Positions 1 to 64,000 of a stretch of DNA of 64,000 nt are shown one piece after another. The notes beneath the pieces were generated by a model. The model was not told the DNA's origin. It was given only the letters and a program-made list of their open reading frames with translations, and did not search any database. The position numbers and the translations under genes are program-made. This DNA comes from Synechococcus sp. PCC 7336 (GTDB taxonomy: Bacteria; Cyanobacteriota; Cyanobacteriia; Thermostichales; PCC-7336), in the NCBI RefSeq assembly GCF_000332275.1, contig NZ_CM001776.1, forward strand, positions 4,524,008 to 4,588,007, read 5' to 3'. How positions within the stretch are numbered: position 1 is the first letter of the stretch; every line of letters begins with the position of its first letter.

Positions 1-2
1 GC

Positions 3-566
3 GCCATTTTCGGCTCGCTGTTCGGTTCGCTACTGAGCTTGTTAACCGGTGTGGGTTTATTGTTTGTGCCGTTCGTCGGTACGGTGGTGGCCGCTGGCCC
101 CATCAGCGCGGTGTTACTCGGGGCTGCCAGTGGCGCGATCGCGGGCAGTGCGGGCATTGGCCTAGTATCGGCACTAACAGCGCTGGGCATGCCCGAAGAC
201 AAGGCAACAATTTATCAAACGCGGCTGCAAGCGGGCGAGTTTATCGTGATGGCTGAGGTGCCTGCCGATCGCACGGGCGAGTTTCAACTCTTGATGGAAA
301 GCGCTGGCGGTGAAGAAGTTCATATCAGCCAGAGCACTTTACCGCGTCAGCGTTCCGGTCATTGCGATGGTGCTGAAGACTTATCGCCCGAAATCCGCTC
401 TCATCTTTCTGAAGATGCACAGGTGGCTTTTATCGAGTCTTACAACGCTGTTTTGGACGCAACTGACGATGAAACAAAAGCCGAACAAACTGCTTGGGAA
501 ATGATTCGCGAGCAGTACGATGAAGATGAAAATGGTGTTTGGTCAAAGGCTAAGGTTGTGGCATAG
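3..566 (+). CDS. Stress protein with GSP17M-like and ChaB domains (5' partial)
   Basis: The reading frame is open back to the window edge, so the true start lies outside. The visible N-terminal part is a Gly/Ala-rich hydrophobic stretch followed by a short alpha/beta segment (around [17 protein letters not shown]). This is how the general stress protein 17M-like fold ends in cyanobacterial proteins, where it is often called low-temperature-induced. The last 60 residues match a ChaB-type domain ([10 protein letters not shown]...[11 protein letters not shown]), a small helical module named from a cation-transport regulator of uncertain function. The fusion is common in cyanobacteria and is linked to general stress. 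The biochemical role is unknown. Confidence 0.7.
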
Positions 567-826
567 TGGCTGAGTATTCCCACAAATCAAGTCTGAACCC
601 GAGTATGTTTATCCTCTCTTCTCTCTCGATAAAGTCGAGACACTGAATGTGCCAAACAATGTTGCTGGACGCGATTGAAGCGCGGGCCAACTGGGGCCTG
701 TTGGGCTTGGGAGGTCGCAAGCAGAAGGTCGCACGCCAACAACCCAACTCTGCTGTGCGCGAGACCACATATCATCGCTAGATTAACGACAGCACCGATC
801 GCAGCGCACTAGGAAAACCGATGCCC

Positions 827-1681
827 TCAGTTTCCTCCGATCGCATTGATATTGCCTAGCGAAGTCTCGGCAGGCGATCGCACTGCCGCCACGGCTAACC
901 TCAATTGCTCGCTAATATCGATCGCCAACCACTGCCCACTAGCCCGAGTCCAAAACTCAAAATGCAAGTGCGGTCCCGTCGATCGCCCCGTCGAGCCCAC
1001 ATAGCCAATCAACTGCCCTTGCTCCACCCAGGTGTTGGGCTGGGCGACAATGCTAGACATGTGACCATAGCGGGTGCGGCGACTGTTGTCGTGGGCTAAC
1101 ACCACGGCATTGCCCAAATTGCCTGCAGGGCCAGCTGCAATGACTTGACCGGAGTAAGCGGCTAGAACGGGGGTACCGGCAGGGGCAGCTAAATCGATGC
1201 CCTGATGGAAACTCTCCAGGCCGGTAATGGGGTGAACTCGAATGCCGTAGCCGGAAGAGACAGGAGCGATATAGGGTAGCGGATAGAGCAATCCCTGATA
1301 GAGACCGCCCCTCACTTTATCGAGGGGCAAGATTAGCGCAATATCCTGGCCGGGATTGAGAATAAATTGCTGGCCGCTAGACCGCTCCATCAGAATCACC
1401 CGCGAGGGAGGGGCAGAGCGGCGAGCAGCGGCAGGCTCGTCGTTGAGGCGATCGACTAAAACCTCTTGACCCAGCTCGACGGTAATAGAATCGGACGCGT
1501 CACTGCGGCGGCTGCCCGAGGTACTCAACCAACTGGGGCGATCGCTGCTGAGGTCTTTCTGCAAACCTGCTTCAGAGTCTTGGGCAGATACACCGACAGC
1601 TAAACCCAATAGAACTAAAAACCCAATCAATCCAGCCTGAGATAGCTTGGATAGGGACACTCGATTTGCGGCTGATGTCAC
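827..1681 (-). CDS. M23-family (LytM-type) peptidoglycan endopeptidase
   Basis: The C-terminal half is a complete peptidase M23 domain with the zinc-ligand pattern HQGIDL ... HLHFE and the typical SGYGIRVHP entry and VGSTGRSTGPHLHF core. Such enzymes cut peptide cross-links in peptidoglycan in the periplasm. A single hydrophobic segment near the N-terminus (GLIGFLVLLGLAVGVSA) is a signal peptide or anchor. I chose the GTG at 1681 because GGGAG lies a few bases upstream. A longer frame from a GTG at 1756 (309 residues) is possible but puts 25 unconvincing residues before the hydrophobic segment. The middle is a low-complexity linker. It stands alone and its neighbours give no clue to a partner. 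Confidence 0.88.
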   Translation of the reverse strand: MTSAANRVSLSKLSQAGLIGFLVLLGLAVGVSAQDSEAGLQKDLSSDRPSWLSTSGSRRSDASDSITVELGQEVLVDRLNDEPAAARRSAPPSRVILMERSSGQQFILNPGQDIALILPLDKVRGGLYQGLLYPLPYIAPVSSGYGIRVHPITGLESFHQGIDLAAPAGTPVLAAYSGQVIAAGPAGNLGNAVVLAHDNSRRTRYGHMSSIVAQPNTWVEQGQLIGYVGSTGRSTGPHLHFEFWTRASGQWLAIDISEQLRLAVAAVRSPAETSLGNINAIGGN

Positions 1682-1783
1682 CGGTTCACTCCCTGTTTGA
1701 GTCGAGCTCTCGTAGCTCAAAGCATCTATGTAACACTTATACAGGATAATTCCCACAAAAAAATTGCCAAAGTGTCATTCTCC

Positions 1784-1815
1784 AAAAACCAGCCTATCTT
1801 ATCATTGAAGGCTGG
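1784..1815 (-). terminator. Rho-independent terminator after the glycosyltransferase remnant
   Basis: On the minus strand a 7-bp stem (CCAGCCT / AGGCTGG, 1815-1809 and 1795-1789) with a 13-nt loop is followed by five T residues. It sits about 40 bases past the stop of the truncated glycosyltransferase, in the right orientation to end its transcript. Confidence 0.65.
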
Positions 1816-1855
1816 CTTCAGTCTTTATCGGATTTTTTTACAATAGAATCTGAAA

Positions 1856-2812
1856 TCAAGGAACAAGAGATTTATCTTTATTAGAAATAGAGTATTCACG
1901 AATCAACTTATAAAGCTTTGTCTCAAAATTATTCATACAATTAGGCCAATCATATTTAAGCACAAAAGAACGATCGTTCTTAGACATATTTGCCTTAAGT
2001 AAGGGATTTTCAAGAATAGAGATTACCTTGTTGGCAAAGTCTAATGGATTATTCGGTTCGGCCAGAAAACCATTCTGACCGTGGTTAACCTGCTCAGAAG
2101 TTGAGGAAGATATGCAAGCAACAACAGGCGTGCCAGAGGCAAGCGCTTCATTAGTCGTTGTACAGAAGTTTTCAGTAATAGAAGGATTTACGAATACATC
2201 AGCTCGGGAAAACCAACCCAATAATTCAGTTCCAGTTGAAATACCCCATATGTATATGTTTAATCTCAACCTTTGGACAAGCTCTCGAAGTTCCTCTTCT
2301 TGGGGACCAGTGCCCACTATAATTAGTTGAATATCAGGAATTTTAGCAGAAACTATTGGAAAAATATGTAAGAGTTGAGTGATATTCTTCTCTCGCGCAA
2401 GACGGCCAACGAATAGAAGAGTTGGGCGGGTATCACCAGGTATAGGATTATAAAGGATATTTTGAGGTTTAAATTTTTGACAATCAACCCCCTGATAAGC
2501 AAGATACTCAGTACGGGTATCTATCATAGGTTTATACTTGTCAAGTTGCTCGCGAGAAGAAAAGAAAACTACATCATATAATTTGCTGGCTCGTTTAAAA
2601 AAATAGGGAAAGATTGGGCTAACAACTTTAAATAAAAAGCCTCCTAAATAATATCGGCAGTAAGCAAGTATATCTGTATGAAAAAGTACTATCCCTCTTC
2701 TGTCGTATTGGGATAAGCTCGATAAATTGATAGATAACTTTTTTAGGATTGAGCTACTTGAAAAAAGAATGCTTCTCGCCTGTAATAGCTGTTCTGTAAG
2801 GATTTGAGGATT
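1856..2812 (-). pseudogene. 5'-truncated group 1 glycosyltransferase
   Basis: The last 223 codons (ATG at 2527) are a GT-B C-terminal domain of the glycosyltransferase family 4 type: a strand-turn GRLAREKN, the nucleotide-sugar site EALASGTPVVA and the NGFLAEP turn. Homology continues upstream in the same frame past that ATG. The frame reads VLFHTDILAYCRYYLGG then FFSSREQLDKY, which is family-typical and falls before the nominal start. It stops at an in-frame TGA at 2813-2815. The N-terminal Rossmann domain (about 120 residues) is absent, and no other frame upstream supplies it. The gene is therefore probably a dead remnant, although the C-terminal domain could still be translated. The region is AT-rich compared with its neighbours. 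Confidence 0.7.
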
Positions 2813-3019
2813 TCATCTCTGCATTTGCCGTCAGTTTGACGATCGGATTTAAAGTTGTGGAAAGCTTTTGCTCTTGAATATAGAGCTCTCTTATGAATAA
2901 GAATAAACCCTCTAGTCTTTGCCCCGTATACATCTGGAGCTTATATTTATATTTTCTCCATGCCATCTGTATAGCGGATATTGGCTCCATCATGACTGAC
3001 TTGACAGAAGAGGGATAGT
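2688..3019. repeat. 17-bp perfect inverted repeat flanking a 298-bp segment
   Basis: The sequence ACTATCCCTCTTCTGTC at 2688-2704 is repeated as its exact reverse complement at 3003-3019. The left arm lies inside the glycosyltransferase frame (residues DRRGIV). The right arm is in noncoding DNA. The enclosed segment holds no convincing gene: a 79-codon minus-strand frame at 2754-2993 is unrecognised. The layout resembles an invertible or mobile segment, but no recombinase lies nearby. Confidence 0.6.
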
Positions 3020-3067
3020 CGAACAGTTAAACTAGACGATGCGATATATGAGCATTGCAGTGAAGTT

Positions 3068-3298
3068 GTGTCAGTTCTGGATAGTATTTACCGGAAATCA
3101 ATTGGAACAATTTTCAGGGGACAAGACAAGAAAATTGAGGAATTTCAAACAAAGCTTGAAGATTTAAGATTTGAGCGAGATGGTAATATTATCATCAACG
3201 CTAAAACAGAGGAAGGTGAGTCTGAAATTCGCTTGGTATTTGTAAAAGCCCATAACAATGCTAATGCAGCCGACGCAAAAAGCCGCGCGGCTGATTAG
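3068..3298 (+). CDS. Small hypothetical protein
   Basis: A 76-residue frame from a GTG, with a charged helical beginning (DSIYRKSIGTIFRGQDKKIEEFQTKLEDL) followed by a beta-rich stretch (GNIIINAKTEEGESEIRLVFV). I do not recognise the family. It precedes the HicBA pair by about 60 bases and could share its transcript. Codon use and the lack of a strong ribosome-binding site leave its status uncertain. Confidence 0.4.
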   Translation: MSVLDSIYRKSIGTIFRGQDKKIEEFQTKLEDLRFERDGNIIINAKTEEGESEIRLVFVKAHNNANAADAKSRAAD

Positions 3299-3358
3299 CG
3301 ACGTTAGGTTGACCGGGACAGCCCCCCTGAAATAGCATGGCTGCGGAGGTAAAAGGCG

Positions 3359-3562
3359 ATGGAACTGCAAATCATCTTGGAACCCAGTGACGAAGGTGGG
3401 TACACGGCTCTTGCCCTGGGGCTGCCGGGTTGCATCAGTGAGGGCGATACCAAAGATGAAGCGCTGGCCAACATCCGCGAGGCGATTGAGTTGTATCTGG
3501 AACCTATCGAGGATGACTGGGACTTCAGACCTGATTCAGAAGTTGTCCAGATCGCTATATGA
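3359..3562 (+). CDS. hicB: HicB-type antitoxin
   Basis: The 67 residues form the short HicB_lk/UPF0150 partial RNase-H fold: a strand start MELQIILEPSDEGGYTA, the LPGCISEGDT turn, and the DEALANIREAIELYLE helix. In the family this protein binds and neutralises HicA and represses the operon. It lacks a separate DNA-binding tail, which is usual for this short class. Its last codons overlap the start of the toxin gene (ATGA), so the two are translationally coupled, antitoxin first. Confidence 0.88.
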   Translation: MELQIILEPSDEGGYTALALGLPGCISEGDTKDEALANIREAIELYLEPIEDDWDFRPDSEVVQIAI

Positions 3563-3786
3563 CCAAAGTTCCCAGCGTAAATTACAACGCTGTAATCAAA
3601 GCGCTTAAGCGTGATGGCTGGGTTGTTGTGCGCCAAAAAGGCAGCCACATCCGGCTCCAAAAACACACTGTCGACGAGACCCTCAAGCTCACCGTACCGG
3701 CTCACAAGCCGATCAAACGGTCTACTCTTTCACACATCCTCAAACAGGCCCGGATCCCAGTTGAAGATTTCATCAACCTTCTTTGA
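3559..3786 (+). CDS. hicA: HicA-type mRNA interferase toxin
   Basis: The 75 residues match HicA (YcfA-like dsRNA-binding fold): DGWVVVRQKGSHIRL contains the catalytic-type histidine of the GSH motif, followed by VPAHKPIKRSTLSHILKQA. HicA toxins cleave mRNA and stall growth until bound by HicB. The length is slightly above the family's 60-70 residues. The gene starts within the stop of hicB (ATGA overlap). Family and context both support a type II toxin-antitoxin module. Confidence 0.9.
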   Translation: MTKVPSVNYNAVIKALKRDGWVVVRQKGSHIRLQKHTVDETLKLTVPAHKPIKRSTLSHILKQARIPVEDFINLL

Positions 3787-3961
3787 CTGGAAATCTAACA
3801 AACGCATGGACCGGGGCGAACCCCATGCATTCGATACTATCTTCGGTTATGTGTCGAACATTAGGTTTCTGCTTTCCTTAAGTTTTGTTGGTAAAATTGG
3901 GAGGTGCTAACCTGCGATCGCCATAATTGGCTTATCTGTTGCAAGTGGGCCATCAAACCTA

Positions 3962-4358
3962 ATCGGGATAGGGAGAAGTGTTTAACTCCCCCCTCCCACA
4001 CCACCCTGCAAGCGGGTCCGCACAGGGCGGTTCAATATCGCGGAGCAAATATGAATTGAGGCTATTTCGCATACCCTTGGGCTTTCATCCAAAGGTCGCG
4101 AATTGATAGCAATCCCTGCTCTTTTAGCCACTCATTAGTCATCCCACTGTGCGTCGCCAGCGTTCTTGACAAGCGCCAATAACCTTTACGGCTAAGGCCG
4201 GTCAAAATTGCCTGACGCTTAGACGTACCCAACTCCAGAAGATATTGACGGGTTATTTTCCAGATCGCCAAAAGTTGGCAAGAGCCCGAAGTCGGATGAA
4301 TATGCAGGGACTTGGCCACAGGTTTGTCGAGTATGCTCTTTACCGGCAAGGAGCGCAT
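3962..4358 (-). mobile_element. Group II intron 3' scar with intron-ORF tail
   Basis: Read on the minus strand, 4033-4001 forms a hairpin (GAACCGCCCTG...CAGGGTGGTG) like domain V of bacterial group II introns. It is followed by a G-rich run and CTCCCTATCCCGATT, resembling domain VI and the 3' end. Upstream of it, a 98-codon frame (4062-4358) contains SRKGYWRLSRTLATHSGMTNEWL and LLSIRDLWMKAQGYA. I recognise these as the tail that accompanies cyanobacterial group II intron reverse transcriptases. The reverse transcriptase and the 5' intron domains are missing, so this is an immobile fragment. Assignment is from memory of the family; a covariance search would settle it. Confidence 0.55.
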
Positions 4359-4408
4359 GGGACAGCATTGATTATGGATTAACTGCAGATCTCGCGCGAG
4401 TACCTTAA

Positions 4409-4516
4409 GCCAAAGAATTGGAGGATAGTTTGACCGATGCCGATTTTCAGATTGACTACCAATGGCAACCAGGCAAGGGCAAAGCAGTGTTTATTGTGGC
4501 GAAGAAGGCTGAATAG
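4409..4516 (+). pseudogene. C-terminal remnant of a SAM-dependent methyltransferase
   Basis: A 35-codon frame, bounded upstream by TAA (4406-4408) and downstream by TAG (4514-4516), reads ELEDSLTDADFQIDYQWQP then GKGKAVFIVAKKAE. This is the typical final strand-turn-strand of class I methyltransferases (I/V-D-Y-x-W-x-P ... FIVAKK). It has no start codon or nucleotide-binding domain. It lies directly beside the group II intron scar, so an insertion or deletion probably removed the rest of the gene. Confidence 0.5.
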
Positions 4517-4578
4517 ACGCAGTTTAAGGAATCTGTTGGGATCGATCTCGGCTTAGAGTACAGTCGCTCAATACGGAA

Positions 4579-6003
4579 TCAACTCTCTCCCGTCGATGGA
4601 GCAATTGAACTCGATATCGCCACTGTATTGCCAGCGAGTTCCTCCATTTGGGACGAAGCTGGCGATTCAGCTTTGAGATCTAACAACAGGTCTTCGATCG
4701 CCTCTGGCTCAGGCTTGCCCGTAGCCGAGTCATCTGGCAGCCAGCGCAGGAGAGGGAGGGGCAGGAGGGTGGTGAGATTGGTGATAACCACGAGCGCCGT
4801 CATGGCGGAAAACTCCGTTTCAGTCACCCCCAACCCTTGCATGAGCAATGCCCCCAGCTCTTTAGAGAGCAGGCCGGATAAGTTGAGGAGGGACATTAGC
4901 AAAGCAAACAGGGTGGCTTCGATGCCTGCAGGACACAGTCGCGCGGCCAAGACCAAAATGGGCATAAAGGCAATTTGTCCGGCAGCGGTCAGGACGACAC
5001 TATCTCCGAGGCTGAACCATTCGTCTGGAATGCCCCACAAGCGGTTGGTGTGGGTCACGAGAATGAGGCTGGTCATGCCCAAACCAAATGAAATCAGGGT
5101 TATCCAGAACAGGATGGAGCGGAGTGGGACGGCACGCAGCCAGCGTTGAAAAATGCCAATTCCGATGAGGGAGGCAATGCTAGTGGCTAAGCGCACTCGA
5201 CCGAGAAACTCGGGGCCGAACCCCAAATCGTTGGTGACGAAGTAGAAAAAGGCAGATTCGGCACTGGGGGTGGCTTGCCAGACCACGATGAAAGCGGTGG
5301 GCAGGAGAATGCTGGGCAGCTTGATGGCTCGCCAGACTTGTTGGACTTGGGTCCAGCTAGTAGAGGCTCGATCGATAGAGGCTCGATCGCTTTGAGGGAG
5401 AGGTGTTTCGGCGATCGCCAGAGCGGCGATGGCGACGAGCAATGGCAAGGTTGCCGTCAGACCAAAGACGGCTTGGGGGGAGAGGCGATCGAGTAGGGCT
5501 CCGCCCCAATAGGCGGTCGCAATCGAGCCTACGGCGGTGGAGCCCCAAGCCAAAGACTGCAAGGTTCCCGCCCCAGCGCGATCTTCGAGACGAGTGCGTT
5601 CCACCACGATCGCATCCACAATCACATCGGCGATCGCGATCGACAGCGAGCTGACCGTCATTGCGACTGTGGCGGCCCAAGCGGAATGCACGATGGTGGC
5701 GAGGGCAGACCAGGCGAGACAGCCCAATGTTCCCGAGAGCAGGAGATAGGGTCGGCGGCGATAGCGGGCGATGGGGTAGCGATCGGACATCCAACCGTAG
5801 AGAGGTTTGATGGTCCAAGGGATGGAAGTGATGCCCAGCAGGGCTGCCATTTGGGCCGGACTGACGCCCAATTCGTCTTTGAAGTAAAAGCTCATGGCCA
5901 GTTGAGCCAGACCGAGAGCCCCTTGGACGAAGTAGACCAAGAGGATAGCGGCGAGCTCGGGGCTCCAGCGAAGGCGATTGAGTCCGAGGGAAGACAGCGT
6001 CAT
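4579..6003 (-). CDS. Folate/biopterin transporter (FBT/BT1 family, MFS)
   Basis: 474 residues with about twelve hydrophobic helices. The first loop region YFKDELGVSPAQMAALLGITSIPWTIKPLYGWMSD is the signature of the folate-biopterin transporter family, which in cyanobacteria and plastids moves folates or pterins across the inner membrane. The ATG at 6003 follows a plausible upstream region. The C-terminal 60 residues are a hydrophilic tail rich in Ser and Glu. It is a single-gene unit and substrate identity cannot be read from sequence. Confidence 0.85.
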   Translation of the reverse strand: MTLSSLGLNRLRWSPELAAILLVYFVQGALGLAQLAMSFYFKDELGVSPAQMAALLGITSIPWTIKPLYGWMSDRYPIARYRRRPYLLLSGTLGCLAWSALATIVHSAWAATVAMTVSSLSIAIADVIVDAIVVERTRLEDRAGAGTLQSLAWGSTAVGSIATAYWGGALLDRLSPQAVFGLTATLPLLVAIAALAIAETPLPQSDRASIDRASTSWTQVQQVWRAIKLPSILLPTAFIVVWQATPSAESAFFYFVTNDLGFGPEFLGRVRLATSIASLIGIGIFQRWLRAVPLRSILFWITLISFGLGMTSLILVTHTNRLWGIPDEWFSLGDSVVLTAAGQIAFMPILVLAARLCPAGIEATLFALLMSLLNLSGLLSKELGALLMQGLGVTETEFSAMTALVVITNLTTLLPLPLLRWLPDDSATGKPEPEAIEDLLLDLKAESPASSQMEELAGNTVAISSSIAPSTGES

Positions 6004-6211
6004 GCAAGCTTTAAATGTAAAGAAAGATAAACCTCCCCCATTCTAGAGCGGAGTCCGCTACAAACCAATTACGAAGGGCTGACGGCGAAAGACCGAATGC
6101 AGAGATAATGCTGAGTTGAGATAACGAAACCCAACCTACCGAAATCGGGGATCGCCCTACAAACCGATCTACAGACGTAGAGAACGTACGAAAAAGTGGA
6201 GAGCATCCCTA

Positions 6212-6520
6212 TTATTGGCGCTCTTGTAACAAGGTTTCCAGCATTTGGGATTGACGTTCCACGACATTCACAAGCCGAGAAATATTACCCTCTTGCCTAA
6301 TCGCTGTTTCTTTAATCTCTGTAAAATCCATTCGGATTTCTGTAAAACCCATTCGAATTTCCGTCAATCCCTCAGTGAGTTTGCCAACTTGCCCGGTCAA
6401 GACTTCGAGTTTACCCGACAACCTTTCTCCTTGCTCTTCAGTGGCTTGTCTGAGCTCGTCAATTCCAGTCATGACGTCGGCAAGGGTGATAGCGTTTTTG
6501 TTTTCGCTTGCATGACTCAT
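6212..6520 (-). CDS. Short coiled-coil hypothetical protein
   Basis: 102 residues, almost entirely heptad-like: VMTGIDELRQATEEQGERL, LEVLTGQVGKLTEGLTEIRMGF, and a small internal repeat FTEIRMGFTEIRMDFTEIKE. No enzyme motif or membrane segment is seen. Similar small coiled-coil proteins with repeated heptads are frequent in cyanobacteria and of unknown use. The internal repeats at DNA level (6305-6365) could let the gene change length by slippage. Confidence 0.6.
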   Translation of the reverse strand: MSHASENKNAITLADVMTGIDELRQATEEQGERLSGKLEVLTGQVGKLTEGLTEIRMGFTEIRMDFTEIKETAIRQEGNISRLVNVVERQSQMLETLLQERQ

Positions 6521-6654
6521 GCGAGATCGCCCTTCGATCGCTTACCGATAGCCTAGTGTAGCAATTTTTTGTTAGGAATCTAGCTTTGGCTCGCTCAGCC
6601 AGCAGGAGTCGCGATACGGTTACCCCAACTATTTGTCGCGAAACTCGCGCTTGC

Positions 6655-7824
6655 TTATGTAGGCAAGAGGTCCATTCCAGTTGCCCGACCCATAGCAGGA
6701 GTGCAGATCGCTTCCATCAGCTCAATTTCTCGCTGCTCCAAATCCTGGATGGCGTCGCGATAAACCTGCTGCACGCTCCGGCCAGCATTCACCTGGCGCA
6801 ACCAGCGCTGAGTCTCGTTCCCCTCCCTCAAGATCTTTTGCAGCGGCGATAAAAAACAACTAAAGCCCAATGGGTGAACGGTCAGCCACGCCTCGGCATA
6901 CTGCTGTTCGATCCACTCAGCCGCCACAATTTCTTGCCCCGTTTTCCAGTGAATTAAGCGGGCATCGAGCGAATCTTTTGCTGCCGCCGCTTCATTGCGA
7001 TCGCAAATCTCAGCCATCTCTGACGGCGCAAACGCCCCATTCAGCGGATCGAAGCGCTCGGGATCGCGCAACATCTGCAACAGCCGCGCCTCCATCAATG
7101 CCGTCATCGCCAATAAAGAGATCGGATCTCCCACCATCTCCGAAATCCGTACCTCCACCCGATTGAGTTGCTCGGGTCGCTGGGGACCGTTGGGGCGCAC
7201 CGATAGCCACAGATGGCGCACATTTTGCATCGTGCCTGCTGCCAACTGCTCGTAGGTCCAATCGATATAATGCTGTTGGTTTAAAAACAGCGGCACCCGA
7301 GCTGGCGTTCTGGGAAACATGCTCCAGCGGCTGGAATGAAAACCCGTCACCTGGCCATCGAGAAAGGGGGACGCCGCACTGATGGCTAAGTACAAAGCTG
7401 CCTCAGCCCGCAGTAACCGGGTGGCTTGTATCAAACGCTCGGGATCGTCAATACCGAGGTTGATATGCACGCTAGCCGTCACCACATCGGTGCCATAGGT
7501 TTTCTCGATATAGCTGTGATAGGGATTGTCGGGATCGGAACGGTGGAAGCGATCGCTTCCACCCAAGGCCAGCGTGCTACCGGGCAGAAGTGTATAGTTA
7601 CCCTGCCGCCTTAAGAACTGACGCAGCTGAGCGCGAGGCGCGAGCAGAGTGCAGGGCAGACGATCGTAGCTGAAGATCGGATCGGTTATGTACTCCACAT
7701 TGCGGTTGTCGGGCTCGCGCGCGAAACCGGGCAGAGCAGCGGCAATGCGATCGGAAAAGCCAACACTCACCCCCTCTGGAGTACCCGTGTACATTTCCAC
7801 CTCGAATCCTTTCGATAGCAGCAC
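6655..7824 (-). CDS. gshA: Glutamate-cysteine ligase, cyanobacterial type
   Basis: 389 residues beginning LLSKGFEVEMYTGTPEG, the typical start of the cyanobacterial GshA group, which differs from proteobacterial and plant forms. It should join L-glutamate and L-cysteine with ATP, the first and limiting step of glutathione synthesis in the cytoplasm. The start is GTG at 7824. The core HSSRWSMFPRTPARVPLFLN and NRVEVRISEMVGDP segments fit the family, and the length is normal. gshB is not in this window. A glutaredoxin and a glutathione transferase lie elsewhere in it. Confidence 0.88.
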   Translation of the reverse strand: MLLSKGFEVEMYTGTPEGVSVGFSDRIAAALPGFAREPDNRNVEYITDPIFSYDRLPCTLLAPRAQLRQFLRRQGNYTLLPGSTLALGGSDRFHRSDPDNPYHSYIEKTYGTDVVTASVHINLGIDDPERLIQATRLLRAEAALYLAISAASPFLDGQVTGFHSSRWSMFPRTPARVPLFLNQQHYIDWTYEQLAAGTMQNVRHLWLSVRPNGPQRPEQLNRVEVRISEMVGDPISLLAMTALMEARLLQMLRDPERFDPLNGAFAPSEMAEICDRNEAAAAKDSLDARLIHWKTGQEIVAAEWIEQQYAEAWLTVHPLGFSCFLSPLQKILREGNETQRWLRQVNAGRSVQQVYRDAIQDLEQREIELMEAICTPAMGRATGMDLLPT

Positions 7825-7937
7825 GATCCGGCTCTCCGTTAGGGTGTATCTTTATTGTCGTCTTTTACAAGTTTAGCCCTGAGGCGCGATCGCTCCTCCA
7901 GCTCGGGACTCGCACCGCTGTCAGTTCAGTACCATTG

Positions 7938-8939
7938 CTAGACCGCAGCCAACTGGGCTTGGGAAGTGATGGTTTCGTAAATGGCCCGCAGCTTGAGGCC
8001 CACAATCACTTGGAATAAACCGGAACCATTGCGGGAACCGGGGTATTCGGGATGTTTGCGCAGCAATTCGGTCAGTTCGCCATACTGCTTAGTAGACAGG
8101 CTGCTGAGGTGATTTTCGAGGTAGATCACTTCTTCGAGATTATCGATTTGGCCGTCAATTTCCAAGAGAGAAACGGGCTTGCCGTGGAAAGTGCTGGGTC
8201 CGTAGTGCAGCTTGATACCGGGATACGAGCAGGTCAGCTTGGTCCCGCAGGGGATCCAGTCAATGGTGGAGCCTTCGTCAAATAGATAGGCTGGCTCGAA
8301 GTTATCTACTCCTTCAGTTTGAATCAAACGCACCTTTAAGATCTTGTGCTCTTTGTCGAGCTCGGGCAGAAGATCGGTGGGCAGCACTTCGATAACCACA
8401 TCGGCATATTGCTTTTGCACGTCAATATAGGCTTCGAAGTCGGGGCGGCGGGCTTCAATGGAACGCAGAACGTCATCGTAGGTATGGCCGCGCTCTGCCA
8501 TGTCCCGCTGCACTTTCCAGGCCACTTTAATTTCGGAGCTGATGTCGAGATAGACGCTGAAGTCGAGCAGATTGCGCACCCGCTCGTCGTACATCGGATG
8601 CAAGCCCTCGATCACGATAATGTGGTTGGGGTCAATTTTTTCGGGAGGATCGATCAGACCCGTTTCATGGTTATAAATGGGCTTCATGATACTGCGACCG
8701 GACTTGAGCGCCGCCACCTGCTCGTACATGAGGTCGAAGTTATTGGCGGCAGGATCGAGGGCCGTGACGCCTTTTTCTTTGCGCTGATAGCGATCGAGGG
8801 AGTGGTAGTCGTCCAGGCAGATGGTAGTAATCAGGTCTTCGCCAAATAAGTCGCTCAACCGCCGCAGAAAGGTGGATTTGCCGCAACCTGAATCTCCTGC
8901 AACGCCGATCAGTACTACGCGGTCGATATTCTGGGCCAT
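7938..8939 (-). CDS. prk: Phosphoribulokinase
   Basis: 333 residues with the P-loop GDSGCGKST (residues 15-23) and the catalytic-loop DDYHSLDRYQRKEKGVTALDP. It phosphorylates ribulose 5-phosphate to ribulose 1,5-bisphosphate in the Calvin cycle. Redox cysteines typical of oxygenic phototrophs are present: C19 and C41, and a C-terminal pair in IPCGTKLTCSYPG that links to CP12 regulation. Start is ATG at 8939 with a purine-rich site just upstream. It is monocistronic here. Confidence 0.97.
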   Translation of the reverse strand: MAQNIDRVVLIGVAGDSGCGKSTFLRRLSDLFGEDLITTICLDDYHSLDRYQRKEKGVTALDPAANNFDLMYEQVAALKSGRSIMKPIYNHETGLIDPPEKIDPNHIIVIEGLHPMYDERVRNLLDFSVYLDISSEIKVAWKVQRDMAERGHTYDDVLRSIEARRPDFEAYIDVQKQYADVVIEVLPTDLLPELDKEHKILKVRLIQTEGVDNFEPAYLFDEGSTIDWIPCGTKLTCSYPGIKLHYGPSTFHGKPVSLLEIDGQIDNLEEVIYLENHLSSLSTKQYGELTELLRKHPEYPGSRNGSGLFQVIVGLKLRAIYETITSQAQLAAV

Positions 8940-9342
8940 GTTCTCTCCTTCGGGTCAGACTTAGGTCTTCAAACGGTTTTTCAAACAGATCGGGACGTGA
9001 ATCGATCGCAGCAGATGGGCTCCCTCTGGGGGCGAAGGGGGCGCGATCGCCCTGAAGGGCATGGTAACGCATGTAACGGACCCTTAAAAAAGATGCAGTC
9101 CGTATTGGCGATCGCAACGTATCGAGGGAGGTGGCAGGCAATAAGCACGGGCCGAATGGTCTGCAGGGAAATTCCTTATTATCTTAAGGTGATTTTGAAC
9201 TTGTTATGCCCGAAATTTGCTGGGGAGCGAGCGCAACGCTGTTGCCATGCGCTCCAGCGCGGATGGTATGTTGAAAAATGAATCGTTCTGGCAGTCTGGC
9301 CCGATAAATAAGGCTTTGAGCGGGTTTGGGGCGATCGCAGTA
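8940..9342. other. Divergent intergenic region between prk and a DUF2288 gene
   Basis: About 400 bases with no convincing gene. It should hold the prk promoter (minus strand) and the DUF2288 promoter (plus strand). The DUF2288 frame is open back to 9217, but the extra 42 residues look like translated leader. No riboswitch or clear operator was recognised. Confidence 0.6.
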
Positions 9343-9666
9343 ATGGCGAATTTGAGGTCGGTTGTGAGTGACGTGCGTGCCCTGCTAGCAGAATCGATGG
9401 CTCCTGCGGAGTGGGGCTGGCTGCGATCGCATGCTTTGGCCGGTCGCATGGTGGTGGTCAGCCGCAGCTTAGATCTGCTCGATGTCGGAGAAGCGATCGC
9501 CACTGACAATACCGAGCAGGTGAAGAATTGGCTAGATGCTGGATTGGCGATGGTGGCAGACCAAGCCGAAATTGACAGGCGCGATCGCCAATCGGGCAAA
9601 GCAGAAACGATCGCGGCAATCGTGCAGCCGTTTGTGTTGGTGCCGGAATTGGAGGGCGATCGCTAG
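9343..9666 (+). CDS. DUF2288 family protein
   Basis: 107 residues from ATG 9343: LLAESMAPAEWGWLRSHALAGRMVVVS then LDLLDVGEAIATDNTEQVKNWLDAGL and IVQPFVLVPE. This matches the compact DUF2288 fold, common in cyanobacteria and some proteobacteria and of unknown function. An upstream in-frame start at 9217 would add 42 residues not typical of the family. No partner gene is apparent. Confidence 0.75.
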   Translation: MANLRSVVSDVRALLAESMAPAEWGWLRSHALAGRMVVVSRSLDLLDVGEAIATDNTEQVKNWLDAGLAMVADQAEIDRRDRQSGKAETIAAIVQPFVLVPELEGDR

Positions 9667-9679
9667 ACCCGACGCTTGA

Positions 9680-11386
9680 CTAAAACGATGGATTGAAATT
9701 GACCCCTTCTTCCGATAGCGGAGCGGCGATCGCTGTATCGACATCTGTCTTATCGAGGGATTGGGTTGCAGAGAACGTAAATGGCGCTGCTGCAATCGAT
9801 CGCAGATAACTATTGCTCAAATAGGGTTGCCGCTCGGGGCGATCGGCCAAATGGATCTCGAAAAAGGCGGTGGCAAACGCTTGTATGACAGGGTGAGTCA
9901 AGCTGGGATCGGGGCCTAATATTTCGGCTGGTAGGTCAAAAGCGATGCCACTGGTGGCGGTGGTGTCCCCTAGAAAGGAAAAATGGGTGCCTTCTTCCAC
10001 CAAAATCAGGTGTTTGTCGGTGCTGCCTGCCCAGACAAACGGATAGATCTGCTCGGGAATGGCTGGGGCAAAAAAGTCATTTTTAGAGGCAAAGATGGCG
10101 AGGGGGAGCTCCAGTTGACTCATGCCGAGGGGGCCGAACATGGAACTCGTAATTGGATTGAGGGCCAAGACCGCAGCAACGCGATCGTCTTTGAGTGTGT
10201 AGGTGTCGGCAGGAATTTCCAGCAGGCGGCACTGCAATAGAACGGAGAGGTTGAAAGGTAGCGATTGCAGCGAGGCATCGCACCGTCGTCTGGCAAATTC
10301 GAAGTCGAGGCTTGCTCCTCCCACAGCTAGGGCTGTGTAGCCCCCCAGCGATTGACCGATAACCCCAACGCGATCGACAGCAATCCGGTTGTACAACACT
10401 CCGTCCGAAGCCGTCAGGGATTCTAATTCGTCCAACACCACCGAAATGTCTTTGGGTCGCTCGATAAATACTTCGGAGGCAACTGGCTCTACGTCCCCTT
10501 GCAAAAACCGCTGCACGGTCACAGTACTGCTGGTGGGATGTTCGATCGCCGCCACGGCAAAGCCATGAGAGGCCAAGTGTTCGGCCAGATAGGCAAACGT
10601 GTCGCGGCTGGAGGCAAAACCGTGGGAGATGACTAAGAGGGGAGCGGGCTCGGGGAGGTCGCTAGGGACGTAGAGATCGACAAAGATCCCCTTGAGGCGC
10701 TGGCGATCGGGGTTGCTCAGGCGCAGGGTCCTGACACGCCAGGCATAAGGCCCTGCTTGGCTGAGATCGGGTAAGGGGGGTAGGTCGGTCGCGGCCAGCT
10801 CTCGCACCGCCTTCTGTCGCAGCTCGCGCCCAATCAGCTCGGCTTCAACAAACAGTTGCTTGGCATTGTCGATTGCCTTGAGGGCGACATTGAAGTCCAG
10901 CCGCACCTGCCGCAGCGGCCACTTTTCAATCACATTGAGGATAGATAGGCCGTCCTCCTCAAACGCAGCCAAGACTAAAGCAGCCCGCAACGCCTTAAAT
11001 GTCGTGTCGCGATTGTTGGTTTTAAACAGCACGAGCAGCCGTTTGAGCAGTGCTTCGCCCAATTGCGATTTGACAAAACTCGACACCGTTATGGGGTCTA
11101 TTTCGAAAGGCGTGACGAGTAATTCTCGAAATTCTTCCACCTGTCCGTCATTAAATTGTCTGGCATACCAGCGCAAGCCGTCAGGGATTTCGTCGGAGGT
11201 CACAAACACGGTCAGATCGTCCACATCGATCGATCGTTGGGCCCCCCCGAGATGGAGAGACACTTCTTCAGCTGCACGGGCGGCAGTTAGGGTGAATAGG
11301 CTGGCAGCGAGCGCCCCACTGAGGGAGCGGAGCAGACAAGAACGCAGTTGAGTACCCCAACTAGGCATGGAAAAACAAAATCTCAT
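9680..11386 (-). CDS. Exported alpha/beta hydrolase with N-terminal DUF1400
   Basis: 568 residues. The N-terminus is a signal peptide (LLRSLSGALAASLFTLTAARA). The next 150 residues match DUF1400, which in cyanobacteria precedes an alpha/beta-hydrolase domain. The nucleophile elbow is GQSLGGYTAL. The acid is probably in the strand around ASKNDFFAPAI. The histidine is in EEGTHFSFLG. The fold is of the dienelactone-hydrolase/platelet-activating-factor acetylhydrolase sort, so a secreted or periplasmic esterase is likely. The substrate is unknown. Starts at 11386 or 11368 are equally possible. Confidence 0.85.
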   Translation of the reverse strand: MRFCFSMPSWGTQLRSCLLRSLSGALAASLFTLTAARAAEEVSLHLGGAQRSIDVDDLTVFVTSDEIPDGLRWYARQFNDGQVEEFRELLVTPFEIDPITVSSFVKSQLGEALLKRLLVLFKTNNRDTTFKALRAALVLAAFEEDGLSILNVIEKWPLRQVRLDFNVALKAIDNAKQLFVEAELIGRELRQKAVRELAATDLPPLPDLSQAGPYAWRVRTLRLSNPDRQRLKGIFVDLYVPSDLPEPAPLLVISHGFASSRDTFAYLAEHLASHGFAVAAIEHPTSSTVTVQRFLQGDVEPVASEVFIERPKDISVVLDELESLTASDGVLYNRIAVDRVGVIGQSLGGYTALAVGGASLDFEFARRRCDASLQSLPFNLSVLLQCRLLEIPADTYTLKDDRVAAVLALNPITSSMFGPLGMSQLELPLAIFASKNDFFAPAIPEQIYPFVWAGSTDKHLILVEEGTHFSFLGDTTATSGIAFDLPAEILGPDPSLTHPVIQAFATAFFEIHLADRPERQPYLSNSYLRSIAAAPFTFSATQSLDKTDVDTAIAAPLSEEGVNFNPSF

Positions 11387-11636
11387 AGAACAAGACTTGG
11401 GCTATGAATGTGAGAAGACCCTGCAGGAGCACTCCCGCCGAGTCGCGCTGTAGCTTTCATTACTGTATCGCGTGACTTTAAAGCAGGAGTGAGAACAGCA
11501 AAAGGCAGTTACGAAAATTCGCCTGCTGCTGCACGCTCGAAGCATCTCGAAAATTGTTATTTATGCCAACATGCTCTCTGTAACGTTCTTTTTGGGTTTG
11601 TTGTTGTATTCAAGCGGGGTAGGCCGAGATTGATAG

Positions 11637-12311
11637 CTATTCGGTATAAGCTTCAATCAGGTTGGCCTCAAGGGCGTAACCGACATCAATACTTGCGGCT
11701 CCATCCACAAACGAAAGGTCTTGTTCCGTTTGCTGAGTGGTCAGCCTGCCAGAAACCCAAACCGGTTCGAACAAGCTATTGATTTCTATCCCTCGTTCCG
11801 ATTGGACGTGGACGATCTGATTGGGAGGGGGGGGCGGTACGTGGATACAGGCTCCTACGTAGGGAACCAAGAGAAACTCAGTTACCCGATTATCGTCTGA
11901 ATACTCTAGCGGCAGAGCATAACCGGGTATCTTGACATTCAGAGTATTGAGCTCTGCAACTACGCTCCTATCTGCAAGCCGCTGTCTCTCGTTAATCTCA
12001 TCTTGTTTGGCGATCGCGCTGTCAATGTCGAAGCCCGAAGCCTCCAATGCGCTGACGGATTCCCGATATTGTGCTTCCAACGGTATCCGCTCGGCCTCAC
12101 TCATTTCCGGGCCGACTTGCTGTCGCTGAATCATCCAATAAACGAGGCTAAAGTCGGCCACTTGCTCGGGAGTCAAGCCTCGGTAGGGATCTTCAAACTC
12201 AATCTGGGGGGCCAAGTCTTCCCAAGACAGTTCGCGGGCGTTCTCGCTGCGCGCGGGCAGCACCATCAAAGTGGCTAGTATGACTAAGGCTGCAGACAAC
12301 TTTTTCATCAA
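11637..12311 (-). CDS. DUF3299 periplasmic protein of a metal-transport operon
   Basis: 224 residues with a signal peptide (KKLSAALVILATLMVLPARS). The C-terminal half carries the DUF3299 signature: IPGYALPLEY ... LLVPYVGACIHVPPPPPNQIVHV. The Cys, His and Pro-rich loop could bind metal, but this is inference. It is the last gene of a minus-strand operon with an FtsX-like permease, an ABC ATPase and a His-rich DUF2796 protein. In Vibrio a similar gene set (zrg) is Zur-controlled and takes part in zinc uptake. Confidence 0.8.
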   Translation of the reverse strand: MMKKLSAALVILATLMVLPARSENARELSWEDLAPQIEFEDPYRGLTPEQVADFSLVYWMIQRQQVGPEMSEAERIPLEAQYRESVSALEASGFDIDSAIAKQDEINERQRLADRSVVAELNTLNVKIPGYALPLEYSDDNRVTEFLLVPYVGACIHVPPPPPNQIVHVQSERGIEINSLFEPVWVSGRLTTQQTEQDLSFVDGAASIDVGYALEANLIEAYTE

Positions 12312-12370
12312 GGGCCTCCGAGCGATCTCTCTAATGATGTTCTACAAGTCAGCTGATGCAAAAAACTTGT

Positions 12371-13633
12371 TCAGATCCGAACTGACATGCCATCCGCGAG
12401 AGAGTAACGATAACTGAGATAACCAGGAATTATCCCTATTAAGGTACCTGCTCCGCACACGATCGCAATCAGGATGAGCTCGTAACCTGTCAGCCCGCCG
12501 ATCGCGACGAACAAACCGAATCTTGCTAGGATAACGGGTCGAGCCACCCATAACAAGCCGTAGAGTAGCGCTATCCCTGTCGCCACTCCTGCAACGGTTA
12601 AGACCCCCGCCTCCCCCACAATCAGCGCAAAAATATGCAGCGGGCGAGCTCCCACCGATCGCAAGATCGCCATCTCCCGACGACGCTCGTTGAGGCTGGT
12701 CAAGAGGGCGACGAGCATTCCAGACAGCCCCACAGCCGCGACAAATCCCGACACCACCGCCAGCGCTCGTTCGGCCACCCCGATCGCCTCCCACAGTTCT
12801 TGCAGAGTGACGCCAGGGAGGATAGCCAACAGCGGCTCGGCAGGATAGTTGTTGGCGAAGCGTTGAAATTCGAATGCCGCAATGCGGGAGTTCAGCCTCA
12901 CCAGCACGGCAGTCACAGCTTGGGGAGAGAGGGCGAGCCTTGCTGCCACCTCGGGGGGAATGGCTTGACCCGGACGGGGCGGAGCACCATCCTGCCAGTC
13001 AATATGAATCGCTTCGAGCCCTTCCAGGCTGATGTGAACGGTTTGGTCTACCGGCGTGCCCGTCCGGTTTAAAATTCCCACCACGCGAAAGGGCTTGTCG
13101 TCATGTTCGAGCAAGCTAATTTGGCCGGCACCGTGGGCAATGACAATCGCATCGCCGAGAGCGTACCCTAGCTTTTCAGCCACTTCAGCTCCCAGCACAG
13201 CATCGTAGACTGCTTCAAACCTTTGACCTCGGGAGAAGGTCAAGCCGCGATCGCGAGCGAAGCGAAAGTGCTCGAAGTAATCGGTTGTGGTGCCCATCAC
13301 GCGGTAACCCTGGTGCGAATCTCCCAAGGAGATGGGAATCGTCCATTTGACCGCCGGATGGGCTTCGATCTCCCGAGCTGTTTCCCAAGAGATATTGTGG
13401 GTGGCATAGCCAATGCGAAAGACGGAATAGAGCAGCAATTGCACTGCGCCAGTGCGAGCTCCGACAATTAAATCCGTTCCCGATAGGGTGTTGGTAAAGC
13501 TAGCCCGCGCTTCGGTGTGAATGCGTTCCACCCCCAATAGCATCGCGACGCTGAGGCCGATGGACAAAGTGGTTAACCCCGCTGTAACCTTGCGGTTCCA
13601 CAGACTTTTGAGGGCCAAGCTGAAGATGGACAT
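12371..13633 (-). CDS. ABC transporter permease (FtsX/MacB type)
   Basis: About 420 residues: one N-terminal membrane helix (KVTAGLTTLSIGLSVAMLLG), a large periplasmic domain, then three C-terminal helices around LAVVSGFVAAVGLSGMLVALL, the cytoplasmic coupling loop ERRREMAILRSVGARP, and two further segments. This is the FtsX/MacB topology. I chose ATG 13633 because AAGGAG lies eight bases upstream; an ATG two codons earlier is close to that site. With the adjacent ATPase it forms a complete type VII ABC unit, which usually performs mechanical work rather than pore transport. Confidence 0.88.
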   Translation of the reverse strand: MSIFSLALKSLWNRKVTAGLTTLSIGLSVAMLLGVERIHTEARASFTNTLSGTDLIVGARTGAVQLLLYSVFRIGYATHNISWETAREIEAHPAVKWTIPISLGDSHQGYRVMGTTTDYFEHFRFARDRGLTFSRGQRFEAVYDAVLGAEVAEKLGYALGDAIVIAHGAGQISLLEHDDKPFRVVGILNRTGTPVDQTVHISLEGLEAIHIDWQDGAPPRPGQAIPPEVAARLALSPQAVTAVLVRLNSRIAAFEFQRFANNYPAEPLLAILPGVTLQELWEAIGVAERALAVVSGFVAAVGLSGMLVALLTSLNERRREMAILRSVGARPLHIFALIVGEAGVLTVAGVATGIALLYGLLWVARPVILARFGLFVAIGGLTGYELILIAIVCGAGTLIGIIPGYLSYRYSLADGMSVRI

Positions 13634-13660
13634 TGGCATCGCTCCTTCTGACAAATGGCC

Positions 13661-14416
13661 TTATGACAAATGACCGGCTCGGTTAATCTCGGCGAGATGA
13701 ATGGTGCGATCGAACAGTCTGGCCAGCGTGCGATCGTGGCTCACGAAGACTAGGGTGCTTCGTTCCCGATCGCATTCTGCAAACAGGAGTCGAATGAAGG
13801 CTTCGCGGCGATCGCGATCGAGAGAAGATGTGGGCTCGTCAGCGACGATCAGTTCGGGGGCTCCCATCAGGGCTCTGGCCGCCGCCACCCGCTGTTGCTG
13901 GCCGACGCTGAGATAGCTAACCGGCTGCTTCAGCAACTCTGGTTTTGCCATGTCCAGATGCTCCAGCAAGCGAAGTGCTTCTGCCTTCAGATCGGCAGAC
14001 TGATGCTGCGCCTGCTGTCGTCGCCGTCGAGAAAACCGACAGGGTAGCGTCACATTGTCCACCACAGATAGATAGGGAATGAGATTGAACATCTGGAAGA
14101 TGAAGCCAATGCGATCGGCACGGAACTGGTCTCGATGGGGACCACTCATGCGGTCTATCCGCCGATCGAGCACTGCGACCGTCCCCTGCTGGGGGGTAAT
14201 CACACCGGCCAACAGACTGAGGAGGGTACTCTTGCCACTGCCACTGGGGCCTTCAACGAAGATTGTCTTGCCTGACTCGATCCGCAAGCTTGGGATATCG
14301 AGGAGGGGCTTGGAGTTTTTACGCCAACTGTATTTCAAGTCAGTCAGTGCGATCGCGCCATTCTCCACAGCGCGATCGCTAGCCCGATCGTCCCGATTGT
14401 TGGGTGTCACAAGCAC
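13661..14416 (-). CDS. ABC transporter ATPase (LolD-like)
   Basis: 251 residues with all nucleotide-binding motifs: Walker A GPSGSGKST, Q-loop in GFIFQMFNLIPYLSV, signature LSVGQQQRVAAARAL, Walker B LIVADEPTSSLD, and the switch histidine in VFVSHD. This is the LolD/MacB ATPase subfamily that pairs with FtsX-type permeases. It starts at GTG 14416, lies between the permease and the DUF2796 gene on the same strand, and should power that complex at the inner membrane. Confidence 0.93.
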   Translation of the reverse strand: MLVTPNNRDDRASDRAVENGAIALTDLKYSWRKNSKPLLDIPSLRIESGKTIFVEGPSGSGKSTLLSLLAGVITPQQGTVAVLDRRIDRMSGPHRDQFRADRIGFIFQMFNLIPYLSVVDNVTLPCRFSRRRRQQAQHQSADLKAEALRLLEHLDMAKPELLKQPVSYLSVGQQQRVAAARALMGAPELIVADEPTSSLDRDRREAFIRLLFAECDRERSTLVFVSHDRTLARLFDRTIHLAEINRAGHLS

Positions 14417-14430
14417 AGGCCCTCAATCCT

Positions 14431-15174
14431 TTACCAAGATAGTGTCGTATTCGTTGGTGTCAGCTCAGCCGCTATCTGCCCCGTTGCAGTCAGGGCCTGC
14501 ACCTCTATTTCCTCTATGCCTGAGAATCGAGAGAAAAGCTCGACATCGATTTGTTGAAGTCTGTCCGGTCTTGCGCAGGTGAAGCGGTAGCTTGCCTCGA
14601 ACTCACTGTGGATGGCGCGATCGTTAGAATGACCTCCATCAGTAGAATGACCTCCATCAGTAGAATGACCTCCATCAGTAGAATGACCTCCATCAATAGA
14701 ATGACCTCCATCAATAGAATGACTTCCTTCAGCAGAATGACTTCCTTCAGCAGAATGACTTCCTTCAGCGTGGCGTGCTTCTTTCTGCTCGTGGGAGTCG
14801 CTATGTTCGCCCACGATATCGGTGTCAACATCGACATCGGACAGATTGCAGTTCGCCTCAGCAGGAAATTCAAACAGGTCGGCACCGTTCTCCAGCGCTT
14901 CTAATGCCTCGTGGATGGCTTCCTCCTGCGCTTCAGTATTGGGGCTGTGCTCGAAGCCGACAATGTTAACAGCGGGGCTCGAGAGTTCGATGTAGAGTGA
15001 GTCATCCTCAATGGCTACATTCATCTGAACGCTCCCGTGGACGTGGGCGTCATGCTGGCGAAAGGTACTCGCTTCTTCTGCAGGGCCGCTTGCGGCCGAG
15101 GGCAGGACTGACACACAGGCAACGGCCCCAAACACTAGGGCTGCACAGCGGCGGGACGAGCTGAAGAGTTTCAT
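14431..15174 (-). CDS. DUF2796 (ZrgA-like) histidine-rich metal-binding protein
   Basis: 247 residues with signal peptide (ALVFGAVACVSVLPSAASG). The conserved DUF2796 parts are HDAHVHGSVQMNVAIEDDSLYIEL near the start and SYRFTCARPDRLQQIDVELFSRF near the end. Between them is an expanded array of about nine hexapeptides of pattern HS-x-x-G-(G/S), giving many histidines suited to binding zinc. ATG 15174 is preferred over an upstream TTG. It is the first gene of the four-gene operon and sits just below a Fur/Zur-like box. Zinc capture in the periplasm is inferred from the Vibrio ZrgA family. Confidence 0.85.
   Translation of the reverse strand: MKLFSSSRRCAALVFGAVACVSVLPSAASGPAEEASTFRQHDAHVHGSVQMNVAIEDDSLYIELSSPAVNIVGFEHSPNTEAQEEAIHEALEALENGADLFEFPAEANCNLSDVDVDTDIVGEHSDSHEQKEARHAEGSHSAEGSHSAEGSHSIDGGHSIDGGHSTDGGHSTDGGHSTDGGHSNDRAIHSEFEASYRFTCARPDRLQQIDVELFSRFSGIEEIEVQALTATGQIAAELTPTNTTLSW
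14624..14768. repeat. 18-bp tandem repeat inside the DUF2796 gene
   Basis: About eight in-frame units of TAGAATGACCTCCATCAG and close variants (TAGAATGACTTCCTTCAG type at the right end). Each unit encodes one His-Ser hexapeptide on the minus strand. The unit length is a multiple of three, so unit gain or loss changes histidine number without a frameshift. Confidence 0.9.
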
Positions 15175-15217
15175 AGTCAAGAATGGCAAGGGGTAACAAG
15201 CGATTGAGTCAAGTCAT

Positions 15218-15236
15218 GATAATGATACTCGTTCTC
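15218..15236. promoter_or_regulatory. Fur/Zur-type operator upstream of the DUF2796 operon
   Basis: GATAATGATACTCGTTCTC matches the classical 19-bp Fur-family box at 16 of 19 positions and keeps its dyad layout. It lies 44-62 bases before the DUF2796 start. Given the zinc-type operon downstream, Zur is the likelier regulator than Fur. That choice is inference. Confidence 0.65.
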
Positions 15237-15452
15237 ATTCTTGTAGACCAGGGACAGGCTATTGAAAGTCTTGCGTGACTTCAGCGTGAATGGCGTAAAT
15301 TCCACGCGATTGGTGCTGAGGTTGAGCAAAGTCAGGAGTTAATGTTAGGTTTTTGCCGGACGCCGCCGATAGGCATGCATCCTGGAACTTCGTGCCTGCC
15401 GCTCAGTTGGGCAATATGAACTACAAAACCTCTGCGATCGGGAATTGAAACT

Positions 15453-16196
15453 ATGGTGGCTAATCTGCGTCGTTGGTGTCTGCTTGTGGCAATCTGCAGC
15501 CTGTGCCTAGCCGGTTGCGGTCCTTCGCCCGAGCAGTTACAAAGCCAAGTAATCGAAATTATTCGCTCCAATCCTCAGGTCATTATTGAATCCGTCCAAA
15601 CCTACCAAGCCGAACAGCAGGCCGCCGCTACCGTCGCACGGGAAGAACAACAAGCTAGAGCGCTGCAGCCGTTCGCCAACGATCCTGCCGGACAGATTGG
15701 CACATCGCCAACCCGAGGGGCAGAAGACTTGGCATACGTCCTCTACGAGTTTTCAGATTTTCAGTGCCCCTTCTGTGCGCGATCGCAAGCGACGGTCGAA
15801 GCATTTGTCAACGCCCACAGCAAGGTCGCGTTGGTCTTCAAACATTTCCCGCTCCAGCAAATTCACCCCGAAGCGCTCCCCGCAGCACAGGCAGCCTGGG
15901 CAGCCCACCAGCAAGGGAAATTTTGGCAATACCACGATGCTCTGTTTAGCCACCAAGATCGACTCGGTGAAGATTACTATCTCGAATTGGCGAGCACTCT
16001 GAGATTAGACCTCGACCGCTTCAATAGCGATCGCCCCAAGGCCAACGCCGCCATTCGGACAGACCTCGAGATGGCCCAACAGCTCGGACTGCAAGGAACT
16101 CCCTTCTTCACCCTCAACGGCATTCCTTTGAGCGGAGCGGTACCGCTAGAACAGTTTGAAGCTGCTTTAGCTGCAGCGATCGAGAGTGCAGCTTAG
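15453..16196 (+). CDS. DsbA-like thioredoxin-fold lipoprotein
   Basis: 247 residues. The N-terminus has a lipoprotein signal ending LCLAGC, so it is probably anchored on the periplasmic side. A helical linker follows, then a DsbA/thioredoxin-4 domain with the active site CPFC in EFSDFQCPFCARSQ and the cis-proline region GTPFFTLNG. It should act in thiol-disulfide exchange outside the cytoplasm. Relatives in cyanobacteria are often named disulfide isomerases. It is divergent from the zinc operon and could share the intergenic promoter area. Confidence 0.88.
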   Translation: MVANLRRWCLLVAICSLCLAGCGPSPEQLQSQVIEIIRSNPQVIIESVQTYQAEQQAAATVAREEQQARALQPFANDPAGQIGTSPTRGAEDLAYVLYEFSDFQCPFCARSQATVEAFVNAHSKVALVFKHFPLQQIHPEALPAAQAAWAAHQQGKFWQYHDALFSHQDRLGEDYYLELASTLRLDLDRFNSDRPKANAAIRTDLEMAQQLGLQGTPFFTLNGIPLSGAVPLEQFEAALAAAIESAA

Positions 16197-16721
16197 TCGG
16201 CTTGCCTGACTCCCCAGCCAATCATCGCGGCCTCGCAAACTTCTCAAACGCTTGAATCGCCAGTTCTCCACCTAGAGAGAAAAAGCTTATTCATTGACAC
16301 TTAAATCACAGATAGAGGTATAATTTCAACGGAAAAAGTTTGCAAACAAGATGAATTATCAAGAATATAAAGATAAAAAGTCAATTTTTGGAGTTAGTTT
16401 TAATACCTAAAGTGAGATTCCGATCTCGAGAGTCGAGTTCTCGCTGTAAGGGTGGGTAACTTGTAGGAGTGAAAGTGGGGTTGGCTTAGGACAGTCTGGC
16501 GAGATTGCCCTAAATGGAGCTAATCCTTGCGTCCCCATTGAGTCGCGAGCCATCTAACTTTTATGAGACTTTAATAGATCTTAAGTTATTATTAAAAATA
16601 GATAATAGATAAAATTGATGACATTCATGTGCGGTTTAAGGCAGGTTTTGGATAAAGCGCATAAGGCATATTCCGAGCCGTTGAGACTGTCTGTGGGATA
16701 TCGAGCGGGAGGAGAGAAATT
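16197..16721. other. Intergenic region, 525 bases, AT-rich
   Basis: No supported gene. A minus-strand frame at 16581-16796 overlaps the kinase start and has no recognisable features. The stretch around 16300-16420 is markedly AT-rich and the last bases (GGGAGGAGAG at about 16709) are the ribosome-binding site of the histidine kinase. No hairpin terminator or RNA gene was recognised. Confidence 0.5.
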
Positions 16722-19088
16722 GTGAAGCATTGCCCGCCTAAGTTGCGAAGATCCCATCTCTCTGCGAGTCGCTCGCGACATGCCCCCTGCTGGCAAGCCC
16801 GCAAGGCCCTAGCGCGAGTTTCAGTCAGTCAAGGTGTTATTCGTAGTTTTCAAGCGCTCTATCGCGACTTACCTGCATTCTGTGTAGCGATAGATACTCG
16901 ATCCAGAATTGTGCAGATCGGGGCGCTGGCTGCGCAGGTGCTGGAGATTGAGCCAGAAGCAGCCATCGGGCGGTCTGCGATCGAGTGGATCGCGCCTGGA
17001 GATCGGGCTGAGTTCAAACAGGCCCTAATTGCATCCGCAGCCGAATTGTGGCAGGGGACATTGCAGACAATCTTTCGGCAGAAAGAATGGATGTCGATGC
17101 AGGCAGTCATCCGGGCGGCTCCCGAGCTGGGGACAGGCTTGTTATTGCTGTGCGCAACGGAAAGCGTGCCTCTAGGCCGAGACCGGCTCGGCACAAACGG
17201 CGATAAACCCCTGAGATCGCAGTCTGTTTTAGAACCTCGGCAACCCGTTGACGCGGCACAGTCGCAAGAGAATCCTCAGTGTTCTCTCAATCGCACCGCC
17301 CGTGCCCTGCACCATTCGCTGCACCTCAAAACCATCTTTGCCACCGCCACTAAATTACTCGCCTCAGATTTCAATCTTCCTCACTCATCTATTTGGCATT
17401 ACAACCACAGCCACCATCACTGGCAGGTGGTAAGTCTCTACTCCGGCGGACGAGCACTCGAGGCTCCCCTGGCGTTAGAAATATCGGCCCCCGGCCTCGA
17501 TTGGCGGCTAGTGGAAAAACGCCAACTGCTGGCAACTCTGACGGTAGAGGAAGCGCTGGCGGGCGAGGTGCCTGCGGAACTCGTTCGAAACCTGCCCGAT
17601 CCCTGGCTGGCAATCCCGTTACAAGCACAAGGGCAGTTATGGGGGTGCGCGATCGTGGCTGCTTACAGCGATACCGATTTAGCTTCGGCAGCCCCTCTGA
17701 TGGCGTTTGTCGAGCAATTGGAAACGGCGATCGAACAAGCCGAACAATACAAGCAGGCACAGCGACTCAACTTCGACCTAGAACGACAAATTCGGTCTCG
17801 GACCTTTCAATTGCAACAGGCATTGGAGTTAGAAGAGTTGCTCAAGTCGATCGCCGATAAAGTGAGAGACAGTCTGGATGAAGATCGAGTGTTGCAGACC
17901 GTTGTGGAGGAATTAAGCTTCGGTTTGGGGGTCGATTGTTGCGAAACTGCTCTCTATAGCGAAAGTCACACCGATTACACCATTCGTTACGAGCACACCA
18001 CCACTTTTCCATCGTTGCGAGGCTACCGCGCCCGCATCAATCCGAACGATCGCATCCAACACCAGCTGATTGGCGGCAATCACCTGCAGTTTTGCCCCCT
18101 CGATGGCGAGTTTGTGCGGGCTGATGCCCAGCAATGTGCCGTTCTGGCCTGTCCAATTTTGGACGATCGCGGCGTCTTGGGAAATTTATGGCTGTATCGG
18201 CCTCGCGCTTGCTCCTTTGGAGACTTAGAAGTGCGAATTGTGCAGCAGATCGCCAACCAATGTGCGATCGCCATTCGTCAGGCCCGCCTCTATCAAGCGT
18301 CCCAGCGCCAGGTGCAGGAGTTAGAGCGCATCAATCAGCTCAAAGATGATTTTCTCGACACGGTTTCCCACGAACTGCGCACCCCGATTACCACGATGCG
18401 CATGGCGATCCAGATGTTGGAGTTGCGGCTCAAGCGGCAGCTCAACCTAGAGGAAGAGTTGCAAAAACCACTGGCCCAGCAGGATTCGACAGTCAGATAT
18501 TTCCACATTCTCAAACAGGAATGCGATCGCGAAATCAAATTGATCGATGATTTACTCAAGCTGCAGCGGCTGGACGGGCGCGGATACACCCCCCAGCTCC
18601 AGACGATTCGTCTCGAGGCGTGGCTGCCCGAACGGGCCGCCACCTTCCGCGAGCGAGCTCGCGATCGCCAGCAAGATTTTCAGCTCGATCTGCCTTCCGC
18701 ACTCCCGGCCTTTTCCACCGATCCCTCTAGTTTGGAACGCATTGTCACCGAACTGCTGCACAATGCCAATAAGTACACCCCTCCAGGCGGACAAATCGCC
18801 CTCTCCGCCAAAACCGAACCGGACCGCATTCAACTGGTTGTCACCAACACGGGCGTTGAGATTCCTGACTCTGCCTTGCCCCACGTCTTCGACAAGTTTT
18901 ATCGGGTGCCTTCCATCGATCGCTGGAAGCAGGGGGGCACGGGTCTCGGATTGGCTCTCGTCAAACAATTGGTCGAGCAACTGAACGGTTCCATTTGCGC
19001 CTGCAGTGGCGACGATCGGACGACGTTTGTGGTGGAGTTGCCCCAATTAATGCCATCGCATTTGGCTGAGACTCCATTGGCACGTTAG
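16722..19088 (+). CDS. Multi-domain sensor histidine kinase (PAS-GAF-GAF-HisKA-HATPase)
   Basis: 788 residues. A PAS-like sensor spans about 45-155, a first GAF domain about 205-340, a coiled linker, and a second GAF about 375-535. The HisKA dimerisation helix carries the phospho-acceptor H550 in SHELRTP. The C-terminal ATPase has the N box [13 protein letters not shown] and the G2 box [12 protein letters not shown]. There are no membrane helices, so the kinase is probably cytoplasmic. Neither GAF shows an obvious bilin-binding cysteine context, though I cannot exclude one. GTG 16722 follows a strong GGAGGAGAG site. No response regulator is adjacent. Confidence 0.9.
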
Positions 19089-19164
19089 GTTTTTAGGGAA
19101 TAGATGTCACTCGATCTCAATTCCTCGCTCCTCAATTCCCTCACCCTCAATCCCCAGTCCTTGC

Positions 19165-20772
19165 ATGAGCCAAATTTCTACGATCGCCAACGAAATCGAA
19201 CGACGACGGACGTTTGCCATTATTTCTCACCCAGATGCGGGCAAGACCACGCTGACCGAAAAACTGTTGCTGTATGGCGGGGCCGTGAATCAAGCGGGAG
19301 CGGTGAAGGCTAAGCGGGCACAGCGGCATGCCACCTCCGATTGGATGAAGATGGAGCAGCAGCGGGGAATTTCGATTACCTCGACGGTGCTGCAATTTGC
19401 CTATCGGGACAAACAGCTCAACCTGTTAGATACCCCCGGTCACCAAGACTTTAGTGAAGACACCTACCGGACGCTATCAGCGGCTGATAATGCGGTCATG
19501 TTGCTGGACGGTGCGAAGGGATTGGAGGCCCAGACCCTCAAATTATTTGAGGTGTGCAAAATGCGTCAGTTGCCTATCTTCACCTTCATCAACAAAATGG
19601 ATCGCCCCACGATGGAGCCGTTCGAGTTGATTGACGAGATCGAATCGACGCTAAAATTGACCCCCTATCCGATGAATTGGCCGATTGGATCGGGCGATCG
19701 GTTTAGCGGGGTTTACGATCGCCAGCGCCAAGAAGTTCATCTATTCGAGCGATCGGAGCGCGGCCAAAAGGCAACAGCGATAGAAGTGGCGGGTTTGGAC
19801 GATCCCAAATTAGCCGAGCTGCTCGATCGGGACAGTTACGAGCAGGCGATCGAAGAGCTGGAAATTTTAGATGAAGTGGCGGCCGAATTGGATCGGGCGG
19901 CGGTTCGCGAGGGTCGCATGACGCCTGTATTTTTCGGCAGTGCCACGACCAGTTTTGGCCTGCAGTTATTTCTGGATGACTTCCTAGACCTCTCGCTGCA
20001 TCCGATGCCGCGCCAGAGCACGGCGGGCACCGTCGAACCCGAGACTGAAGAGTTTTCGGGCTTTGTGTTCAAGCTGCAGGCAAATATGGACCCGCGACAC
20101 CGCGATCGGATTGCCTTCATTCGCGTTTGTTCCGGTCGCTTCGATAAGGATATGACGGTTCGGCACGTCCGCACGGGTAAAGAGGTACGCCTGTCTCGCC
20201 CCCAGAAGTTATTTGCCCAGCAGCGGGAAACGGTGGAATCGGCTTTTCCCGGCGACATTGTGGGCTTGGTCAACCCCGGTACCTTCCAAATTGGCGATAC
20301 GGTGTGTACGGGCCAACCGCTGCAATACGGAGGTATTCCCAGCTTTTCACCCGAGCTATTTAACTGGTTGCGCAACCCCAATCCTTCCAAGTTCAAGCAG
20401 TTTAACAAGGGGATCGACCAACTCAAAGAGGAGGGGGCGGTGCAAGTGATGTATTCGCTGGACGAAGCCAAGCGAGATCCGATTTTGGCAGCCGTAGGCC
20501 AGCTTCAGTTTGAAGTGGTGCAATATCGCCTGCAGAGCGAATACAACGTCGAAAGCCGTCTGGAACCCCTGATTTACACAGTTGCCCGTTGGATTGAGGG
20601 GGGTTGGGATGTGGCCGGTGACTTCACGGGGCTCTACGGGGCAGAGCTCGTGCGGGATAGCTGGGATCGGCCGGTGCTACTGTGCAAGAACATTTGGAGC
20701 TTGGAGCAAATTCGAGAAAAGTTTCCCGATGTCGCGCTATTGGAGATTGCGCCGGTCTTGTCGGTGGGTTAG
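19165..20772 (+). CDS. prfC: Peptide chain release factor 3
   Basis: 535 residues with GTPase motifs G1 [10 protein letters not shown]3 [15 protein letters not shown], and G4 NKMDR, and the RF3 mark [14 protein letters not shown] in switch I. RF3 is a translational GTPase that removes RF1 or RF2 from the ribosome after peptide release. Length and domain order (G domain, two beta-barrel domains, C-terminal domain) are normal. It follows the kinase gene by 77 bases. Confidence 0.96.
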
Positions 20773-21029
20773 AAATTGATGTCTGTTTTGTATCGCCAAT
20801 CATATTAGTTATGGCATTTTCCAGTTCGAGCCAACCAACAGCTCCTGCCGATCTTCTAGCAGCGATCGCCAACCTGTCTTTAGAAAACGAAGCCTCCTCT
20901 CAGGACAAAACTACGACAACATTCTCTAGCCGAACTCCAAAGATTGCCCGTGGCTTTTGTGGATACTGGAGCCTGGAATCTCAGATGAGCTAAGATACAC
21001 TTGTACAAGTAAGCGGTCAGGTTGTCGAG

Positions 21030-21284
21030 ATGGAAATAGTTACCTTTAGTGAAGCTAGAAATAAATTGAAAACGGTTTTAGATAGGGTAATCGATGATGC
21101 TGACTATACCATCATCGCCAGACGAGATGCTGATGATGCAGTAGTGATGTCACTCGAGTACTTCAATAGTTTGCTTGAAACGGTTCATTTATTACAGTCT
21201 CCGGCTAATGCTGCTCACTTAGAACGTTCAATTGCCCAATACAAACGGGGACAGGTAACCGAGAAAGACTTATTAGATGAGTAA
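21030..21284 (+). CDS. yefM: YefM-type antitoxin
   Basis: 84 residues of the Phd/YefM family: an N-terminal DNA-binding/dimerisation part (VTFSEARNKLKTVLDRV ... IIARRDADDAVVMSLEYFNSL) and a charged C-terminal tail that binds the toxin. The gene ends 8 bases inside the following toxin gene. It should repress its own operon and neutralise YoeB. Confidence 0.92.
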   Translation: MEIVTFSEARNKLKTVLDRVIDDADYTIIARRDADDAVVMSLEYFNSLLETVHLLQSPANAAHLERSIAQYKRGQVTEKDLLDE

Positions 21285-21540
21285 TCGGAAACTAGCCTGG
21301 ACTGATGAAGCTTGGAACGACTATATCTATTGGCAAAGTCAGGACAAAAAGACTCTTAAAAGAATTAATAAACTTATCAAAGCAACTAAAAGTCTTCCCT
21401 TTGAAGGGATTGGCAAGCCTGAACCTTTGAAAGAAAACCTGTCGGGTTTTTGGTCGCGTCGTATTGATGATACCAATCGTCTTGTCTATGCCTTAGATGA
21501 CAATTATCTAACAATTATTTCTTGTCGATATCATTACTAG
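21277..21540 (+). CDS. yoeB: YoeB-type mRNA interferase toxin
   Basis: 87 residues of the Txe/YoeB family: LAWTDEAWNDYIYWQSQDKKTLKRIN, the conserved KPEPLKENLSGFWSRRI segment with catalytic Glu and Arg, and the C-terminal SCRYHY with the catalytic His-Tyr. YoeB cuts mRNA in the ribosomal A site. It is complete and looks functional. It overlaps the yefM end. Confidence 0.94.
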   Translation: MSNRKLAWTDEAWNDYIYWQSQDKKTLKRINKLIKATKSLPFEGIGKPEPLKENLSGFWSRRIDDTNRLVYALDDNYLTIISCRYHY

Positions 21541-21594
21541 GAGACGTGTATATCTTCGCATTTGCTCGACTAAGTAATACTTTAGAAATTGCTG

Positions 21595-22302
21595 CTAAAA
21601 CTCCAGTCCCAACCCCAGCTCTTCGTACTTCGCCTTAACAGCCTGAATATCCTGCCACATCAACCATTTGGGACTGCCCGGTTTGCGAGATTGATTGCGC
21701 AGCAGATAAGCGGGGTGAAAAATCGGCATGGCCAGACGGCCTTCCCACTCAAACCACTGGCCGCGAATTTTCGTAATCCCCCGTTTTTCCTTCAGAATTG
21801 CACGCACGGCGGTTGCTCCCGTCAGCAAGATAATTTTGGGATCGATGATGCGAATTTGTTCCATTAAGTAAGGCTTGCAGGCTTCCATTTCAGCGGGGGT
21901 GGGGGCGCGATTGCCGGGGGGACGACATTTCACCACATTACAGATGTAGACATCTTCGGCAGGATCGAATGCGACAGACTGCAAAATTTTGTCTAATAAC
22001 TGCCCCGATTTCCCCACAAAAGGCTTGCCCTGTTCGTCTTCGTTTTGGCCCGGACCCTCTCCAACAATCATCACAGCAGCGCTGGGGTTGCCCCGCTGTA
22101 CGACAATATTGGTGCGACCGGTATGCAACTCGCACCGCTGGCACTGAGCGCAATGGGTGGCGAGCAGTTCCAAGCTGCTGTAGGTGCCGGGGGGGATCGG
22201 GATGCTGGCATCGTAGGGAATGCGATCGCGATCGACCTCGGGGGTCGGAGGTTGGGGATCGGACTCTAAATTGAATAGAGAGGGTTGCAGGTCTTCAGAC
22301 AT
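21595..22302 (-). CDS. udg: Uracil-DNA glycosylase, family 4 (Fe-S type)
   Basis: 235 residues. Motif GEGPGQNEDEQGKPFVG is the catalytic pocket of family 4 glycosylases. The four cysteines for the [4Fe-4S] cluster are visible in CAQCQRCELH and later in NVVKCRPPGNR and MEACKPY. The C-terminal motif FHPAYLLRN binds DNA. It removes uracil from DNA to start base-excision repair. The N-terminal 40 residues are a proline-rich lead. Single gene. Confidence 0.92.
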   Translation of the reverse strand: MSEDLQPSLFNLESDPQPPTPEVDRDRIPYDASIPIPPGTYSSLELLATHCAQCQRCELHTGRTNIVVQRGNPSAAVMIVGEGPGQNEDEQGKPFVGKSGQLLDKILQSVAFDPAEDVYICNVVKCRPPGNRAPTPAEMEACKPYLMEQIRIIDPKIILLTGATAVRAILKEKRGITKIRGQWFEWEGRLAMPIFHPAYLLRNQSRKPGSPKWLMWQDIQAVKAKYEELGLGLEF

Positions 22303-22385
22303 GATGGGGCGGCCAGGGGGGCAGGCAGATTGTAACCATTATTGCGTTTGAACTGGACGCCAAGCATCTCCTCCCATCCCTATCT

Positions 22386-22907
22386 TCATCGATCTCGAGC
22401 TCTTAGTTGCGTTCCCAGCATCGATTTGGGCGTTAGCAATTCCAGCAATACCCCTGCACCGAGTCGAATGCGCCCCCCCGGAAACTCGACACAAGCCAGA
22501 CCTGCTTTTTTGAGCTGAATACTGCCACTGGCCTGCCCCCAAACAGCAAGTTCAATCCAGTTGGACAAATTGGGCTGGTGTCCCACCACTCCGATCGCTG
22601 TTGTCTCGGCATGCGATCGCCCCCAAGCCGCCAAGTCCGAAAACTCTCCCCCTGGAGCCAGCGCCTCGAACCGTTCCACATCGGCAGCTAACTGTGCTTC
22701 TACCAAGATCTGCGCTGTCTGTTTGGCCCGCAGCAACGGACTGGAGAGCAGGGCATCCCACCGATCTCCTCGGTCGTAGAGCCAGCGGGCGATTTGGGCA
22801 GTGCGATCGCGTCCCTTCGGCGTCAACTCGCGCTCGAATTCTTTGCGGTCTGGAGAGCGATCGACGGCAATCCCGTGACGGAAAAAATTAACTTTCAATG
22901 GCTCCAT
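22386..22907 (-). CDS. sixA: SixA-like phosphohistidine phosphatase
   Basis: About 173 residues of the histidine-phosphatase superfamily. The RHG motif VNFFRHGIAVDR carries the catalytic histidine and LTPKGRDRTAQIARWL follows. The second catalytic His is in VGHQPNLSNWIEL. SixA removes phosphate from phosphohistidine in phosphorelay proteins. I prefer ATG 22907 (MEPLKVNFFRHG), since an upstream ATG at 22949 adds 14 residues before the first strand. Confidence 0.85.
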   Translation of the reverse strand: MEPLKVNFFRHGIAVDRSPDRKEFERELTPKGRDRTAQIARWLYDRGDRWDALLSSPLLRAKQTAQILVEAQLAADVERFEALAPGGEFSDLAAWGRSHAETTAIGVVGHQPNLSNWIELAVWGQASGSIQLKKAGLACVEFPGGRIRLGAGVLLELLTPKSMLGTQLRARDR

Positions 22908-23010
22908 GGTCCGACTCCCACTGGGTATCATTACCCTACCCCCGCGCAAAGTTTCTTAAGATAGAGGAGAACTGCTGCGACCGAACCCTCCACCCCCATC
23001 CCATTCCACT

Positions 23011-23733
23011 GTGCTCGTCTCTGTCCTGCAACCCTCTCCCCTGCAATTAGCGGAAACCAGTTTGGCCCTCAGCCAAACCCAACTGACTGTCAGCGGACGC
23101 GATCGCATTCCGTCGGGGGCGATCGTTGCCATTAGCAATCACCGCAGCTTTATGGACCCCCTTGTGGTGATGGCTGCCCTGCAGCAGGACGTTCACTTTG
23201 CCTGTCATTACTTCATGACCCAAGTGCCCGGACTGCGGCAGGCGATCGATCGCATGGGCTGCATTCCCCTAGAGCAAGGGCGCAGCTGCCAAACTCGATT
23301 TTTCCGTCAAGCGGCTCGCCACCTCCATAGCGGCAGTGCCGTGGGGCTGTTCCCCGAAGGGGGCGAACATATGACCCGCCGCAGTCAGCCCCATCAAATG
23401 GCTCCGTTTCAGCGGGGGTTTGCCCATCTCGCCCTGCGATCGCGAGCTACCCCCCTGGCCATTCTGCCCCTGGCCATCCGCGTCCGCCGCGAAATCTCCG
23501 CCCCCGACTTACCCATGTTCCTGTTTCGCTGGTTCGACCCTGAAGAACCCATCTTTCAAACCCGCCAGGGTCACCCAGTCGTGCTATACCGAGAAGTCGA
23601 TGTAGCCATTGCTCCTCCCATCTGGATCGATGCTGCCGATCGCCAGCAGGCTCGCGGTCCTCAGGCCAACGACGCGATCGATTGCCTCGTCGGCCGCGCT
23701 CAAACCTCTATCCAACAACTTCTCGACCCATAA
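23011..23733 (+). CDS. PlsC-type acyltransferase
   Basis: 240 residues. The acyltransferase motif NHRSFMDPL (HxxxxD type) and the glycerophosphate-binding-type motif FPEGGEHM are present. Enzymes of this fold move acyl groups onto lysophospholipids, or onto other alcohols. The start is GTG 23011. It ends five bases before the start of an alpha/beta hydrolase, so the two are probably co-translated. The same two activities, in reverse order, form the fused plant phytyl-ester synthases, which suggests an acceptor other than glycerol. Confidence 0.85.
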   Translation: MLVSVLQPSPLQLAETSLALSQTQLTVSGRDRIPSGAIVAISNHRSFMDPLVVMAALQQDVHFACHYFMTQVPGLRQAIDRMGCIPLEQGRSCQTRFFRQAARHLHSGSAVGLFPEGGEHMTRRSQPHQMAPFQRGFAHLALRSRATPLAILPLAIRVRREISAPDLPMFLFRWFDPEEPIFQTRQGHPVVLYREVDVAIAPPIWIDAADRQQARGPQANDAIDCLVGRAQTSIQQLLDP

Positions 23734-23738
23734 CCTGC

Positions 23739-24518
23739 ATGATTCAATCCCCTACTGCCCTACCCGATCGCCGCCGCGATCGCCCTCCACTGGTGTACTT
23801 ACCCGGCATGGACGGCACTGGGGATCTGTTTTATCGGCAAGCTCGACAGTTGGCCTCCCAGTTTGAGATTCGCAATTTCAGTTTTAATGCCTCCCCCGTT
23901 CGCAGTTGGTTCCATCTCGCCGAATCAGTGCGCGATCGCCATCTCGCCGACGGTCCCGCGATTCTCTGCGGCGAATCGTTTGGGGGCTGTCTGGCGTTAC
24001 AAGTGGCGGCTCAATACCCCGATCGCGTGGCTGGTTTGATTGCGATCAATTCGGCCTCTGCCTTTCGTCACAACGCCCTGATGTGGACTGCTTGCCACCT
24101 GCTGCGAACGGTCCCCGAAACGATCTTGAACGCCCTGATGGAAAAGGGACTCCACTGGTTGGCTGAAATTCCTCGCTTGCAACAGGAAGACCGCCAGCGC
24201 TTTTTACAGGCCATGCGATCGGTTAATAAGAAAGCAGTGCTGGAACGATTGCACCTCTTGCAACAGTTCGATGCGCAGACATTGCCGCTAGAGCAGTTTG
24301 AGTGTCCCACCCTGCTGCTGGCCAGTCAGCGCGATCGCATTTTGCCCTCAGTCAAAGAGGCTCGCAAACTCGCCCGACGCCTGCCCAACGCCACGCTGGA
24401 AGTGCTGCCAAAGAGCGGCCACGCCTGTTTGTTAGAGCGGGAGCTCGACTTGGCGGCGATCGCCCACACCTCGAACTGGATTGCTCCCGCGCTCGCCAAC
24501 TGTGCCAATTTTGGCTAA
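23739..24518 (+). CDS. Alpha/beta hydrolase
   Basis: 259 residues from ATG 23739. The oxyanion region is LPGMDGTGDLFYR, the nucleophile elbow GESFGGCLAL, the acid strand LLLASQRDRILPS and the histidine in PKSGHACLLERE. The LPGMDGTG start is shared with the plant phytyl-ester synthase hydrolase half. It follows the acyltransferase gene by five bases. Together they could transfer acyl groups, for example to phytol, but the substrate is inferred from architecture only. Confidence 0.85.
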   Translation: MIQSPTALPDRRRDRPPLVYLPGMDGTGDLFYRQARQLASQFEIRNFSFNASPVRSWFHLAESVRDRHLADGPAILCGESFGGCLALQVAAQYPDRVAGLIAINSASAFRHNALMWTACHLLRTVPETILNALMEKGLHWLAEIPRLQQEDRQRFLQAMRSVNKKAVLERLHLLQQFDAQTLPLEQFECPTLLLASQRDRILPSVKEARKLARRLPNATLEVLPKSGHACLLERELDLAAIAHTSNWIAPALANCANFG

Positions 24519-24548
24519 GTTCGGGCTCAGGTGAACCCCCTGTGATGA

Positions 24549-25130
24549 ATGCCCTCCGGTCGCACCCACGATCGCATTACCCTCTGGAGCCTGCCTGCCG
24601 TCACCCTGGTGGCAGGATTGCTTTCTGGCAGCGCGGCGATCGCCTTAGCCGTGGGGGCAGCCTTTCTCTTCTCCGGCTTGATGTTCAGTGGCGATCTGGA
24701 TACGCGATCGCATCAATACCAGCGTTGGCTGTGGCTCCGCTGGATTTGGCTGCCCTACCGCCGCCTGTGCAAACACCGCTCGGTTTGGTCCCACGGCCCC
24801 ATTCTCGGTACCGGGATTCGGATTGTTTACCTAGCCCTCTGGCTCGCTCTGCCCGTCCTCGGCATTCTGTATTTAGGACATCGCTTGCACGGGTGGCCCT
24901 GGCAACCCCTAAATTGGCTGCAGCAGGGCTGGGCTTGGGCACAATCTCCTGCAGGAGACTCGGGATATCCTAACAGCTGTGTGCTCGCGGGGGTAGCGAT
25001 CGGCCTCGAAATTGGGGCCATGAGTCATTCCCTCAGCGATTGGACGGGCTCTAGCTGGAAGCGCTGGCGATCGCCCGTGCGACACACTCCAGACTGGTCG
25101 TCCGCGAAGTCTCGAGACCGACGGAGGTGA
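24549..25130 (+). CDS. DUF2227 putative metal-binding membrane protein
   Basis: 193 residues opening with MPSGRTHDRITLWSLP, the DUF2227 signature with a conserved histidine, followed by hydrophobic helices and the SGDLDTRSHQYQRWLWLRWIW and KHRSVWSHGPI motifs. The scattered His/Asp residues resemble the metal-dependent hydrolase-like membrane family. Function is unknown. It may share the transcript of the acyltransferase pair. Confidence 0.8.
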   Translation: MPSGRTHDRITLWSLPAVTLVAGLLSGSAAIALAVGAAFLFSGLMFSGDLDTRSHQYQRWLWLRWIWLPYRRLCKHRSVWSHGPILGTGIRIVYLALWLALPVLGILYLGHRLHGWPWQPLNWLQQGWAWAQSPAGDSGYPNSCVLAGVAIGLEIGAMSHSLSDWTGSSWKRWRSPVRHTPDWSSAKSRDRRR

Positions 25131-25372
25131 GAGTCTGCCTCCATTTGTCATCAATCGCAAGAAAATGAAATTATTTCAGGTATTGATAACTACAGAATCG
25201 AGAAAACCTGTTAGACTAAGAGCTCAATAAATTCTTGCTGAGTTCGATCGCGGTATTTAGACAGTGTTTTCTCAGACACTGGTTTGTTCTCTAAGATACT
25301 GGTTCTGAATGGAACACTGACTGAGGCGATCGACCCCCTCGCTAACATTTGCATCAACGCTGGAGACTACTC

Positions 25373-27166
25373 GTGGCAACAGGTGGATACGCGCTGGTCG
25401 ATAGTCTGCGCCGCCAGGGAGTAAAGCATATTTTCGGCTACCCCGGTGGGGCTATTCTGCCCATCTACGACGAACTCTATAAGGCTGAAGCCGAGGGAGA
25501 TATCCAACATTTCCTCGTCCGCCACGAGCAAGGGGCCAGTCACGCTGCCGACGGCTACGCCCGCGCTACTGGCAAAGTGGGAGTGTGTTTTGCAACCTCC
25601 GGTCCCGGAGCCACCAACCTCGTCACCGGGCTCGCTACGGCCTACATGGACTCGATCCCGATGGTGGCCATTACCGGCCAAGTGCCTCGCCACGCCATCG
25701 GCACCGACGCTTTCCAAGAGACCGATACCTTTGGCATTACCCTGCCTGCGGTCAAGCATTCCTATGTCATCCGCGATCTAAACGACATCAGCCGCATCGT
25801 TGCCGAAGCGTTCCACATCGCCCAAACCGGACGACCCGGTCCCGTTCTGATCGACGTGCCTAAAGATGTCGGTCTGGAAGAATTTGACTACACCCCTGTC
25901 AGTGGCATCCGCCTGCCGGGTTACAAGCCCAATGTCCGAGGCAATCCTCGCCAGATCCACGCTGCCGCCAAAGCTCTATTGGCCGCTCAGCAGCCGTTAC
26001 TCTACGCCGGTGGCGGTGCCATCACCTCGGGCGCTCACCAGGAATTGCACCAACTGGCAGAACTGCTCCAAATTCCCGTCACCACCACCCTGATGGGCAA
26101 AGGGGCCTTCGATGAGAACCATCCTCTGTCGGTGGGTATGTTGGGCATGCACGGCACTGCCTACGCCAACTACACGGTCGCCGAATGCGATCTCCTGGTG
26201 GCCGTAGGAGCGCGGTTTGACGATCGCGTCACTGGCAAGTTGGAGGAATTTGCCTCCCGCGCCAAGGTGATTCACATCGACATCGATCCCGCTGAAGTGG
26301 GCAAAAATCGCGGCCCGGAGATTCCCATTGTCGGAGATGTGCGGACGGTCTTAATTGACCTGCTGGCTCAACTCAATAAGATGACTGTGCCCCAGCAGAA
26401 AACTCGTGCTTGGCTCGATCGAATCGATCGCTGGAAAGCCGACTATCCTCTGGTGGTTCCCACCTACGAAGGAATGCTTTCCCCCCAACAAGTCATCGAC
26501 GCCTTCCGCCGCCATGCCCCCACTGCTTACTACACCACCGATGTGGGCCAACACCAAATGTGGGCCGCTCAATTTTTGCGCAACGGGCCGCGTCAGTGGA
26601 TCTCGAGTGCGGGATTGGGCACGATGGGCTACGGCTACCCTGCAGCGCTGGGGGTGAAGGTGGCACTGCCGGAGGAAGAGGTAATTTGCATCAGTGGCGA
26701 TGCCAGCTTCCAGATGAACCTACAGGAGTTGGGGACAGCAGCTCAATACGGCATTGGCGCCAAGGTTGCCATTATCAACAACCAGTGGCAGGGGATGGTG
26801 CGCCAGTGGCAGGAGAGTTTCTACGGCCAGCGCTATTCCCACTCCAACATGGCCGCTGGAATGCCCGATTTTGTCAAGCTGGCCGAGGCCTTTGGGGTGA
26901 AGGGCATTATGGCCGACCATCCCGACCAGTTGGAAGATGCGATGCAGGAGTTTGTGCGGGCAGAAGGCCCGGTTTTGGCAGATTTTCGCGTACATCGCGA
27001 GGAAAATTGCTATCCGATGGTGGCTCCGGGTCGGTCCAATGCCAACATGCTGGGCATTCCCGATCGCAAGCTAGAACGGGCAGCAGAGCTGATCTACTGC
27101 CCCAGTTGCAATGCCAAGAACCCCGCCAGCCACAACTTTTGTGTCGATTGCGGGACCAAGCTGTAG
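25373..27166 (+). CDS. ilvB: Acetolactate synthase large subunit
   Basis: About 597 residues in three domains. It has the N-terminal TPP-activating glutamate in [22 protein letters not shown], a central FAD-binding domain, and the C-terminal TPP-binding motif [19 protein letters not shown]. It joins two pyruvates (or pyruvate and 2-oxobutyrate) in branched-chain amino acid synthesis. GTG 25373 follows GGAGA, so I prefer it to TTG 25349. An unusual point is the C-terminal zinc-ribbon-like tail ([19 protein letters not shown]). The regulatory subunit gene ilvN is not in the window. Confidence 0.95.
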
Positions 27167-27189
27167 CGATTTCCAGCAGGCGCGATCGC

Positions 27190-27501
27190 TTAGCTGACAG
27201 CCTGCTGCAATAGTGAATCCAGTTGTTTCTGGGCATTCAGGCTGTGCAGGTCGTCGCAGCCGCCAATGTGTCGATTGTTGATGAAGATTTGGGGGACGGT
27301 GCGGCGTCCGTTGGCGCGCTCGGCCATCTTCGTGCGGGCGGCTTCGTCGCCATCAATTTTGTATTCGGTGTAGTCAACCCCTTTGAGCCACAGCAGCAGC
27401 TTGGCTCGGATGCAGTAGGGACAGGTTTGCCACGTGTAGATTTCGACGTTGGCGTGGATATTGTCGGGTTTCTGACCCATGAGGCGTTGGATGAGATTCA
27501 T
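27190..27501 (-). CDS. grxC: Glutaredoxin
   Basis: 103 residues with the dithiol active site CPYC in YTWQTCPYCIRAKLLL, the cis-proline TVPQIF, and the GGCDDL glutathione-binding turn. It reduces disulfides and mixed glutathione disulfides in the cytoplasm. Convergent with ilvB and unrelated to it. Confidence 0.94.
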   Translation of the reverse strand: MNLIQRLMGQKPDNIHANVEIYTWQTCPYCIRAKLLLWLKGVDYTEYKIDGDEAARTKMAERANGRRTVPQIFINNRHIGGCDDLHSLNAQKQLDSLLQQAVS

Positions 27502-27574
27502 GCTGCGGTTTTCCTATCTACTCTGAACGATGCTGTTTTAACCTGAAATTGCAGCATTCGCCCATCGATTAGAT

Positions 27575-29299
27575 TCAGCTCATTTTTTGCTTCAGAAACG
27601 AAATCAGCTGACTGGCCAATCCTCTCGTCAGGCGGCGGCTGGCAATATTGGCGGGAATCTCCACCCCCTGAGCGTCGTAAAACTCCCGTAAAGCTTCAGC
27701 CGATTCAATGTGTTGGAGCTGTTCCATCACCTGCCGATACAACTCTGGTTCGTCGGGTTCGATGCGACGCAGGAGGCTGCGAATATAGCTTTGTTGCATT
27801 TCGGTAGCAGGACGATCGCGCCAATCTGCAGCTCGGTCTAGCAATATTGTCGCAAATCGCAAATGGCGATCGATCCAGGCATCGGCAATTTCAACCAGAT
27901 GTTGCAAGGCGGGGGCTGCTGCCAGTTCTTTCAGCTTGTATTTGCTGACGTGAACTAGACTCGCTCCCGTATCGGCAGTGTAATGAATTTGCAGCAGGTC
28001 GCCACCATATTTGGGTTCCTGCTCGGGAATTTTGAGAAACCAACTGCCTTTCGCCAGAGGCGTCCACTCGAACCGACCGGGCAATGTGGCCTCCGCCGAC
28101 AGGAGCAAATCTACAATCTCCACATCCATCCGATGCAGCAAATTTGCTTCTCGCTGCAAGCGCTCGATCTCCGCTCGCTCTTTTTCTTTCACCCGCTGAC
28201 AGACGCCCACCTGCGATAAATCGGTTCGGGCTGCCAAGCCAAATAGTTTGTGAACCGTTTGGATGTTGTGCCGCCTCGTGTTGTCCGCAATATCGATAAT
28301 CAGACAGTCAGTTTTGCCGTCAGCTTTGCGAGTCCCGCGCCCCAGTGTTTGGGTAAACAGCAGGGAAGACTGGGTGGGACGGGCCATAATTAAACACTGC
28401 AGATGTGGATAATCCCACCCTTCTGTCAGGACGAGACAATTGGTCAGAATTGGCAATTGCCCCGCTTGAAACTGCGCGATCGCCGCCTGTCGATCGCCCC
28501 TCGACTGCCGCCCGCTCACCGTTGCCGCCGCAATCCCAAATTGCCGAAAGGTTTCTGCCACCTGCAGCGCATGTTGCACCGAGACGCAATACACCACCGC
28601 CTGCCGCCCCTCTCCATAGCGCATCCACCCTTCCACGATCGACTGGTTGCGAGCGCTAGTGTTAACCGCTTTCTCCAACTCCCCCACCACAAAATCCCCC
28701 TGTCGCGATCGCACTCCATCTAAGTCCAGCTCCGTCTGCAAGCGCACGGCCCGCAAATCGCAGAGATAGTCGGGAATCAAGTCGGGCAGCGATCGCGTAA
28801 AACACAATTCCTCAAACACTTCCCCCAATCCCACCCGTTTATCCCGCTCGGGCGTGGCGGTCACCCCCAGGCATTTCGCGCCCGCAGAGGTGAGGCGATC
28901 GATCGTCAGTTGCCAACTGCGGGCAGGGGCATGATGGGCTTCGTCCACCACTACTAAGCCGATCGCAGCGGGATCGATGCGATCGAGTCGGCGATACAGC
29001 GATGGAATACTGGCCACCACCACTTGCTTATCCAACTCCTCCCGCTGCCGCTGCACGATGCCAATCTCGACTTGAGGCCACACCTGCTGAATTTTGGCAA
29101 CAGCCTGTTGCAATAATTCTTGACGGTGAACCAGGACAAACCCCTGCCTGCTCTGACCCCGCAAGCGCTGCTTTAGCAGATGGGCGAAGACAATCGTCTT
29201 ACCGGACCCCGTCGCCATTTGAACGAGGGTGCGATCGCAGTGCTCCCAACTGGACTCGATCGCGGCGATCGCTAACGTTTGGTAAGGTCTGAGCTGCAT
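27575..29299 (-). CDS. DEAD/DEAH-box helicase (type III restriction res-like)
   Basis: About 574 residues. Motif I MATGSGKTIVFAHLL, motif II DEAH in VVVDEAHHAP, motif III VTATPERD, motif V LTEGWDYPHL, and motif VI TQTLGRGTRK are all present. This is the SF2 fold of the SSL2/ResIII group. The C-terminal third, with a domain around GRFEWTPLAKGSWFLKIPEQEPKYGG, is unassigned. ATG 29299 is preferred to the upstream TTG. No methylase or restriction partner is adjacent, so a repair or transcription-linked role is likely. Confidence 0.88.
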   Translation of the reverse strand: MQLRPYQTLAIAAIESSWEHCDRTLVQMATGSGKTIVFAHLLKQRLRGQSRQGFVLVHRQELLQQAVAKIQQVWPQVEIGIVQRQREELDKQVVVASIPSLYRRLDRIDPAAIGLVVVDEAHHAPARSWQLTIDRLTSAGAKCLGVTATPERDKRVGLGEVFEELCFTRSLPDLIPDYLCDLRAVRLQTELDLDGVRSRQGDFVVGELEKAVNTSARNQSIVEGWMRYGEGRQAVVYCVSVQHALQVAETFRQFGIAAATVSGRQSRGDRQAAIAQFQAGQLPILTNCLVLTEGWDYPHLQCLIMARPTQSSLLFTQTLGRGTRKADGKTDCLIIDIADNTRRHNIQTVHKLFGLAARTDLSQVGVCQRVKEKERAEIERLQREANLLHRMDVEIVDLLLSAEATLPGRFEWTPLAKGSWFLKIPEQEPKYGGDLLQIHYTADTGASLVHVSKYKLKELAAAPALQHLVEIADAWIDRHLRFATILLDRAADWRDRPATEMQQSYIRSLLRRIEPDEPELYRQVMEQLQHIESAEALREFYDAQGVEIPANIASRRLTRGLASQLISFLKQKMS

Positions 29300-29481
29300 T
29301 CCATCAGAAAAAATCCCCCCCAAAATGTAACTCGACTGGGTTTCGGTCCGCTATCAGACATCGCTGGCGCACGGGCAGCTCCGATCTGTTGAAAGTTAGG
29401 CAGTAAAGTAGGGCATTACCCTGTCAGTTGCTCAATTTCAATCGTTTGCAATCCGCTGTATTTGCCAAGAGGATTTCGATC

Positions 29482-29877
29482 GTGCCAATACAAACCTGCA
29501 TGGGGGCAACCCTGCAATGCATTCCCTTTGGCTCGGCCCCCAGCAGCCTAGTCGTGATTCCCAAGGGTCCGCCAGTGGTCACCCCCACCCCACCAGCAGC
29601 CACCATCATGGACTTTGTCCCGCTCGTAAATATTCTTCCCTTCGGAACCTGTACGTCCCTAGCCAATCCGACGGTGGCATCGGCAACCGCTGCAGCCTTA
29701 GGGGTGCTGACCCCCATGCCCTGCATTCCCGTGCCGACCGGTCCCTGGAAGCCAGGAGCGGTCAAAGTAACGGTCAACAACTTCCCCGCTTTACCCAATA
29801 CCGCCGTCTGCAATTGTGCTTGGGGAGGGGTCATCAAGATCTCCAGCCCCGGCCAAACTAAGGTTATGGTGACTTAG
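29482..29877 (+). CDS. DUF4280 (PAAR-like) protein
   Basis: 131 residues from GTG 29482: IQTCMGATLQC, IPFGTCTSLANPTVASATAAALGVLTPMPC, and NTAVCNCAWGGVIKI. The repeated Cys, Pro and Gly pattern is the DUF4280 PAAR-like spike-tip family. Such proteins cap the needle of contractile injection systems or bring effectors. No sheath, tube or baseplate genes are in the window, so it is an orphan here. Confidence 0.8.
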   Translation: MPIQTCMGATLQCIPFGSAPSSLVVIPKGPPVVTPTPPAATIMDFVPLVNILPFGTCTSLANPTVASATAAALGVLTPMPCIPVPTGPWKPGAVKVTVNNFPALPNTAVCNCAWGGVIKISSPGQTKVMVT

Positions 29878-29968
29878 GGTTGGCTCGAAACAAGAGATTT
29901 TTGCCGTCGAGCGCGCTTTCGGCAGCGAGGTTCGCAGGGAAAGAAACAGGATCGGCTGAGGCAAAAAC

Positions 29969-30670
29969 CTAACTGGGTTTCTCGGCCCGGGTTTGACCGA
30001 ACAGGATCTTCTTCGCCTCTGCGCTCATCCCTTTAGAGCTGTTGATTTCCTTTGCCTTAGCATAAGCGCGCTGCACTGCCGGTCGGGCGGCGATCGCCTC
30101 AAACCAGCGCTCGAGGTTGGGAACATCTGCCAAATCTTGCCCCTGACTTCGGTAGGGCACAATCCACGGATAGGCAGCCATATCGGCGATCGAGTACTCG
30201 CCTGCGACAAACTCGCGCTCGGCCAGCCGGGTATTCAGGACGTTGTAGAGACGAGTGGTTTCTTGGACGTAGCGATCGATCGCGTAGGGAATCTTCTCCG
30301 GTGCATACTGGCTGAAATGGTGGTTTTGTCCCAGCATTGGTCCCAAGCCACCCACTTGCCAAAAGAGCCACTGCATCACCTCGTAGCGCTGGCGCAGATC
30401 GGCAGGCAGGAACTGGCCCGTTTTCTCAGCTAGGTAGGTCAAGATTGCGCCTGACTCGAACAGGGCAATGGGATCGCCGCCATCGCTGGGGGAGCGATCG
30501 ACGATCGCCGGAATTCGGTTGTTGGGGGAAATCGCGAGAAATTCGGGTGCGAACTGATCCCCCCGACCGATATTGACGGGGACGATCTCGTAGGGAACTT
30601 CGGCCTCCTCCAGAAAAATCGTAATTTTGTGGCCGTTTGGAGTCGTCCAATAATACAGTTCGACGGTCAT
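29969..30670 (-). CDS. Glutathione S-transferase (YfcG/YghU-like)
   Basis: 233 residues. N-terminal thioredoxin-like domain starts VELYYWTTPNGHKITIFLEEA, with the TPNGHK loop of Ure2-like/YfcG glutathione disulfide-bond reductases and FESGAILTYLAEK (glutathione-binding Glu-Ser). The C-terminal helical domain is complete. It uses glutathione to reduce disulfides or peroxides in the cytoplasm. Single gene. Confidence 0.9.
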   Translation of the reverse strand: MTVELYYWTTPNGHKITIFLEEAEVPYEIVPVNIGRGDQFAPEFLAISPNNRIPAIVDRSPSDGGDPIALFESGAILTYLAEKTGQFLPADLRQRYEVMQWLFWQVGGLGPMLGQNHHFSQYAPEKIPYAIDRYVQETTRLYNVLNTRLAEREFVAGEYSIADMAAYPWIVPYRSQGQDLADVPNLERWFEAIAARPAVQRAYAKAKEINSSKGMSAEAKKILFGQTRAEKPS

Positions 30671-30700
30671 GCAGCGCTCCCTCTCCTGACAGATGTCCGG

Positions 30701-30889
30701 CTATCTCTTCTTCCATCTGAGCAACTGAGTCGTCAGTCCAAAAATAACAGCAGCTACTCCAAAACCGCAGGCAATCCAGCCAATCGTGAGGCCGAGCTCG
30801 TTATTGCCATCGTAAATAAACACCACCACACCCCCCAACAACAGACAGAGTAAGGTGCAAATCACTGCGCCAAATTTGATGGCTCGCAT
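30701..30889 (-). CDS. Small two-helix membrane protein
   Basis: 62 residues from ATG 30889, with two hydrophobic helices (FGAVICTLLCLLLGGVVVFIYDG and LTIGWIACGFGVAAVIFGLTTQLL) and a basic C-terminus. A longer frame from 31027 runs into the tRNA-His region and is not credible. Family not recognised. The two-helix design fits a membrane-embedded accessory protein, but nothing shows a partner. Confidence 0.55.
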   Translation of the reverse strand: MRAIKFGAVICTLLCLLLGGVVVFIYDGNNELGLTIGWIACGFGVAAVIFGLTTQLLRWKKR

Positions 30890-30985
30890 CACGCTCGGTT
30901 TCCTCTCACTCTGACAGTCAATCCTCTTCAGATGGGCATGCCAACGGTAGGCAATAGGCCGAGTTCGCATTCGAGTTGAGACAAG

Positions 30986-31059
30986 GGCGGACGATGGGAA
31001 TCGAACCCACGAATGTCGGAACCACAATCCGATGCCTTAACCACTTGGCTACGCCCGCC
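30986..31059 (-). tRNA. trnH: tRNA-His (GTG)
   Basis: Minus-strand cloverleaf. The acceptor stem is GCGGGCG/CGTCCGC with one G-U pair. Anticodon stem TCGGA-TTGTGGT-TCCGA gives anticodon GTG, and the T-arm is GTGGGTTCGATTCCCAC. A G at -1 (31059) faces discriminator C73 (30986), the identity element of bacterial tRNA-His. CCA is not encoded. Confidence 0.95.
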
Positions 31060-31114
31060 GTACCGATTAGGCTTTAGTAGTTTAGCATCGGCTGTTTCCT
31101 CGTGTCACCGACTC

Positions 31115-32047
31115 CTAAAGCGTTGTGCTGAGGTCGTCGATATCGGCGAGGGTAAAGGGACGGTTTTCGGCGGCGATCGCCGCTCGCAAATATTTCGGCA
31201 CCTGCAACGTACCCAGGAGGGTCTCTCCATCCATCAACCGGAAACCGCCGTGGCTGTTTTGAGCTAACAGGCGATCGATCGCGGCGGGGTCGGGACGAGA
31301 GTCAAATGGTTTGGCTGAGGCTAGGACGAACCCCCAGGGGACGGTGAAGCTGGGAATGTAGGCGATCGCCGTTTGGGTGTAGGGAAAGACGCTGCGGAGG
31401 GTGGCGAGGGTGCGAGCAAACAATTCAATTTGGACGGGGGAGGCGGACCCCGCTTGCATCGCAAAGACACCATCGGGGGCGAGGATGGCTTGAACTTGTG
31501 CGTAGAATTCCCGCACGAACAGTTTGACGGCCGGACCAGATTCCACCGGTTCGGACAGATCGTCCACAATCAAATCCCAACGCTCGTCGGTTGTGGCGAC
31601 GTATTGGAGGGCGTCGCCAATGATGACTTCCACCCGAGGATCGTCCCAAGCATTGGCGTGCATTTCTGGCAGATACGTCCGGCAGGCGTCCACCACTTCG
31701 CCATCGATATCCACCATCGCCACTCGTTCGACGGACTGCCAGCGCAACACCTCCCGCACGGTGGCCCCTTCGCCGCCCCCCAAGATCAGTACGTTGCGGA
31801 GGGTTTGGCAAGCAACAGCGGCAGGATGCACGAGGGTTTCGTGATAGATAAACTCGTCGGCGGCGGTCGATTGCAGCTTCCCATCCAGAATCAGGGTTTT
31901 ACCATAGGTGCCGTGCTCGACAATTTGCAGGTCTTGAACGGCGGTGGTGCGGTGCAGCAACAGCCGCTTGATGCCGTGCAGGTGAACCTCCCACTCGTTC
32001 GCGATGTCGTTGAGCCAGAAGGTTGCGGGGGCAAGCTTAACGGACAT
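31115..32047 (-). CDS. speE: Spermidine synthase (polyamine aminopropyltransferase)
   Basis: 310 residues. It has the SAM-binding motif VLILGGGEGATVREVLRW, the catalytic Asp in IVDDLSEPV and the polyamine-binding QSTAADEFIYHETLVHPA. It transfers an aminopropyl group from decarboxylated SAM to putrescine. Its start overlaps the end of speD by 11 bases, so the pair is co-translated. Confidence 0.95.
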   Translation of the reverse strand: MSVKLAPATFWLNDIANEWEVHLHGIKRLLLHRTTAVQDLQIVEHGTYGKTLILDGKLQSTAADEFIYHETLVHPAAVACQTLRNVLILGGGEGATVREVLRWQSVERVAMVDIDGEVVDACRTYLPEMHANAWDDPRVEVIIGDALQYVATTDERWDLIVDDLSEPVESGPAVKLFVREFYAQVQAILAPDGVFAMQAGSASPVQIELFARTLATLRSVFPYTQTAIAYIPSFTVPWGFVLASAKPFDSRPDPAAIDRLLAQNSHGGFRLMDGETLLGTLQVPKYLRAAIAAENRPFTLADIDDLSTTL

Positions 32048-32441
32048 GAGAGGTCCTCCGATCGCTGGCAGCTGCGGTGGCGGCCGTCGGCGTAGCGCGG
32101 ATGTGGCGGGCGATGCTTTGGTAGGAGTGACTGCTGGCTTTAAAGGCGCAGATCAGGTATTGGCAAGCGGCGTCCGGTTGAGCGCTGGTGCCGCAGGTAA
32201 AGGCATCAATCGCCACATACCCCTCTTCCGGCCAAGTGTGAACGGAGAGGTGAGATTCGGCCAGTAAGGCGATCGCCGTAATGCCGCAGGGCTCGAATTG
32301 ATGGTTGATGTCTCGGATGAGGGTGGCTTGCGATCGCGCGACGGCTTCTTTGAGGGTTTGTTTCACAAAGGCCAAATCATTGAGTAGATCGGGCGGACAG
32401 CCATATAAATCTAAGATGCAGTGAATGCCAGCGATCGCCAA
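32037..32441 (-). CDS. speD: S-adenosylmethionine decarboxylase proenzyme
   Basis: 134 residues of the short prokaryotic class. The self-cleavage site is in LLAESHLSVHTWPEEGY, where the serine becomes the pyruvoyl group, with the CGTS motif later. It supplies decarboxylated SAM to SpeE. The start is uncertain: TTG 32441 is the first in-frame start, but the frame remains open upstream and the usual MxxxGxHLI beginning is only partly matched (IAGIHCILDLYGC). The C-terminus is longer than usual by about 15 residues. Confidence 0.92.
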   Translation of the reverse strand: MAIAGIHCILDLYGCPPDLLNDLAFVKQTLKEAVARSQATLIRDINHQFEPCGITAIALLAESHLSVHTWPEEGYVAIDAFTCGTSAQPDAACQYLICAFKASSHSYQSIARHIRATPTAATAAASDRRTSHVR

Positions 32442-32516
32442 CGAAGTATCCCCATCACACAGCGAAGGTCGTTCGGAGTTCTCCCCAACGTTTTCCTATA
32501 GTAATTTTTTTTGTCC

Positions 32517-33608
32517 TCAAACCTCTCCCCACCCCGGCTGCAAGCGACGCATCAGGGGGGTATAGATCTTAAAGTAGGCGATCGATGCCAACTGCCGAGC
32601 CACCGCCTTCTGCCGCGTATCCGCCCCAATGCATCTCTGACAGGCTGGATTTGTCACCTGCAGGCGATCGAACCCCTGCCGCAAGGCACAAGCAGGGCGA
32701 TCGTTCAACACTTCCGCCAGAGGCCGATCTACCACCGTTCCCAGCGGAATTATCCCCTCATAATCCTTACAACAGGGCACCACCGTTCCGTCATACAGCA
32801 CTCCCGCCTGACTCGACGCCCCATTACAGGTGCCAAACTTCGCCGGAATCACGGCAGCCCCCAACTCCACATTCCCCCAACTATCCAGCGGGAACGTTTC
32901 CAAGCCTAACTTGGGGTGTAACTCCACCACCTGCCAGCGTCCCGGTTTGTGCTGGCGAATCTGCTGCTCCATCCACTGGCGATCGGGCGGATCGGGATAG
33001 CCCTCAAACAGGATGTCAGCCCATCGATTCAATTCCACCTGCATGTGTTCTCGCCCTTCCACAATTTTGAGCGGCTTGTGGGGAACTAAAAACGGATGGG
33101 GGGTGGAATCCAAAAACTTGATATTGACTCGCGTTTTAGAATGCTGGTCCGCAAGGTTGGTTTGGACGTACTGAGTGATGCCGTCAAAGTAGCGATCGGG
33201 CTGGAGGCGGGGGGGCGCACCGCGAATGGTAAAGGTCTCGGTATCGGGGGTTTGCAGCGAGATGGTGACCTTAGGAATGCCGGAGGCGACGAGGCGCTCC
33301 ACATGGTCGGGACGGATGGCAAAGGTGCTGCCGTTGGTGGTGAGGTGTAATTCCAGCTCGCGTTCTACGGCTAAGGCAATCGCCTCAAAGATATGGGGAT
33401 AAATGAGGGGCTCCCCCATCAGGTGAAAGGTGACGATCTTCGCCAGTTGCCCCTCGGCAATTTCGTCCAACAGCCGTTCTAACAACCCCAAGTCCATGTG
33501 CCCCCGCTTGCGCTCCATAATCGCATCGGGGCAAAATTCACATTTGAAATTACAGACATTGGTGACTTCAATGTGGAGGCGATCGAGACGGGGAAGGGTA
33601 GCGGGCAT
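32517..33608 (-). CDS. Radical SAM protein with SPASM-type C-terminus
   Basis: 363 residues. The [4Fe-4S] motif is CNFKCEFC. Strand IVTFHLMGEPLIYPHIFEAI is the radical SAM GEP region. C-terminal cysteines (NGASSQ ... VPCCKDYEGIIPLGTV and NPACQRCIG) fit a SPASM auxiliary cluster. The reaction is unknown: such enzymes modify peptides or act in cofactor or lipid pathways. It is upstream of speD on the same strand, 75 bases away, which may be coincidence. Confidence 0.85.
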   Translation of the reverse strand: MPATLPRLDRLHIEVTNVCNFKCEFCPDAIMERKRGHMDLGLLERLLDEIAEGQLAKIVTFHLMGEPLIYPHIFEAIALAVERELELHLTTNGSTFAIRPDHVERLVASGIPKVTISLQTPDTETFTIRGAPPRLQPDRYFDGITQYVQTNLADQHSKTRVNIKFLDSTPHPFLVPHKPLKIVEGREHMQVELNRWADILFEGYPDPPDRQWMEQQIRQHKPGRWQVVELHPKLGLETFPLDSWGNVELGAAVIPAKFGTCNGASSQAGVLYDGTVVPCCKDYEGIIPLGTVVDRPLAEVLNDRPACALRQGFDRLQVTNPACQRCIGADTRQKAVARQLASIAYFKIYTPLMRRLQPGWGEV

Positions 33609-33720
33609 GGGCTGGATTCCTCAATCTGCGCGTGCGGGCAAACCCCAGTGAAAACTGCGATCGCGCTGTATCAGACCCTTGTATCTTACAAGCGCCTAAA
33701 AAGCTATGATTCCAATCCGC

Positions 33721-34419
33721 CTAATAGCTGCAGGCATGGGACTTCACCGCGACGCGATCGCTGGCTGGCAACGATTGATTCGCCCATTCGAGTAACTGCT
33801 GCACTTCTCGATCGCAGGTTTGATCGAAGTGGTCGTACCACAGGCCGATAGCATAAAATGGTTCGGGGGTTCTCAAGCAAATTAATCGATCCACCTCTCG
33901 CTGCAGTTCCCGACAGGTGTCTAGCGGTGCCACCGGCACGGCAGCGATGATTTCGCGAGGATGGTACTGACGCAATGTGGCAATGGCCGCCTGGAACGTT
34001 GCCCCCGTAGCAATGCCGTCATCGACTAACAGGACTGTCTTGCCCGTCAGGTTGGGAAAGGGTCGATTGCCCCGATACAGTTGCTCGCGGCGAGCGAGTT
34101 CTTGCTGCTCCCGCTCCAACACGGGCTCAATTGCCGCTGCAGAAATGCCCAGTTGACTGACTAAGTCCCAATTAATCCACTGGATGCCGCCAGGGGCGAT
34201 CGCCCCCATCGCCAATTCTTCCTGCCCCGGCACCCCCAGCTTGCGCGCCAAACAGATATCTAAAGGCAGGTGTAAGGCTGTTGCAATCTCAAACGCCACT
34301 GGCACGCCCCCCCGAGGCAAGCCCAACACAATTGCATTGGGATGGTTGGCATAAGCTTGCAGCCGCACCGCTAGCAATTGGCCTGCTTCAATGCGATCGA
34401 CAAATTTCGCGGTAGTCAT
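33721..34419 (-). CDS. Phosphoribosyltransferase-domain protein
   Basis: 232 residues with the PRPP-binding motif VLLVDDGIATGAT and the N-terminal IVLGLPRGGVPVAFEIA loop. This is the type I phosphoribosyltransferase fold, in a subgroup often found with stress or dormancy genes. The substrate is unknown. It contains CLARKLGVPGQEELAMGA, typical of that subgroup. Confidence 0.85.
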   Translation of the reverse strand: MTTAKFVDRIEAGQLLAVRLQAYANHPNAIVLGLPRGGVPVAFEIATALHLPLDICLARKLGVPGQEELAMGAIAPGGIQWINWDLVSQLGISAAAIEPVLEREQQELARREQLYRGNRPFPNLTGKTVLLVDDGIATGATFQAAIATLRQYHPREIIAAVPVAPLDTCRELQREVDRLICLRTPEPFYAIGLWYDHFDQTCDREVQQLLEWANQSLPASDRVAVKSHACSY

Positions 34420-34615
34420 TTAGGCGTTCTCCCTGCTCGATATCTGAATGCCACTTCTCCTTGCAATGCAAAAGGTCGAATTTCAATCGTTTTGAACCGG
34501 ACTCAACTCAACAGTGACTCAGCACACTCTCTTGGCTGAAGGGGGCAGCGGTCAGCTCTCGAAACAACGGTGGCACGCTCTCGGTAGGGCCATCTGCCAA
34601 ATTGGCGATCGCATC

Positions 34616-35164
34616 TCAGTTCGCCACCGTTGTGGTGCTATCCAGCAGTGCGGACTGTTCGATCGCGTCCGACCACAACAGCAGTGCAAACGCTACTTTC
34701 AGTAACTCCGCCAGTGGTTCGCGGACAAAGGCTCGCGATCGCAGCCCCAGACCCAGCAAACTGTCCATCGGTGTTGACAGAGTACTGGGCAAAAACAACA
34801 CTTCCGGTAATGTTGTTAACAGCCGCATAAATAGAGGTCTCGACTCGGTAAGATAGGGCTCGCGAGGTTTCTCAACCGAAGCCGCAGCGGGGCTATCCCA
34901 CCAATAGCTGGCCACATCGCGATTGTTGTCCCCTTCCCCTTGCCTTGCAAGCGAAGATTTACCAACCACGATCTCCGTTCCCTCCCTGTGAGTGGTTCCA
35001 ATCGGGGGATGGGAGGCTCGTTTGAAGGCAATGCCGAGTCTGCTGCCCCCCTTCATGCTAACGAACTTCTCAGGGATCGATAAGCTCCATTTCATGCCCT
35101 CTTCTGATGCGTATCTTGACATACGCCTAGAGTCGAGAACTGGTATCATATCCTCACTAATCAC
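34616..35164 (-). CDS. Hypothetical protein, uncertain
   Basis: A 182-codon frame from GTG 35164 (next ATG at 35149). I see no known motif. It has one short hydrophobic stretch near the end (LKVAFALLLWSD) and a middle region rich in Ser, Arg and Gly. Codon use is not clearly protein-like, and plus-strand frames of lower quality overlap it. It sits between two solid genes and is kept because no other feature explains the 800-base gap. Confidence 0.35.
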   Translation of the reverse strand: MISEDMIPVLDSRRMSRYASEEGMKWSLSIPEKFVSMKGGSRLGIAFKRASHPPIGTTHREGTEIVVGKSSLARQGEGDNNRDVASYWWDSPAAASVEKPREPYLTESRPLFMRLLTTLPEVLFLPSTLSTPMDSLLGLGLRSRAFVREPLAELLKVAFALLLWSDAIEQSALLDSTTTVAN

Positions 35165-35234
35165 CTAAATTGGACTGCCGTTCGATGGGTCGCTTCCGTC
35201 TCTGCCCCGCGTTAGTCTGCCAGTCGGTCTTTAC

Positions 35235-36116
35235 GTGCCCAACATGCCCGTCCCCTTACCGCCACCTACTCTCCTGAATTCCCTCATCCACAACTGGCTG
35301 TGCGAAGACTGGGGACGGGGCGATCGCACTACCCTCAGCCTGTTCCCCGACCCCGCTCGATCCCCCCACTGGACCGCCCGCATTTGTCTGAAGCGATCGG
35401 GCCTTGTCGCCGGACTCCCCATTACTCGCAAGGTCTGGCAACAGGTAGCCAAAGAATACGAAGTCCCCGCCATTGAATGGGAAGCGTTGGTGGAGGAAGG
35501 GACTGCCTGCGAAGCGGGAACCGTCTTAGCCCGAGTCAGTGCGCCCGCCGCAATTTTGCTAATGGGGGAGCGGGTGGCGCTCAATCAATTGGGACACTTG
35601 AGCGGGATTGCCACGCTGACACGGCAGTATGTAGAGGCGATCGCCGATCTACCCGCACAACTGGTGGATACCCGCAAAACTCGACCGGGGCTGCGGGACT
35701 TAGAAAAATATGCCGTTGCTGTCGGAGGGGGTACCAATCATCGCTTCGGCTTAGATGACGCCGTCATGCTCAAAGACAATCACATCCTGGCCGCTGGAGG
35801 CATCGCTGCCGCAGTCCGAGCCGTGCGGGCACGCGCCCCCTACCCCCTCGCGATCGAAGTCGAGACTGAAACGTTAGAGCAAGTGGAAGCAGCGATCGCC
35901 GCTGGAGCCGATATCGTCATGCTCGACAATATGCCGCTGGAGCCGATGGCCCGAGCCCTGGAGATTGTGGCAGGTCGAGCCAAAACCGAAGCCTCGGGCA
36001 ACATCACTCTCGAACGCATTCGCAGCGTCGCCGAATTGGGGGTCGATTATGTCTCCACCAGCGCCACCATCATGCAAGCCACTTGGCTGGATGTGGGGCT
36101 AGATTTTGTTGTCTAA
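35235..36116 (+). CDS. nadC: Quinolinate phosphoribosyltransferase
   Basis: 293 residues. Signature VDTRKTRPGLRDLEKYAVAVGGG then NHRFGLDDAVMLKDNHI carries the active-site residues, and the C-terminal TIMbarrel strand VDYVSTSATIM is present. It turns quinolinate and PRPP into nicotinate mononucleotide for NAD synthesis. Start is GTG 35235, with an in-frame ATG at 35244 as alternative. It ends convergently against the next gene with a few shared bases. Confidence 0.95.
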   Translation: MPNMPVPLPPPTLLNSLIHNWLCEDWGRGDRTTLSLFPDPARSPHWTARICLKRSGLVAGLPITRKVWQQVAKEYEVPAIEWEALVEEGTACEAGTVLARVSAPAAILLMGERVALNQLGHLSGIATLTRQYVEAIADLPAQLVDTRKTRPGLRDLEKYAVAVGGGTNHRFGLDDAVMLKDNHILAAGGIAAAVRAVRARAPYPLAIEVETETLEQVEAAIAAGADIVMLDNMPLEPMARALEIVAGRAKTEASGNITLERIRSVAELGVDYVSTSATIMQATWLDVGLDFVV

Positions 36117-37027
36117 TCTGCCAAGCCCGCAAACGCGAGGATAGACTCGGCGGTTTCCTGCGACTTTTCCAAGTGGGGGACGTGGCCGCAGTCAGGAATC
36201 CACTGCAGGTTGCTGTTGGCGATCGCCTGTTCGAACTTGGCCGCATCTTGCCTGCCCAAAATGCGATCGTTTTCCCCCCAGATAATTAACGTTTCGGGTT
36301 CGAGTTGAGCAATGCGGTCTGCTAAAAACGTATAGCCGCGACTCTTGGCAAAGGCGATCGTTGCCCGCCGCCAGCCTTCGCATTCTAGATGCAAGGCCGC
36401 ACAGATGGCTGCATCGCGAGAAGCAAAGGCGCGATCGTGGTAGGCCAGTTTGCTAATGCGATCGCGCACCCAACCATTCCGCAACACTTCCGAAGCGAGC
36501 CAGTCGAGCGGCGGCACCATTAACTTCGCTTCGCTGCCCCCCTTGGCAAACCCAGCACTATCCAGCAACACGAGCTGTTGGACTGAGTCGGGATAGGTCA
36601 GGGCAAAGTCGATTGCCGCTGCCCCACCCATCGACGCGCCCACCAATACCATCGGCTGGCCGATCGCCTCTTGCCAAAAGTGATAGAGGTGCGTCAGGAT
36701 CTCTTGCGGTGTAAAGGCCAGGGATTGGGGGCGATCGGTGAAGCCAAACCCCAGTAAATCTACAGCCCACACTTGAGTGCGATCGGCCAACAGGGGCAAC
36801 AGTCGCCGAAATTCAAACACAGAACTATCGAAGCCGTGCAGCAGCAGGATCGGCAGCGGGCCTCGACCGCGTCGCACAAACGTTGTGGGAATGGGCTCGG
36901 GCAGTAGCGCGGTTGGCAGTTCCAGTTGTTCGATGCTGCGGGCTAATGCTAGGGAGGTTGTCTCGGTTAGGTGTTGGGCGAGAGCGGGAAGCTGAAATGA
37001 TGAAATCTGCTGTCGAACCTGAGGCAT
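36113..37027 (-). CDS. Alpha/beta hydrolase
   Basis: 304 residues. Oxyanion loop LLLHGFDSSVFEFRRLLP, nucleophile GASMGGAAA, acid in TLIIWGENDRILG, histidine in PDCGHVPHLEK. A cyanobacterial or plastid-type esterase/lipase. The substrate is not evident. The N-terminal 50 residues are a short helical lead. Its end overlaps the nadC end by a few bases. Confidence 0.88.
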   Translation of the reverse strand: MPQVRQQISSFQLPALAQHLTETTSLALARSIEQLELPTALLPEPIPTTFVRRGRGPLPILLLHGFDSSVFEFRRLLPLLADRTQVWAVDLLGFGFTDRPQSLAFTPQEILTHLYHFWQEAIGQPMVLVGASMGGAAAIDFALTYPDSVQQLVLLDSAGFAKGGSEAKLMVPPLDWLASEVLRNGWVRDRISKLAYHDRAFASRDAAICAALHLECEGWRRATIAFAKSRGYTFLADRIAQLEPETLIIWGENDRILGRQDAAKFEQAIANSNLQWIPDCGHVPHLEKSQETAESILAFAGLAD

Positions 37028-37095
37028 TGCGTCATTCTGGAGCGGTACGGCTTCAGCTCATGGTAAGCCAATTCCGGTAAGCCTCTGCGGCTCAG

Positions 37096-37160
37096 TATAA
37101 CCGATAGATCGGTACGGAACTGCAGCTAGACCCCAGTCATTAACGGCTGGGGGTCTTTAT
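37096..37160 (+). ncRNA. Candidate small RNA with its own promoter and terminator
   Basis: A good -10 box TATAAC at 37096-37101 points rightward. About 25-30 bases later a GC-rich hairpin (37128-37156) ends in TTTAT. No gene lies between, so a transcript of about 50 nt starting near 37108 is possible. No -35 box or known RNA family was recognised. Confidence 0.3.
37128..37160 (+). terminator. Rho-independent terminator
   Basis: Inverted repeat AGACCCCAG (37128-37136) and CTGGGGGTCT (37147-37156) with a 10-base loop and one bulged G is followed by TTAT. On the plus strand it is a terminator. No plus-strand gene immediately precedes it, which is the basis for the small RNA proposal. Confidence 0.65.
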
Positions 37161-37277
37161 AATGGGTGTGATTCAGGGCACAATAGTTTCGGGAGGCTTA
37201 CTAACAACAGATAATTTCACATCGATCTGTTGTGGAGTGATACGCGAATATAATGCAATTAGATTGCCATTTTAGAT

Positions 37278-38000
37278 ATGAATGATATTAGCGACAGCAA
37301 GGAATTATTTGATTACTGGCACAAGAGGGTCAGGCTAAAGAATGCCCCTCTTATATCTGCACCCGATCATATCCCTACACAAGAACTTCGACATGAATGC
37401 ACCAACTATGACTCGTTACGAGTTAGTAATGAAGTGCAGATTTTAGAAGAACCTGAAAGAAGTCAGGTCATTGCTGTAATTAAATATCAATGTACTGCGC
37501 AAGTATTGCAGCGTAGATCGGGACTCCTAAGAGAAAAAGCAAATCAACTCGAAGATGCCTGCTATGAACTTGAAAGAGAAAGGTCCAGGCTTGGAAGACT
37601 AATTAGACAGCTACAGGAGAAACTCTTCGGAAAGGACAGCGAGATACGAAGGCTCGAAAATCGTATTCTAGCTCTAGAGGCAGAAAATGAAGCTTTGAGA
37701 TCGGACAGTGCAAAAGATGGCGCATATAAAGAGCTAGAGAAAGAATTTGATAAACTACAGAAGAAATACGAGAGTGAGGTAAAAAGAAGGGAAGAGCTAG
37801 GCAGGAACAATCAGAGATTAGGTGGAAGAGTTTCCCATGCAAAAAGAAATAAGGAGAAACTTGAAAGAGCTAGAGTTGAGAACAAGGAGCTTCGTAATAA
37901 GTTAGATCGTTCGATCGAGCAGAAAGAGTCTCTTGAGGAAGAATTAGCTCGACTTCGCAAACAGTTAAAGTTAGGCATAATCGAGGTCAAGCCAAAATGA
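37278..38000 (+). CDS. Coiled-coil protein of unknown function (gene 1 of a pair)
   Basis: 240 residues. The N-terminal 75 residues form a mixed region (RHECTNYDSLRVSNEVQIL then SQVIAVIKYQCTAQVLQ) that I cannot assign. From about 78 to 230 it is a near-continuous coiled coil with charged heptads (QLEDACYELERERSRLGRLI, EIRRLENRILALEAENEAL). No membrane segment or catalytic motif is seen. Its stop overlaps the start of the next gene (ATGA), so the two are co-translated. Base composition is clearly more AT-rich than flanking genes, suggesting transfer. Confidence 0.75.
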   Translation: MNDISDSKELFDYWHKRVRLKNAPLISAPDHIPTQELRHECTNYDSLRVSNEVQILEEPERSQVIAVIKYQCTAQVLQRRSGLLREKANQLEDACYELERERSRLGRLIRQLQEKLFGKDSEIRRLENRILALEAENEALRSDSAKDGAYKELEKEFDKLQKKYESEVKRREELGRNNQRLGGRVSHAKRNKEKLERARVENKELRNKLDRSIEQKESLEEELARLRKQLKLGIIEVKPK

Positions 38001-38392
38001 AAATGGCTGAGCTAAAGCAAAAAGTCTATAAACTAGCAAAAGTTGAAAGCACGAATCAGCTAAAATCAAAGTATCAGGATTTCAGAAAATTAGATATGCG
38101 TCGTAAGCAATCGTGGAAAGATGCCTTCGTAATTTTAGTTGAGAGAAACAAAGAATTTGATTCATGGGTCAAGAATCCGCCTGATGAATATAAAGAAATT
38201 TTTGTCGATATTGAATCAACACTCCAGGATTTTGACTTAAAGCTAGACAAGGCAAATAAACTAAGAAAAATCGTCTCACAGTCAGCTGACGACCTAGAAA
38301 GACTTGCTGAGGAATATGATGATGAAGCCTTAGATTTACTTAAAGAAATAAAGTCTAGAGGAATCATTGAAAGGAAGGCTAATTTGAATTGA
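37997..38392 (+). CDS. Unknown helical protein (gene 2 of a pair)
   Basis: 131 residues, mostly charged helix: MAELKQKVYKLAKVESTNQL, MRRKQSWKDAFVILVERN, WVKNPPDEYKEIFVDI, LDKANKLRKIVSQSADDL. It starts four bases inside the first gene. I do not recognise the family. The overlap, shared AT bias and shared helical character suggest the two proteins form a complex. They sit in an island with a transposon-derived repeat and a broken nucleotidyltransferase gene. Confidence 0.72.
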   Translation: MKMAELKQKVYKLAKVESTNQLKSKYQDFRKLDMRRKQSWKDAFVILVERNKEFDSWVKNPPDEYKEIFVDIESTLQDFDLKLDKANKLRKIVSQSADDLERLAEEYDDEALDLLKEIKSRGIIERKANLN

Positions 38393-38533
38393 AAGATGTA
38401 GTAAATCTCCAGTTGATCGAAGATGCTTGAAGGACACTGAGGGTAGAGCAAGTCGCGCTAAAATTGCAATGAGGATTGTCAAGAGAGCAACTGTTAGCAG
38501 GTATCCTGGAATAGATTTTCAGGCAAGAAAGAT

Positions 38534-38791
38534 AAACCGAATCTAGCTTGAAACCCGTAGTTTTGAGTTCCTCCCACGGGTGCAGTTAATCGCTGCATTC
38601 GCCCCCTAAATCCCCCATTCTGGGGGACTTGAGTACAGTGCTCGTTGGAGTTGAGAGGCTGGGAAGGCGATCGCAGTGACGAACAGTTGGAGAACAAAGC
38701 CAATGGACCCTCGGAAGTCCCCCACTGGTGGGGGATTTAGGGGGCCGAGTGCAATGCCTGAAAACTCCAGGTCTCAACATGGATGAGGTTT
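38534..38791. mobile_element. MITE-like element, copy 1
   Basis: A 258-bp non-coding element with imperfect 34-bp terminal inverted repeats: the left end begins AAACCGAATCTAG and carries CCCGTAGTTTTGAG; the right end reads as its near reverse complement. Inside, CCCCCTAAATCCCCC and its complement form a strong hairpin. The same sequence in the opposite orientation occurs at 60124-60400. It carries no transposase, so movement would need a helper. Confidence 0.75.
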
Positions 38792-38799
38792 AGTTTATT

Positions 38800-38946
38800 T
38801 CAACTGTCTGCAGCATTATAGATAACTTCTCGGGAAATCCTGAATTTTAAGCTGTTATTGCCAAATAAGGCTAGCTCGGTAACCTGCCATTTTTGACAAA
38901 AACAATCGACTTTTCCAGTGGGTAGTTTGATGTTTCCTAGTTGCAT
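38800..38946 (-). pseudogene. Remnant of a MntA-type nucleotidyltransferase
   Basis: A 48-codon frame from ATG 38946 reads MQLGNIKLPTGKVDCFCQ then KWQVTELALFGNNSLKF. Its first 30 residues match the start of small minimal nucleotidyltransferases (FCQ-x-W-x-V-T-E-L-A-L-F-G-S). The following catalytic GS...D-x-D segment is replaced by unrelated residues and a stop. The stop lies nine bases from the MITE end, so the insertion probably broke the gene. No HEPN partner is seen. Confidence 0.5.
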
Positions 38947-39035
38947 TGGTGTTTCTCATCCTACAGGTTTAAATACTGATTGTCCTAGAACTGCTTGACC
39001 TCGTATACACAGGGTTTTGCAGTAGATTCTTTGCA

Positions 39036-40163
39036 CTACTCCCACAAGCGGCGGATCGTCCGAATGTTGAGGCGATCGTGGGTGTCGAACAGTAATTTGG
39101 GGATATCGAGCTGTTCGGGGCAGCGGGGCAAACAGTCGCCACATTCCGTACAGCGATCGCCTTTCTGTCCCCAAAACCAATGACCGGCTTTTTCAAACAT
39201 GTTGTAGCGATATTGGGCGTATTCGGTCATATCGAAGGCAACGTCTAGATTGCGCAGGCGCAGGGCTGCGGGGATGTTGATGTCCGCCGGACAGGGAAGG
39301 CATTCGTGACATTGGGCGCAGCGATCGGTGCTCAACTTCTGCTGTAGGGTTTCTTCTAACGTTTGCGCGATCGCCGTTCCCCGCTGCTCCCATGCCTCTG
39401 ACGGTTCGAGAGATGCCAGTGCCGCATCCAGATCTCCTGGGTCTGCGGCCCCCAAACTGAGGGTATGAATGGCGGGATCGTCGAGTAAAAAGCGATAGCC
39501 AAATTCCAACGGGCTGAAAGGCTGACAGAGCTGTTCTAGCACTTGGGGCGGACGGTACAGCATTCCCCCCTTGTCCGCCGGGGAAATGATAAACACTCCC
39601 ATATCGTTTTGGCGAGCTAACTCGATGGCGGCTTGGTTGTGTTGGTTGAAGTAGTAATAATGCAAATTGACAAACTCGAATGACTGGGTGGCGATCGCCG
39701 CCAAAATCAGCTCTAACGAACCGTGGGTCGAAAACCCCACATGCCGCACCAGTCCCTCACGGATTGCCTGTTGAATCACCTCTAAGCCCCCCTCCATAAC
39801 AGCTTGGAGATGGTCTGGCAGATTAATCCCGTGAAATGCAAAGTTATCAATCGAGTCCAGTTGCAGGCGTTCTAGCGATCGCTCCAAGCCCTCCCGCAAT
39901 TTTTGGGGCGACAGAGTGGGGGCGAGTTTGGTGGTGATGGTGAGGCGATCGCGCTGGCTGGCGAGTTCTGTGGCGAGGATTTTGCCAAGCCGCGCTTCGC
40001 TGATGCCATAGGCTTGTGCCGTTTCGATATGATTGATGCCCCTCTCCACCGCCCGCACGACCGTCTCGGTCGCAACAGCTTCAGGACAATCGACCAGTCG
40101 CATCGTCCCTAACGAAAACGGAGAGAGCTGTTGTTCGGTTTTGCCAAAACGACGGTAGATCAT
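39036..40163 (-). CDS. Aldo/keto reductase with C-terminal 4Fe-4S ferredoxin domain
   Basis: About 375 residues. The N-terminal TIM barrel has the AKR pattern GINHIETAQAYGISEARLGKIL with the catalytic Tyr, and NADPH-binding residues further on. The C-terminal 90 residues carry two cysteine clusters, CAQCHECLPCP and CTECGDCLPRCP, which bind Fe-S clusters. Such fused proteins are widespread in cyanobacteria; the substrate is unknown. I chose ATG 40163 over the upstream TTG. Confidence 0.9.
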   Translation of the reverse strand: MIYRRFGKTEQQLSPFSLGTMRLVDCPEAVATETVVRAVERGINHIETAQAYGISEARLGKILATELASQRDRLTITTKLAPTLSPQKLREGLERSLERLQLDSIDNFAFHGINLPDHLQAVMEGGLEVIQQAIREGLVRHVGFSTHGSLELILAAIATQSFEFVNLHYYYFNQHNQAAIELARQNDMGVFIISPADKGGMLYRPPQVLEQLCQPFSPLEFGYRFLLDDPAIHTLSLGAADPGDLDAALASLEPSEAWEQRGTAIAQTLEETLQQKLSTDRCAQCHECLPCPADINIPAALRLRNLDVAFDMTEYAQYRYNMFEKAGHWFWGQKGDRCTECGDCLPRCPEQLDIPKLLFDTHDRLNIRTIRRLWE

Positions 40164-40203
40164 TTGAGATTCCAAACTGCAGCAGGTGAAATTAGCTTGC
40201 TCC

Positions 40204-41754
40204 TCAGCCCCGAATCACGATCGCCTGGCGATCGCTAGGCGTCAATGCCTGCTCAGTCATCGTGCGTTCCGCAATCGGAGGCAGTCCTTCACGTCGGTCA
40301 AAAATCACCAGCCAGCCCGTATCGAGTCCCAACCCAGCCAGGTAGCGATCCAACTGCCTCAACCCCGCCTTGAGGGGATCGGGACGACCCTCTCGCCACA
40401 CCTTCAACTCCATCCCCAGCGTGACATCTCCATAGCGCAGACACAGATCCATTCGATCGGTCCCAATGGCATATTCCCGCTCTAGCGTGCCGCCGCCATT
40501 CACCACCCGATGCAAAAACGCCATCAGCACCAGATGGGGCGCAATCTCGTGGTAAGGCGCACTTTTGAGTAGCGGTTCCCCATGCTGCCGCCAAAAGCTC
40601 AGAAACGCCTGCAACAGTTGCTGCGGGTCGAGTGTTCCTGCGGGGGTTAACCAACTGGGAGAAATTTGCGGTAAGGACGCTTGCGCAGTCCGGCTGAGTA
40701 CCCGAGGTAATACCTCTTGGTAGATGGGATTAGCGATCTCCAGCCCTCCCTGTGGACTGATGCGACACAAGCCCAAGTCAATTAGGAATTGCACGTCATC
40801 ACTGGGGATGTCCCCCAATTCCCGACCGGCTAGCATGGGTTCGATAATGGCTCTGACCCGGTCTTCGAGCAGAATACTGGCCAAACTATCCAGGTGAGTA
40901 TCCTGTCGTTGAATCAAAATTTCCTTGGCTTGCTCCACCTGTTCGGGGGCGATCGCCTGTTGCGGCTCCGGCACCAGAACTTCTACCATCTGTCGGGCCA
41001 GGGCATTCACCAACCAGGGTTGCCCCTGGGTCAACTCAAAGGCCCGTTGGATGGCTTCGGCTGCAAAAACTTGTCCGGTCTCGGCAGTGTGTTGCCCGTA
41101 TAGCTCGGCCACTTCTGCCTGGGTAAAGTTGCGCAGGGTCAAGGATTCCACCTTGATATTGAAAGGGCTAGCGGTGTTGAGGCGATTGCTGCCCCCAGAG
41201 GCCACTTTGTAATCCCGCACATCTCGCACCCCAATCAGTGCCAGAGCATGGGGGAATCCTTGAGGTCGCTTCGGATAGCCATTGCGTAGCTGCCGCAATA
41301 CGGAAATTAAGCTTTCATCCTGCAGTGAGTCAATTTCATCAATGAATACAACCAGCGGACGCGAGGACTGTTGCGCCCAAGTACTCAGCGCTGCTCCAAT
41401 CTGTCGCCCCGGCTCAGACGCAGGCCAATCGGGCGGATGGAGATCGGAGGGCAGCCAAAAGGCGATGTCATCTTTCCAGGCGTCGAGGATGGCTTTTTCA
41501 GCCGCCCCTGGATCGTGGGGGAAAGCGGCTCCGACTTCTGCCGATACCATGACGGCGGTATACTGCCCGCTAGCCGTCAACTGTTGAGCTAGCGCCAACA
41601 TTGCAGTAGTTTTGCCAGTTTGCCGGGGGGCATGGATGACAAAGTAACCCTGCTGCGCGATCGTCCGATTGACTTGGGGGAGCCTAGCCAGAGGCGAGAG
41701 CATGTAGTGAATATCTGCTTTGCAAGGGCCAGCAGTGTTAAACCATTTGGGCAT
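40204..41754 (-). CDS. AAA ATPase fused to PD-(D/E)XK nuclease domain, array copy 1
   Basis: 516 residues from ATG 41754 (MPKWFNTAGPCKADIHYML, the family's usual start). The AAA_35-like ATPase has Walker A HAPRQTGKTT (41-50) and Walker B VVFIDEIDSL (about 135-144), then GVRDVRDYKVASGGSNRL and a winged-helix-like region. The C-terminal 100 residues contain D436 in GTDRMDL and E449-x-K451 in MELKVW, a PD-(D/E)XK nuclease core. The family is common in cyanobacteria but of unknown role; anti-invader activity is possible. It is one of three tandem copies, repeated every 1,624 bases. Confidence 0.82.
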   Translation of the reverse strand: MPKWFNTAGPCKADIHYMLSPLARLPQVNRTIAQQGYFVIHAPRQTGKTTAMLALAQQLTASGQYTAVMVSAEVGAAFPHDPGAAEKAILDAWKDDIAFWLPSDLHPPDWPASEPGRQIGAALSTWAQQSSRPLVVFIDEIDSLQDESLISVLRQLRNGYPKRPQGFPHALALIGVRDVRDYKVASGGSNRLNTASPFNIKVESLTLRNFTQAEVAELYGQHTAETGQVFAAEAIQRAFELTQGQPWLVNALARQMVEVLVPEPQQAIAPEQVEQAKEILIQRQDTHLDSLASILLEDRVRAIIEPMLAGRELGDIPSDDVQFLIDLGLCRISPQGGLEIANPIYQEVLPRVLSRTAQASLPQISPSWLTPAGTLDPQQLLQAFLSFWRQHGEPLLKSAPYHEIAPHLVLMAFLHRVVNGGGTLEREYAIGTDRMDLCLRYGDVTLGMELKVWREGRPDPLKAGLRQLDRYLAGLGLDTGWLVIFDRREGLPPIAERTMTEQALTPSDRQAIVIRG

Positions 41755-41827
41755 CGGCAGACAGCCAGCAGGAAATCTTCTCCATCTTACGAGCAACGGC
41801 AGATCCCTGGTTCTGGGCGATCGCCCC

Positions 41828-43378
41828 TCAGCCCCGAATCACGATCGCCAGGCGATCGCCTGGCGTCAATGCCTGCTCAGTCATCGTGCGTTCCGCAATC
41901 GGAGGCAGTCCTTCACGTCGGTCAAAAATCACCAGCCAGCCCGTATCGAGTCCCAACCCAGCCAGGTAGCGATCCAACTGCCTCAACCCCGCCTTGAGGG
42001 GATCGGGACGACCCTCTCGCCACACCTTCAACTCCATCCCCAGCGTGACATCTCCATAGCGCAGACACAGATCCATTCGATCGGTCCCAATGGCATATTC
42101 CCGCTCCAGCGTACCGCCGCCATTCACCACCCGATGCAAAAACGCCATCAGCACCAGATGGGGCGCAATCTCGTGGTAAGGCGCACTTTTGAGTAGCGGT
42201 TCCCCATGCTGCCGCCAAAAGCTCAGAAACGCCTGTAACAGTTGCTGCGGGTCGAGTGTTCCTGCGGGGGTTAACCAACTGGGGTGAATCGCAGGCAAGC
42301 TATCCTGCGAGCCGCTGGCTAATACCCTGGGTAACACTTCTCGGTAAATCGGATTTGCTGGGGTCAGCCCTCCAGCGGGATTTCGTACGACTAGGCCCAA
42401 ATCAATCAAAAACTGTCGGTCATCACTGGGAACATCCCCCAATTCTTGCCCAGCTAGCATCGGTTCCATAACCGCGCGCACGCGCTCCTCTCGCAACACA
42501 CTGGCCAAACTATCCAGGTGAGTATCCTGTCGTTGAATCAAAATTTCCTTGGCTTGCTCCACCTGTTCGGGGGCGATCGCCTGTTGCGGCTCCGGCACAA
42601 GAACTTCTACCATCTGTCGGGCCAGGGCATTCACCAACCAGGGTTGCCCCTGAGTCAACTCAAAGGCCCGTTGGATCGCTTCGGCTGCAAAAACTTGTCC
42701 GGTCTCGGCAGTGTGTTGCCCGTATAGCTCGGCCACCTCCGCCTGGGTAAAGTTGCGCAGGGTCAAGGATTCCACCTTGATATTGAAAGGGCTGGCGGTG
42801 TTGAGGCGGTTGCTGCCCCCAGAGGCCACTTTGTAATCCCGCACATCTCGCACCCCAATCAGTGCCAGAGCATGGGGGAATCCTTGAGGTCGCTTCGGAT
42901 AGCCATTGCGTAGCTGCCGCAATACGGAAATTAAGCTTTCATCCTGCAGTGAGTCAATTTCATCAATGAATACAACCAGCGGACGCGAGGACTGTTGCGC
43001 CCAAGTACTCAGCGCTGCTCCAATCTGTCGCCCCGGCTCAGACGCAGGCCAATCGGGCGGATGGAGATCGGAGGGCAGCCAAAAGGCGATGTCATCTTTC
43101 CAGGCGTCGAGGATGGCTTTTTCAGCCGCCCCTGGATCGTGGGGGAAAGCGGCTCCGACTTCTGCCGATACCATGACGGCGGTATACTGCCCGCTAGCCG
43201 TCAACTGTTGAGCTAGCGCCAACATTGCAGTAGTTTTGCCAGTTTGCCGGGGGGCATGGATAACAAAGTAACCCTGCTGCGCGATCGTCCGATTGACTTG
43301 GGGGAGCCTAGCCAGAGGCGAGAGCATGTAGTGAATATCTGCTTTGCAAGGGCCAGCAGTGTTAAACCATTTGGGCAT
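41828..43378 (-). CDS. AAA ATPase fused to PD-(D/E)XK nuclease domain, array copy 2
   Basis: The same 516-residue architecture as copy 1, separated from it by a 73-base spacer identical to that between copies 2 and 3. Nearly identical to copy 1 except for residues about 294-365, the winged-helix/linker block. Here it reads LASVLREERV instead of LASILLEDRV, and LVVRNPAGGLTPANPIYREV instead of LCRISPQGGLEIANPIYQEV. The nuclease core and ATPase motifs are intact. The block pattern looks like gene conversion from a different donor rather than gradual drift. Confidence 0.82.
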   Translation of the reverse strand: MPKWFNTAGPCKADIHYMLSPLARLPQVNRTIAQQGYFVIHAPRQTGKTTAMLALAQQLTASGQYTAVMVSAEVGAAFPHDPGAAEKAILDAWKDDIAFWLPSDLHPPDWPASEPGRQIGAALSTWAQQSSRPLVVFIDEIDSLQDESLISVLRQLRNGYPKRPQGFPHALALIGVRDVRDYKVASGGSNRLNTASPFNIKVESLTLRNFTQAEVAELYGQHTAETGQVFAAEAIQRAFELTQGQPWLVNALARQMVEVLVPEPQQAIAPEQVEQAKEILIQRQDTHLDSLASVLREERVRAVMEPMLAGQELGDVPSDDRQFLIDLGLVVRNPAGGLTPANPIYREVLPRVLASGSQDSLPAIHPSWLTPAGTLDPQQLLQAFLSFWRQHGEPLLKSAPYHEIAPHLVLMAFLHRVVNGGGTLEREYAIGTDRMDLCLRYGDVTLGMELKVWREGRPDPLKAGLRQLDRYLAGLGLDTGWLVIFDRREGLPPIAERTMTEQALTPGDRLAIVIRG

Positions 43379-43451
43379 CGGCAGACAGCCAGCAGGAAAT
43401 CTTCTCCATCTTACGAGCAACGGCAGATCCCTGGTTCTGGGCGATCGCCCC

Positions 43452-45002
43452 TCAGCCCCGAATCACGATCGCCTGGCGATCGCCTGGCGTCAATGCCTGC
43501 TCAGTCATCGTGCGTTCCGCAATCGGAGGCAGTCCTTCACGTCGGTCAAAAATCACCAGCCAGCCCGTATCGAGTCCCAACCCAGCCAGGTAGCGATCCA
43601 ACTGCCTCAACCCCGCCTTGAGGGGATCGGGACGACCCTCTCGCCACACCTTCAACTCCATCCCCAGCGTGACATCTCCATAGCGCAGACACAGATCCAT
43701 TCGATCGGTCCCAATGGCATATTCCCGCTCCAGCGTACCGCCGCCATTCACCACCCGATGCAAAAACGCCATCAGCACCAGATGGGGCGCAATCTCGTGG
43801 TAAGGCGCACTTTTGAGTAGCGGTTCCCCATGCTGCCGCCAAAAGCTCAGAAACGCCTGCAACAGTTGCTGCGGGTCGAGTGTTCCTGCGGGGGTTAACC
43901 AACTGGGAGGAATTTGCGGTAAGGACGCTTGCGCAGTCCGGCTGAGTACCCGAGGTAATACCTCTTGGTAGATGGAATTAGCGATCTCCAGCCCTCCCTG
44001 TGGACTGATGCGACACAAGCCCAAGTCAATCAGGAATTGCACGTCATCACTGGGGATGTCCCCCAATTCCCGACCGGCTAGCATGGGTTCGATAATGGCT
44101 CTGACCCGGTCTTCGAGCAGAATACTGGCCAAACTATCCAGGTGAGTATCCTGTCGTTGAATCAAAATTTCCTTGGCTTGCTCCACCTGTTCGGGGGCGA
44201 TCGCCTGTTGCGGCTCCGGCACAAGAACTTCCACCATTTGTCGGGCCAGGGCATTCACCAACCAAGGCTGCCCCTGAGTCAACTCAAAGGCCCGTTGGAT
44301 GGCTTCGGCTGCAAAAACTTGTCCGGTCTCAGCAGTGTGTTGCCCGTATAGCTCGGCCACTTCCGCCTGGGTAAAGTTGCGCAGGGTCAAGGATTCCACC
44401 TTGATATTAAAAGGGCTGGCGGTGTTGAGGCGGTTGCTGCCCCCAGAGGCCACTTTGTAATCCCGCACATCTCGTACCCCAATCAGTGCCAGAGCATGGG
44501 GAAATCCTTGAGGGCGGTTGGGATAGCCCGAGCGCAATTGCCGCAAGACGGCAATCAGGGTTTCGTCCCGTAAGGAATCAATTTCATCAATGAAGACTAT
44601 GAGGGGACGGGGAGAATGCTGTGCCCATTCACTCAATGCCTGACCTAGGCGCTGTCCTGCAGCAGCTGGAGGCCACGGTGGAGGCTGGAGATCGGGGGGA
44701 AGCCGAAATTTTGCTGCATTAGTCCAAGCATCGAGAATGGCCGCTTCAGCTGCTCCCGGATCGTGGGGAAAAGCGGCTCCGACTTCTGCTGAGACCATCA
44801 CGGCAGTGTATTGCCCGCTGGCAGTCAACTGTTGTGCCAGCGCCAGCATCGCAGTAGTTTTGCCAGTTTGCCGGGGGGCATGGATGACAAAGTAGCCCTG
44901 CTGCGCGATCGTCCGATGGACTTGGGGAAGCCTAGCCAGGGGGGAGAGCATGTAGTGAATATCTGCTTTGCAAGGACCAGCAGTGTTAAACCATTTGGGC
45001 AT
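43452..45002 (-). CDS. AAA ATPase fused to PD-(D/E)XK nuclease domain, array copy 3
   Basis: Third copy with ATG 45002 (the frame is open to 45098 with unrelated residues). The second half matches copy 1, including the 294-365 block. Residues about 86-160, between Walker A and just after Walker B, differ in a cluster: EAAILDAWTNAAKFRLPPDL and LSEWAQHSPRPLIVFIDEIDSLRDETLIAVL replace the copy 1 and 2 sequence. Catalytic residues remain. Being on the minus strand, it is the first copy to be transcribed and its upstream DNA differs from the other two. Confidence 0.82.
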   Translation of the reverse strand: MPKWFNTAGPCKADIHYMLSPLARLPQVHRTIAQQGYFVIHAPRQTGKTTAMLALAQQLTASGQYTAVMVSAEVGAAFPHDPGAAEAAILDAWTNAAKFRLPPDLQPPPWPPAAAGQRLGQALSEWAQHSPRPLIVFIDEIDSLRDETLIAVLRQLRSGYPNRPQGFPHALALIGVRDVRDYKVASGGSNRLNTASPFNIKVESLTLRNFTQAEVAELYGQHTAETGQVFAAEAIQRAFELTQGQPWLVNALARQMVEVLVPEPQQAIAPEQVEQAKEILIQRQDTHLDSLASILLEDRVRAIIEPMLAGRELGDIPSDDVQFLIDLGLCRISPQGGLEIANSIYQEVLPRVLSRTAQASLPQIPPSWLTPAGTLDPQQLLQAFLSFWRQHGEPLLKSAPYHEIAPHLVLMAFLHRVVNGGGTLEREYAIGTDRMDLCLRYGDVTLGMELKVWREGRPDPLKAGLRQLDRYLAGLGLDTGWLVIFDRREGLPPIAERTMTEQALTPGDRQAIVIRG

Positions 45003-45054
45003 CGGCAGACAGCAAGCAGGCGAGCCTCCCCATCTTACGAGCAGCAGCTCTACC

Positions 45055-46587
45055 CTAGAGGGCACCAAGGCCGAATTGTCCTGCCAATGTGGGGGCAATC
45101 GGCAACAAAGTCATGGCCATCAGAAATAATGCCAAGAGGGCGAGGGCATCGCGCTGGCCGTCAGTTTCAGTGATTTCATCTTGGGGAGGACGTTCGCCAT
45201 CGCGAGCCACCAGAATCACCAGCAGCCCCCAGTAGAGCGCAATTTGGTTGCTAAAGGCCGCCAGACACAACAGGGCGATCGTCACAAATGTGGCCCGTCG
45301 AGCCATCTTCCGTCCGTACACCGCTTGCACGATGCGACCGCCATCTAATTGCCCCGCTGGCAACAGACTGAGCGCGTTAATGACTAAACCCATCCAACCC
45401 ACCAATACCAGCGGATGCAGGCCCACCACTTCCGCCTGTAGTTGACTGCCCAAGATCGCTTTAGAGAGTGCCCCCATCAAGATCGAATACTTCAAGATCG
45501 AACTGGGTAGGAAAATATCGCCGGGATGTCCCGATAGCCACAAGCCAACGATCGCAAACAGCAAAGAGAGCACAAATCCCAGGGCCGGACCGGCGATCGC
45601 AATATCGAAGAGTCCTTGGCGACTGGGAACGGGAGATTCGATCCGATTCAAACTACCGAGGGTACCTAACCCCAATGTCGGCACCAAAAACGCCGGACTC
45701 AACCGCACCCCGTATTGTGCCGCCATCCAGCGGTGCCCCCACTCGTGCAAGACCACAATACCGATAATGGCTGAAGCAAATGGCAGGGTTTCGAGCCAGC
45801 GCTGAGGAGCCGAGCCCAAGCTAAAACCCGACACGTTGGCCGCCAACTCCATCACTGCCAAGCTGGAGGCGACAAACAACACTCCAGCCAGTGCCGCGAC
45901 CGACGGGGGAGTCGCTGAGTTGACGGTTGCATCCGGCAGCACCACCACCGCAGGTCGATCGGTTGGGTCGTAGACCAGATAGAGCCAGTAGCGATCGCCC
46001 ACCGCCTGTCGCAAGTTCTCTTGCAACCTTGCCACTGCCAAGGCCGCCTCCTGACGCAAATTTCCTTGAAAAATTGCCCCATCCCCATAGGGCAAGGTTT
46101 CAGTGACGTAGAACGTATCGATGCCAAAAATGGATTGGATTGCAGCCAAGTCCTCGGCCGAAATGCGCGATCGCCTCCGTTCTAGCGAGGCATCCCCCGC
46201 TTCCGAAACTGCTGCACCCTCTGCCGCAACAGGGGTATCCGCCTCTACATCAGCCTTCGCCGTCGGCGGCACGGCTTCGGATTTGAATTGAGCTTCGAAC
46301 GATTTCCGGGCGTCCTGCTCCTCTCGGGCCACTTCCCGCGCCAGACGACCCACCCCAATGTAGATCCCGGTGGAGATCGCCAACAGCAGCACAAATCCAG
46401 CCGCCCCCAAATAGATATTGGTGGCAAACAATCCCAAAAAAATCAACCACGGCAATAGTAACGCCAGACTTTGCAACCAGGCCAAAAGGCCAGCCTTGCC
46501 CTGTCGGCGGGCTCGAATGAGCCCCCAAGCCAACATGGCGATCGCGGCTAAAACCAGTGCTGGAGTGAGATTGGCTGTCGGATTCAT
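45055..46587 (-). CDS. Site-2 protease (M50) of the EGY/RseP-like group
   Basis: 510 residues with about eight membrane helices. The zinc motif HEWGH lies in IVVLHEWGHRWMAAQYG and the second metal site in NALSLLPAGQLDGGRI. An N-terminal soluble region (EDLAAIQSIFGIDTFYV) is typical of the EGY-like group of cyanobacteria and chloroplasts. It cuts membrane-spanning regulators within the bilayer. Start is ATG 46587. It ends 53 bases before the ATPase array. Confidence 0.92.
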   Translation of the reverse strand: MNPTANLTPALVLAAIAMLAWGLIRARRQGKAGLLAWLQSLALLLPWLIFLGLFATNIYLGAAGFVLLLAISTGIYIGVGRLAREVAREEQDARKSFEAQFKSEAVPPTAKADVEADTPVAAEGAAVSEAGDASLERRRSRISAEDLAAIQSIFGIDTFYVTETLPYGDGAIFQGNLRQEAALAVARLQENLRQAVGDRYWLYLVYDPTDRPAVVVLPDATVNSATPPSVAALAGVLFVASSLAVMELAANVSGFSLGSAPQRWLETLPFASAIIGIVVLHEWGHRWMAAQYGVRLSPAFLVPTLGLGTLGSLNRIESPVPSRQGLFDIAIAGPALGFVLSLLFAIVGLWLSGHPGDIFLPSSILKYSILMGALSKAILGSQLQAEVVGLHPLVLVGWMGLVINALSLLPAGQLDGGRIVQAVYGRKMARRATFVTIALLCLAAFSNQIALYWGLLVILVARDGERPPQDEITETDGQRDALALLALFLMAMTLLPIAPTLAGQFGLGAL

Positions 46588-46736
46588 ACTCCTCTCAACT
46601 CGTCAAATGCGTGTTTGTCAGCATAACAAACCTAAAGCAGCCCTAAAGGCAGGGCTGCTCGAAATGCCATCTCGAATGTTCAATGGATGGGCTTCGACAG
46701 AAGACTTCCCGCAAGACATCTTCCGAGAAGCCGAGC

Positions 46737-47837
46737 TTAGGATGCCGTTGCCGGTCGAACTCCAGATTGACGGTTGGTCTGGTACTTTTTACCCACTGGA
46801 CTTTCGATTGGCTTCATGGCGAAAAGACGCATAAACTGCCAAGCACTACTCGCGTACAGAGGCAGCTTCCGCAGTCCTTTCACGACCTCGGGCGCGTTAG
46901 ACCCATCCACTTCCCGCATGCGATGGACGTTTGCCACGCAGCGATCCAAGCAGGCTTCAAACTCGGGATGCTCCACGTTCAACACTACTGGAAACACCTT
47001 AGAGGAATCGTGGTTGGTCCACTGGATGACATCCAAGTCGTATTCCTTCGGATCGAGCCCCAAAATTTGATAGAACTCGGGACGCATGGCGACATCGTTG
47101 AGATACATCGTGGCGTAGACCGACAGCAGGAAGAAGCGGCACCACAATTTTGCCAGCCAATTGTTGAGGTAACGGGGCTGGCTCTGCATCACCAACGAGA
47201 AGAAATCGCCGTGACGGCTCTCGTCTTGACACCAGTTCTGGAAGAAATTGAAAATTGGGTAAATGCGATTCTCGGGATGCTGCTCTAAGTGGCGGAAGAT
47301 TTTGATGTAGCGCCAGTAGCCGATCTTCTCCGATAGGTATGTGGCATAGAAGATAAAGCGGGGGGCGAACTTGGTGTATTGCTTATTTTTGGTCAAAAAG
47401 CTCAAGTCTAGAGCCAAATCGAAGTCGGCCATCGCCTTATTCAAAAAGCCAGCGTGGCGGGCTTCATCGCGGCTCATGAGCAGAAAACATTCTGCCAGCA
47501 CGGGGCTGGTGTGCTTGAGCTTGCGAGACAGCTCTTTATAAAGTAGGAAACCCGAAAACTCAGCCGTGCAAGAGCGCTCTAAGAATTCCACAAACAGCTT
47601 TTTAGTGCGATCGTCTAGCTCGTCCCAAGACCGATCGAACTCTTCACCTCGCACGAAGTGGTGGCGATTGTAGTCCGTCCGAAACTCTTCCAATAGAGCC
47701 TCAAACTCCTCTGCGCGATCGGAAATATCTAGATTCGCCATCGCCTCGAAGTCAGTGGTATAGAAGCGAGGCGTCAGAATCGTTTCCGTGGGAACCCGAG
47801 CTTGTGTATCGGATTGTTGAGGGGAAGTGGCAACCAT
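46737..47837 (-). CDS. acsF: Mg-protoporphyrin IX monomethyl ester oxidative cyclase
   Basis: 366 residues. Di-iron ligand motifs DEARHAGF and DESRHGDFF mark the AcsF family. It forms the isocyclic ring of chlorophyll in the oxygen-dependent pathway, at the membrane, and needs a partner such as Ycf54 (not in this window). The length is normal. Start is ATG 47837. Confidence 0.97.
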
Positions 47838-48349
47838 AATGTTTTGTTTTGCAAACCTAGAAAACTGGGTTGGCGGCAGATGCTGAAAAGCAGAATCTGC
47901 ATTGCTCTTTCAGCAGTCTACCAGCGTCTTCGAGTGTCTCTCAGATCCCAGCCATTAAGAAGTATTGCTGCGCAGCCTGCCGCCAAGTTTGGATCTCGGG
48001 CGATCGGCCAGTCGCTCCTTGTTGGCCCGAGTATCGCAAGCCGCGAACCGCAATTCCGCAGGAAGATCTCAGCGACTTCTCTTGTTTAAAGCCATATCTA
48101 GAGCCATTACTCAGTCATTCATGCATCCGAGCACCAGGTATATGGCCTCTGCCCTCAGCAGAAGGTTTAATAGATCCTGGCAAATGTCAGTAAACCCCCA
48201 CTGTCATGTGCTCGAGCCAGCTTGGAGTCGTCTAAGATAAGGCTTAAACTTGCATAAGTAAATTAATGTGAACCACTTGGTAAAGACTTACACCAATTGA
48301 GTCAGAATTTACTCTCGGCAAGACCGTGTGAGGATTGAGGAAACAATCA
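47838..48349. other. Divergent intergenic region between acsF and the porin gene
   Basis: 512 bases with no supported gene. It contains the acsF promoter (minus strand) and the porin promoter (plus strand). The last bases (ATTGAGGAAACAATCA) hold the GAGG ribosome-binding site for the porin ATG. Two or three frames of 60-107 codons cross it, with no recognisable features. Confidence 0.55.
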
Positions 48350-49801
48350 ATGTCCGTATTTACTTGGAAAACCCTACTGGCAGGTACTGCTGCCGTAGGC
48401 GCTGCCTTTGTTACAAGTGGCGAAGTTCGTGCTCAAACGACCCAGCCCCAGCAATTTGCTCAGGTAACGTCTGTCTCTCAACTGTCTGACGTGCAACCCA
48501 CCGACTGGTGGTTCTCTGCGCTGCAGTCTTTGGTGGAGCGCTATGGCTGTATTGCAGGTTACCCCGACGGTACCTATCGCGGCAACCGCGCCTTAACTCG
48601 CGGCGAGTTTGCCGCTGGCTTGAATGCTTGCTTGGACCGTATCAACGAGCTGATCGCCGCTGGCTTAGCCGACAAAGTATCGCGTGAAGACTTGGCTACC
48701 GTTCAGCGCTTGCAAGAGGAGTTTGCGGCTGAGTTAGCTGCTCTTTCCGGTCGCGTTGATGCTCTAGAAGCCAAGACTGCCGAACTAGAAGCGAACCCTC
48801 TAGGCTTGAACGCGGCGACTAGCAAGCTCAGCTTCGAGGTGGTTACCGGTATCTTTGCGGCTAGCGAGCCCGATGGTGCCACCAACAATGCCATCATCCC
48901 CTACCGGCTGCGGATCAATTTCGATGCCTCCTTTACTGGCGAGGATCGCTTCCGTATTCGTTTAGAAGCTGCTGAAGCGCCTACGTTTGATGGCGATCCG
49001 GTTGGTTTTGTGTTCGGGACCGGTTCCGGTGCTCCTTCTGACGATCTCAACGACGATGTCAATTTAGACGATGTTTTCTACGAGTTCCCTCTGTTTAACG
49101 GTCGCGTCAATGCCACCTTTGCCTTAACCGACGTTACACCTGGCGACACCTTTGTCTTCGGCGTTCCCTTCGATGCTCTGTCGGACTTTGTTGACTTACC
49201 CGACATCACTTACGATGGCATGGGCGATACCACCCTCGCCTTCACCTGGGAAGTCATTGAAGATCTCTTCTTCCTGTCCTACGGTTACGGCACCGATGAA
49301 GCGTCTGACTCGACATTTGGTTCCGGTTTCTTTGCTGGGCCGAGCGTTCACGCTGCTGAAGTTGCCTTTGTCCCGACTGACAATTTGTTGCTAGCGGTAG
49401 CTGGTTCTGCCTCTGCTGGCGGTCAAGCGGACGATGAAAATGGTGAAGACTTCGCCGCAGTTTCCTTCGGCGTGACCTGGGAAATTACACCTGCTGCGAT
49501 CTTCTCTGCTTGGTATGCTCGCCAATTTTCTGAAGAGGGTGACGACTTCGATGAATTCTTAGCTGGGTTTGCCTTCCCAGATCTATTTATCGAAGGCTCC
49601 AACGGTGGTTTTGCGGTTGGTAGCCCCGACACGTTTATTGGCGTGGATGGCGGTGACTTTCCCTTCTTAGCCGAGATCTATTACACCTTCCCCGTGACTG
49701 ATAACATCAGTATTACCCCAGGGGTTTATTACATCACCAGTGTAGACGGTGACGATGAAGACATTATCGTTGGCGGCGTTCGGACCACCTTCAGCTTCTA
49801 A
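48350..49801 (+). CDS. SLH-domain outer-membrane porin (SomB/OprB type)
   Basis: 483 residues. Signal peptide ends VTSGEVRA. An SLH domain follows (VTSVSQLSDVQPTDWWFSALQSLVERYGCIAGYP), which binds peptidoglycan-linked polymers, then a short coiled-coil segment (LQEEFAAELAALSGRVDALEAK), then a beta-barrel of the OprB type, ending in an aromatic residue (RTTFSF) as outer-membrane porins do. It passes small solutes and ions across the outer membrane. ATG 48350 is used. Confidence 0.93.
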   Translation: MSVFTWKTLLAGTAAVGAAFVTSGEVRAQTTQPQQFAQVTSVSQLSDVQPTDWWFSALQSLVERYGCIAGYPDGTYRGNRALTRGEFAAGLNACLDRINELIAAGLADKVSREDLATVQRLQEEFAAELAALSGRVDALEAKTAELEANPLGLNAATSKLSFEVVTGIFAASEPDGATNNAIIPYRLRINFDASFTGEDRFRIRLEAAEAPTFDGDPVGFVFGTGSGAPSDDLNDDVNLDDVFYEFPLFNGRVNATFALTDVTPGDTFVFGVPFDALSDFVDLPDITYDGMGDTTLAFTWEVIEDLFFLSYGYGTDEASDSTFGSGFFAGPSVHAAEVAFVPTDNLLLAVAGSASAGGQADDENGEDFAAVSFGVTWEITPAAIFSAWYARQFSEEGDDFDEFLAGFAFPDLFIEGSNGGFAVGSPDTFIGVDGGDFPFLAEIYYTFPVTDNISITPGVYYITSVDGDDEDIIVGGVRTTFSF

Positions 49802-49841
49802 ACCTGACTTCAGTTAGTAGAAGCCCAAAGGGAGCCATTGG

Positions 49842-50014
49842 CTCTGATGGCCCTCACCCCCGGCCCCTCTCCCAAGTTTGGGAGAGGGGAGCAACAGCAT
49901 AAAACCCGCAATCTACCGTCCGGTTCCCCTTCCCCCAAAATTACGGCTGACGCCACGCTTCGCGAGGGGGGAAGGGGTTAGGGGATGGGGGCCAGACACC
50001 TGTCGAACTGATGT
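49842..50014. repeat. Dispersed repeat family B, copy A
   Basis: 173 bases starting CTCTGATGGCCCTCACCCCC, with hairpins CCCCTCTCCCAAGTTTGGGAGAGGGG and a second one near 49920-49970, ending GGGGATGGGGGCCAGACACCTGTCGAACTG. A second copy in the same orientation is at 61254-61403. The sequence is characteristic of cyanobacterial dispersed repeats and carries no gene. Confidence 0.8.
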
Positions 50015-50017
50015 TGC

Positions 50018-50428
50018 TCAGGATTGTGCTGAAGCGTCGAAGGCAGCAGGCAAATAGGTTTCCAGCTCGTACTGCTGGCTCGATCGCCGTTTGACCAGAG
50101 CCACGTCAAATTGGCAGGCCAGCTCGGCATACTGAGGGTGTTTTTGCAGAAAGGCGCGGGCTGCCCGCACGAGTTTTTGCTGTTTGCGAGGCGCGATCGC
50201 CAAGCGACCGTCGCTATCCCAATTGCGGGGGCTGCGGGTTTTAACCTCCACAAATGCCAGCCGATCGCCTCGGCGAGCCACAATATCTAACTCTCCCCAG
50301 CGGCAGCGCCACTGCTGTGCCACAATGACCCACTGACGTTGCTGCAGTGCTCGGCAGACCAGTTGCTCGCCTGTATTGCCAATATCGGTATTGTTGGATG
50401 TCGGATTGTTAGCAGATGGTTTCGGCAT
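50018..50428 (-). CDS. yraN: YraN family (UPF0102) endonuclease-like protein
   Basis: 136 residues with GELDIVARRGDRLAFVEVKTRS, the E-D-(E-x-K) nuclease-like core of UPF0102. The family is linked to DNA processing, but its substrate is uncertain. The C-terminus is typical (ELETYLPAAF). It starts at ATG 50428, divergent from the next gene by about 80 bases. Confidence 0.9.
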   Translation of the reverse strand: MPKPSANNPTSNNTDIGNTGEQLVCRALQQRQWVIVAQQWRCRWGELDIVARRGDRLAFVEVKTRSPRNWDSDGRLAIAPRKQQKLVRAARAFLQKHPQYAELACQFDVALVKRRSSQQYELETYLPAAFDASAQS

Positions 50429-50511
50429 GTTGCTAGCTGTGACGAGCGGTCGTCCAAACTGCTTAGAATTGATAACAATGAGTATAGATCCTGCGGTGAG
50501 GAGACTTGGTT

Positions 50512-51066
50512 GTGCGAGCTTGTGTGGGAATATTGCCGAGATTGCGATCCCTCGATGCCTACTGGCGTGACGGTACCCGGTGTCGGAGCCAATTTTGGCG
50601 CGTTGGGGCGATCGCCGCGATCGCGCTGGCGATCTGGATTGGCGTTGCGGGACCGGTTCTGGCTGAGAAGTACGACAAAGAAGACTTGCAAGGGCGTAAT
50701 TTTGCCGGGATGGATATTTCGCGCGATTCGTTTGTGAAAGCCAATCTGCGGGGAGCTGACTTTAGCAATGCTTACAGTGTGGGCACGAATATGTTTGGGG
50801 TCAATTTGCGTCAAGCGAACTTGAAGGGGGCCGACTTCACAGCGGCGACATTAGATACCTCCGATTTGAGAGATGCAGATTTGAGGGGAACGATCTTTGA
50901 GGAGAGCCTCATGTGGCTGACTCAGTTTGAGGGCGCCCGGATTGAGGGAGCAGATTTTACCGATGCGTTGTTGCGCAGCGATACCCAAGCCGAGCTGTGC
51001 GAAATGGCTAGCGGACAAAACCCCGTCACGGGTAACGCCACGCGAGCATCATTGGATTGCGATTGA
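50512..51066 (+). CDS. Pentapeptide-repeat protein, probably exported
   Basis: 184 residues from GTG 50512. GAGGAG lies eight bases before that GTG, but only two bases before the TTG at 50506. A hydrophobic signal segment ([22 protein letters not shown]) is followed by A(D/N)LxX repeats ([40 protein letters not shown]) that build a right-handed beta helix. Similar exported pentapeptide proteins are found in the thylakoid lumen. Its last base overlaps the pdxA start. Confidence 0.88.
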
Positions 51067-52082
51067 TGAAATCGTTACGGCGATCGCGCTTGGCTCTGAC
51101 CCTAGGAGACCCTGCCGGAATTGGTCCAGAAATTATCTTAAAAGCTTTGGCAGAGCCCTCTGTGCGGGCCGTGGCCGACATTGTGGTGGTGGGCGATCGC
51201 GACATCCTACAAGCAGCTTACCAACGGCTCCAGACTGCAGTCGAAAATCCGCTGGCCCATCCCGACGACCTCGCGATTCTGGATTGCCAGACCGGCGTAT
51301 CCATCAGCCTCGGGATTGGCGATCGCGCTAGCGGTGCCGCTAGTTTTACCTATCTCTCAACCGCGATCGATCGCACATTGGCTGGAGAGTTTGATGGCAT
51401 TGTCACCGCTCCCATCGCCAAGTTTGCCTGGGCGGCAGCGGGCCATCGCTATCCCGGACAAACGGAAGTCTTAGCTGGTGCCGCCCAAACCGATCGATTT
51501 GGCATGCTGTTTGTGGCCCGCTCGCCCCTGACCCAATGGCGGGCGATCGTATTGCTAGCCACCACCCATATCCCCCTCTGCCAAGTGCCCCAAGCCCTAA
51601 CCCCCGCATTGGTGGGCTGGAAACTGGATCTGCTGGCAGAAACATTGCAGCAGGATTTTGGCATTTCAGATCCCACAATCGCCGTTGCCGGTCTCAACCC
51701 CCACAGCGGCGAAGGGGGCCAGTTGGGGCGCGAAGAAGTGGATTGGCTGACAGAAGCGATCGCGGCTCATCCCCAGGCGCGCGGCCCGATACCGCCCGAT
51801 ACGATCTGGGTAGAGCCCGGACGGGCTTGGTACGAGACAGGACGGGCTAGCGCCGATGCCTACTTAGCGCTGTATCACGATCAAGGACTCATTCCCGTTA
51901 AGCTGATGGCCTTCGATCGAGCCGTGAACGTCACCATTGGCTTGCCCTTCGTCCGTACCTCCCCCGATCACGGCACCGCCTTCGATATCGCGGCACGGGG
52001 CTGTGCTGACGATCGCAGTTTGCGGGCAGCCATTCTGTTGGCAGCAGAGTTATCCCAAAGGCGATCGGTGCTGCGGGCCTAG
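51066..52082 (+). CDS. pdxA: 4-hydroxythreonine-4-phosphate dehydrogenase
   Basis: 338 residues. Motifs [18 protein letters not shown] at the start, the metal site [16 protein letters not shown] and [15 protein letters not shown] identify PdxA, which makes the amino-ketone precursor of pyridoxal phosphate. ATG 51066 overlaps the preceding stop by one base (TGATG), so the gene is coupled to the pentapeptide-repeat gene. PdxJ is not in the window. Confidence 0.95.
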
Positions 52083-52271
52083 TTGAACTGGGGGGCTTGC
52101 TCCCCACAAGGGTTTTGCTAGCCCGCGACCGGACTCCCTGCGCAACAGGGTCATTGTTGTGTAAGCTTGCCTTCAGGCACAGCCCCCACAGGCATAAGTA
52201 AGCATTTGTACTGGTGTTGTGTCATCGAGGATTGTAAGTTCAGTGACATTAGTTTGTGTGAGGAGAAAGGA

Positions 52272-53111
52272 ATGGATGCGCGTAAGAGTGCGTTAGACAT
52301 TCTTGAAAAGACTAGCAGAACGTTTTTTATCCCCATTAGTCGATTGCCCGACGGCCTCTTAGAAGCGGTTTCGTCTGCCTATTTATGCATGCGAGCGATC
52401 GATGAAATTGAAGATCGTCCCGATCTGGGAAATGACGTTAAAGCCAGACTTTTACGCCAAGTCAGCCTCAATTTGCAAGCAGCGGCAGAGGGGACTACTG
52501 CGAGCGATTTCGAGCTGGGGTTGGCCAGTTATGGAGAAGTATTGCCGGAGGTCAGCTTGCGATTGGGAGAATGGGCTTTGTTGGCACCGGCAGACGTGGC
52601 CCCCCGCATTTGGGATGCGACGGCTGCGATGGCCGATCGCATGGCCCACTGGGCAGATGTGAATTGGACGATCCATACCAAGGCCGATCTCGATAGCTAT
52701 ACCTTTAGCGTGGCGGGGGCGGTGGGATTGCTGCTGTCGGATCTGTGGCAGTGGCACGACGGCACCAAAACCGATCGCAGCTTGGCCTTAGGCTTCGGTC
52801 GCGGACTGCAATCGGTGAATATTCTGCGCAACTATAAAGAAGATAGCGGTCGAGGCGTTGACTTCTTCCCCGACAACTGGTCGGTGAAACACATGCAGGA
52901 CTACGCCCGCCATAACCTCTCCCTTGCCGATCGCTACACCGAAGCCCTGCCCATCGGTCCGACCCTGAATTTCTGCCGCATCCCCCTCGCCCTGGCTCAC
53001 GCCACCCTAGATGCGCTAGAGCGGGGGGAAGAAAAGCTCACCCGCAGTGCTGTGATGGCGTTGGTGAAAGAAGTGACGTTGGGGGCATTTCGTCGCCGAA
53101 CGGTCGGTTGA
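52272..53111 (+). CDS. Squalene/phytoene synthase family protein
   Basis: 279 residues from ATG 52272, which follows AGGAGAAAGG. The two aspartate-rich substrate motifs are present: CMRAIDEIEDRPDL and NILRNYKEDSGRGVDFFPDNW. The C-terminus is shorter than in standard cyanobacterial squalene synthases. It should join two farnesyl or geranylgeranyl diphosphates head to head. Because hopanoid genes lie beside it, squalene synthesis for hopanoids is likely, but phytoene cannot be excluded. Confidence 0.85.
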   Translation: MDARKSALDILEKTSRTFFIPISRLPDGLLEAVSSAYLCMRAIDEIEDRPDLGNDVKARLLRQVSLNLQAAAEGTTASDFELGLASYGEVLPEVSLRLGEWALLAPADVAPRIWDATAAMADRMAHWADVNWTIHTKADLDSYTFSVAGAVGLLLSDLWQWHDGTKTDRSLALGFGRGLQSVNILRNYKEDSGRGVDFFPDNWSVKHMQDYARHNLSLADRYTEALPIGPTLNFCRIPLALAHATLDALERGEEKLTRSAVMALVKEVTLGAFRRRTVG

Positions 53112-53232
53112 GGTTGGCCTGTGTCGAGCGGCTCGGGGTGCCAGAGCAGACGGGAAGTGAGGTGAGCAGTCACGACCCGAACAAATACGGCAGGCGATCG
53201 AGGGGATCCTCTCAGCATCGTGCTCGTATCGA

Positions 53233-54255
53233 CTACTTGGCTAAGCCCAAGACGCTGCCTAAAGAGCGCACCATATTTTTAGGTGCCATTGCATCTTCAG
53301 CCGCAGTGGGCTCGTAGCCGCAGTGAACCATGCAATCGGCACACTTGGGATTGCCGCTGGCGCGACCGTAGTTTTCCCACTCGGTGTCCTCCATCAGCTC
53401 TTGGAAGGTCTCGTAATGGCCTTCATTGAGCAGATAGCAGGGCTTTTGCCAGCCCAACACGCTGTAGCTGGGACTGCCCCAAGGGGTGCATTCGTAATCT
53501 TTCTCGCCCGTCAGGAAGTCGAGGAAGAGGGGATTGTGGTTGAAACTCCACTGTTTCTCCCCCGCTTTGAAGGGGGACAAGATCTCGCGGAAGAGGGCTT
53601 TGGTCTGTTCCCGCTGCAGGAAGTGCTCCTGGTCGGGAGCCCATTCGTAACTGTAGCCGGGGGAGATCATCATGCCGTCGACCCCCAATTCGGTGACGTA
53701 GTCGAAGAACGCTTGCACGTCTTTGGGGTCGGCACCATCGAAGATCGTGGTGTTGGTGGTGACACGGAAGCCTTTAGCTTTAGCGGCTTTGATGGCCTTG
53801 ACAGCAACTTCGAAGACGCCATCGCGATCGACAGCTTTATCGTGATGCTCGCCCAAGCCATCTAGGTGAATGCTGAAGGTGAGGTAGTCGGAGGGCTCGA
53901 ACTTGTGCAGGCTCTTCTCTAACAGGATCGCATTGGTACACAGGTAGACAAATTTTTTGCGTTCCACTAAGCCCGCCACAATTTCCTCAATTTGAGGGTG
54001 GAGGAGGGGTTCGCCGCCGGGAATGGAAACGACGGGAGCACCGCATTCTTCTACTGCAGCGAAGCATTCTTCGGGACTGAGATTCTGGCGCAGAATCTCG
54101 TTGGGGTGCTGGATCTTGCCGCAGCCAGGACAGGCCAAGTTGCAGCGAAATAGGGGCTCTAACATGAGCACCAGCGGATATTTTTTGCGCCCTTTCAGAC
54201 GTTGGCTAACCAGGTACTTACCGACAGAGACTGCCTGTTGAATGTTAACGGCCAT
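53233..54255 (-). CDS. hpnH: Adenosyl-hopene transferase (radical SAM)
   Basis: 340 residues. The Fe-S motif is [11 protein letters not shown] (C-x3-C-x2-C), with [15 protein letters not shown] as the radical SAM GE(P) region. The C-terminal cysteines [12 protein letters not shown] are typical of HpnH. It attaches an adenosyl group to hopene, the first step of extended hopanoid side-chain synthesis. Strong GAAGGAG precedes ATG 54255. It follows hpnA on the minus strand. Confidence 0.96.
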
Positions 54256-54328
54256 AAAGCTTCACTCCTTCACAAACTTGCCGAGCTCGATCCGCAATAG
54301 CGGCTCGATTGCATGAGACTGCCCACAA

Positions 54329-55324
54329 TTACGATCGCCTCACTCTTGCATATCCGCGTTCGGAAAACCAAGTAATTGCCTCAGTTAAGGCGCGATCGAG
54401 CGGCGATTGGGGTAATTTTAATTCTCGCACCGCTTTGGCAGAACTGTAATACATTGGCTCGGCAGACATGCGGACGCCGTCGATGGGAATGGATGGGACC
54501 TTGCCCAGAGGGGCCAAAACAGTCTCTTCAAACCAGGCTACCCCTAAAGGCAGCCAGATAGGTACTTGGTATTGGGGGGCTGGCAAGCCAGTTAATTTGG
54601 AGAGGCGATCGAGCAGTTCTTTGAGGCTGAGGTTTTGATGGCCCAAAATATAGCGATCGCCACTCTGTCCCTTCGCTAATGCCAGCCAATGCCCCATTGC
54701 CACATCCCGCACGTCGATGCAGTTGAGGCCGGTATTGACATAAGCGGGCATCTGGCAGCGCAGGAAGCGCAGAATAATGTCTCCGGTGGGGGTGGGCTTG
54801 ATATCCCAAGGACCGATGGGGGTGGAGGGGTTGACGATAACAACATCCTGGCCCGTCCGCGCGGCTGCCAGTGCTTCCTGCTCAGCCCAATACTTGGATT
54901 GTTTGTAATGCCCGATGAGGGTTTCCACAGGCGACTGATGGGTTTCGTCCGCCACGGCGCCGTGGGGTTTAACGCCGATCGCCGCCACCGAGCTAGTGTA
55001 AACCACTCGCTCCACTCCCGCCGTGCGAGCTGCTGCGAGGACGTTGCGCGTGCCGAGCACGTTATCGCGGTAGAGGGCTTCGCGATCGCGCTGCAGTAGC
55101 GAATAGCGGGCTGCTACGTGAAATAGCACCTGACAGCCGCGCATATGCTGACTCAAATGCTCGTCGTTGAGATCGCTACGGACGATCTCGACATCGAGAT
55201 CGCCGAGGTTATCCAATCGGCTCCGCTCGCGGGCCAGAGCTCGAACCTCTACCCCTTTCTCCAGCAACAAACGAACGACATTCGCGCCCACAAAGCCGGT
55301 GCCGCCCGTCACAAATGCTCGCAT
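54329..55324 (-). CDS. hpnA: Hopanoid-associated sugar epimerase
   Basis: 331 residues of the short-chain dehydrogenase/epimerase class. The cofactor motif is TGGTGFVGANVVRLL. The catalytic residues are in the YKQSKYWAEQEAL region and the serine in VYTSSVAAIG. HpnA is the epimerase-like gene repeatedly found beside hopanoid genes. ATG 55324 is used because the upstream part of the frame runs into the RND gene. It begins seven bases after the RND stop. Confidence 0.92.
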   Translation of the reverse strand: MRAFVTGGTGFVGANVVRLLLEKGVEVRALARERSRLDNLGDLDVEIVRSDLNDEHLSQHMRGCQVLFHVAARYSLLQRDREALYRDNVLGTRNVLAAARTAGVERVVYTSSVAAIGVKPHGAVADETHQSPVETLIGHYKQSKYWAEQEALAAARTGQDVVIVNPSTPIGPWDIKPTPTGDIILRFLRCQMPAYVNTGLNCIDVRDVAMGHWLALAKGQSGDRYILGHQNLSLKELLDRLSKLTGLPAPQYQVPIWLPLGVAWFEETVLAPLGKVPSIPIDGVRMSAEPMYYSSAKAVRELKLPQSPLDRALTEAITWFSERGYARVRRS

Positions 55325-55331
55325 AGGTTCT

Positions 55332-58127
55332 TTATCCCCGAGCGTCTTGCTTGCGCCCGACCCGAGTCCAATCATCGAGCACAGCATACAGGACCGGCAC
55401 CACAATCAAACTCAAAGCCGTTGAGGTCAACAAACCGCCAATAATGGCCACCGCCATCGGCGATCGCAATTCTGCCCCTGCCCCCAACCCCAAAGCGATC
55501 GGCAGCATTCCCAAGACTGTAGAAGCCGTGGTCATCAAAATGGGCCGCAACCGCACGGGACCGGCAGTTAGGAGGGCTTCCGTGCGGGAGAGTCCCCGCT
55601 GTCGCAACTGATTGGTATAGTCCACAATCAAAATTGCATTTTTATCCAGCAGCCCCAGCAAGAAAATCGCCCCAATGACTGAAATGATGCCGAAATCGCT
55701 GCGGGCCACGAGCAGGCCGATCGCGGCCCCCACCACCGCCAGCGGCAGCGACAGCAGCACCACCATTGGATCGGTCCAGCGTCGGAATAGAATCAGCAGA
55801 ACCAGAAACATGCAGGCGATGGAAAGGGCGAGGGTGCGGCTAAAACTGCCCAGTACCGTGGCGATCGCAGCCGAGTCTCCCGTCAAATCAAGCGTTACTC
55901 CCTCCGGCAAAAGGGGTTTGGCAATGGCTAAGGCTGTCTCCGTTGCATTGCCTAAGGCCCGACCGGGCCGCAGGTTCGCCCGCACGAACGCGGCTCGCTT
56001 GGCATCGCGGTGTTCGATTTCTGAAATCGTCGAACGATTGCTGCCCATACCCGTGATGGCAATATCGGCAAACTCCGGCTGTTGGGCCATTTTCTGGCGA
56101 ATTGCAGCGGCAGTAGCATAGAGTTTTTCTAAATCGTCACCGAATAACGCTAACTGCAGGGGCTTTTCATCCCCCGTCTCCACAAATTGAATATCTTCTA
56201 CCCCCACCTCCACATTGGGCAACTGGGGCAGCGTTTGTCGCAGTCGATCCTGAATGGCCGCAGTGTGCAAGCGGCGATCGCCGCCCAATTTGACCCGCAG
56301 TTTGCCGCCGTTAATCTCGCCCCGATAGCCCACCAGCGTCAGCACCGAATCCACATCGGGGAACGGTACCACCGTCGCTTCTAGCTCGCTGGCCACTTTC
56401 TGCGATTCGCGCAGCAACAGTTCTGGCGGTACGGGGAGCAGCACGGGGTCTCCCGATTTCGATGCCTCCAAACTGGCGAGGTACTGCTCGACGAGGCCAT
56501 TCTCAGTTAGGTATTGGGCAATGTCTTCGGGCAAATCTTCAAATTCGGGCAGGCGATCGCTGCCAATCCCCTCGGTCCCATCTGCAGCCAGCTCGTTCGA
56601 TAGGCGCAGGCCATTGATGCTGTAGGCCACATTGAACTCGCCCCGATCGAGAGCAGGAATGAATCCTTGCGGGACAAAGGGAAGCAACGCTAACCCCACC
56701 GCCAAACTGGCGACGGCTAAACTCAGCACCCCACCGCGATGGTTGAGGGACCATTGCAACAAGCAGCGATACTGCCGCAGTATTTGCTCCCAGAGTCCAA
56801 AGCGCCGGGAGAGGAGAGCTGGGGTTTGACGGGGTTCTTTACGGCTAGGGCCCAACCACCACACCGCCAGCACGGGTACCAAGGTCCGAGCGGCCAAAAG
56901 GGAGGTCAGAACCGCAGTGGAAACCACCAGGCCGAAGGGCTTGAAAAATTGGCCCAAAATCCCCCCCATTAAGGCAATGGGCAGGAACACCGCCACAATC
57001 GTGAGCGTGGTGGCAGAAACGGTCAAACCAATCTCGGCGGTGGCCGCGATCGCCGCTTTGGCTGGAGAGTAGCCTTTCTCCAAATAGCGGCTGATATTCT
57101 CCACTTCCACAATGGCATCGTCTACCACAATACCGATGGCTAGCGCTAAGGCCAGTAGGGTGATGGTCTCTAGGTTGAATCCAAATGCTGCCATCGCCAC
57201 AAACGCCCCCATCAGAGACAGGGGAATGGTGAGAGCGGCGATCGCCGTGGCGCGCCAGTTGCGCAAAAACACAATGATGGCAGCAACCGCTAAAATGACC
57301 GCCAACCCGAGGGAGTCGATGGTGGACTGGGTCGCTTCTCGAATGAAATCAGCCTGACTGGCGGCCAAATTGATGCTGACATCGGGTAACCGCTGCTGCA
57401 GGATTGCAATCTGCTTCTGCACCCGCTCCACGATGTCGAGGGTGTTGGCCCGACCTTGCTTAATGACCTGAATCGCTAAGGCATCGTCACCGTTAAACCG
57501 AACCAGGGTGGGAGTTGTCGCAGCCTGTGTGGGGAGAACGTTGGGCGTCCCATCTGGTAGCTGTCCCCCTAATAACTCAACCCGCAATACGCCAGGGATC
57601 GATTCTAGAGCAGGAACGATCTCCTGCCGGACTGTTGCAGACAGTTCTACTAAAGAATTGGTTTTGCTGTGGAGAGCATAGCTGATCGCAGAAGACTCGT
57701 TCAGGTTAAAAGGAATCACCTGTACGTCCGCTTCATCCGGCAGGTAGGTATCCTCCAACAGCGTTTCCACCGTCTGCTTCGCCTCATCCAAATCGGTTCC
57801 CAGCACAAACTCAGCGCTAATGACCGTTTGACGGGGATAGACAAACGAATGCAGATTTTCGAGCCGATCGAGGGAGATCAGTTGCTGTTCGATCGGGTCG
57901 GTCAGCAGCGCCTCTATTTGTAACGCCGTATCGTAGGGGGCTGAGGCGGTAATGACCGTGACGGGAAAAGTGATGTCGGGGAACAGGGCGTATCGTAGAG
58001 AGCTGAAGGACAGTAGTCCAGCTAGGGCTATAGCAATCCAGGTGCCGACTGTGAGCCAGGGATGAGCGATCGCCCACCGCGAAATATTGAATTGCCGTTG
58101 CAGTTTGGCCAAATTAGATCTTCCCAT
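55332..58127 (-). CDS. RND efflux transporter (AcrB type)
   Basis: 931 residues with the AcrB plan: two repeats of a membrane helix bundle and a periplasmic domain. Helix 4 carries the proton-relay pattern ([18 protein letters not shown]) and the second half mirrors it ([14 protein letters not shown]). It is shorter than the usual 1,030-1,050 residues but intact. It pumps lipophilic substrates from the inner membrane. No membrane-fusion protein or TolC gene is next to it. It is the first gene of an operon with hpnA and hpnH, hence a link to hopanoid or lipid export is plausible. The frame is open upstream to 58253, but ATG 58127 fits the start. Confidence 0.9.
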
Positions 58128-58434
58128 CGTGCAAACGCGCAGCTGCTGCCCGCAAGTACCGTTGATTGTATCGTTTCCCGCAAGGCAAGTAACGCCTTCT
58201 TTCAGTACAAATCGGAAGGCATTCCGGCAGTCTGTTTGACGTAATTGCGCCATCCCAGCCTGCCGTGCAGAGACCCGAGCGCTTCAATTGCAGCAACGGC
58301 AACAGCTACACAAATGCTCCTCACCTTGCCATACTGTTCCCGAGTTCAAACTGTTACTTGCACGAGGACAGAGCGCTAGCATCTGCAGTGATATAGCGAA
58401 CTGCAATAATCGCCTTCAGGCAAGAGGGAGACAA
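58128..58434. other. Divergent intergenic region between the RND and hpnG-like genes
   Basis: 307 bases. It should contain the promoters for both the RND-hpnA-hpnH operon and the phosphorylase. Frames run through it in both directions but lack any recognisable residues. GAGGGAG at about 58425 is the site for the GTG at 58435. Confidence 0.55.
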
Positions 58435-59208
58435 GTGGAACTAGATGCCATCCTGGTGCCCCAAGGGGCTGAATATACTGCCGTCGTGCAGGGATTGAAG
58501 CGAGCTAAAGCTGACCTGCCCGCGATCTCCATCCCCGTCGGCCCCAGCCCCGTCAAGCAATACCTGCAAACCGCTTCTTTGCCGCTCCCCCGCTCGCCCG
58601 ATCGCCGCTTGCGAGTGCTATTGGTGGGTCTGTGCGGCAGCCTCACCCCTCAGTTACGGGCGGGCGATCGCGTCCTGTGCCACACCAGCATCCCGGTGTT
58701 TGCCAATCCTTCTGAATCGAGTCCAGCTCCACTCGCCTTCGATCGCCAGCTCTCGCAGGAGATTCGTCAAACGCTACAGCGTCAGGGGGACGAGAATCCG
58801 CTCGCGCAGGTGACTAGTTTGAGTGGCGATCGTATTATTTGTCGGGCCAGTGAAAAACAGCGATTGGGCGATCGCTACGGCGGCGAGATTATTGAAATGG
58901 AAGGATTTGCCACCCTCGATGTCCTCTCCCGCCGACAGGTGGACGTGGCCATGTTGCGGGTGGTGAGCGATGGTTGCGATCGCGATTTGCCCGATCTCAA
59001 TAGGGCTGTGGATACTGCTGGCAACTTAGCTCCACTCCCGCTCGCCTTCAGTATGATGCGTCGCCCATTCGGGGCGATCGCGCTGATTCGCGGATCTTTG
59101 ACGGGGTTGAAGGCGATCGAAAGCACGATATTCAGTCTGTTAAAGGGCTATCCACTTAAGCCGCGACACTTTGTGCAGCAAGGAGCTCAGCCTGACGTTA
59201 GAGCCTGA
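58435..59208 (+). CDS. hpnG: HpnG-like nucleoside phosphorylase
   Basis: 258 residues from GTG 58435. It is of the phosphorylase/MTA-SAH nucleosidase fold: LDAILVPQGAEYTAVVQGL at the start, LLVGLCGSLTPQLRAGDRVL for the phosphate/ribose region, and EIIEMEGFATLDVL carrying the usual catalytic Glu and Asp side. HpnG cleaves adenine from adenosylhopane to give ribosylhopane. Its place beside hpnH and hpnA supports this role. Confidence 0.85.
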   Translation: MELDAILVPQGAEYTAVVQGLKRAKADLPAISIPVGPSPVKQYLQTASLPLPRSPDRRLRVLLVGLCGSLTPQLRAGDRVLCHTSIPVFANPSESSPAPLAFDRQLSQEIRQTLQRQGDENPLAQVTSLSGDRIICRASEKQRLGDRYGGEIIEMEGFATLDVLSRRQVDVAMLRVVSDGCDRDLPDLNRAVDTAGNLAPLPLAFSMMRRPFGAIALIRGSLTGLKAIESTIFSLLKGYPLKPRHFVQQGAQPDVRA

Positions 59209-59384
59209 AGCGATCGGTGCTCTAGCCATTATGGGTCGGGGAAAGGATGCTCTGGCTGTCCTGCCTTCAGTTGGCATCTGGTGTGGCATAAGCGACAGCT
59301 TGGCCCCAATCTGGCTAATTACCTGTTCGGGCATGTTAGGCGGACAAAATGCCACTTTCGGATCTGAAATCCACTGAAAGTTTC

Positions 59385-59505
59385 CGCCTAAACACCTATC
59401 TAAGGGGTATTATGCGGATAGCTTGTCGCGCTAATCACTCAAATTGGGATGTTATGCAGAATATTTCTCGCTAATCACCTATCTAAGGGGTATTATGCGG
59501 AATGA
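59385..59505. repeat. Degenerate tandem repeat, about 41-bp unit
   Basis: Three units with the core CACCTATCTAAGGGGTATTATGCGGA (26 bases) at 59393-59418 and 59476-59501, and a diverged middle unit with AATCACTCAAATTGGGATGTTATGC around 59432-59456. A related core CTAATCACCTAAATTGG is found alone near 35157. Non-coding; it resembles a short dispersed repeat rather than a CRISPR. Confidence 0.6.
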
Positions 59506-59628
59506 GTCCGTCTATTAAATAGTTATGTGGCTTCTAGTATTAGTGAGGTGAATGTTCTGAATTGGACTCTGCAGTGATACTCTCCCATCAACAGTAGCTA
59601 GAATGGGGGGTAAATCCCTACAACCTCA

Positions 59629-60042
59629 ATGATGAGTCTGCAACTCTCTATCCCTGAAAGGGAAGCAACAACACAAAAAGAAACTGAAAAAAAAGCAGAG
59701 GAAAAAGAGGAAAAGATCGTGAAATTAACAAGAGATTTCAAAGAAACAGTTAATGCACGAGTCCAACGAGATCCTAAATTTGCAGCAGCTCTACTTGATG
59801 AAGCTGTTTCCCTTTTTCTCAACGGTGAACCAGAAACTTCAAGACTCATATTAAGAGATCTTGTCAATGCAACTGTAGGTTTTGAAGAATTGGCAATTGA
59901 AACATCTAAGCCAAGTAAAAGTCTTCACCGAATGTTATCTGCAAAAGGTAATCCTACGATGGATAATCTAACTACTATTCTCAATATCCTTCGTAAAAAA
60001 TTGCGTGTAGATATCAAAGTTCAGACTGTTTCTCGCGCCTGA
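59629..60042 (+). CDS. HigA/HTH-type addiction-module antitoxin, orphan
   Basis: 137 residues. The C-terminal 90 residues match the antidote-protein family: LLDEAVSLFLNGEPETSRLILRDLVNATVGFEEL, and the helix-turn-helix with SKSLHRMLSAKGNPTMDNLTTILNIL. The N-terminal 45 residues are highly charged (TTQKETEKKAEEKEEK) and likely disordered. A RelE/HigB toxin normally lies directly upstream; only the 41-bp repeat region is present there. It may act as a stand-alone regulator. Confidence 0.75.
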   Translation: MMSLQLSIPEREATTQKETEKKAEEKEEKIVKLTRDFKETVNARVQRDPKFAAALLDEAVSLFLNGEPETSRLILRDLVNATVGFEELAIETSKPSKSLHRMLSAKGNPTMDNLTTILNILRKKLRVDIKVQTVSRA

Positions 60043-60123
60043 AACCGATCTTATGGTGAAGATCTAAGTTGGTGCTGAGACAGTACCTAACCAGCGCTTG
60101 TACAGGACGGTTGATACATACTA

Positions 60124-60400
60124 AACCCCATCCAGATTGAGATCTAGAGTTTTCAGGCATTGCACTCGGCCCCCTAAATCCCCCACCAGTGGGGGACTTC
60201 CGAGAGTCTATTGGCTTCGTTCTATAACTTTAATCATCACGATCTCCATCACCTTCCCCGCCTCCCAACCCTCAACTGGAACTGTACTCAAGTCCCCCAG
60301 AATGGGGGATTTAGGGGGCTAATGCAGCGAACCACAGTGCTAGTGAGAAGGTCTAATAGACACATTCTCAAAACTACGGGTCTCTGTTTAGACGGAGTTT
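60124..60400. mobile_element. MITE-like element, copy 2 (inverted relative to copy 1)
   Basis: 277 bases homologous to 38534-38791 in reverse orientation. Its left end is AAACCCCATCCAG then GAGTTTTCAGG, and its right end CTCAAAACTACGGGTCTC. The internal hairpin CCCCCTAAATCCCCC/GGGGGATTTAGGGGG is kept. It carries a small internal length difference (19 bases) against copy 1. No transposase. Confidence 0.75.
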
Positions 60401-60526
60401 GATACTGAATCAGACCTTATTTGTCGCCTGCGAAGCGCAAACCGTTAGGCTGCAAAATCATCCGACATCTCTCTTCCCAAAGAACGAAGAATATTGAGGT
60501 ATTAACAGACTTGCTATAATAGCATT

Positions 60527-60799
60527 ATGCAATTTGAGTGGGATGACAACAAAGCAGCCAGCAATCTTTCAAAACATGGAGTATCATTGGACGAAGCAAA
60601 AACAGTCTTCAACGATACACTTTATGCCGATTTCTACGATCCAGACCACTCAGATGATGAAGAACGCTACCTAATCGTTGGTGAATCCGATCGAGGACGG
60701 TTGTTAATTGTCTCGTATACAGAGAGAAAAAATTCAATTCGCATCATTAGTTCTAGAGAAGGTACTAGATTGGAGCGTGAAGCATATGAAGAAGACTGA
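60527..60799 (+). CDS. brnT: BrnT-type toxin
   Basis: 90 residues: FEWDDNKAASNLSKHGVSLDEAKTVF, YLIVGESDRGRLLIVSYTERKNSIRIISSREGTRLERE. This is the RelE-like BrnT ribonuclease. It is complete. The gene ends inside the antitoxin start (14 bases of overlap). Confidence 0.95.
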   Translation: MQFEWDDNKAASNLSKHGVSLDEAKTVFNDTLYADFYDPDHSDDEERYLIVGESDRGRLLIVSYTERKNSIRIISSREGTRLEREAYEED

Positions 60800-61052
60800 C
60801 TTAGAGATGGAAGACGATCTTCGAGCTGAATACGATCTGAAGAATTTGCGCGTGAGAAGACTAGGTCCGGAACGTAAGAGCTTTGGTGGAACAATAGTTC
60901 GTCTAGAACCAGATGTAGCAGAGATATTTCCTAGCGCAGAGTCAGTCAATGAAGCTCTAAGATTTCTTATCAAAGTGGCACAAAAAAATCAGTCACCTGC
61001 GCTCACAGTGCTGCCTAACACTTCGCTGGAGCGGACGGATGATGGTCCCTAA
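60786..61052 (+). CDS. brnA: BrnA-type antitoxin
   Basis: 88 residues from ATG 60786, within the end of brnT. The N-terminus holds the toxin-binding helix (MEDDLRAEYDLKNL) and the C-terminus the ribbon-helix-helix-like end VRLEPDVAEIFPSAESVNEALRFLIKVAQ, which binds DNA. A 78-base upstream extension of the frame is not needed. It should repress and neutralise brnT. Confidence 0.88.
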   Translation: MKKTDLEMEDDLRAEYDLKNLRVRRLGPERKSFGGTIVRLEPDVAEIFPSAESVNEALRFLIKVAQKNQSPALTVLPNTSLERTDDGP

Positions 61053-61253
61053 ACACGTACACAATTTTCTATCACCGCTCAACTCCGAGTCCTCTGAATA
61101 ATCCTTCATTCATACCTCCATTGTGTCGGCGAACCTGGGGATAATTTAACTATTCTGGGGTGGCCTCGGACTGCTAACAACAGCTAGGTTGGCGGTAGCG
61201 CGATCGCCTCTCGGCAGGATTCTATAATCGAATCTAACGGCCTGAGTTCGATG

Positions 61254-61403
61254 GCTCTGCATGCCCTCACCCCCGGCCCCTCTCCCAATTTTGGGAGAGG
61301 AGAGAAACAGCCTCCAACCCACAATCTGCCGTTCTGTTCCCCTTCCCCCAATTTTGAGGGAAGGGGCTAGGGGATGGGGGCCAGACACTTGTCGAATTGA
61401 CGT
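61254..61403. repeat. Dispersed repeat family B, copy B
   Basis: 150 bases with the same start (CTCTGCATGCCCTCACCCCC), the same first hairpin CCCCTCTCCCAATTTTGGGAGAGG and the same end (GGGGATGGGGGCCAGACACTTGTCGAATTG) as 49842-50014. It lacks the extra hairpin of copy A. Confidence 0.8.
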
Positions 61404-61477
61404 TAACGGAATGCGCCTTTGTAAGCCGAGCAAGCGAAGGCTGAACGGAAACTCTGACTGCTGGGGAGATCGCTGGG

Positions 61478-61876
61478 ATGCCGACAGATGCACAACAACA
61501 CACTTTGGCAGTCGGACAGCGGGCCTTCGAGCACTTTACCCGAGCTCTAGCCACAGGGGAATGGCAGCCGTTTGAAGACATGCTCGCCGACGATTTCAGC
61601 TTCTGGTTCCCCATTGGCAAATTCCACGGTTTAAACGTGGGTAAAGCACGAGCGGCAGAGTTTTTCGAATACGTCACAGAAGTCTTCAGCCCCGGTCTGT
61701 CTTTGACACTGGATCGCGTTACTAGCAATGAAACAACGGTGGTCTTCGAGTTTCGGGATGAGGGACAGATGTGGGGCGAGCCCTACAAAAATCGTATCGC
61801 GGTTTCTTTCGATATCCGAGATGACAAAATTGTGGCGTATCGAGAATACCTGGGCAGCGATGGCAAGTCGAATTAG
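61478..61876 (+). CDS. SnoaL-like (NTF2 fold) protein
   Basis: 132 residues: HFTRALATGEWQPFEDMLADDFSFWFPIGKFHG and FDIRDDKIVAYREYLGSDG fit SnoaL_2 small-molecule isomerases or cyclases. A pocket with no catalytic residue that I can name. It begins a plus-strand group with a VOC protein and, convergently, a DUF1838 protein. The substrate is unknown. Confidence 0.8.
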   Translation: MPTDAQQHTLAVGQRAFEHFTRALATGEWQPFEDMLADDFSFWFPIGKFHGLNVGKARAAEFFEYVTEVFSPGLSLTLDRVTSNETTVVFEFRDEGQMWGEPYKNRIAVSFDIRDDKIVAYREYLGSDGKSN

Positions 61877-61947
61877 AAGGGCGATCGCCCCAATAGACTG
61901 TCGTTCCTTCAATTGTTAGTCCTGCTAACCTTCACGAGGCGATCGCG

Positions 61948-62976
61948 ATGACCCAAACGCAAACTCCTTCCATTTCAGGCATCTACGAAGTCTGTATTGG
62001 CGTGCGGGAGCCCGTCCCGCAGATTCAGTATTGGGAGCAGTTTGGCTATCGCATCGGCCAGGTGGGCAGTCTTGCTAACGGTGCAGCCAAAGAACTGTAT
62101 GGTTCGAACTCAGCCTTGCGGTCGATTCGACTCTTCCATCAAGATGCCGATTGCGGACTCATCCGTCTGATGGTTTGGGATAAGCCGATGAATGACGGGC
62201 TGGGGATGGACTCAATGAAAGTGAAGGGAAACCGCTGGGCAACCAGCTTAACGGATGATGTTCTGAACCTATTGAATCACGCTGAAGAGGCCGAAGCTGC
62301 GGGCTATCCCATCAAGTACACTCAGTCTTTCTGGGAAGTGATTTACCAACGGGAGGGAAAAGCGATTCCATTTGTGAGCCCCGCAGTTGGCGTGCGGGAG
62401 ATGATGCTCCTGCAACCCCTGACGCGCCAAGTCTTATTCGAGCGCTTCAACTACACGATGCCTTTCTACGGCAAAATCAATCCGAATTCCCTGCTGAAGG
62501 CGAGTCAGATTACCCATATGGGGGCGATCGTTCGAGATGACAGTAAGGAAACGTTGCTCTTTTACGATCGCGTCTTAGGGCTACTTCGAGTTCGTGACGA
62601 TGCCGTAACGACCTACGACAGTTCCGCAGCCGCCCGACAATTTTTCGATCTTCAACCCGGCGAACAGATCGTTGTGACCGCCTTTGACGAACCCCGCTCC
62701 TCCACGTCTGACATTTGGGCCGCACGCCCCGGCAGGCTTTACATTGTCCGGTTTCCCGATTCCACCCCATTGGCCGATCGCCACGGCAGCTCTCGACCGG
62801 GATGTTTGGGGCTATCGCTGTATACCTATCGCGTTCCCAATCTAGAGACCTATTTCGAGCGGGTCAAGGCCAGTGCTGCGCGGGATGTGACCGAGATTGC
62901 GCTCAACGAGTTTGACGAGCGGAGTTTCTCCTTCGTTGCCCCCGACGGCTATTTCTGGACATTGATAGAAGGGTAG
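61948..62976 (+). CDS. VOC (glyoxalase/dioxygenase-fold) protein
   Basis: 342 residues, two VOC modules. Module 1 begins SGIYEVCIGVREPVPQIQYWEQFGY and module 2 ITHMGAIVRDDSKETLLFYDRVLGL. A further strand carries LGLSLYTYRVPNLETYFERV and FVAPDGYFWTLIEG. His and Glu metal ligands of the family are only partly visible, so catalysis is uncertain. It follows the SnoaL-like gene by 71 bases. Confidence 0.82.
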   Translation: MTQTQTPSISGIYEVCIGVREPVPQIQYWEQFGYRIGQVGSLANGAAKELYGSNSALRSIRLFHQDADCGLIRLMVWDKPMNDGLGMDSMKVKGNRWATSLTDDVLNLLNHAEEAEAAGYPIKYTQSFWEVIYQREGKAIPFVSPAVGVREMMLLQPLTRQVLFERFNYTMPFYGKINPNSLLKASQITHMGAIVRDDSKETLLFYDRVLGLLRVRDDAVTTYDSSAAARQFFDLQPGEQIVVTAFDEPRSSTSDIWAARPGRLYIVRFPDSTPLADRHGSSRPGCLGLSLYTYRVPNLETYFERVKASAARDVTEIALNEFDERSFSFVAPDGYFWTLIEG

Positions 62977-62985
62977 CAATCGGCC

Positions 62986-63795
62986 TCAATCGAATTCTGG
63001 AATTGGAAAGCGATCGCCAGCCAAGTAGGCTTCAAAGTGCTTTTTAAAATACTTCCAAGAGGTGATGTCTTCCCGATCCTCTAAAAATGATTTCGGAGCT
63101 TCTTTAAACAAGGGGATGCGATGGTTGACTTCGTCTTGGAGTAGCTGTGGCCAGTCAGAAAAGTTATGGACTTTAGACCCACTGGCACTATAGATCAGTT
63201 GTCCGACCCTATTGCCCATCTTCATCCAAGGAACCCAAGGGCCAATTCGATCCCAACTCAGGATGACACTAGACACCGAGACTCGATCTGGATCTAGTAA
63301 TTCTTGGGTTGGTACAGTCAATTTGAACAGTTCGACAGCTTGGTAAGTGGGATTGGGACTATAATCTGCAAATCTTTCATCCTCACCTAAGGGATTGGGA
63401 TATTGGGAAAACAAGTCAAACGCAAAAGTGGTTATCTCTCCATCGACCTTGGCCGGAATTTTGCCTTTAAAACAGCCCTGTACGGGATTGTTGGCGACAT
63501 GCATAACCGTCAAAGTCTCGTCTGTCCAGGGATTCTGCCATTGATGCAGGATCTCGTCTGTATCGGGATCTAAATAGTAAGTGAGTTCTCTTGAAGTGAA
63601 GTCCCAACTATTATTCTCGCGGGCAATACATCGACTGGCACTCATGCCCACAATATTAAACAGTTTCTTTTTCTTTTCCTCTGGAATCAACGCATAGATT
63701 GCCCCCGTCCAAATCAGTACAGCTTGCTGGCCGTCGAGGGAATTGCGCACTTTAACCCAATCTTTTGCCTCAAATTCTCGAATTACAGCAACCAT
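62986..63795 (-). CDS. DUF1838 family protein
   Basis: 269 residues with SRELTYYLDPDTDEILHQWQNPWTDETLTVMHVANNPVQG and IGPWVPWMKMGNRVGQLIYSASGSK, the conserved DUF1838 blocks. The family is found in cyanobacteria, sphingomonads and actinobacteria and is of unknown function. It is convergent with the VOC gene (nine-base gap). Confidence 0.7.
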   Translation of the reverse strand: MVAVIREFEAKDWVKVRNSLDGQQAVLIWTGAIYALIPEEKKKKLFNIVGMSASRCIARENNSWDFTSRELTYYLDPDTDEILHQWQNPWTDETLTVMHVANNPVQGCFKGKIPAKVDGEITTFAFDLFSQYPNPLGEDERFADYSPNPTYQAVELFKLTVPTQELLDPDRVSVSSVILSWDRIGPWVPWMKMGNRVGQLIYSASGSKVHNFSDWPQLLQDEVNHRIPLFKEAPKSFLEDREDITSWKYFKKHFEAYLAGDRFPIPEFD

Positions 63796-63968
63796 CCCAG
63801 ATAACCCCGAAGCATCAGAAACAACAAAAAAGAGGGCTTCAAGTCAGCCTCAGCCGACTTTACCCAACCGAGCGGTGAAGGCGATTCAACCTCGGGCGTA
63901 CGTCATGCAAACTGCCGAGATCTGTTAGTATATGGTGCTACAAAACCCCATTAAGCCGCTAATCTGCC

Positions 63969-64000
63969 ATGAGTCAAGGGACATTGTTCGACAAAGTGTG
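63969..64000 (+). CDS. leuC: 3-isopropylmalate dehydratase large subunit (3' partial)
   Basis: ATG at 63969 starts MSQGTLFDKV and runs off the window. This is the conserved start of LeuC, the Fe-S enzyme of leucine synthesis. Only ten codons are visible, so the call rests on this short match. Confidence 0.7.
   Translation, partial: MSQGTLFDKV

What the first reader, a model, noticed from the sequence alone, without database searches (positions are those of the whole stretch)
40204..45002. Three tandem ATPase-nuclease genes with an exact 1,624-bp period
Identical unit length, identical 73-bp spacers and near-identical sequence show recent tandem amplification of an AAA ATPase fused to a PD-(D/E)XK nuclease. 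The family is known in cyanobacteria but has no assigned role. Retention of all catalytic residues in three adjacent copies implies selection for dose or for diversity, as in defence systems.
Basis: partly seen in the sequence, partly recalled or inferred. Interest (0 to 1): 0.8.

Follow-up and report, generated by a model that had tools for sequence, protein, structure and literature searches.

The report
Tandem ATPase-nucleases with shuffled variable modules
Three neighbouring copies of a cyanobacterial ATPase-nuclease gene are nearly identical except in two short internal segments that are exchanged between copies like cassettes; the same two segments vary in this way in many unrelated cyanobacteria, which suggests a recombining set of recognition specificities, probably against foreign DNA elements.

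Summary
The array is real: three 516-aa ORFs, exact 1,624-bp period, identical 73-bp spacers. It is not simply recent amplification. Copies are 87-94% identical and nearly all differences fall in two blocks: V1 (aa ~78-133, between Walker A and Walker B) and V2 (aa ~296-366, winged-helix-like, before the nuclease). There synonymous sites are saturated while the rest is almost identical. Copy C carries B's V1 and A's V2. The same blocks differ in arrays of at least nine other cyanobacteria. V1 and V2 reassort (20 four-gamete cases; 78 and 49 allele classes in 139 copies), are constrained within a class (dN/dS 0.05-0.10), while equally fast control segments are homogenised. At one Pseudanabaena locus copy number runs 0 to 3, and a two-copy state and its exact unequal-crossover product are both found. 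Best reading: two specificity modules on a conserved ATPase-nuclease, shuffled by recombination; works like HsdS target-recognition domains, in an unrelated protein without methylase. Ligand and defence role are inferred; acidic V segments disfavour simple DNA reading.

The parts
43452..45002 (-). copy A, 516 aa ATPase-nuclease, modules V1a + V2-1
41828..43378 (-). copy B, 516 aa, modules V1b + V2-2
40204..41754 (-). copy C, 516 aa, mosaic: V1b (identical to B) + V2-1 (as in A)
43379..43451 (-). 73-bp spacer A to B
41755..41827 (-). 73-bp spacer B to C, identical to spacer A to B
44604..44771 (-). variable module V1 of copy A (aa 78-133, between Walker A and Walker B)
42980..43147 (-). variable module V1 of copy B
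41356..41523 (-). variable module V1 of copy C (same allele as B)
43905..44117 (-). variable module V2 of copy A (aa 296-366, winged-helix-like; family-wide it reaches about aa 384)
42281..42493 (-). variable module V2 of copy B
40657..40869 (-). variable module V2 of copy C (same allele as A)
43452..43805 (-). PD-(D/E)XK nuclease domain of copy A (aa 400-516; E427, D436, E449-x-K451, Q467)
41828..42181 (-). nuclease domain of copy B
40204..40557 (-). nuclease domain of copy C

Best explanation
Each gene encodes a stand-alone AAA-type ATPase - winged helix - PD-(D/E)XK nuclease. Two segments, V1 (in the ATPase, between Walker A and Walker B) and V2 (the winged-helix region), are specificity modules; the rest is a common chassis. 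Homologous recombination between the conserved parts of tandem or dispersed copies (unequal crossing-over, gene conversion) homogenises the chassis, changes copy number and reassorts V1 with V2, so a genome keeps several recognition combinations. SHOWN from sequence: two-block variability in many genomes, reassortment, copy-number change at one locus, purifying selection within each allele. INFERRED: that V1 and V2 bind a variable ligand (more likely a protein or protein-DNA complex of a phage or plasmid than bare DNA, since both are net acidic), that binding switches the ATPase, and that the nuclease then cuts DNA, restricting the invader or killing the cell.
For: Window: A/B synonymous difference is 0.72 in V1 and 0.76 in V2 but 0.00 in the nuclease part and 0.11 in the middle; C shares V1 with B (0.00) and V2 with A (0.02). 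The same blocks dip in arrays of G184, G205, G212, G218, G098, G229, G015, G128 and G358, and in dispersed copies of G142. Of 110 close within-genome pairs, 58 differ in both, 30 in V1 only, 17 in V2 only, 5 in neither; V identities are bimodal with none between 70 and 80%. 20 four-gamete quadruples. Within-allele dN/dS: V1 0.096, V2 0.047, comparable with the backbone. Control segments that vary as much between genomes (aa 251-275, 500-516) are homogenised in close pairs while V1/V2 are not (Wilcoxon p = 0.0003, one pair per genome). Same locus in Pseudanabaena-type genomes, modules as (V1,V2): G108 and G295 empty, G030 (9,1), G150 (1,1), G212 (1,1)(5,1), G218 (1,1)(5,4), G184 (1,1)(5,1)(5,4); the G184 middle copy is the predicted crossover product of the G218 pair. 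Catalytic residues invariant. No conserved partner gene. Patchy distribution (77 of 390 genomes), presence on plasmids and a 66%-identical copy in a myxobacterium point to horizontal transfer.
Against: No direct evidence for ligand, cleavage or phage/plasmid resistance. No PADLOC match for the protein; no clear general enrichment of defence neighbours. In the window the array is not in a defence island. No methylase or antitoxin partner, so self-protection is unexplained. V1-V2 combinations in Pseudanabaena are not perfectly random (mutual information p = 0.015; relatedness not corrected). Outside cyanobacteria the V1 dip is visible but V2 is less clear.
Confidence: 0.55

Rival explanations
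1. Orc1/Cdc6-like bipartite DNA reader: V1 is placed like the initiator-specific motif and V2 is the winged helix, together reading a DNA site that the fused nuclease cuts; a restriction-like or plasmid-targeting enzyme with interchangeable half-site specificities.
For: Fold matches of the model to archaeal ATPases 2qen and 2fna and to Cdc6/Orc1 on DNA 2qby. The V1 centre lies at the spacing of the ISM from Walker A and B given for Orc1-2 (K72, G127/L128, E154), whose ISM and wH residues are needed for specific DNA binding (PMC9738581). The two-module logic equals HsdS.
Against: V1, the V1 loop, V2 and the recognition-helix/wing region are net acidic on average (-1.9, -1.7, -2.6, -2.6). No methylase to protect self. 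Model confidence moderate (pLDDT 79) and no coordinates could be superposed.
Confidence: 0.22
2. Passive explanation: old paralogues whose fastest-evolving segments escaped gene conversion; no selection for diversity.
For: Conversion needs similarity, so diverged blocks resist it; V1 is also among the most variable parts between genomes.
Against: Equally variable segments (aa 251-275, 500-516) are homogenised in the same pairs. The alleles themselves are constrained (dN/dS 0.05-0.10) and reassort, so conversion and crossing-over do move whole V blocks.
Confidence: 0.13
3. Orthogonality: V1 and V2 form oligomer contacts, and divergence stops paralogues from mixing.
For: V1 lies in the ATPase core, where subunit contacts are possible; paralogues co-occur in cells.
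Against: V1 and V2 reassort, and copies sharing one module coexist in one array (A/C share V2, B/C share V1), which would not insulate them.
Confidence: 0.06
4. Selfish element: the nuclease promotes its own spread (homing-like), and repeated cleavage and repair cause the arrays, dispersion and conversion.
For: 12 dispersed full copies plus fragments in the 3.76-Mb genome G142; presence/absence at one locus; plasmid copies; tyrosine recombinase directly downstream of some copies.
Against: No terminal repeats or long constant flanks recognised around dispersed copies; no fixed insertion site; two constrained, reassorting modules are not expected of a single-site homing enzyme.
Confidence: 0.04

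Closest known systems
Pfam AAA_35 (PF14516), NCBI 'AAA-like domain-containing protein / ATP-binding protein'
   Same: ATPase domain matches above the family cut-off; relatives carry these names in public records.
   Different: The annotation covers only the ATPase; no role is assigned and the two-module variation is not mentioned in what I could search.
DUF1703-type proteins: AAA-ATPase_like (PF09820) + PDDEXK_9 (PF08011)
   Same: Same order of ATPase and PD-(D/E)XK nuclease, patchy distribution, multi-copy expansions with intragenic recombination (25 paralogues in Cardinium cCpun, PMC6387759); function unknown.
   Different: No match to either Pfam model. In cCpun no homogenisation was seen; here the chassis is homogenised and two blocks are not.
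Type I restriction specificity subunit HsdS (TRD1/TRD2 shuffling; PMC3077401)
   Same: Two variable modules separated by conserved repeats, reassorted by recombination within and between loci.
   Different: Unrelated protein; here variable modules, ATPase and nuclease are in one polypeptide and there is no methylase.
Orc1/Cdc6 and archaeal ATPases PABY2304 (2qen), SSO1545 (2fna)
   Same: Predicted AAA + winged-helix fold.
   Different: Extra nuclease domain; hypervariable ISM-like and winged-helix positions; those segments net acidic.

Membership tests
AAA_35 (PF14516) | score above Pfam gathering cut-off | tested here: met
   33.0-35.6 bits against cut-off 27 for A, B, C
AAA_35 (PF14516) | intact Walker A and Walker B | tested here: met
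   APRQTGKT and VFIDEID; invariant K48, D139, E140
PD-(D/E)XK nuclease | D...E-x-K core motif with conserved neighbours | tested here: met
   E427, D436, E449-x-K451, Q467 invariant; strand/helix order of the model fits
PD-(D/E)XK nuclease | nuclease activity | not testable with these tools
   no biochemistry
DUF1703 (PF09820 + PF08011) | match to the two Pfam models | tested here: not met
   neither listed at E <= 1
Type I HsdS | homology to HsdS / type I specificity domain | tested here: not met
   no such Pfam, NCBIfam or PADLOC match
Type I HsdS | methylase partner | tested here: not met
   no conserved neighbour among the loci compared
Type I HsdS | two variable modules reassorting through conserved flanks (works like) | tested here: met
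Orc1/Cdc6 | AAA + winged-helix fold | tested here: met
   Foldseek E 2e-8 to 2qby, but TM-score by query only 0.36
Orc1/Cdc6 | initiator-specific motif at the V1 position | tested here: inconclusive
   spacing agrees with PMC9738581; no superposition possible
Orc1/Cdc6 | basic DNA-binding surface | tested here: not met
   V1, V2 and wing net acidic; sequence charge only
Known anti-phage defence systems (PADLOC) | match to a defence model | tested here: not met
   only weak P-loop-level hits, best E 7e-4
Known anti-phage defence systems (PADLOC) | location in defence islands | tested here: inconclusive
   dndC, DISARM, Dnd-associated and cas6 genes beside some copies, but no clear general enrichment

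The most novel reading that the evidence does not exclude
A single-protein immune repertoire: cyanobacteria keep tandem and dispersed sets of one ATPase-nuclease whose two recognition modules are exchanged as cassettes between copies, so that new specificities against phages or plasmids arise by recombination, as in shuffled HsdS genes but with recognition, ATPase and nuclease in one protein and no modification enzyme.
Probability: 0.4. Interest if true: 0.88.

Novelty: new variant of a known kind. Interest (0 to 1): 0.72.

Why it matters
ATPase-PD-(D/E)XK fusions are common, often multi-copy and without assigned role. A conserved chassis with two constrained, reassorting modules says where specificity lies and what to swap, which makes the function testable. 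If the modules recognise invaders, this is a second evolutionary route to HsdS-like combinatorial diversity, in a one-gene system present in about a fifth of the sampled genomes of this cyanobacterial class (77 of 390).

Tried and rejected
Recent simple triplication: rejected, V blocks saturated at synonymous sites. Assembly artefact: rejected, copies differ and arrays recur, some in single-contig genomes. Partner gene (methylase, antitoxin): none conserved among the loci compared. Phage-borne gene: no hit in phage records or viral contigs (the viral-contig scan finds only close relatives). Solved homologue by sequence: none. Single unequal crossover for the window array: does not fit the order A(a,1) B(b,2) C(b,1); triplication plus conversion is needed, whereas the Pseudanabaena array fits the crossover exactly. 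Empty site of the window locus: order relatives keep the gene pair upstream (46737-47837 and the M50 protease) but not the downstream gene, so no clean empty site. Defence-island enrichment by PADLOC on 121 neighbours against 39 window genes: no clear excess. Cross-genus cassette transfer by third-position identity: the top hits were same-genus copies under other labels, so not claimed at nucleotide level. The '89 genomes / 166 copies' included duplicates and was corrected to 62 genomes and 139 copies. Literature on AAA_35 and on tandem nuclease mosaics gave nothing specific; most subscription journals are not held.

Full report
OBSERVATION. The three genes are there as described: A 45002-43452, B 43378-41828, C 41754-40204 on the - strand, each 516 aa, exact 1,624-bp period, identical 73-bp spacers. 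The genome is one contig of 5,066,637 bp and has no further full copy. The protein is an AAA-type ATPase (PF14516 above cut-off) with a C-terminal PD-(D/E)XK-type motif; P-loop, Walker B and nuclease residues are invariant across the family. No NCBIfam model and no PADLOC model matches meaningfully, and no solved structure is found by sequence.

NOT PLAIN AMPLIFICATION. Positions unique to A lie almost all in nt 1-840 (110 of 111), and those unique to B almost all after nt 840 (83 of 86); the order is far from random (10 runs against 98 expected). In blocks: V1 A/B synonymous difference 0.72, B/C 0.00; V2 A/B 0.76, A/C 0.02; nuclease part 0.00-0.03 in all pairs (where V1 was cut as aa 80-130 and V2 as 300-365). 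So two blocks are old alleles, and everything else has been largely homogenised. C is a mosaic of B in front and A behind.

THE SAME TWO BLOCKS EVERYWHERE. The family is found in 77 of 390 sampled genomes of the class, patchily, often multi-copy: 12 full dispersed copies in G142, 7 in G295, 8 collected in G015. Tandem arrays recur (three copies in G184 and G015; pairs in G205, G212, G218, G098, G229). In all of these, and in more widely spaced pairs of G128, G358 and G142, divergence concentrates in one or both of V1 and V2 while the flanks are much more alike, mostly 85-100%. One exception is the pair L133_10310/L133_15201, which differs mainly at the N-terminus.

MODULES REASSORT. At 85% aa identity 139 distinct copies from 62 genomes hold 78 V1 and 49 V2 classes, with 94 combinations and 20 four-gamete quadruples. 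In 110 close within-genome pairs, identity in V1 and V2 is bimodal; 58 pairs differ in both, 30 in V1 only, 17 in V2 only, 5 in neither.

LIVE LOCUS. G108 and G295 have no copy, G030 and G150 one, G205, G212 and G218 two, G184 three, with flanks about 88-98% identical. With module classes written (V1,V2), G218 is (1,1)(5,4) and G184 is (1,1)(5,1)(5,4): the additional middle copy is exactly the product expected of unequal crossing-over between the two. The window array needs one further conversion step.

SELECTION. Within an allele class between genomes dN/dS is 0.096 (V1) and 0.047 (V2), comparable with the backbone at 0.05-0.11, so the modules are functional, not degenerate. A passive 'fast segments escape conversion' model predicts that other fast segments escape too. 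Segments 251-275 and 500-516 vary as much between genomes (52-53% identity against 49-62% in V1/V2) but are homogenised in close pairs; V1/V2 exceed these controls in 17 of 18 genomes (Wilcoxon p = 0.0003). That is the strongest argument for selected diversity.

STRUCTURE. The AlphaFold2 model (10 sequences, mean pLDDT 79) shows an ATPase core (beta strands 37-41, 66-71, 134-139, 170-174), a helical lid, a winged-helix-like segment (298-340) and a nuclease-like alpha/beta domain. Best PDB folds are archaeal ATPases PABY2304 and SSO1545, Cdc6/Orc1 on DNA, RuvB and clamp loaders, at modest TM-scores. V1 lies between strand 66-71 and the Walker B strand, where Orc1/Cdc6 proteins carry the initiator-specific motif (spacing from PMC9738581); V2 is the winged helix. 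In Orc1-2 both contribute to specific DNA binding. Against a DNA reader, V1 and V2 are net acidic. I therefore favour a protein or protein-DNA ligand and keep the DNA reader as the main rival.

CONTEXT. There is no conserved neighbour among the loci compared: a solo gene. Complete Pseudanabaena plasmids carry copies next to DISARM, Dnd-associated and ubiquitin-like/cas6 genes, and several next to a tyrosine recombinase. PADLOC matches among 121 neighbours are not clearly more frequent than among 39 window genes. The window array lies behind the gene pair 47837-46737 and M50 protease, conserved in order relatives that lack the array. Copies outside cyanobacteria (Allochromatium, Hyalangium, others) indicate wide horizontal spread; there the V1 dip persists and V2 is weaker.

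WHAT IS KNOWN. DUF1703 proteins (ATPase + PDDEXK_9) are the closest architecture, also multi-copy and recombining with unknown role (PMC6387759), but their models do not match here. HsdS genes are the closest analogue of the recombination logic (PMC3077401). I found no description of two reassorting modules in this ATPase-nuclease family in the held library.

VERDICT. Array and two-module reassortment: shown (about 0.9). Modules as specificity determinants: likely (about 0.75). Immune role: plausible (about 0.5). Nature of the ligand: open.

Noticed in passing
L104, L105, L106, L108 (G142); L127/L029 (G312): In G142, which has 12 dispersed full copies, five copies lie beside psbA genes or, in L106, run directly into a 3' psbA remnant; one copy in another genus is also near psbA. 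psbA repeats may have spread the gene, or the association may mean more.
   Followed up: partly
L198 (pPg_03), L200 (ABRG53b), L056:11564-12505: A tyrosine recombinase of about 313 aa starts about 12 bp downstream of the ATPase-nuclease on two Pseudanabaena plasmids and on a third Pseudanabaena contig: a possible two-gene module.
   Followed up: partly
L115:8838-10478 and the same locus in G030, G150, G212, G218: The Pseudanabaena array sits directly beside a dndC-like gene (DNA phosphorothioation); copy number at this locus ranges from 0 to 3 between genomes.
   Followed up: yes
L059 (Hyalangium versicolor): A 66%-identical, frameshifted copy in a myxobacterium, with several more distant paralogues in that genome: cross-phylum transfer and decay.
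   Followed up: partly
G000:C1:2152343-2152422 (L004): An 80-bp, 82%-identical match to the nuclease region elsewhere in the window's own genome, probably a relic of a lost copy.
   Followed up: partly
window 37278-38392 +: Two adjacent coiled-coil-like ORFs (240 and 131 aa) without a convincing family match.
   Followed up: no
window 27575-29323 -: 582-aa protein with matches to type IV/type I restriction models (E 1e-31); probably a generic helicase.
   Followed up: no
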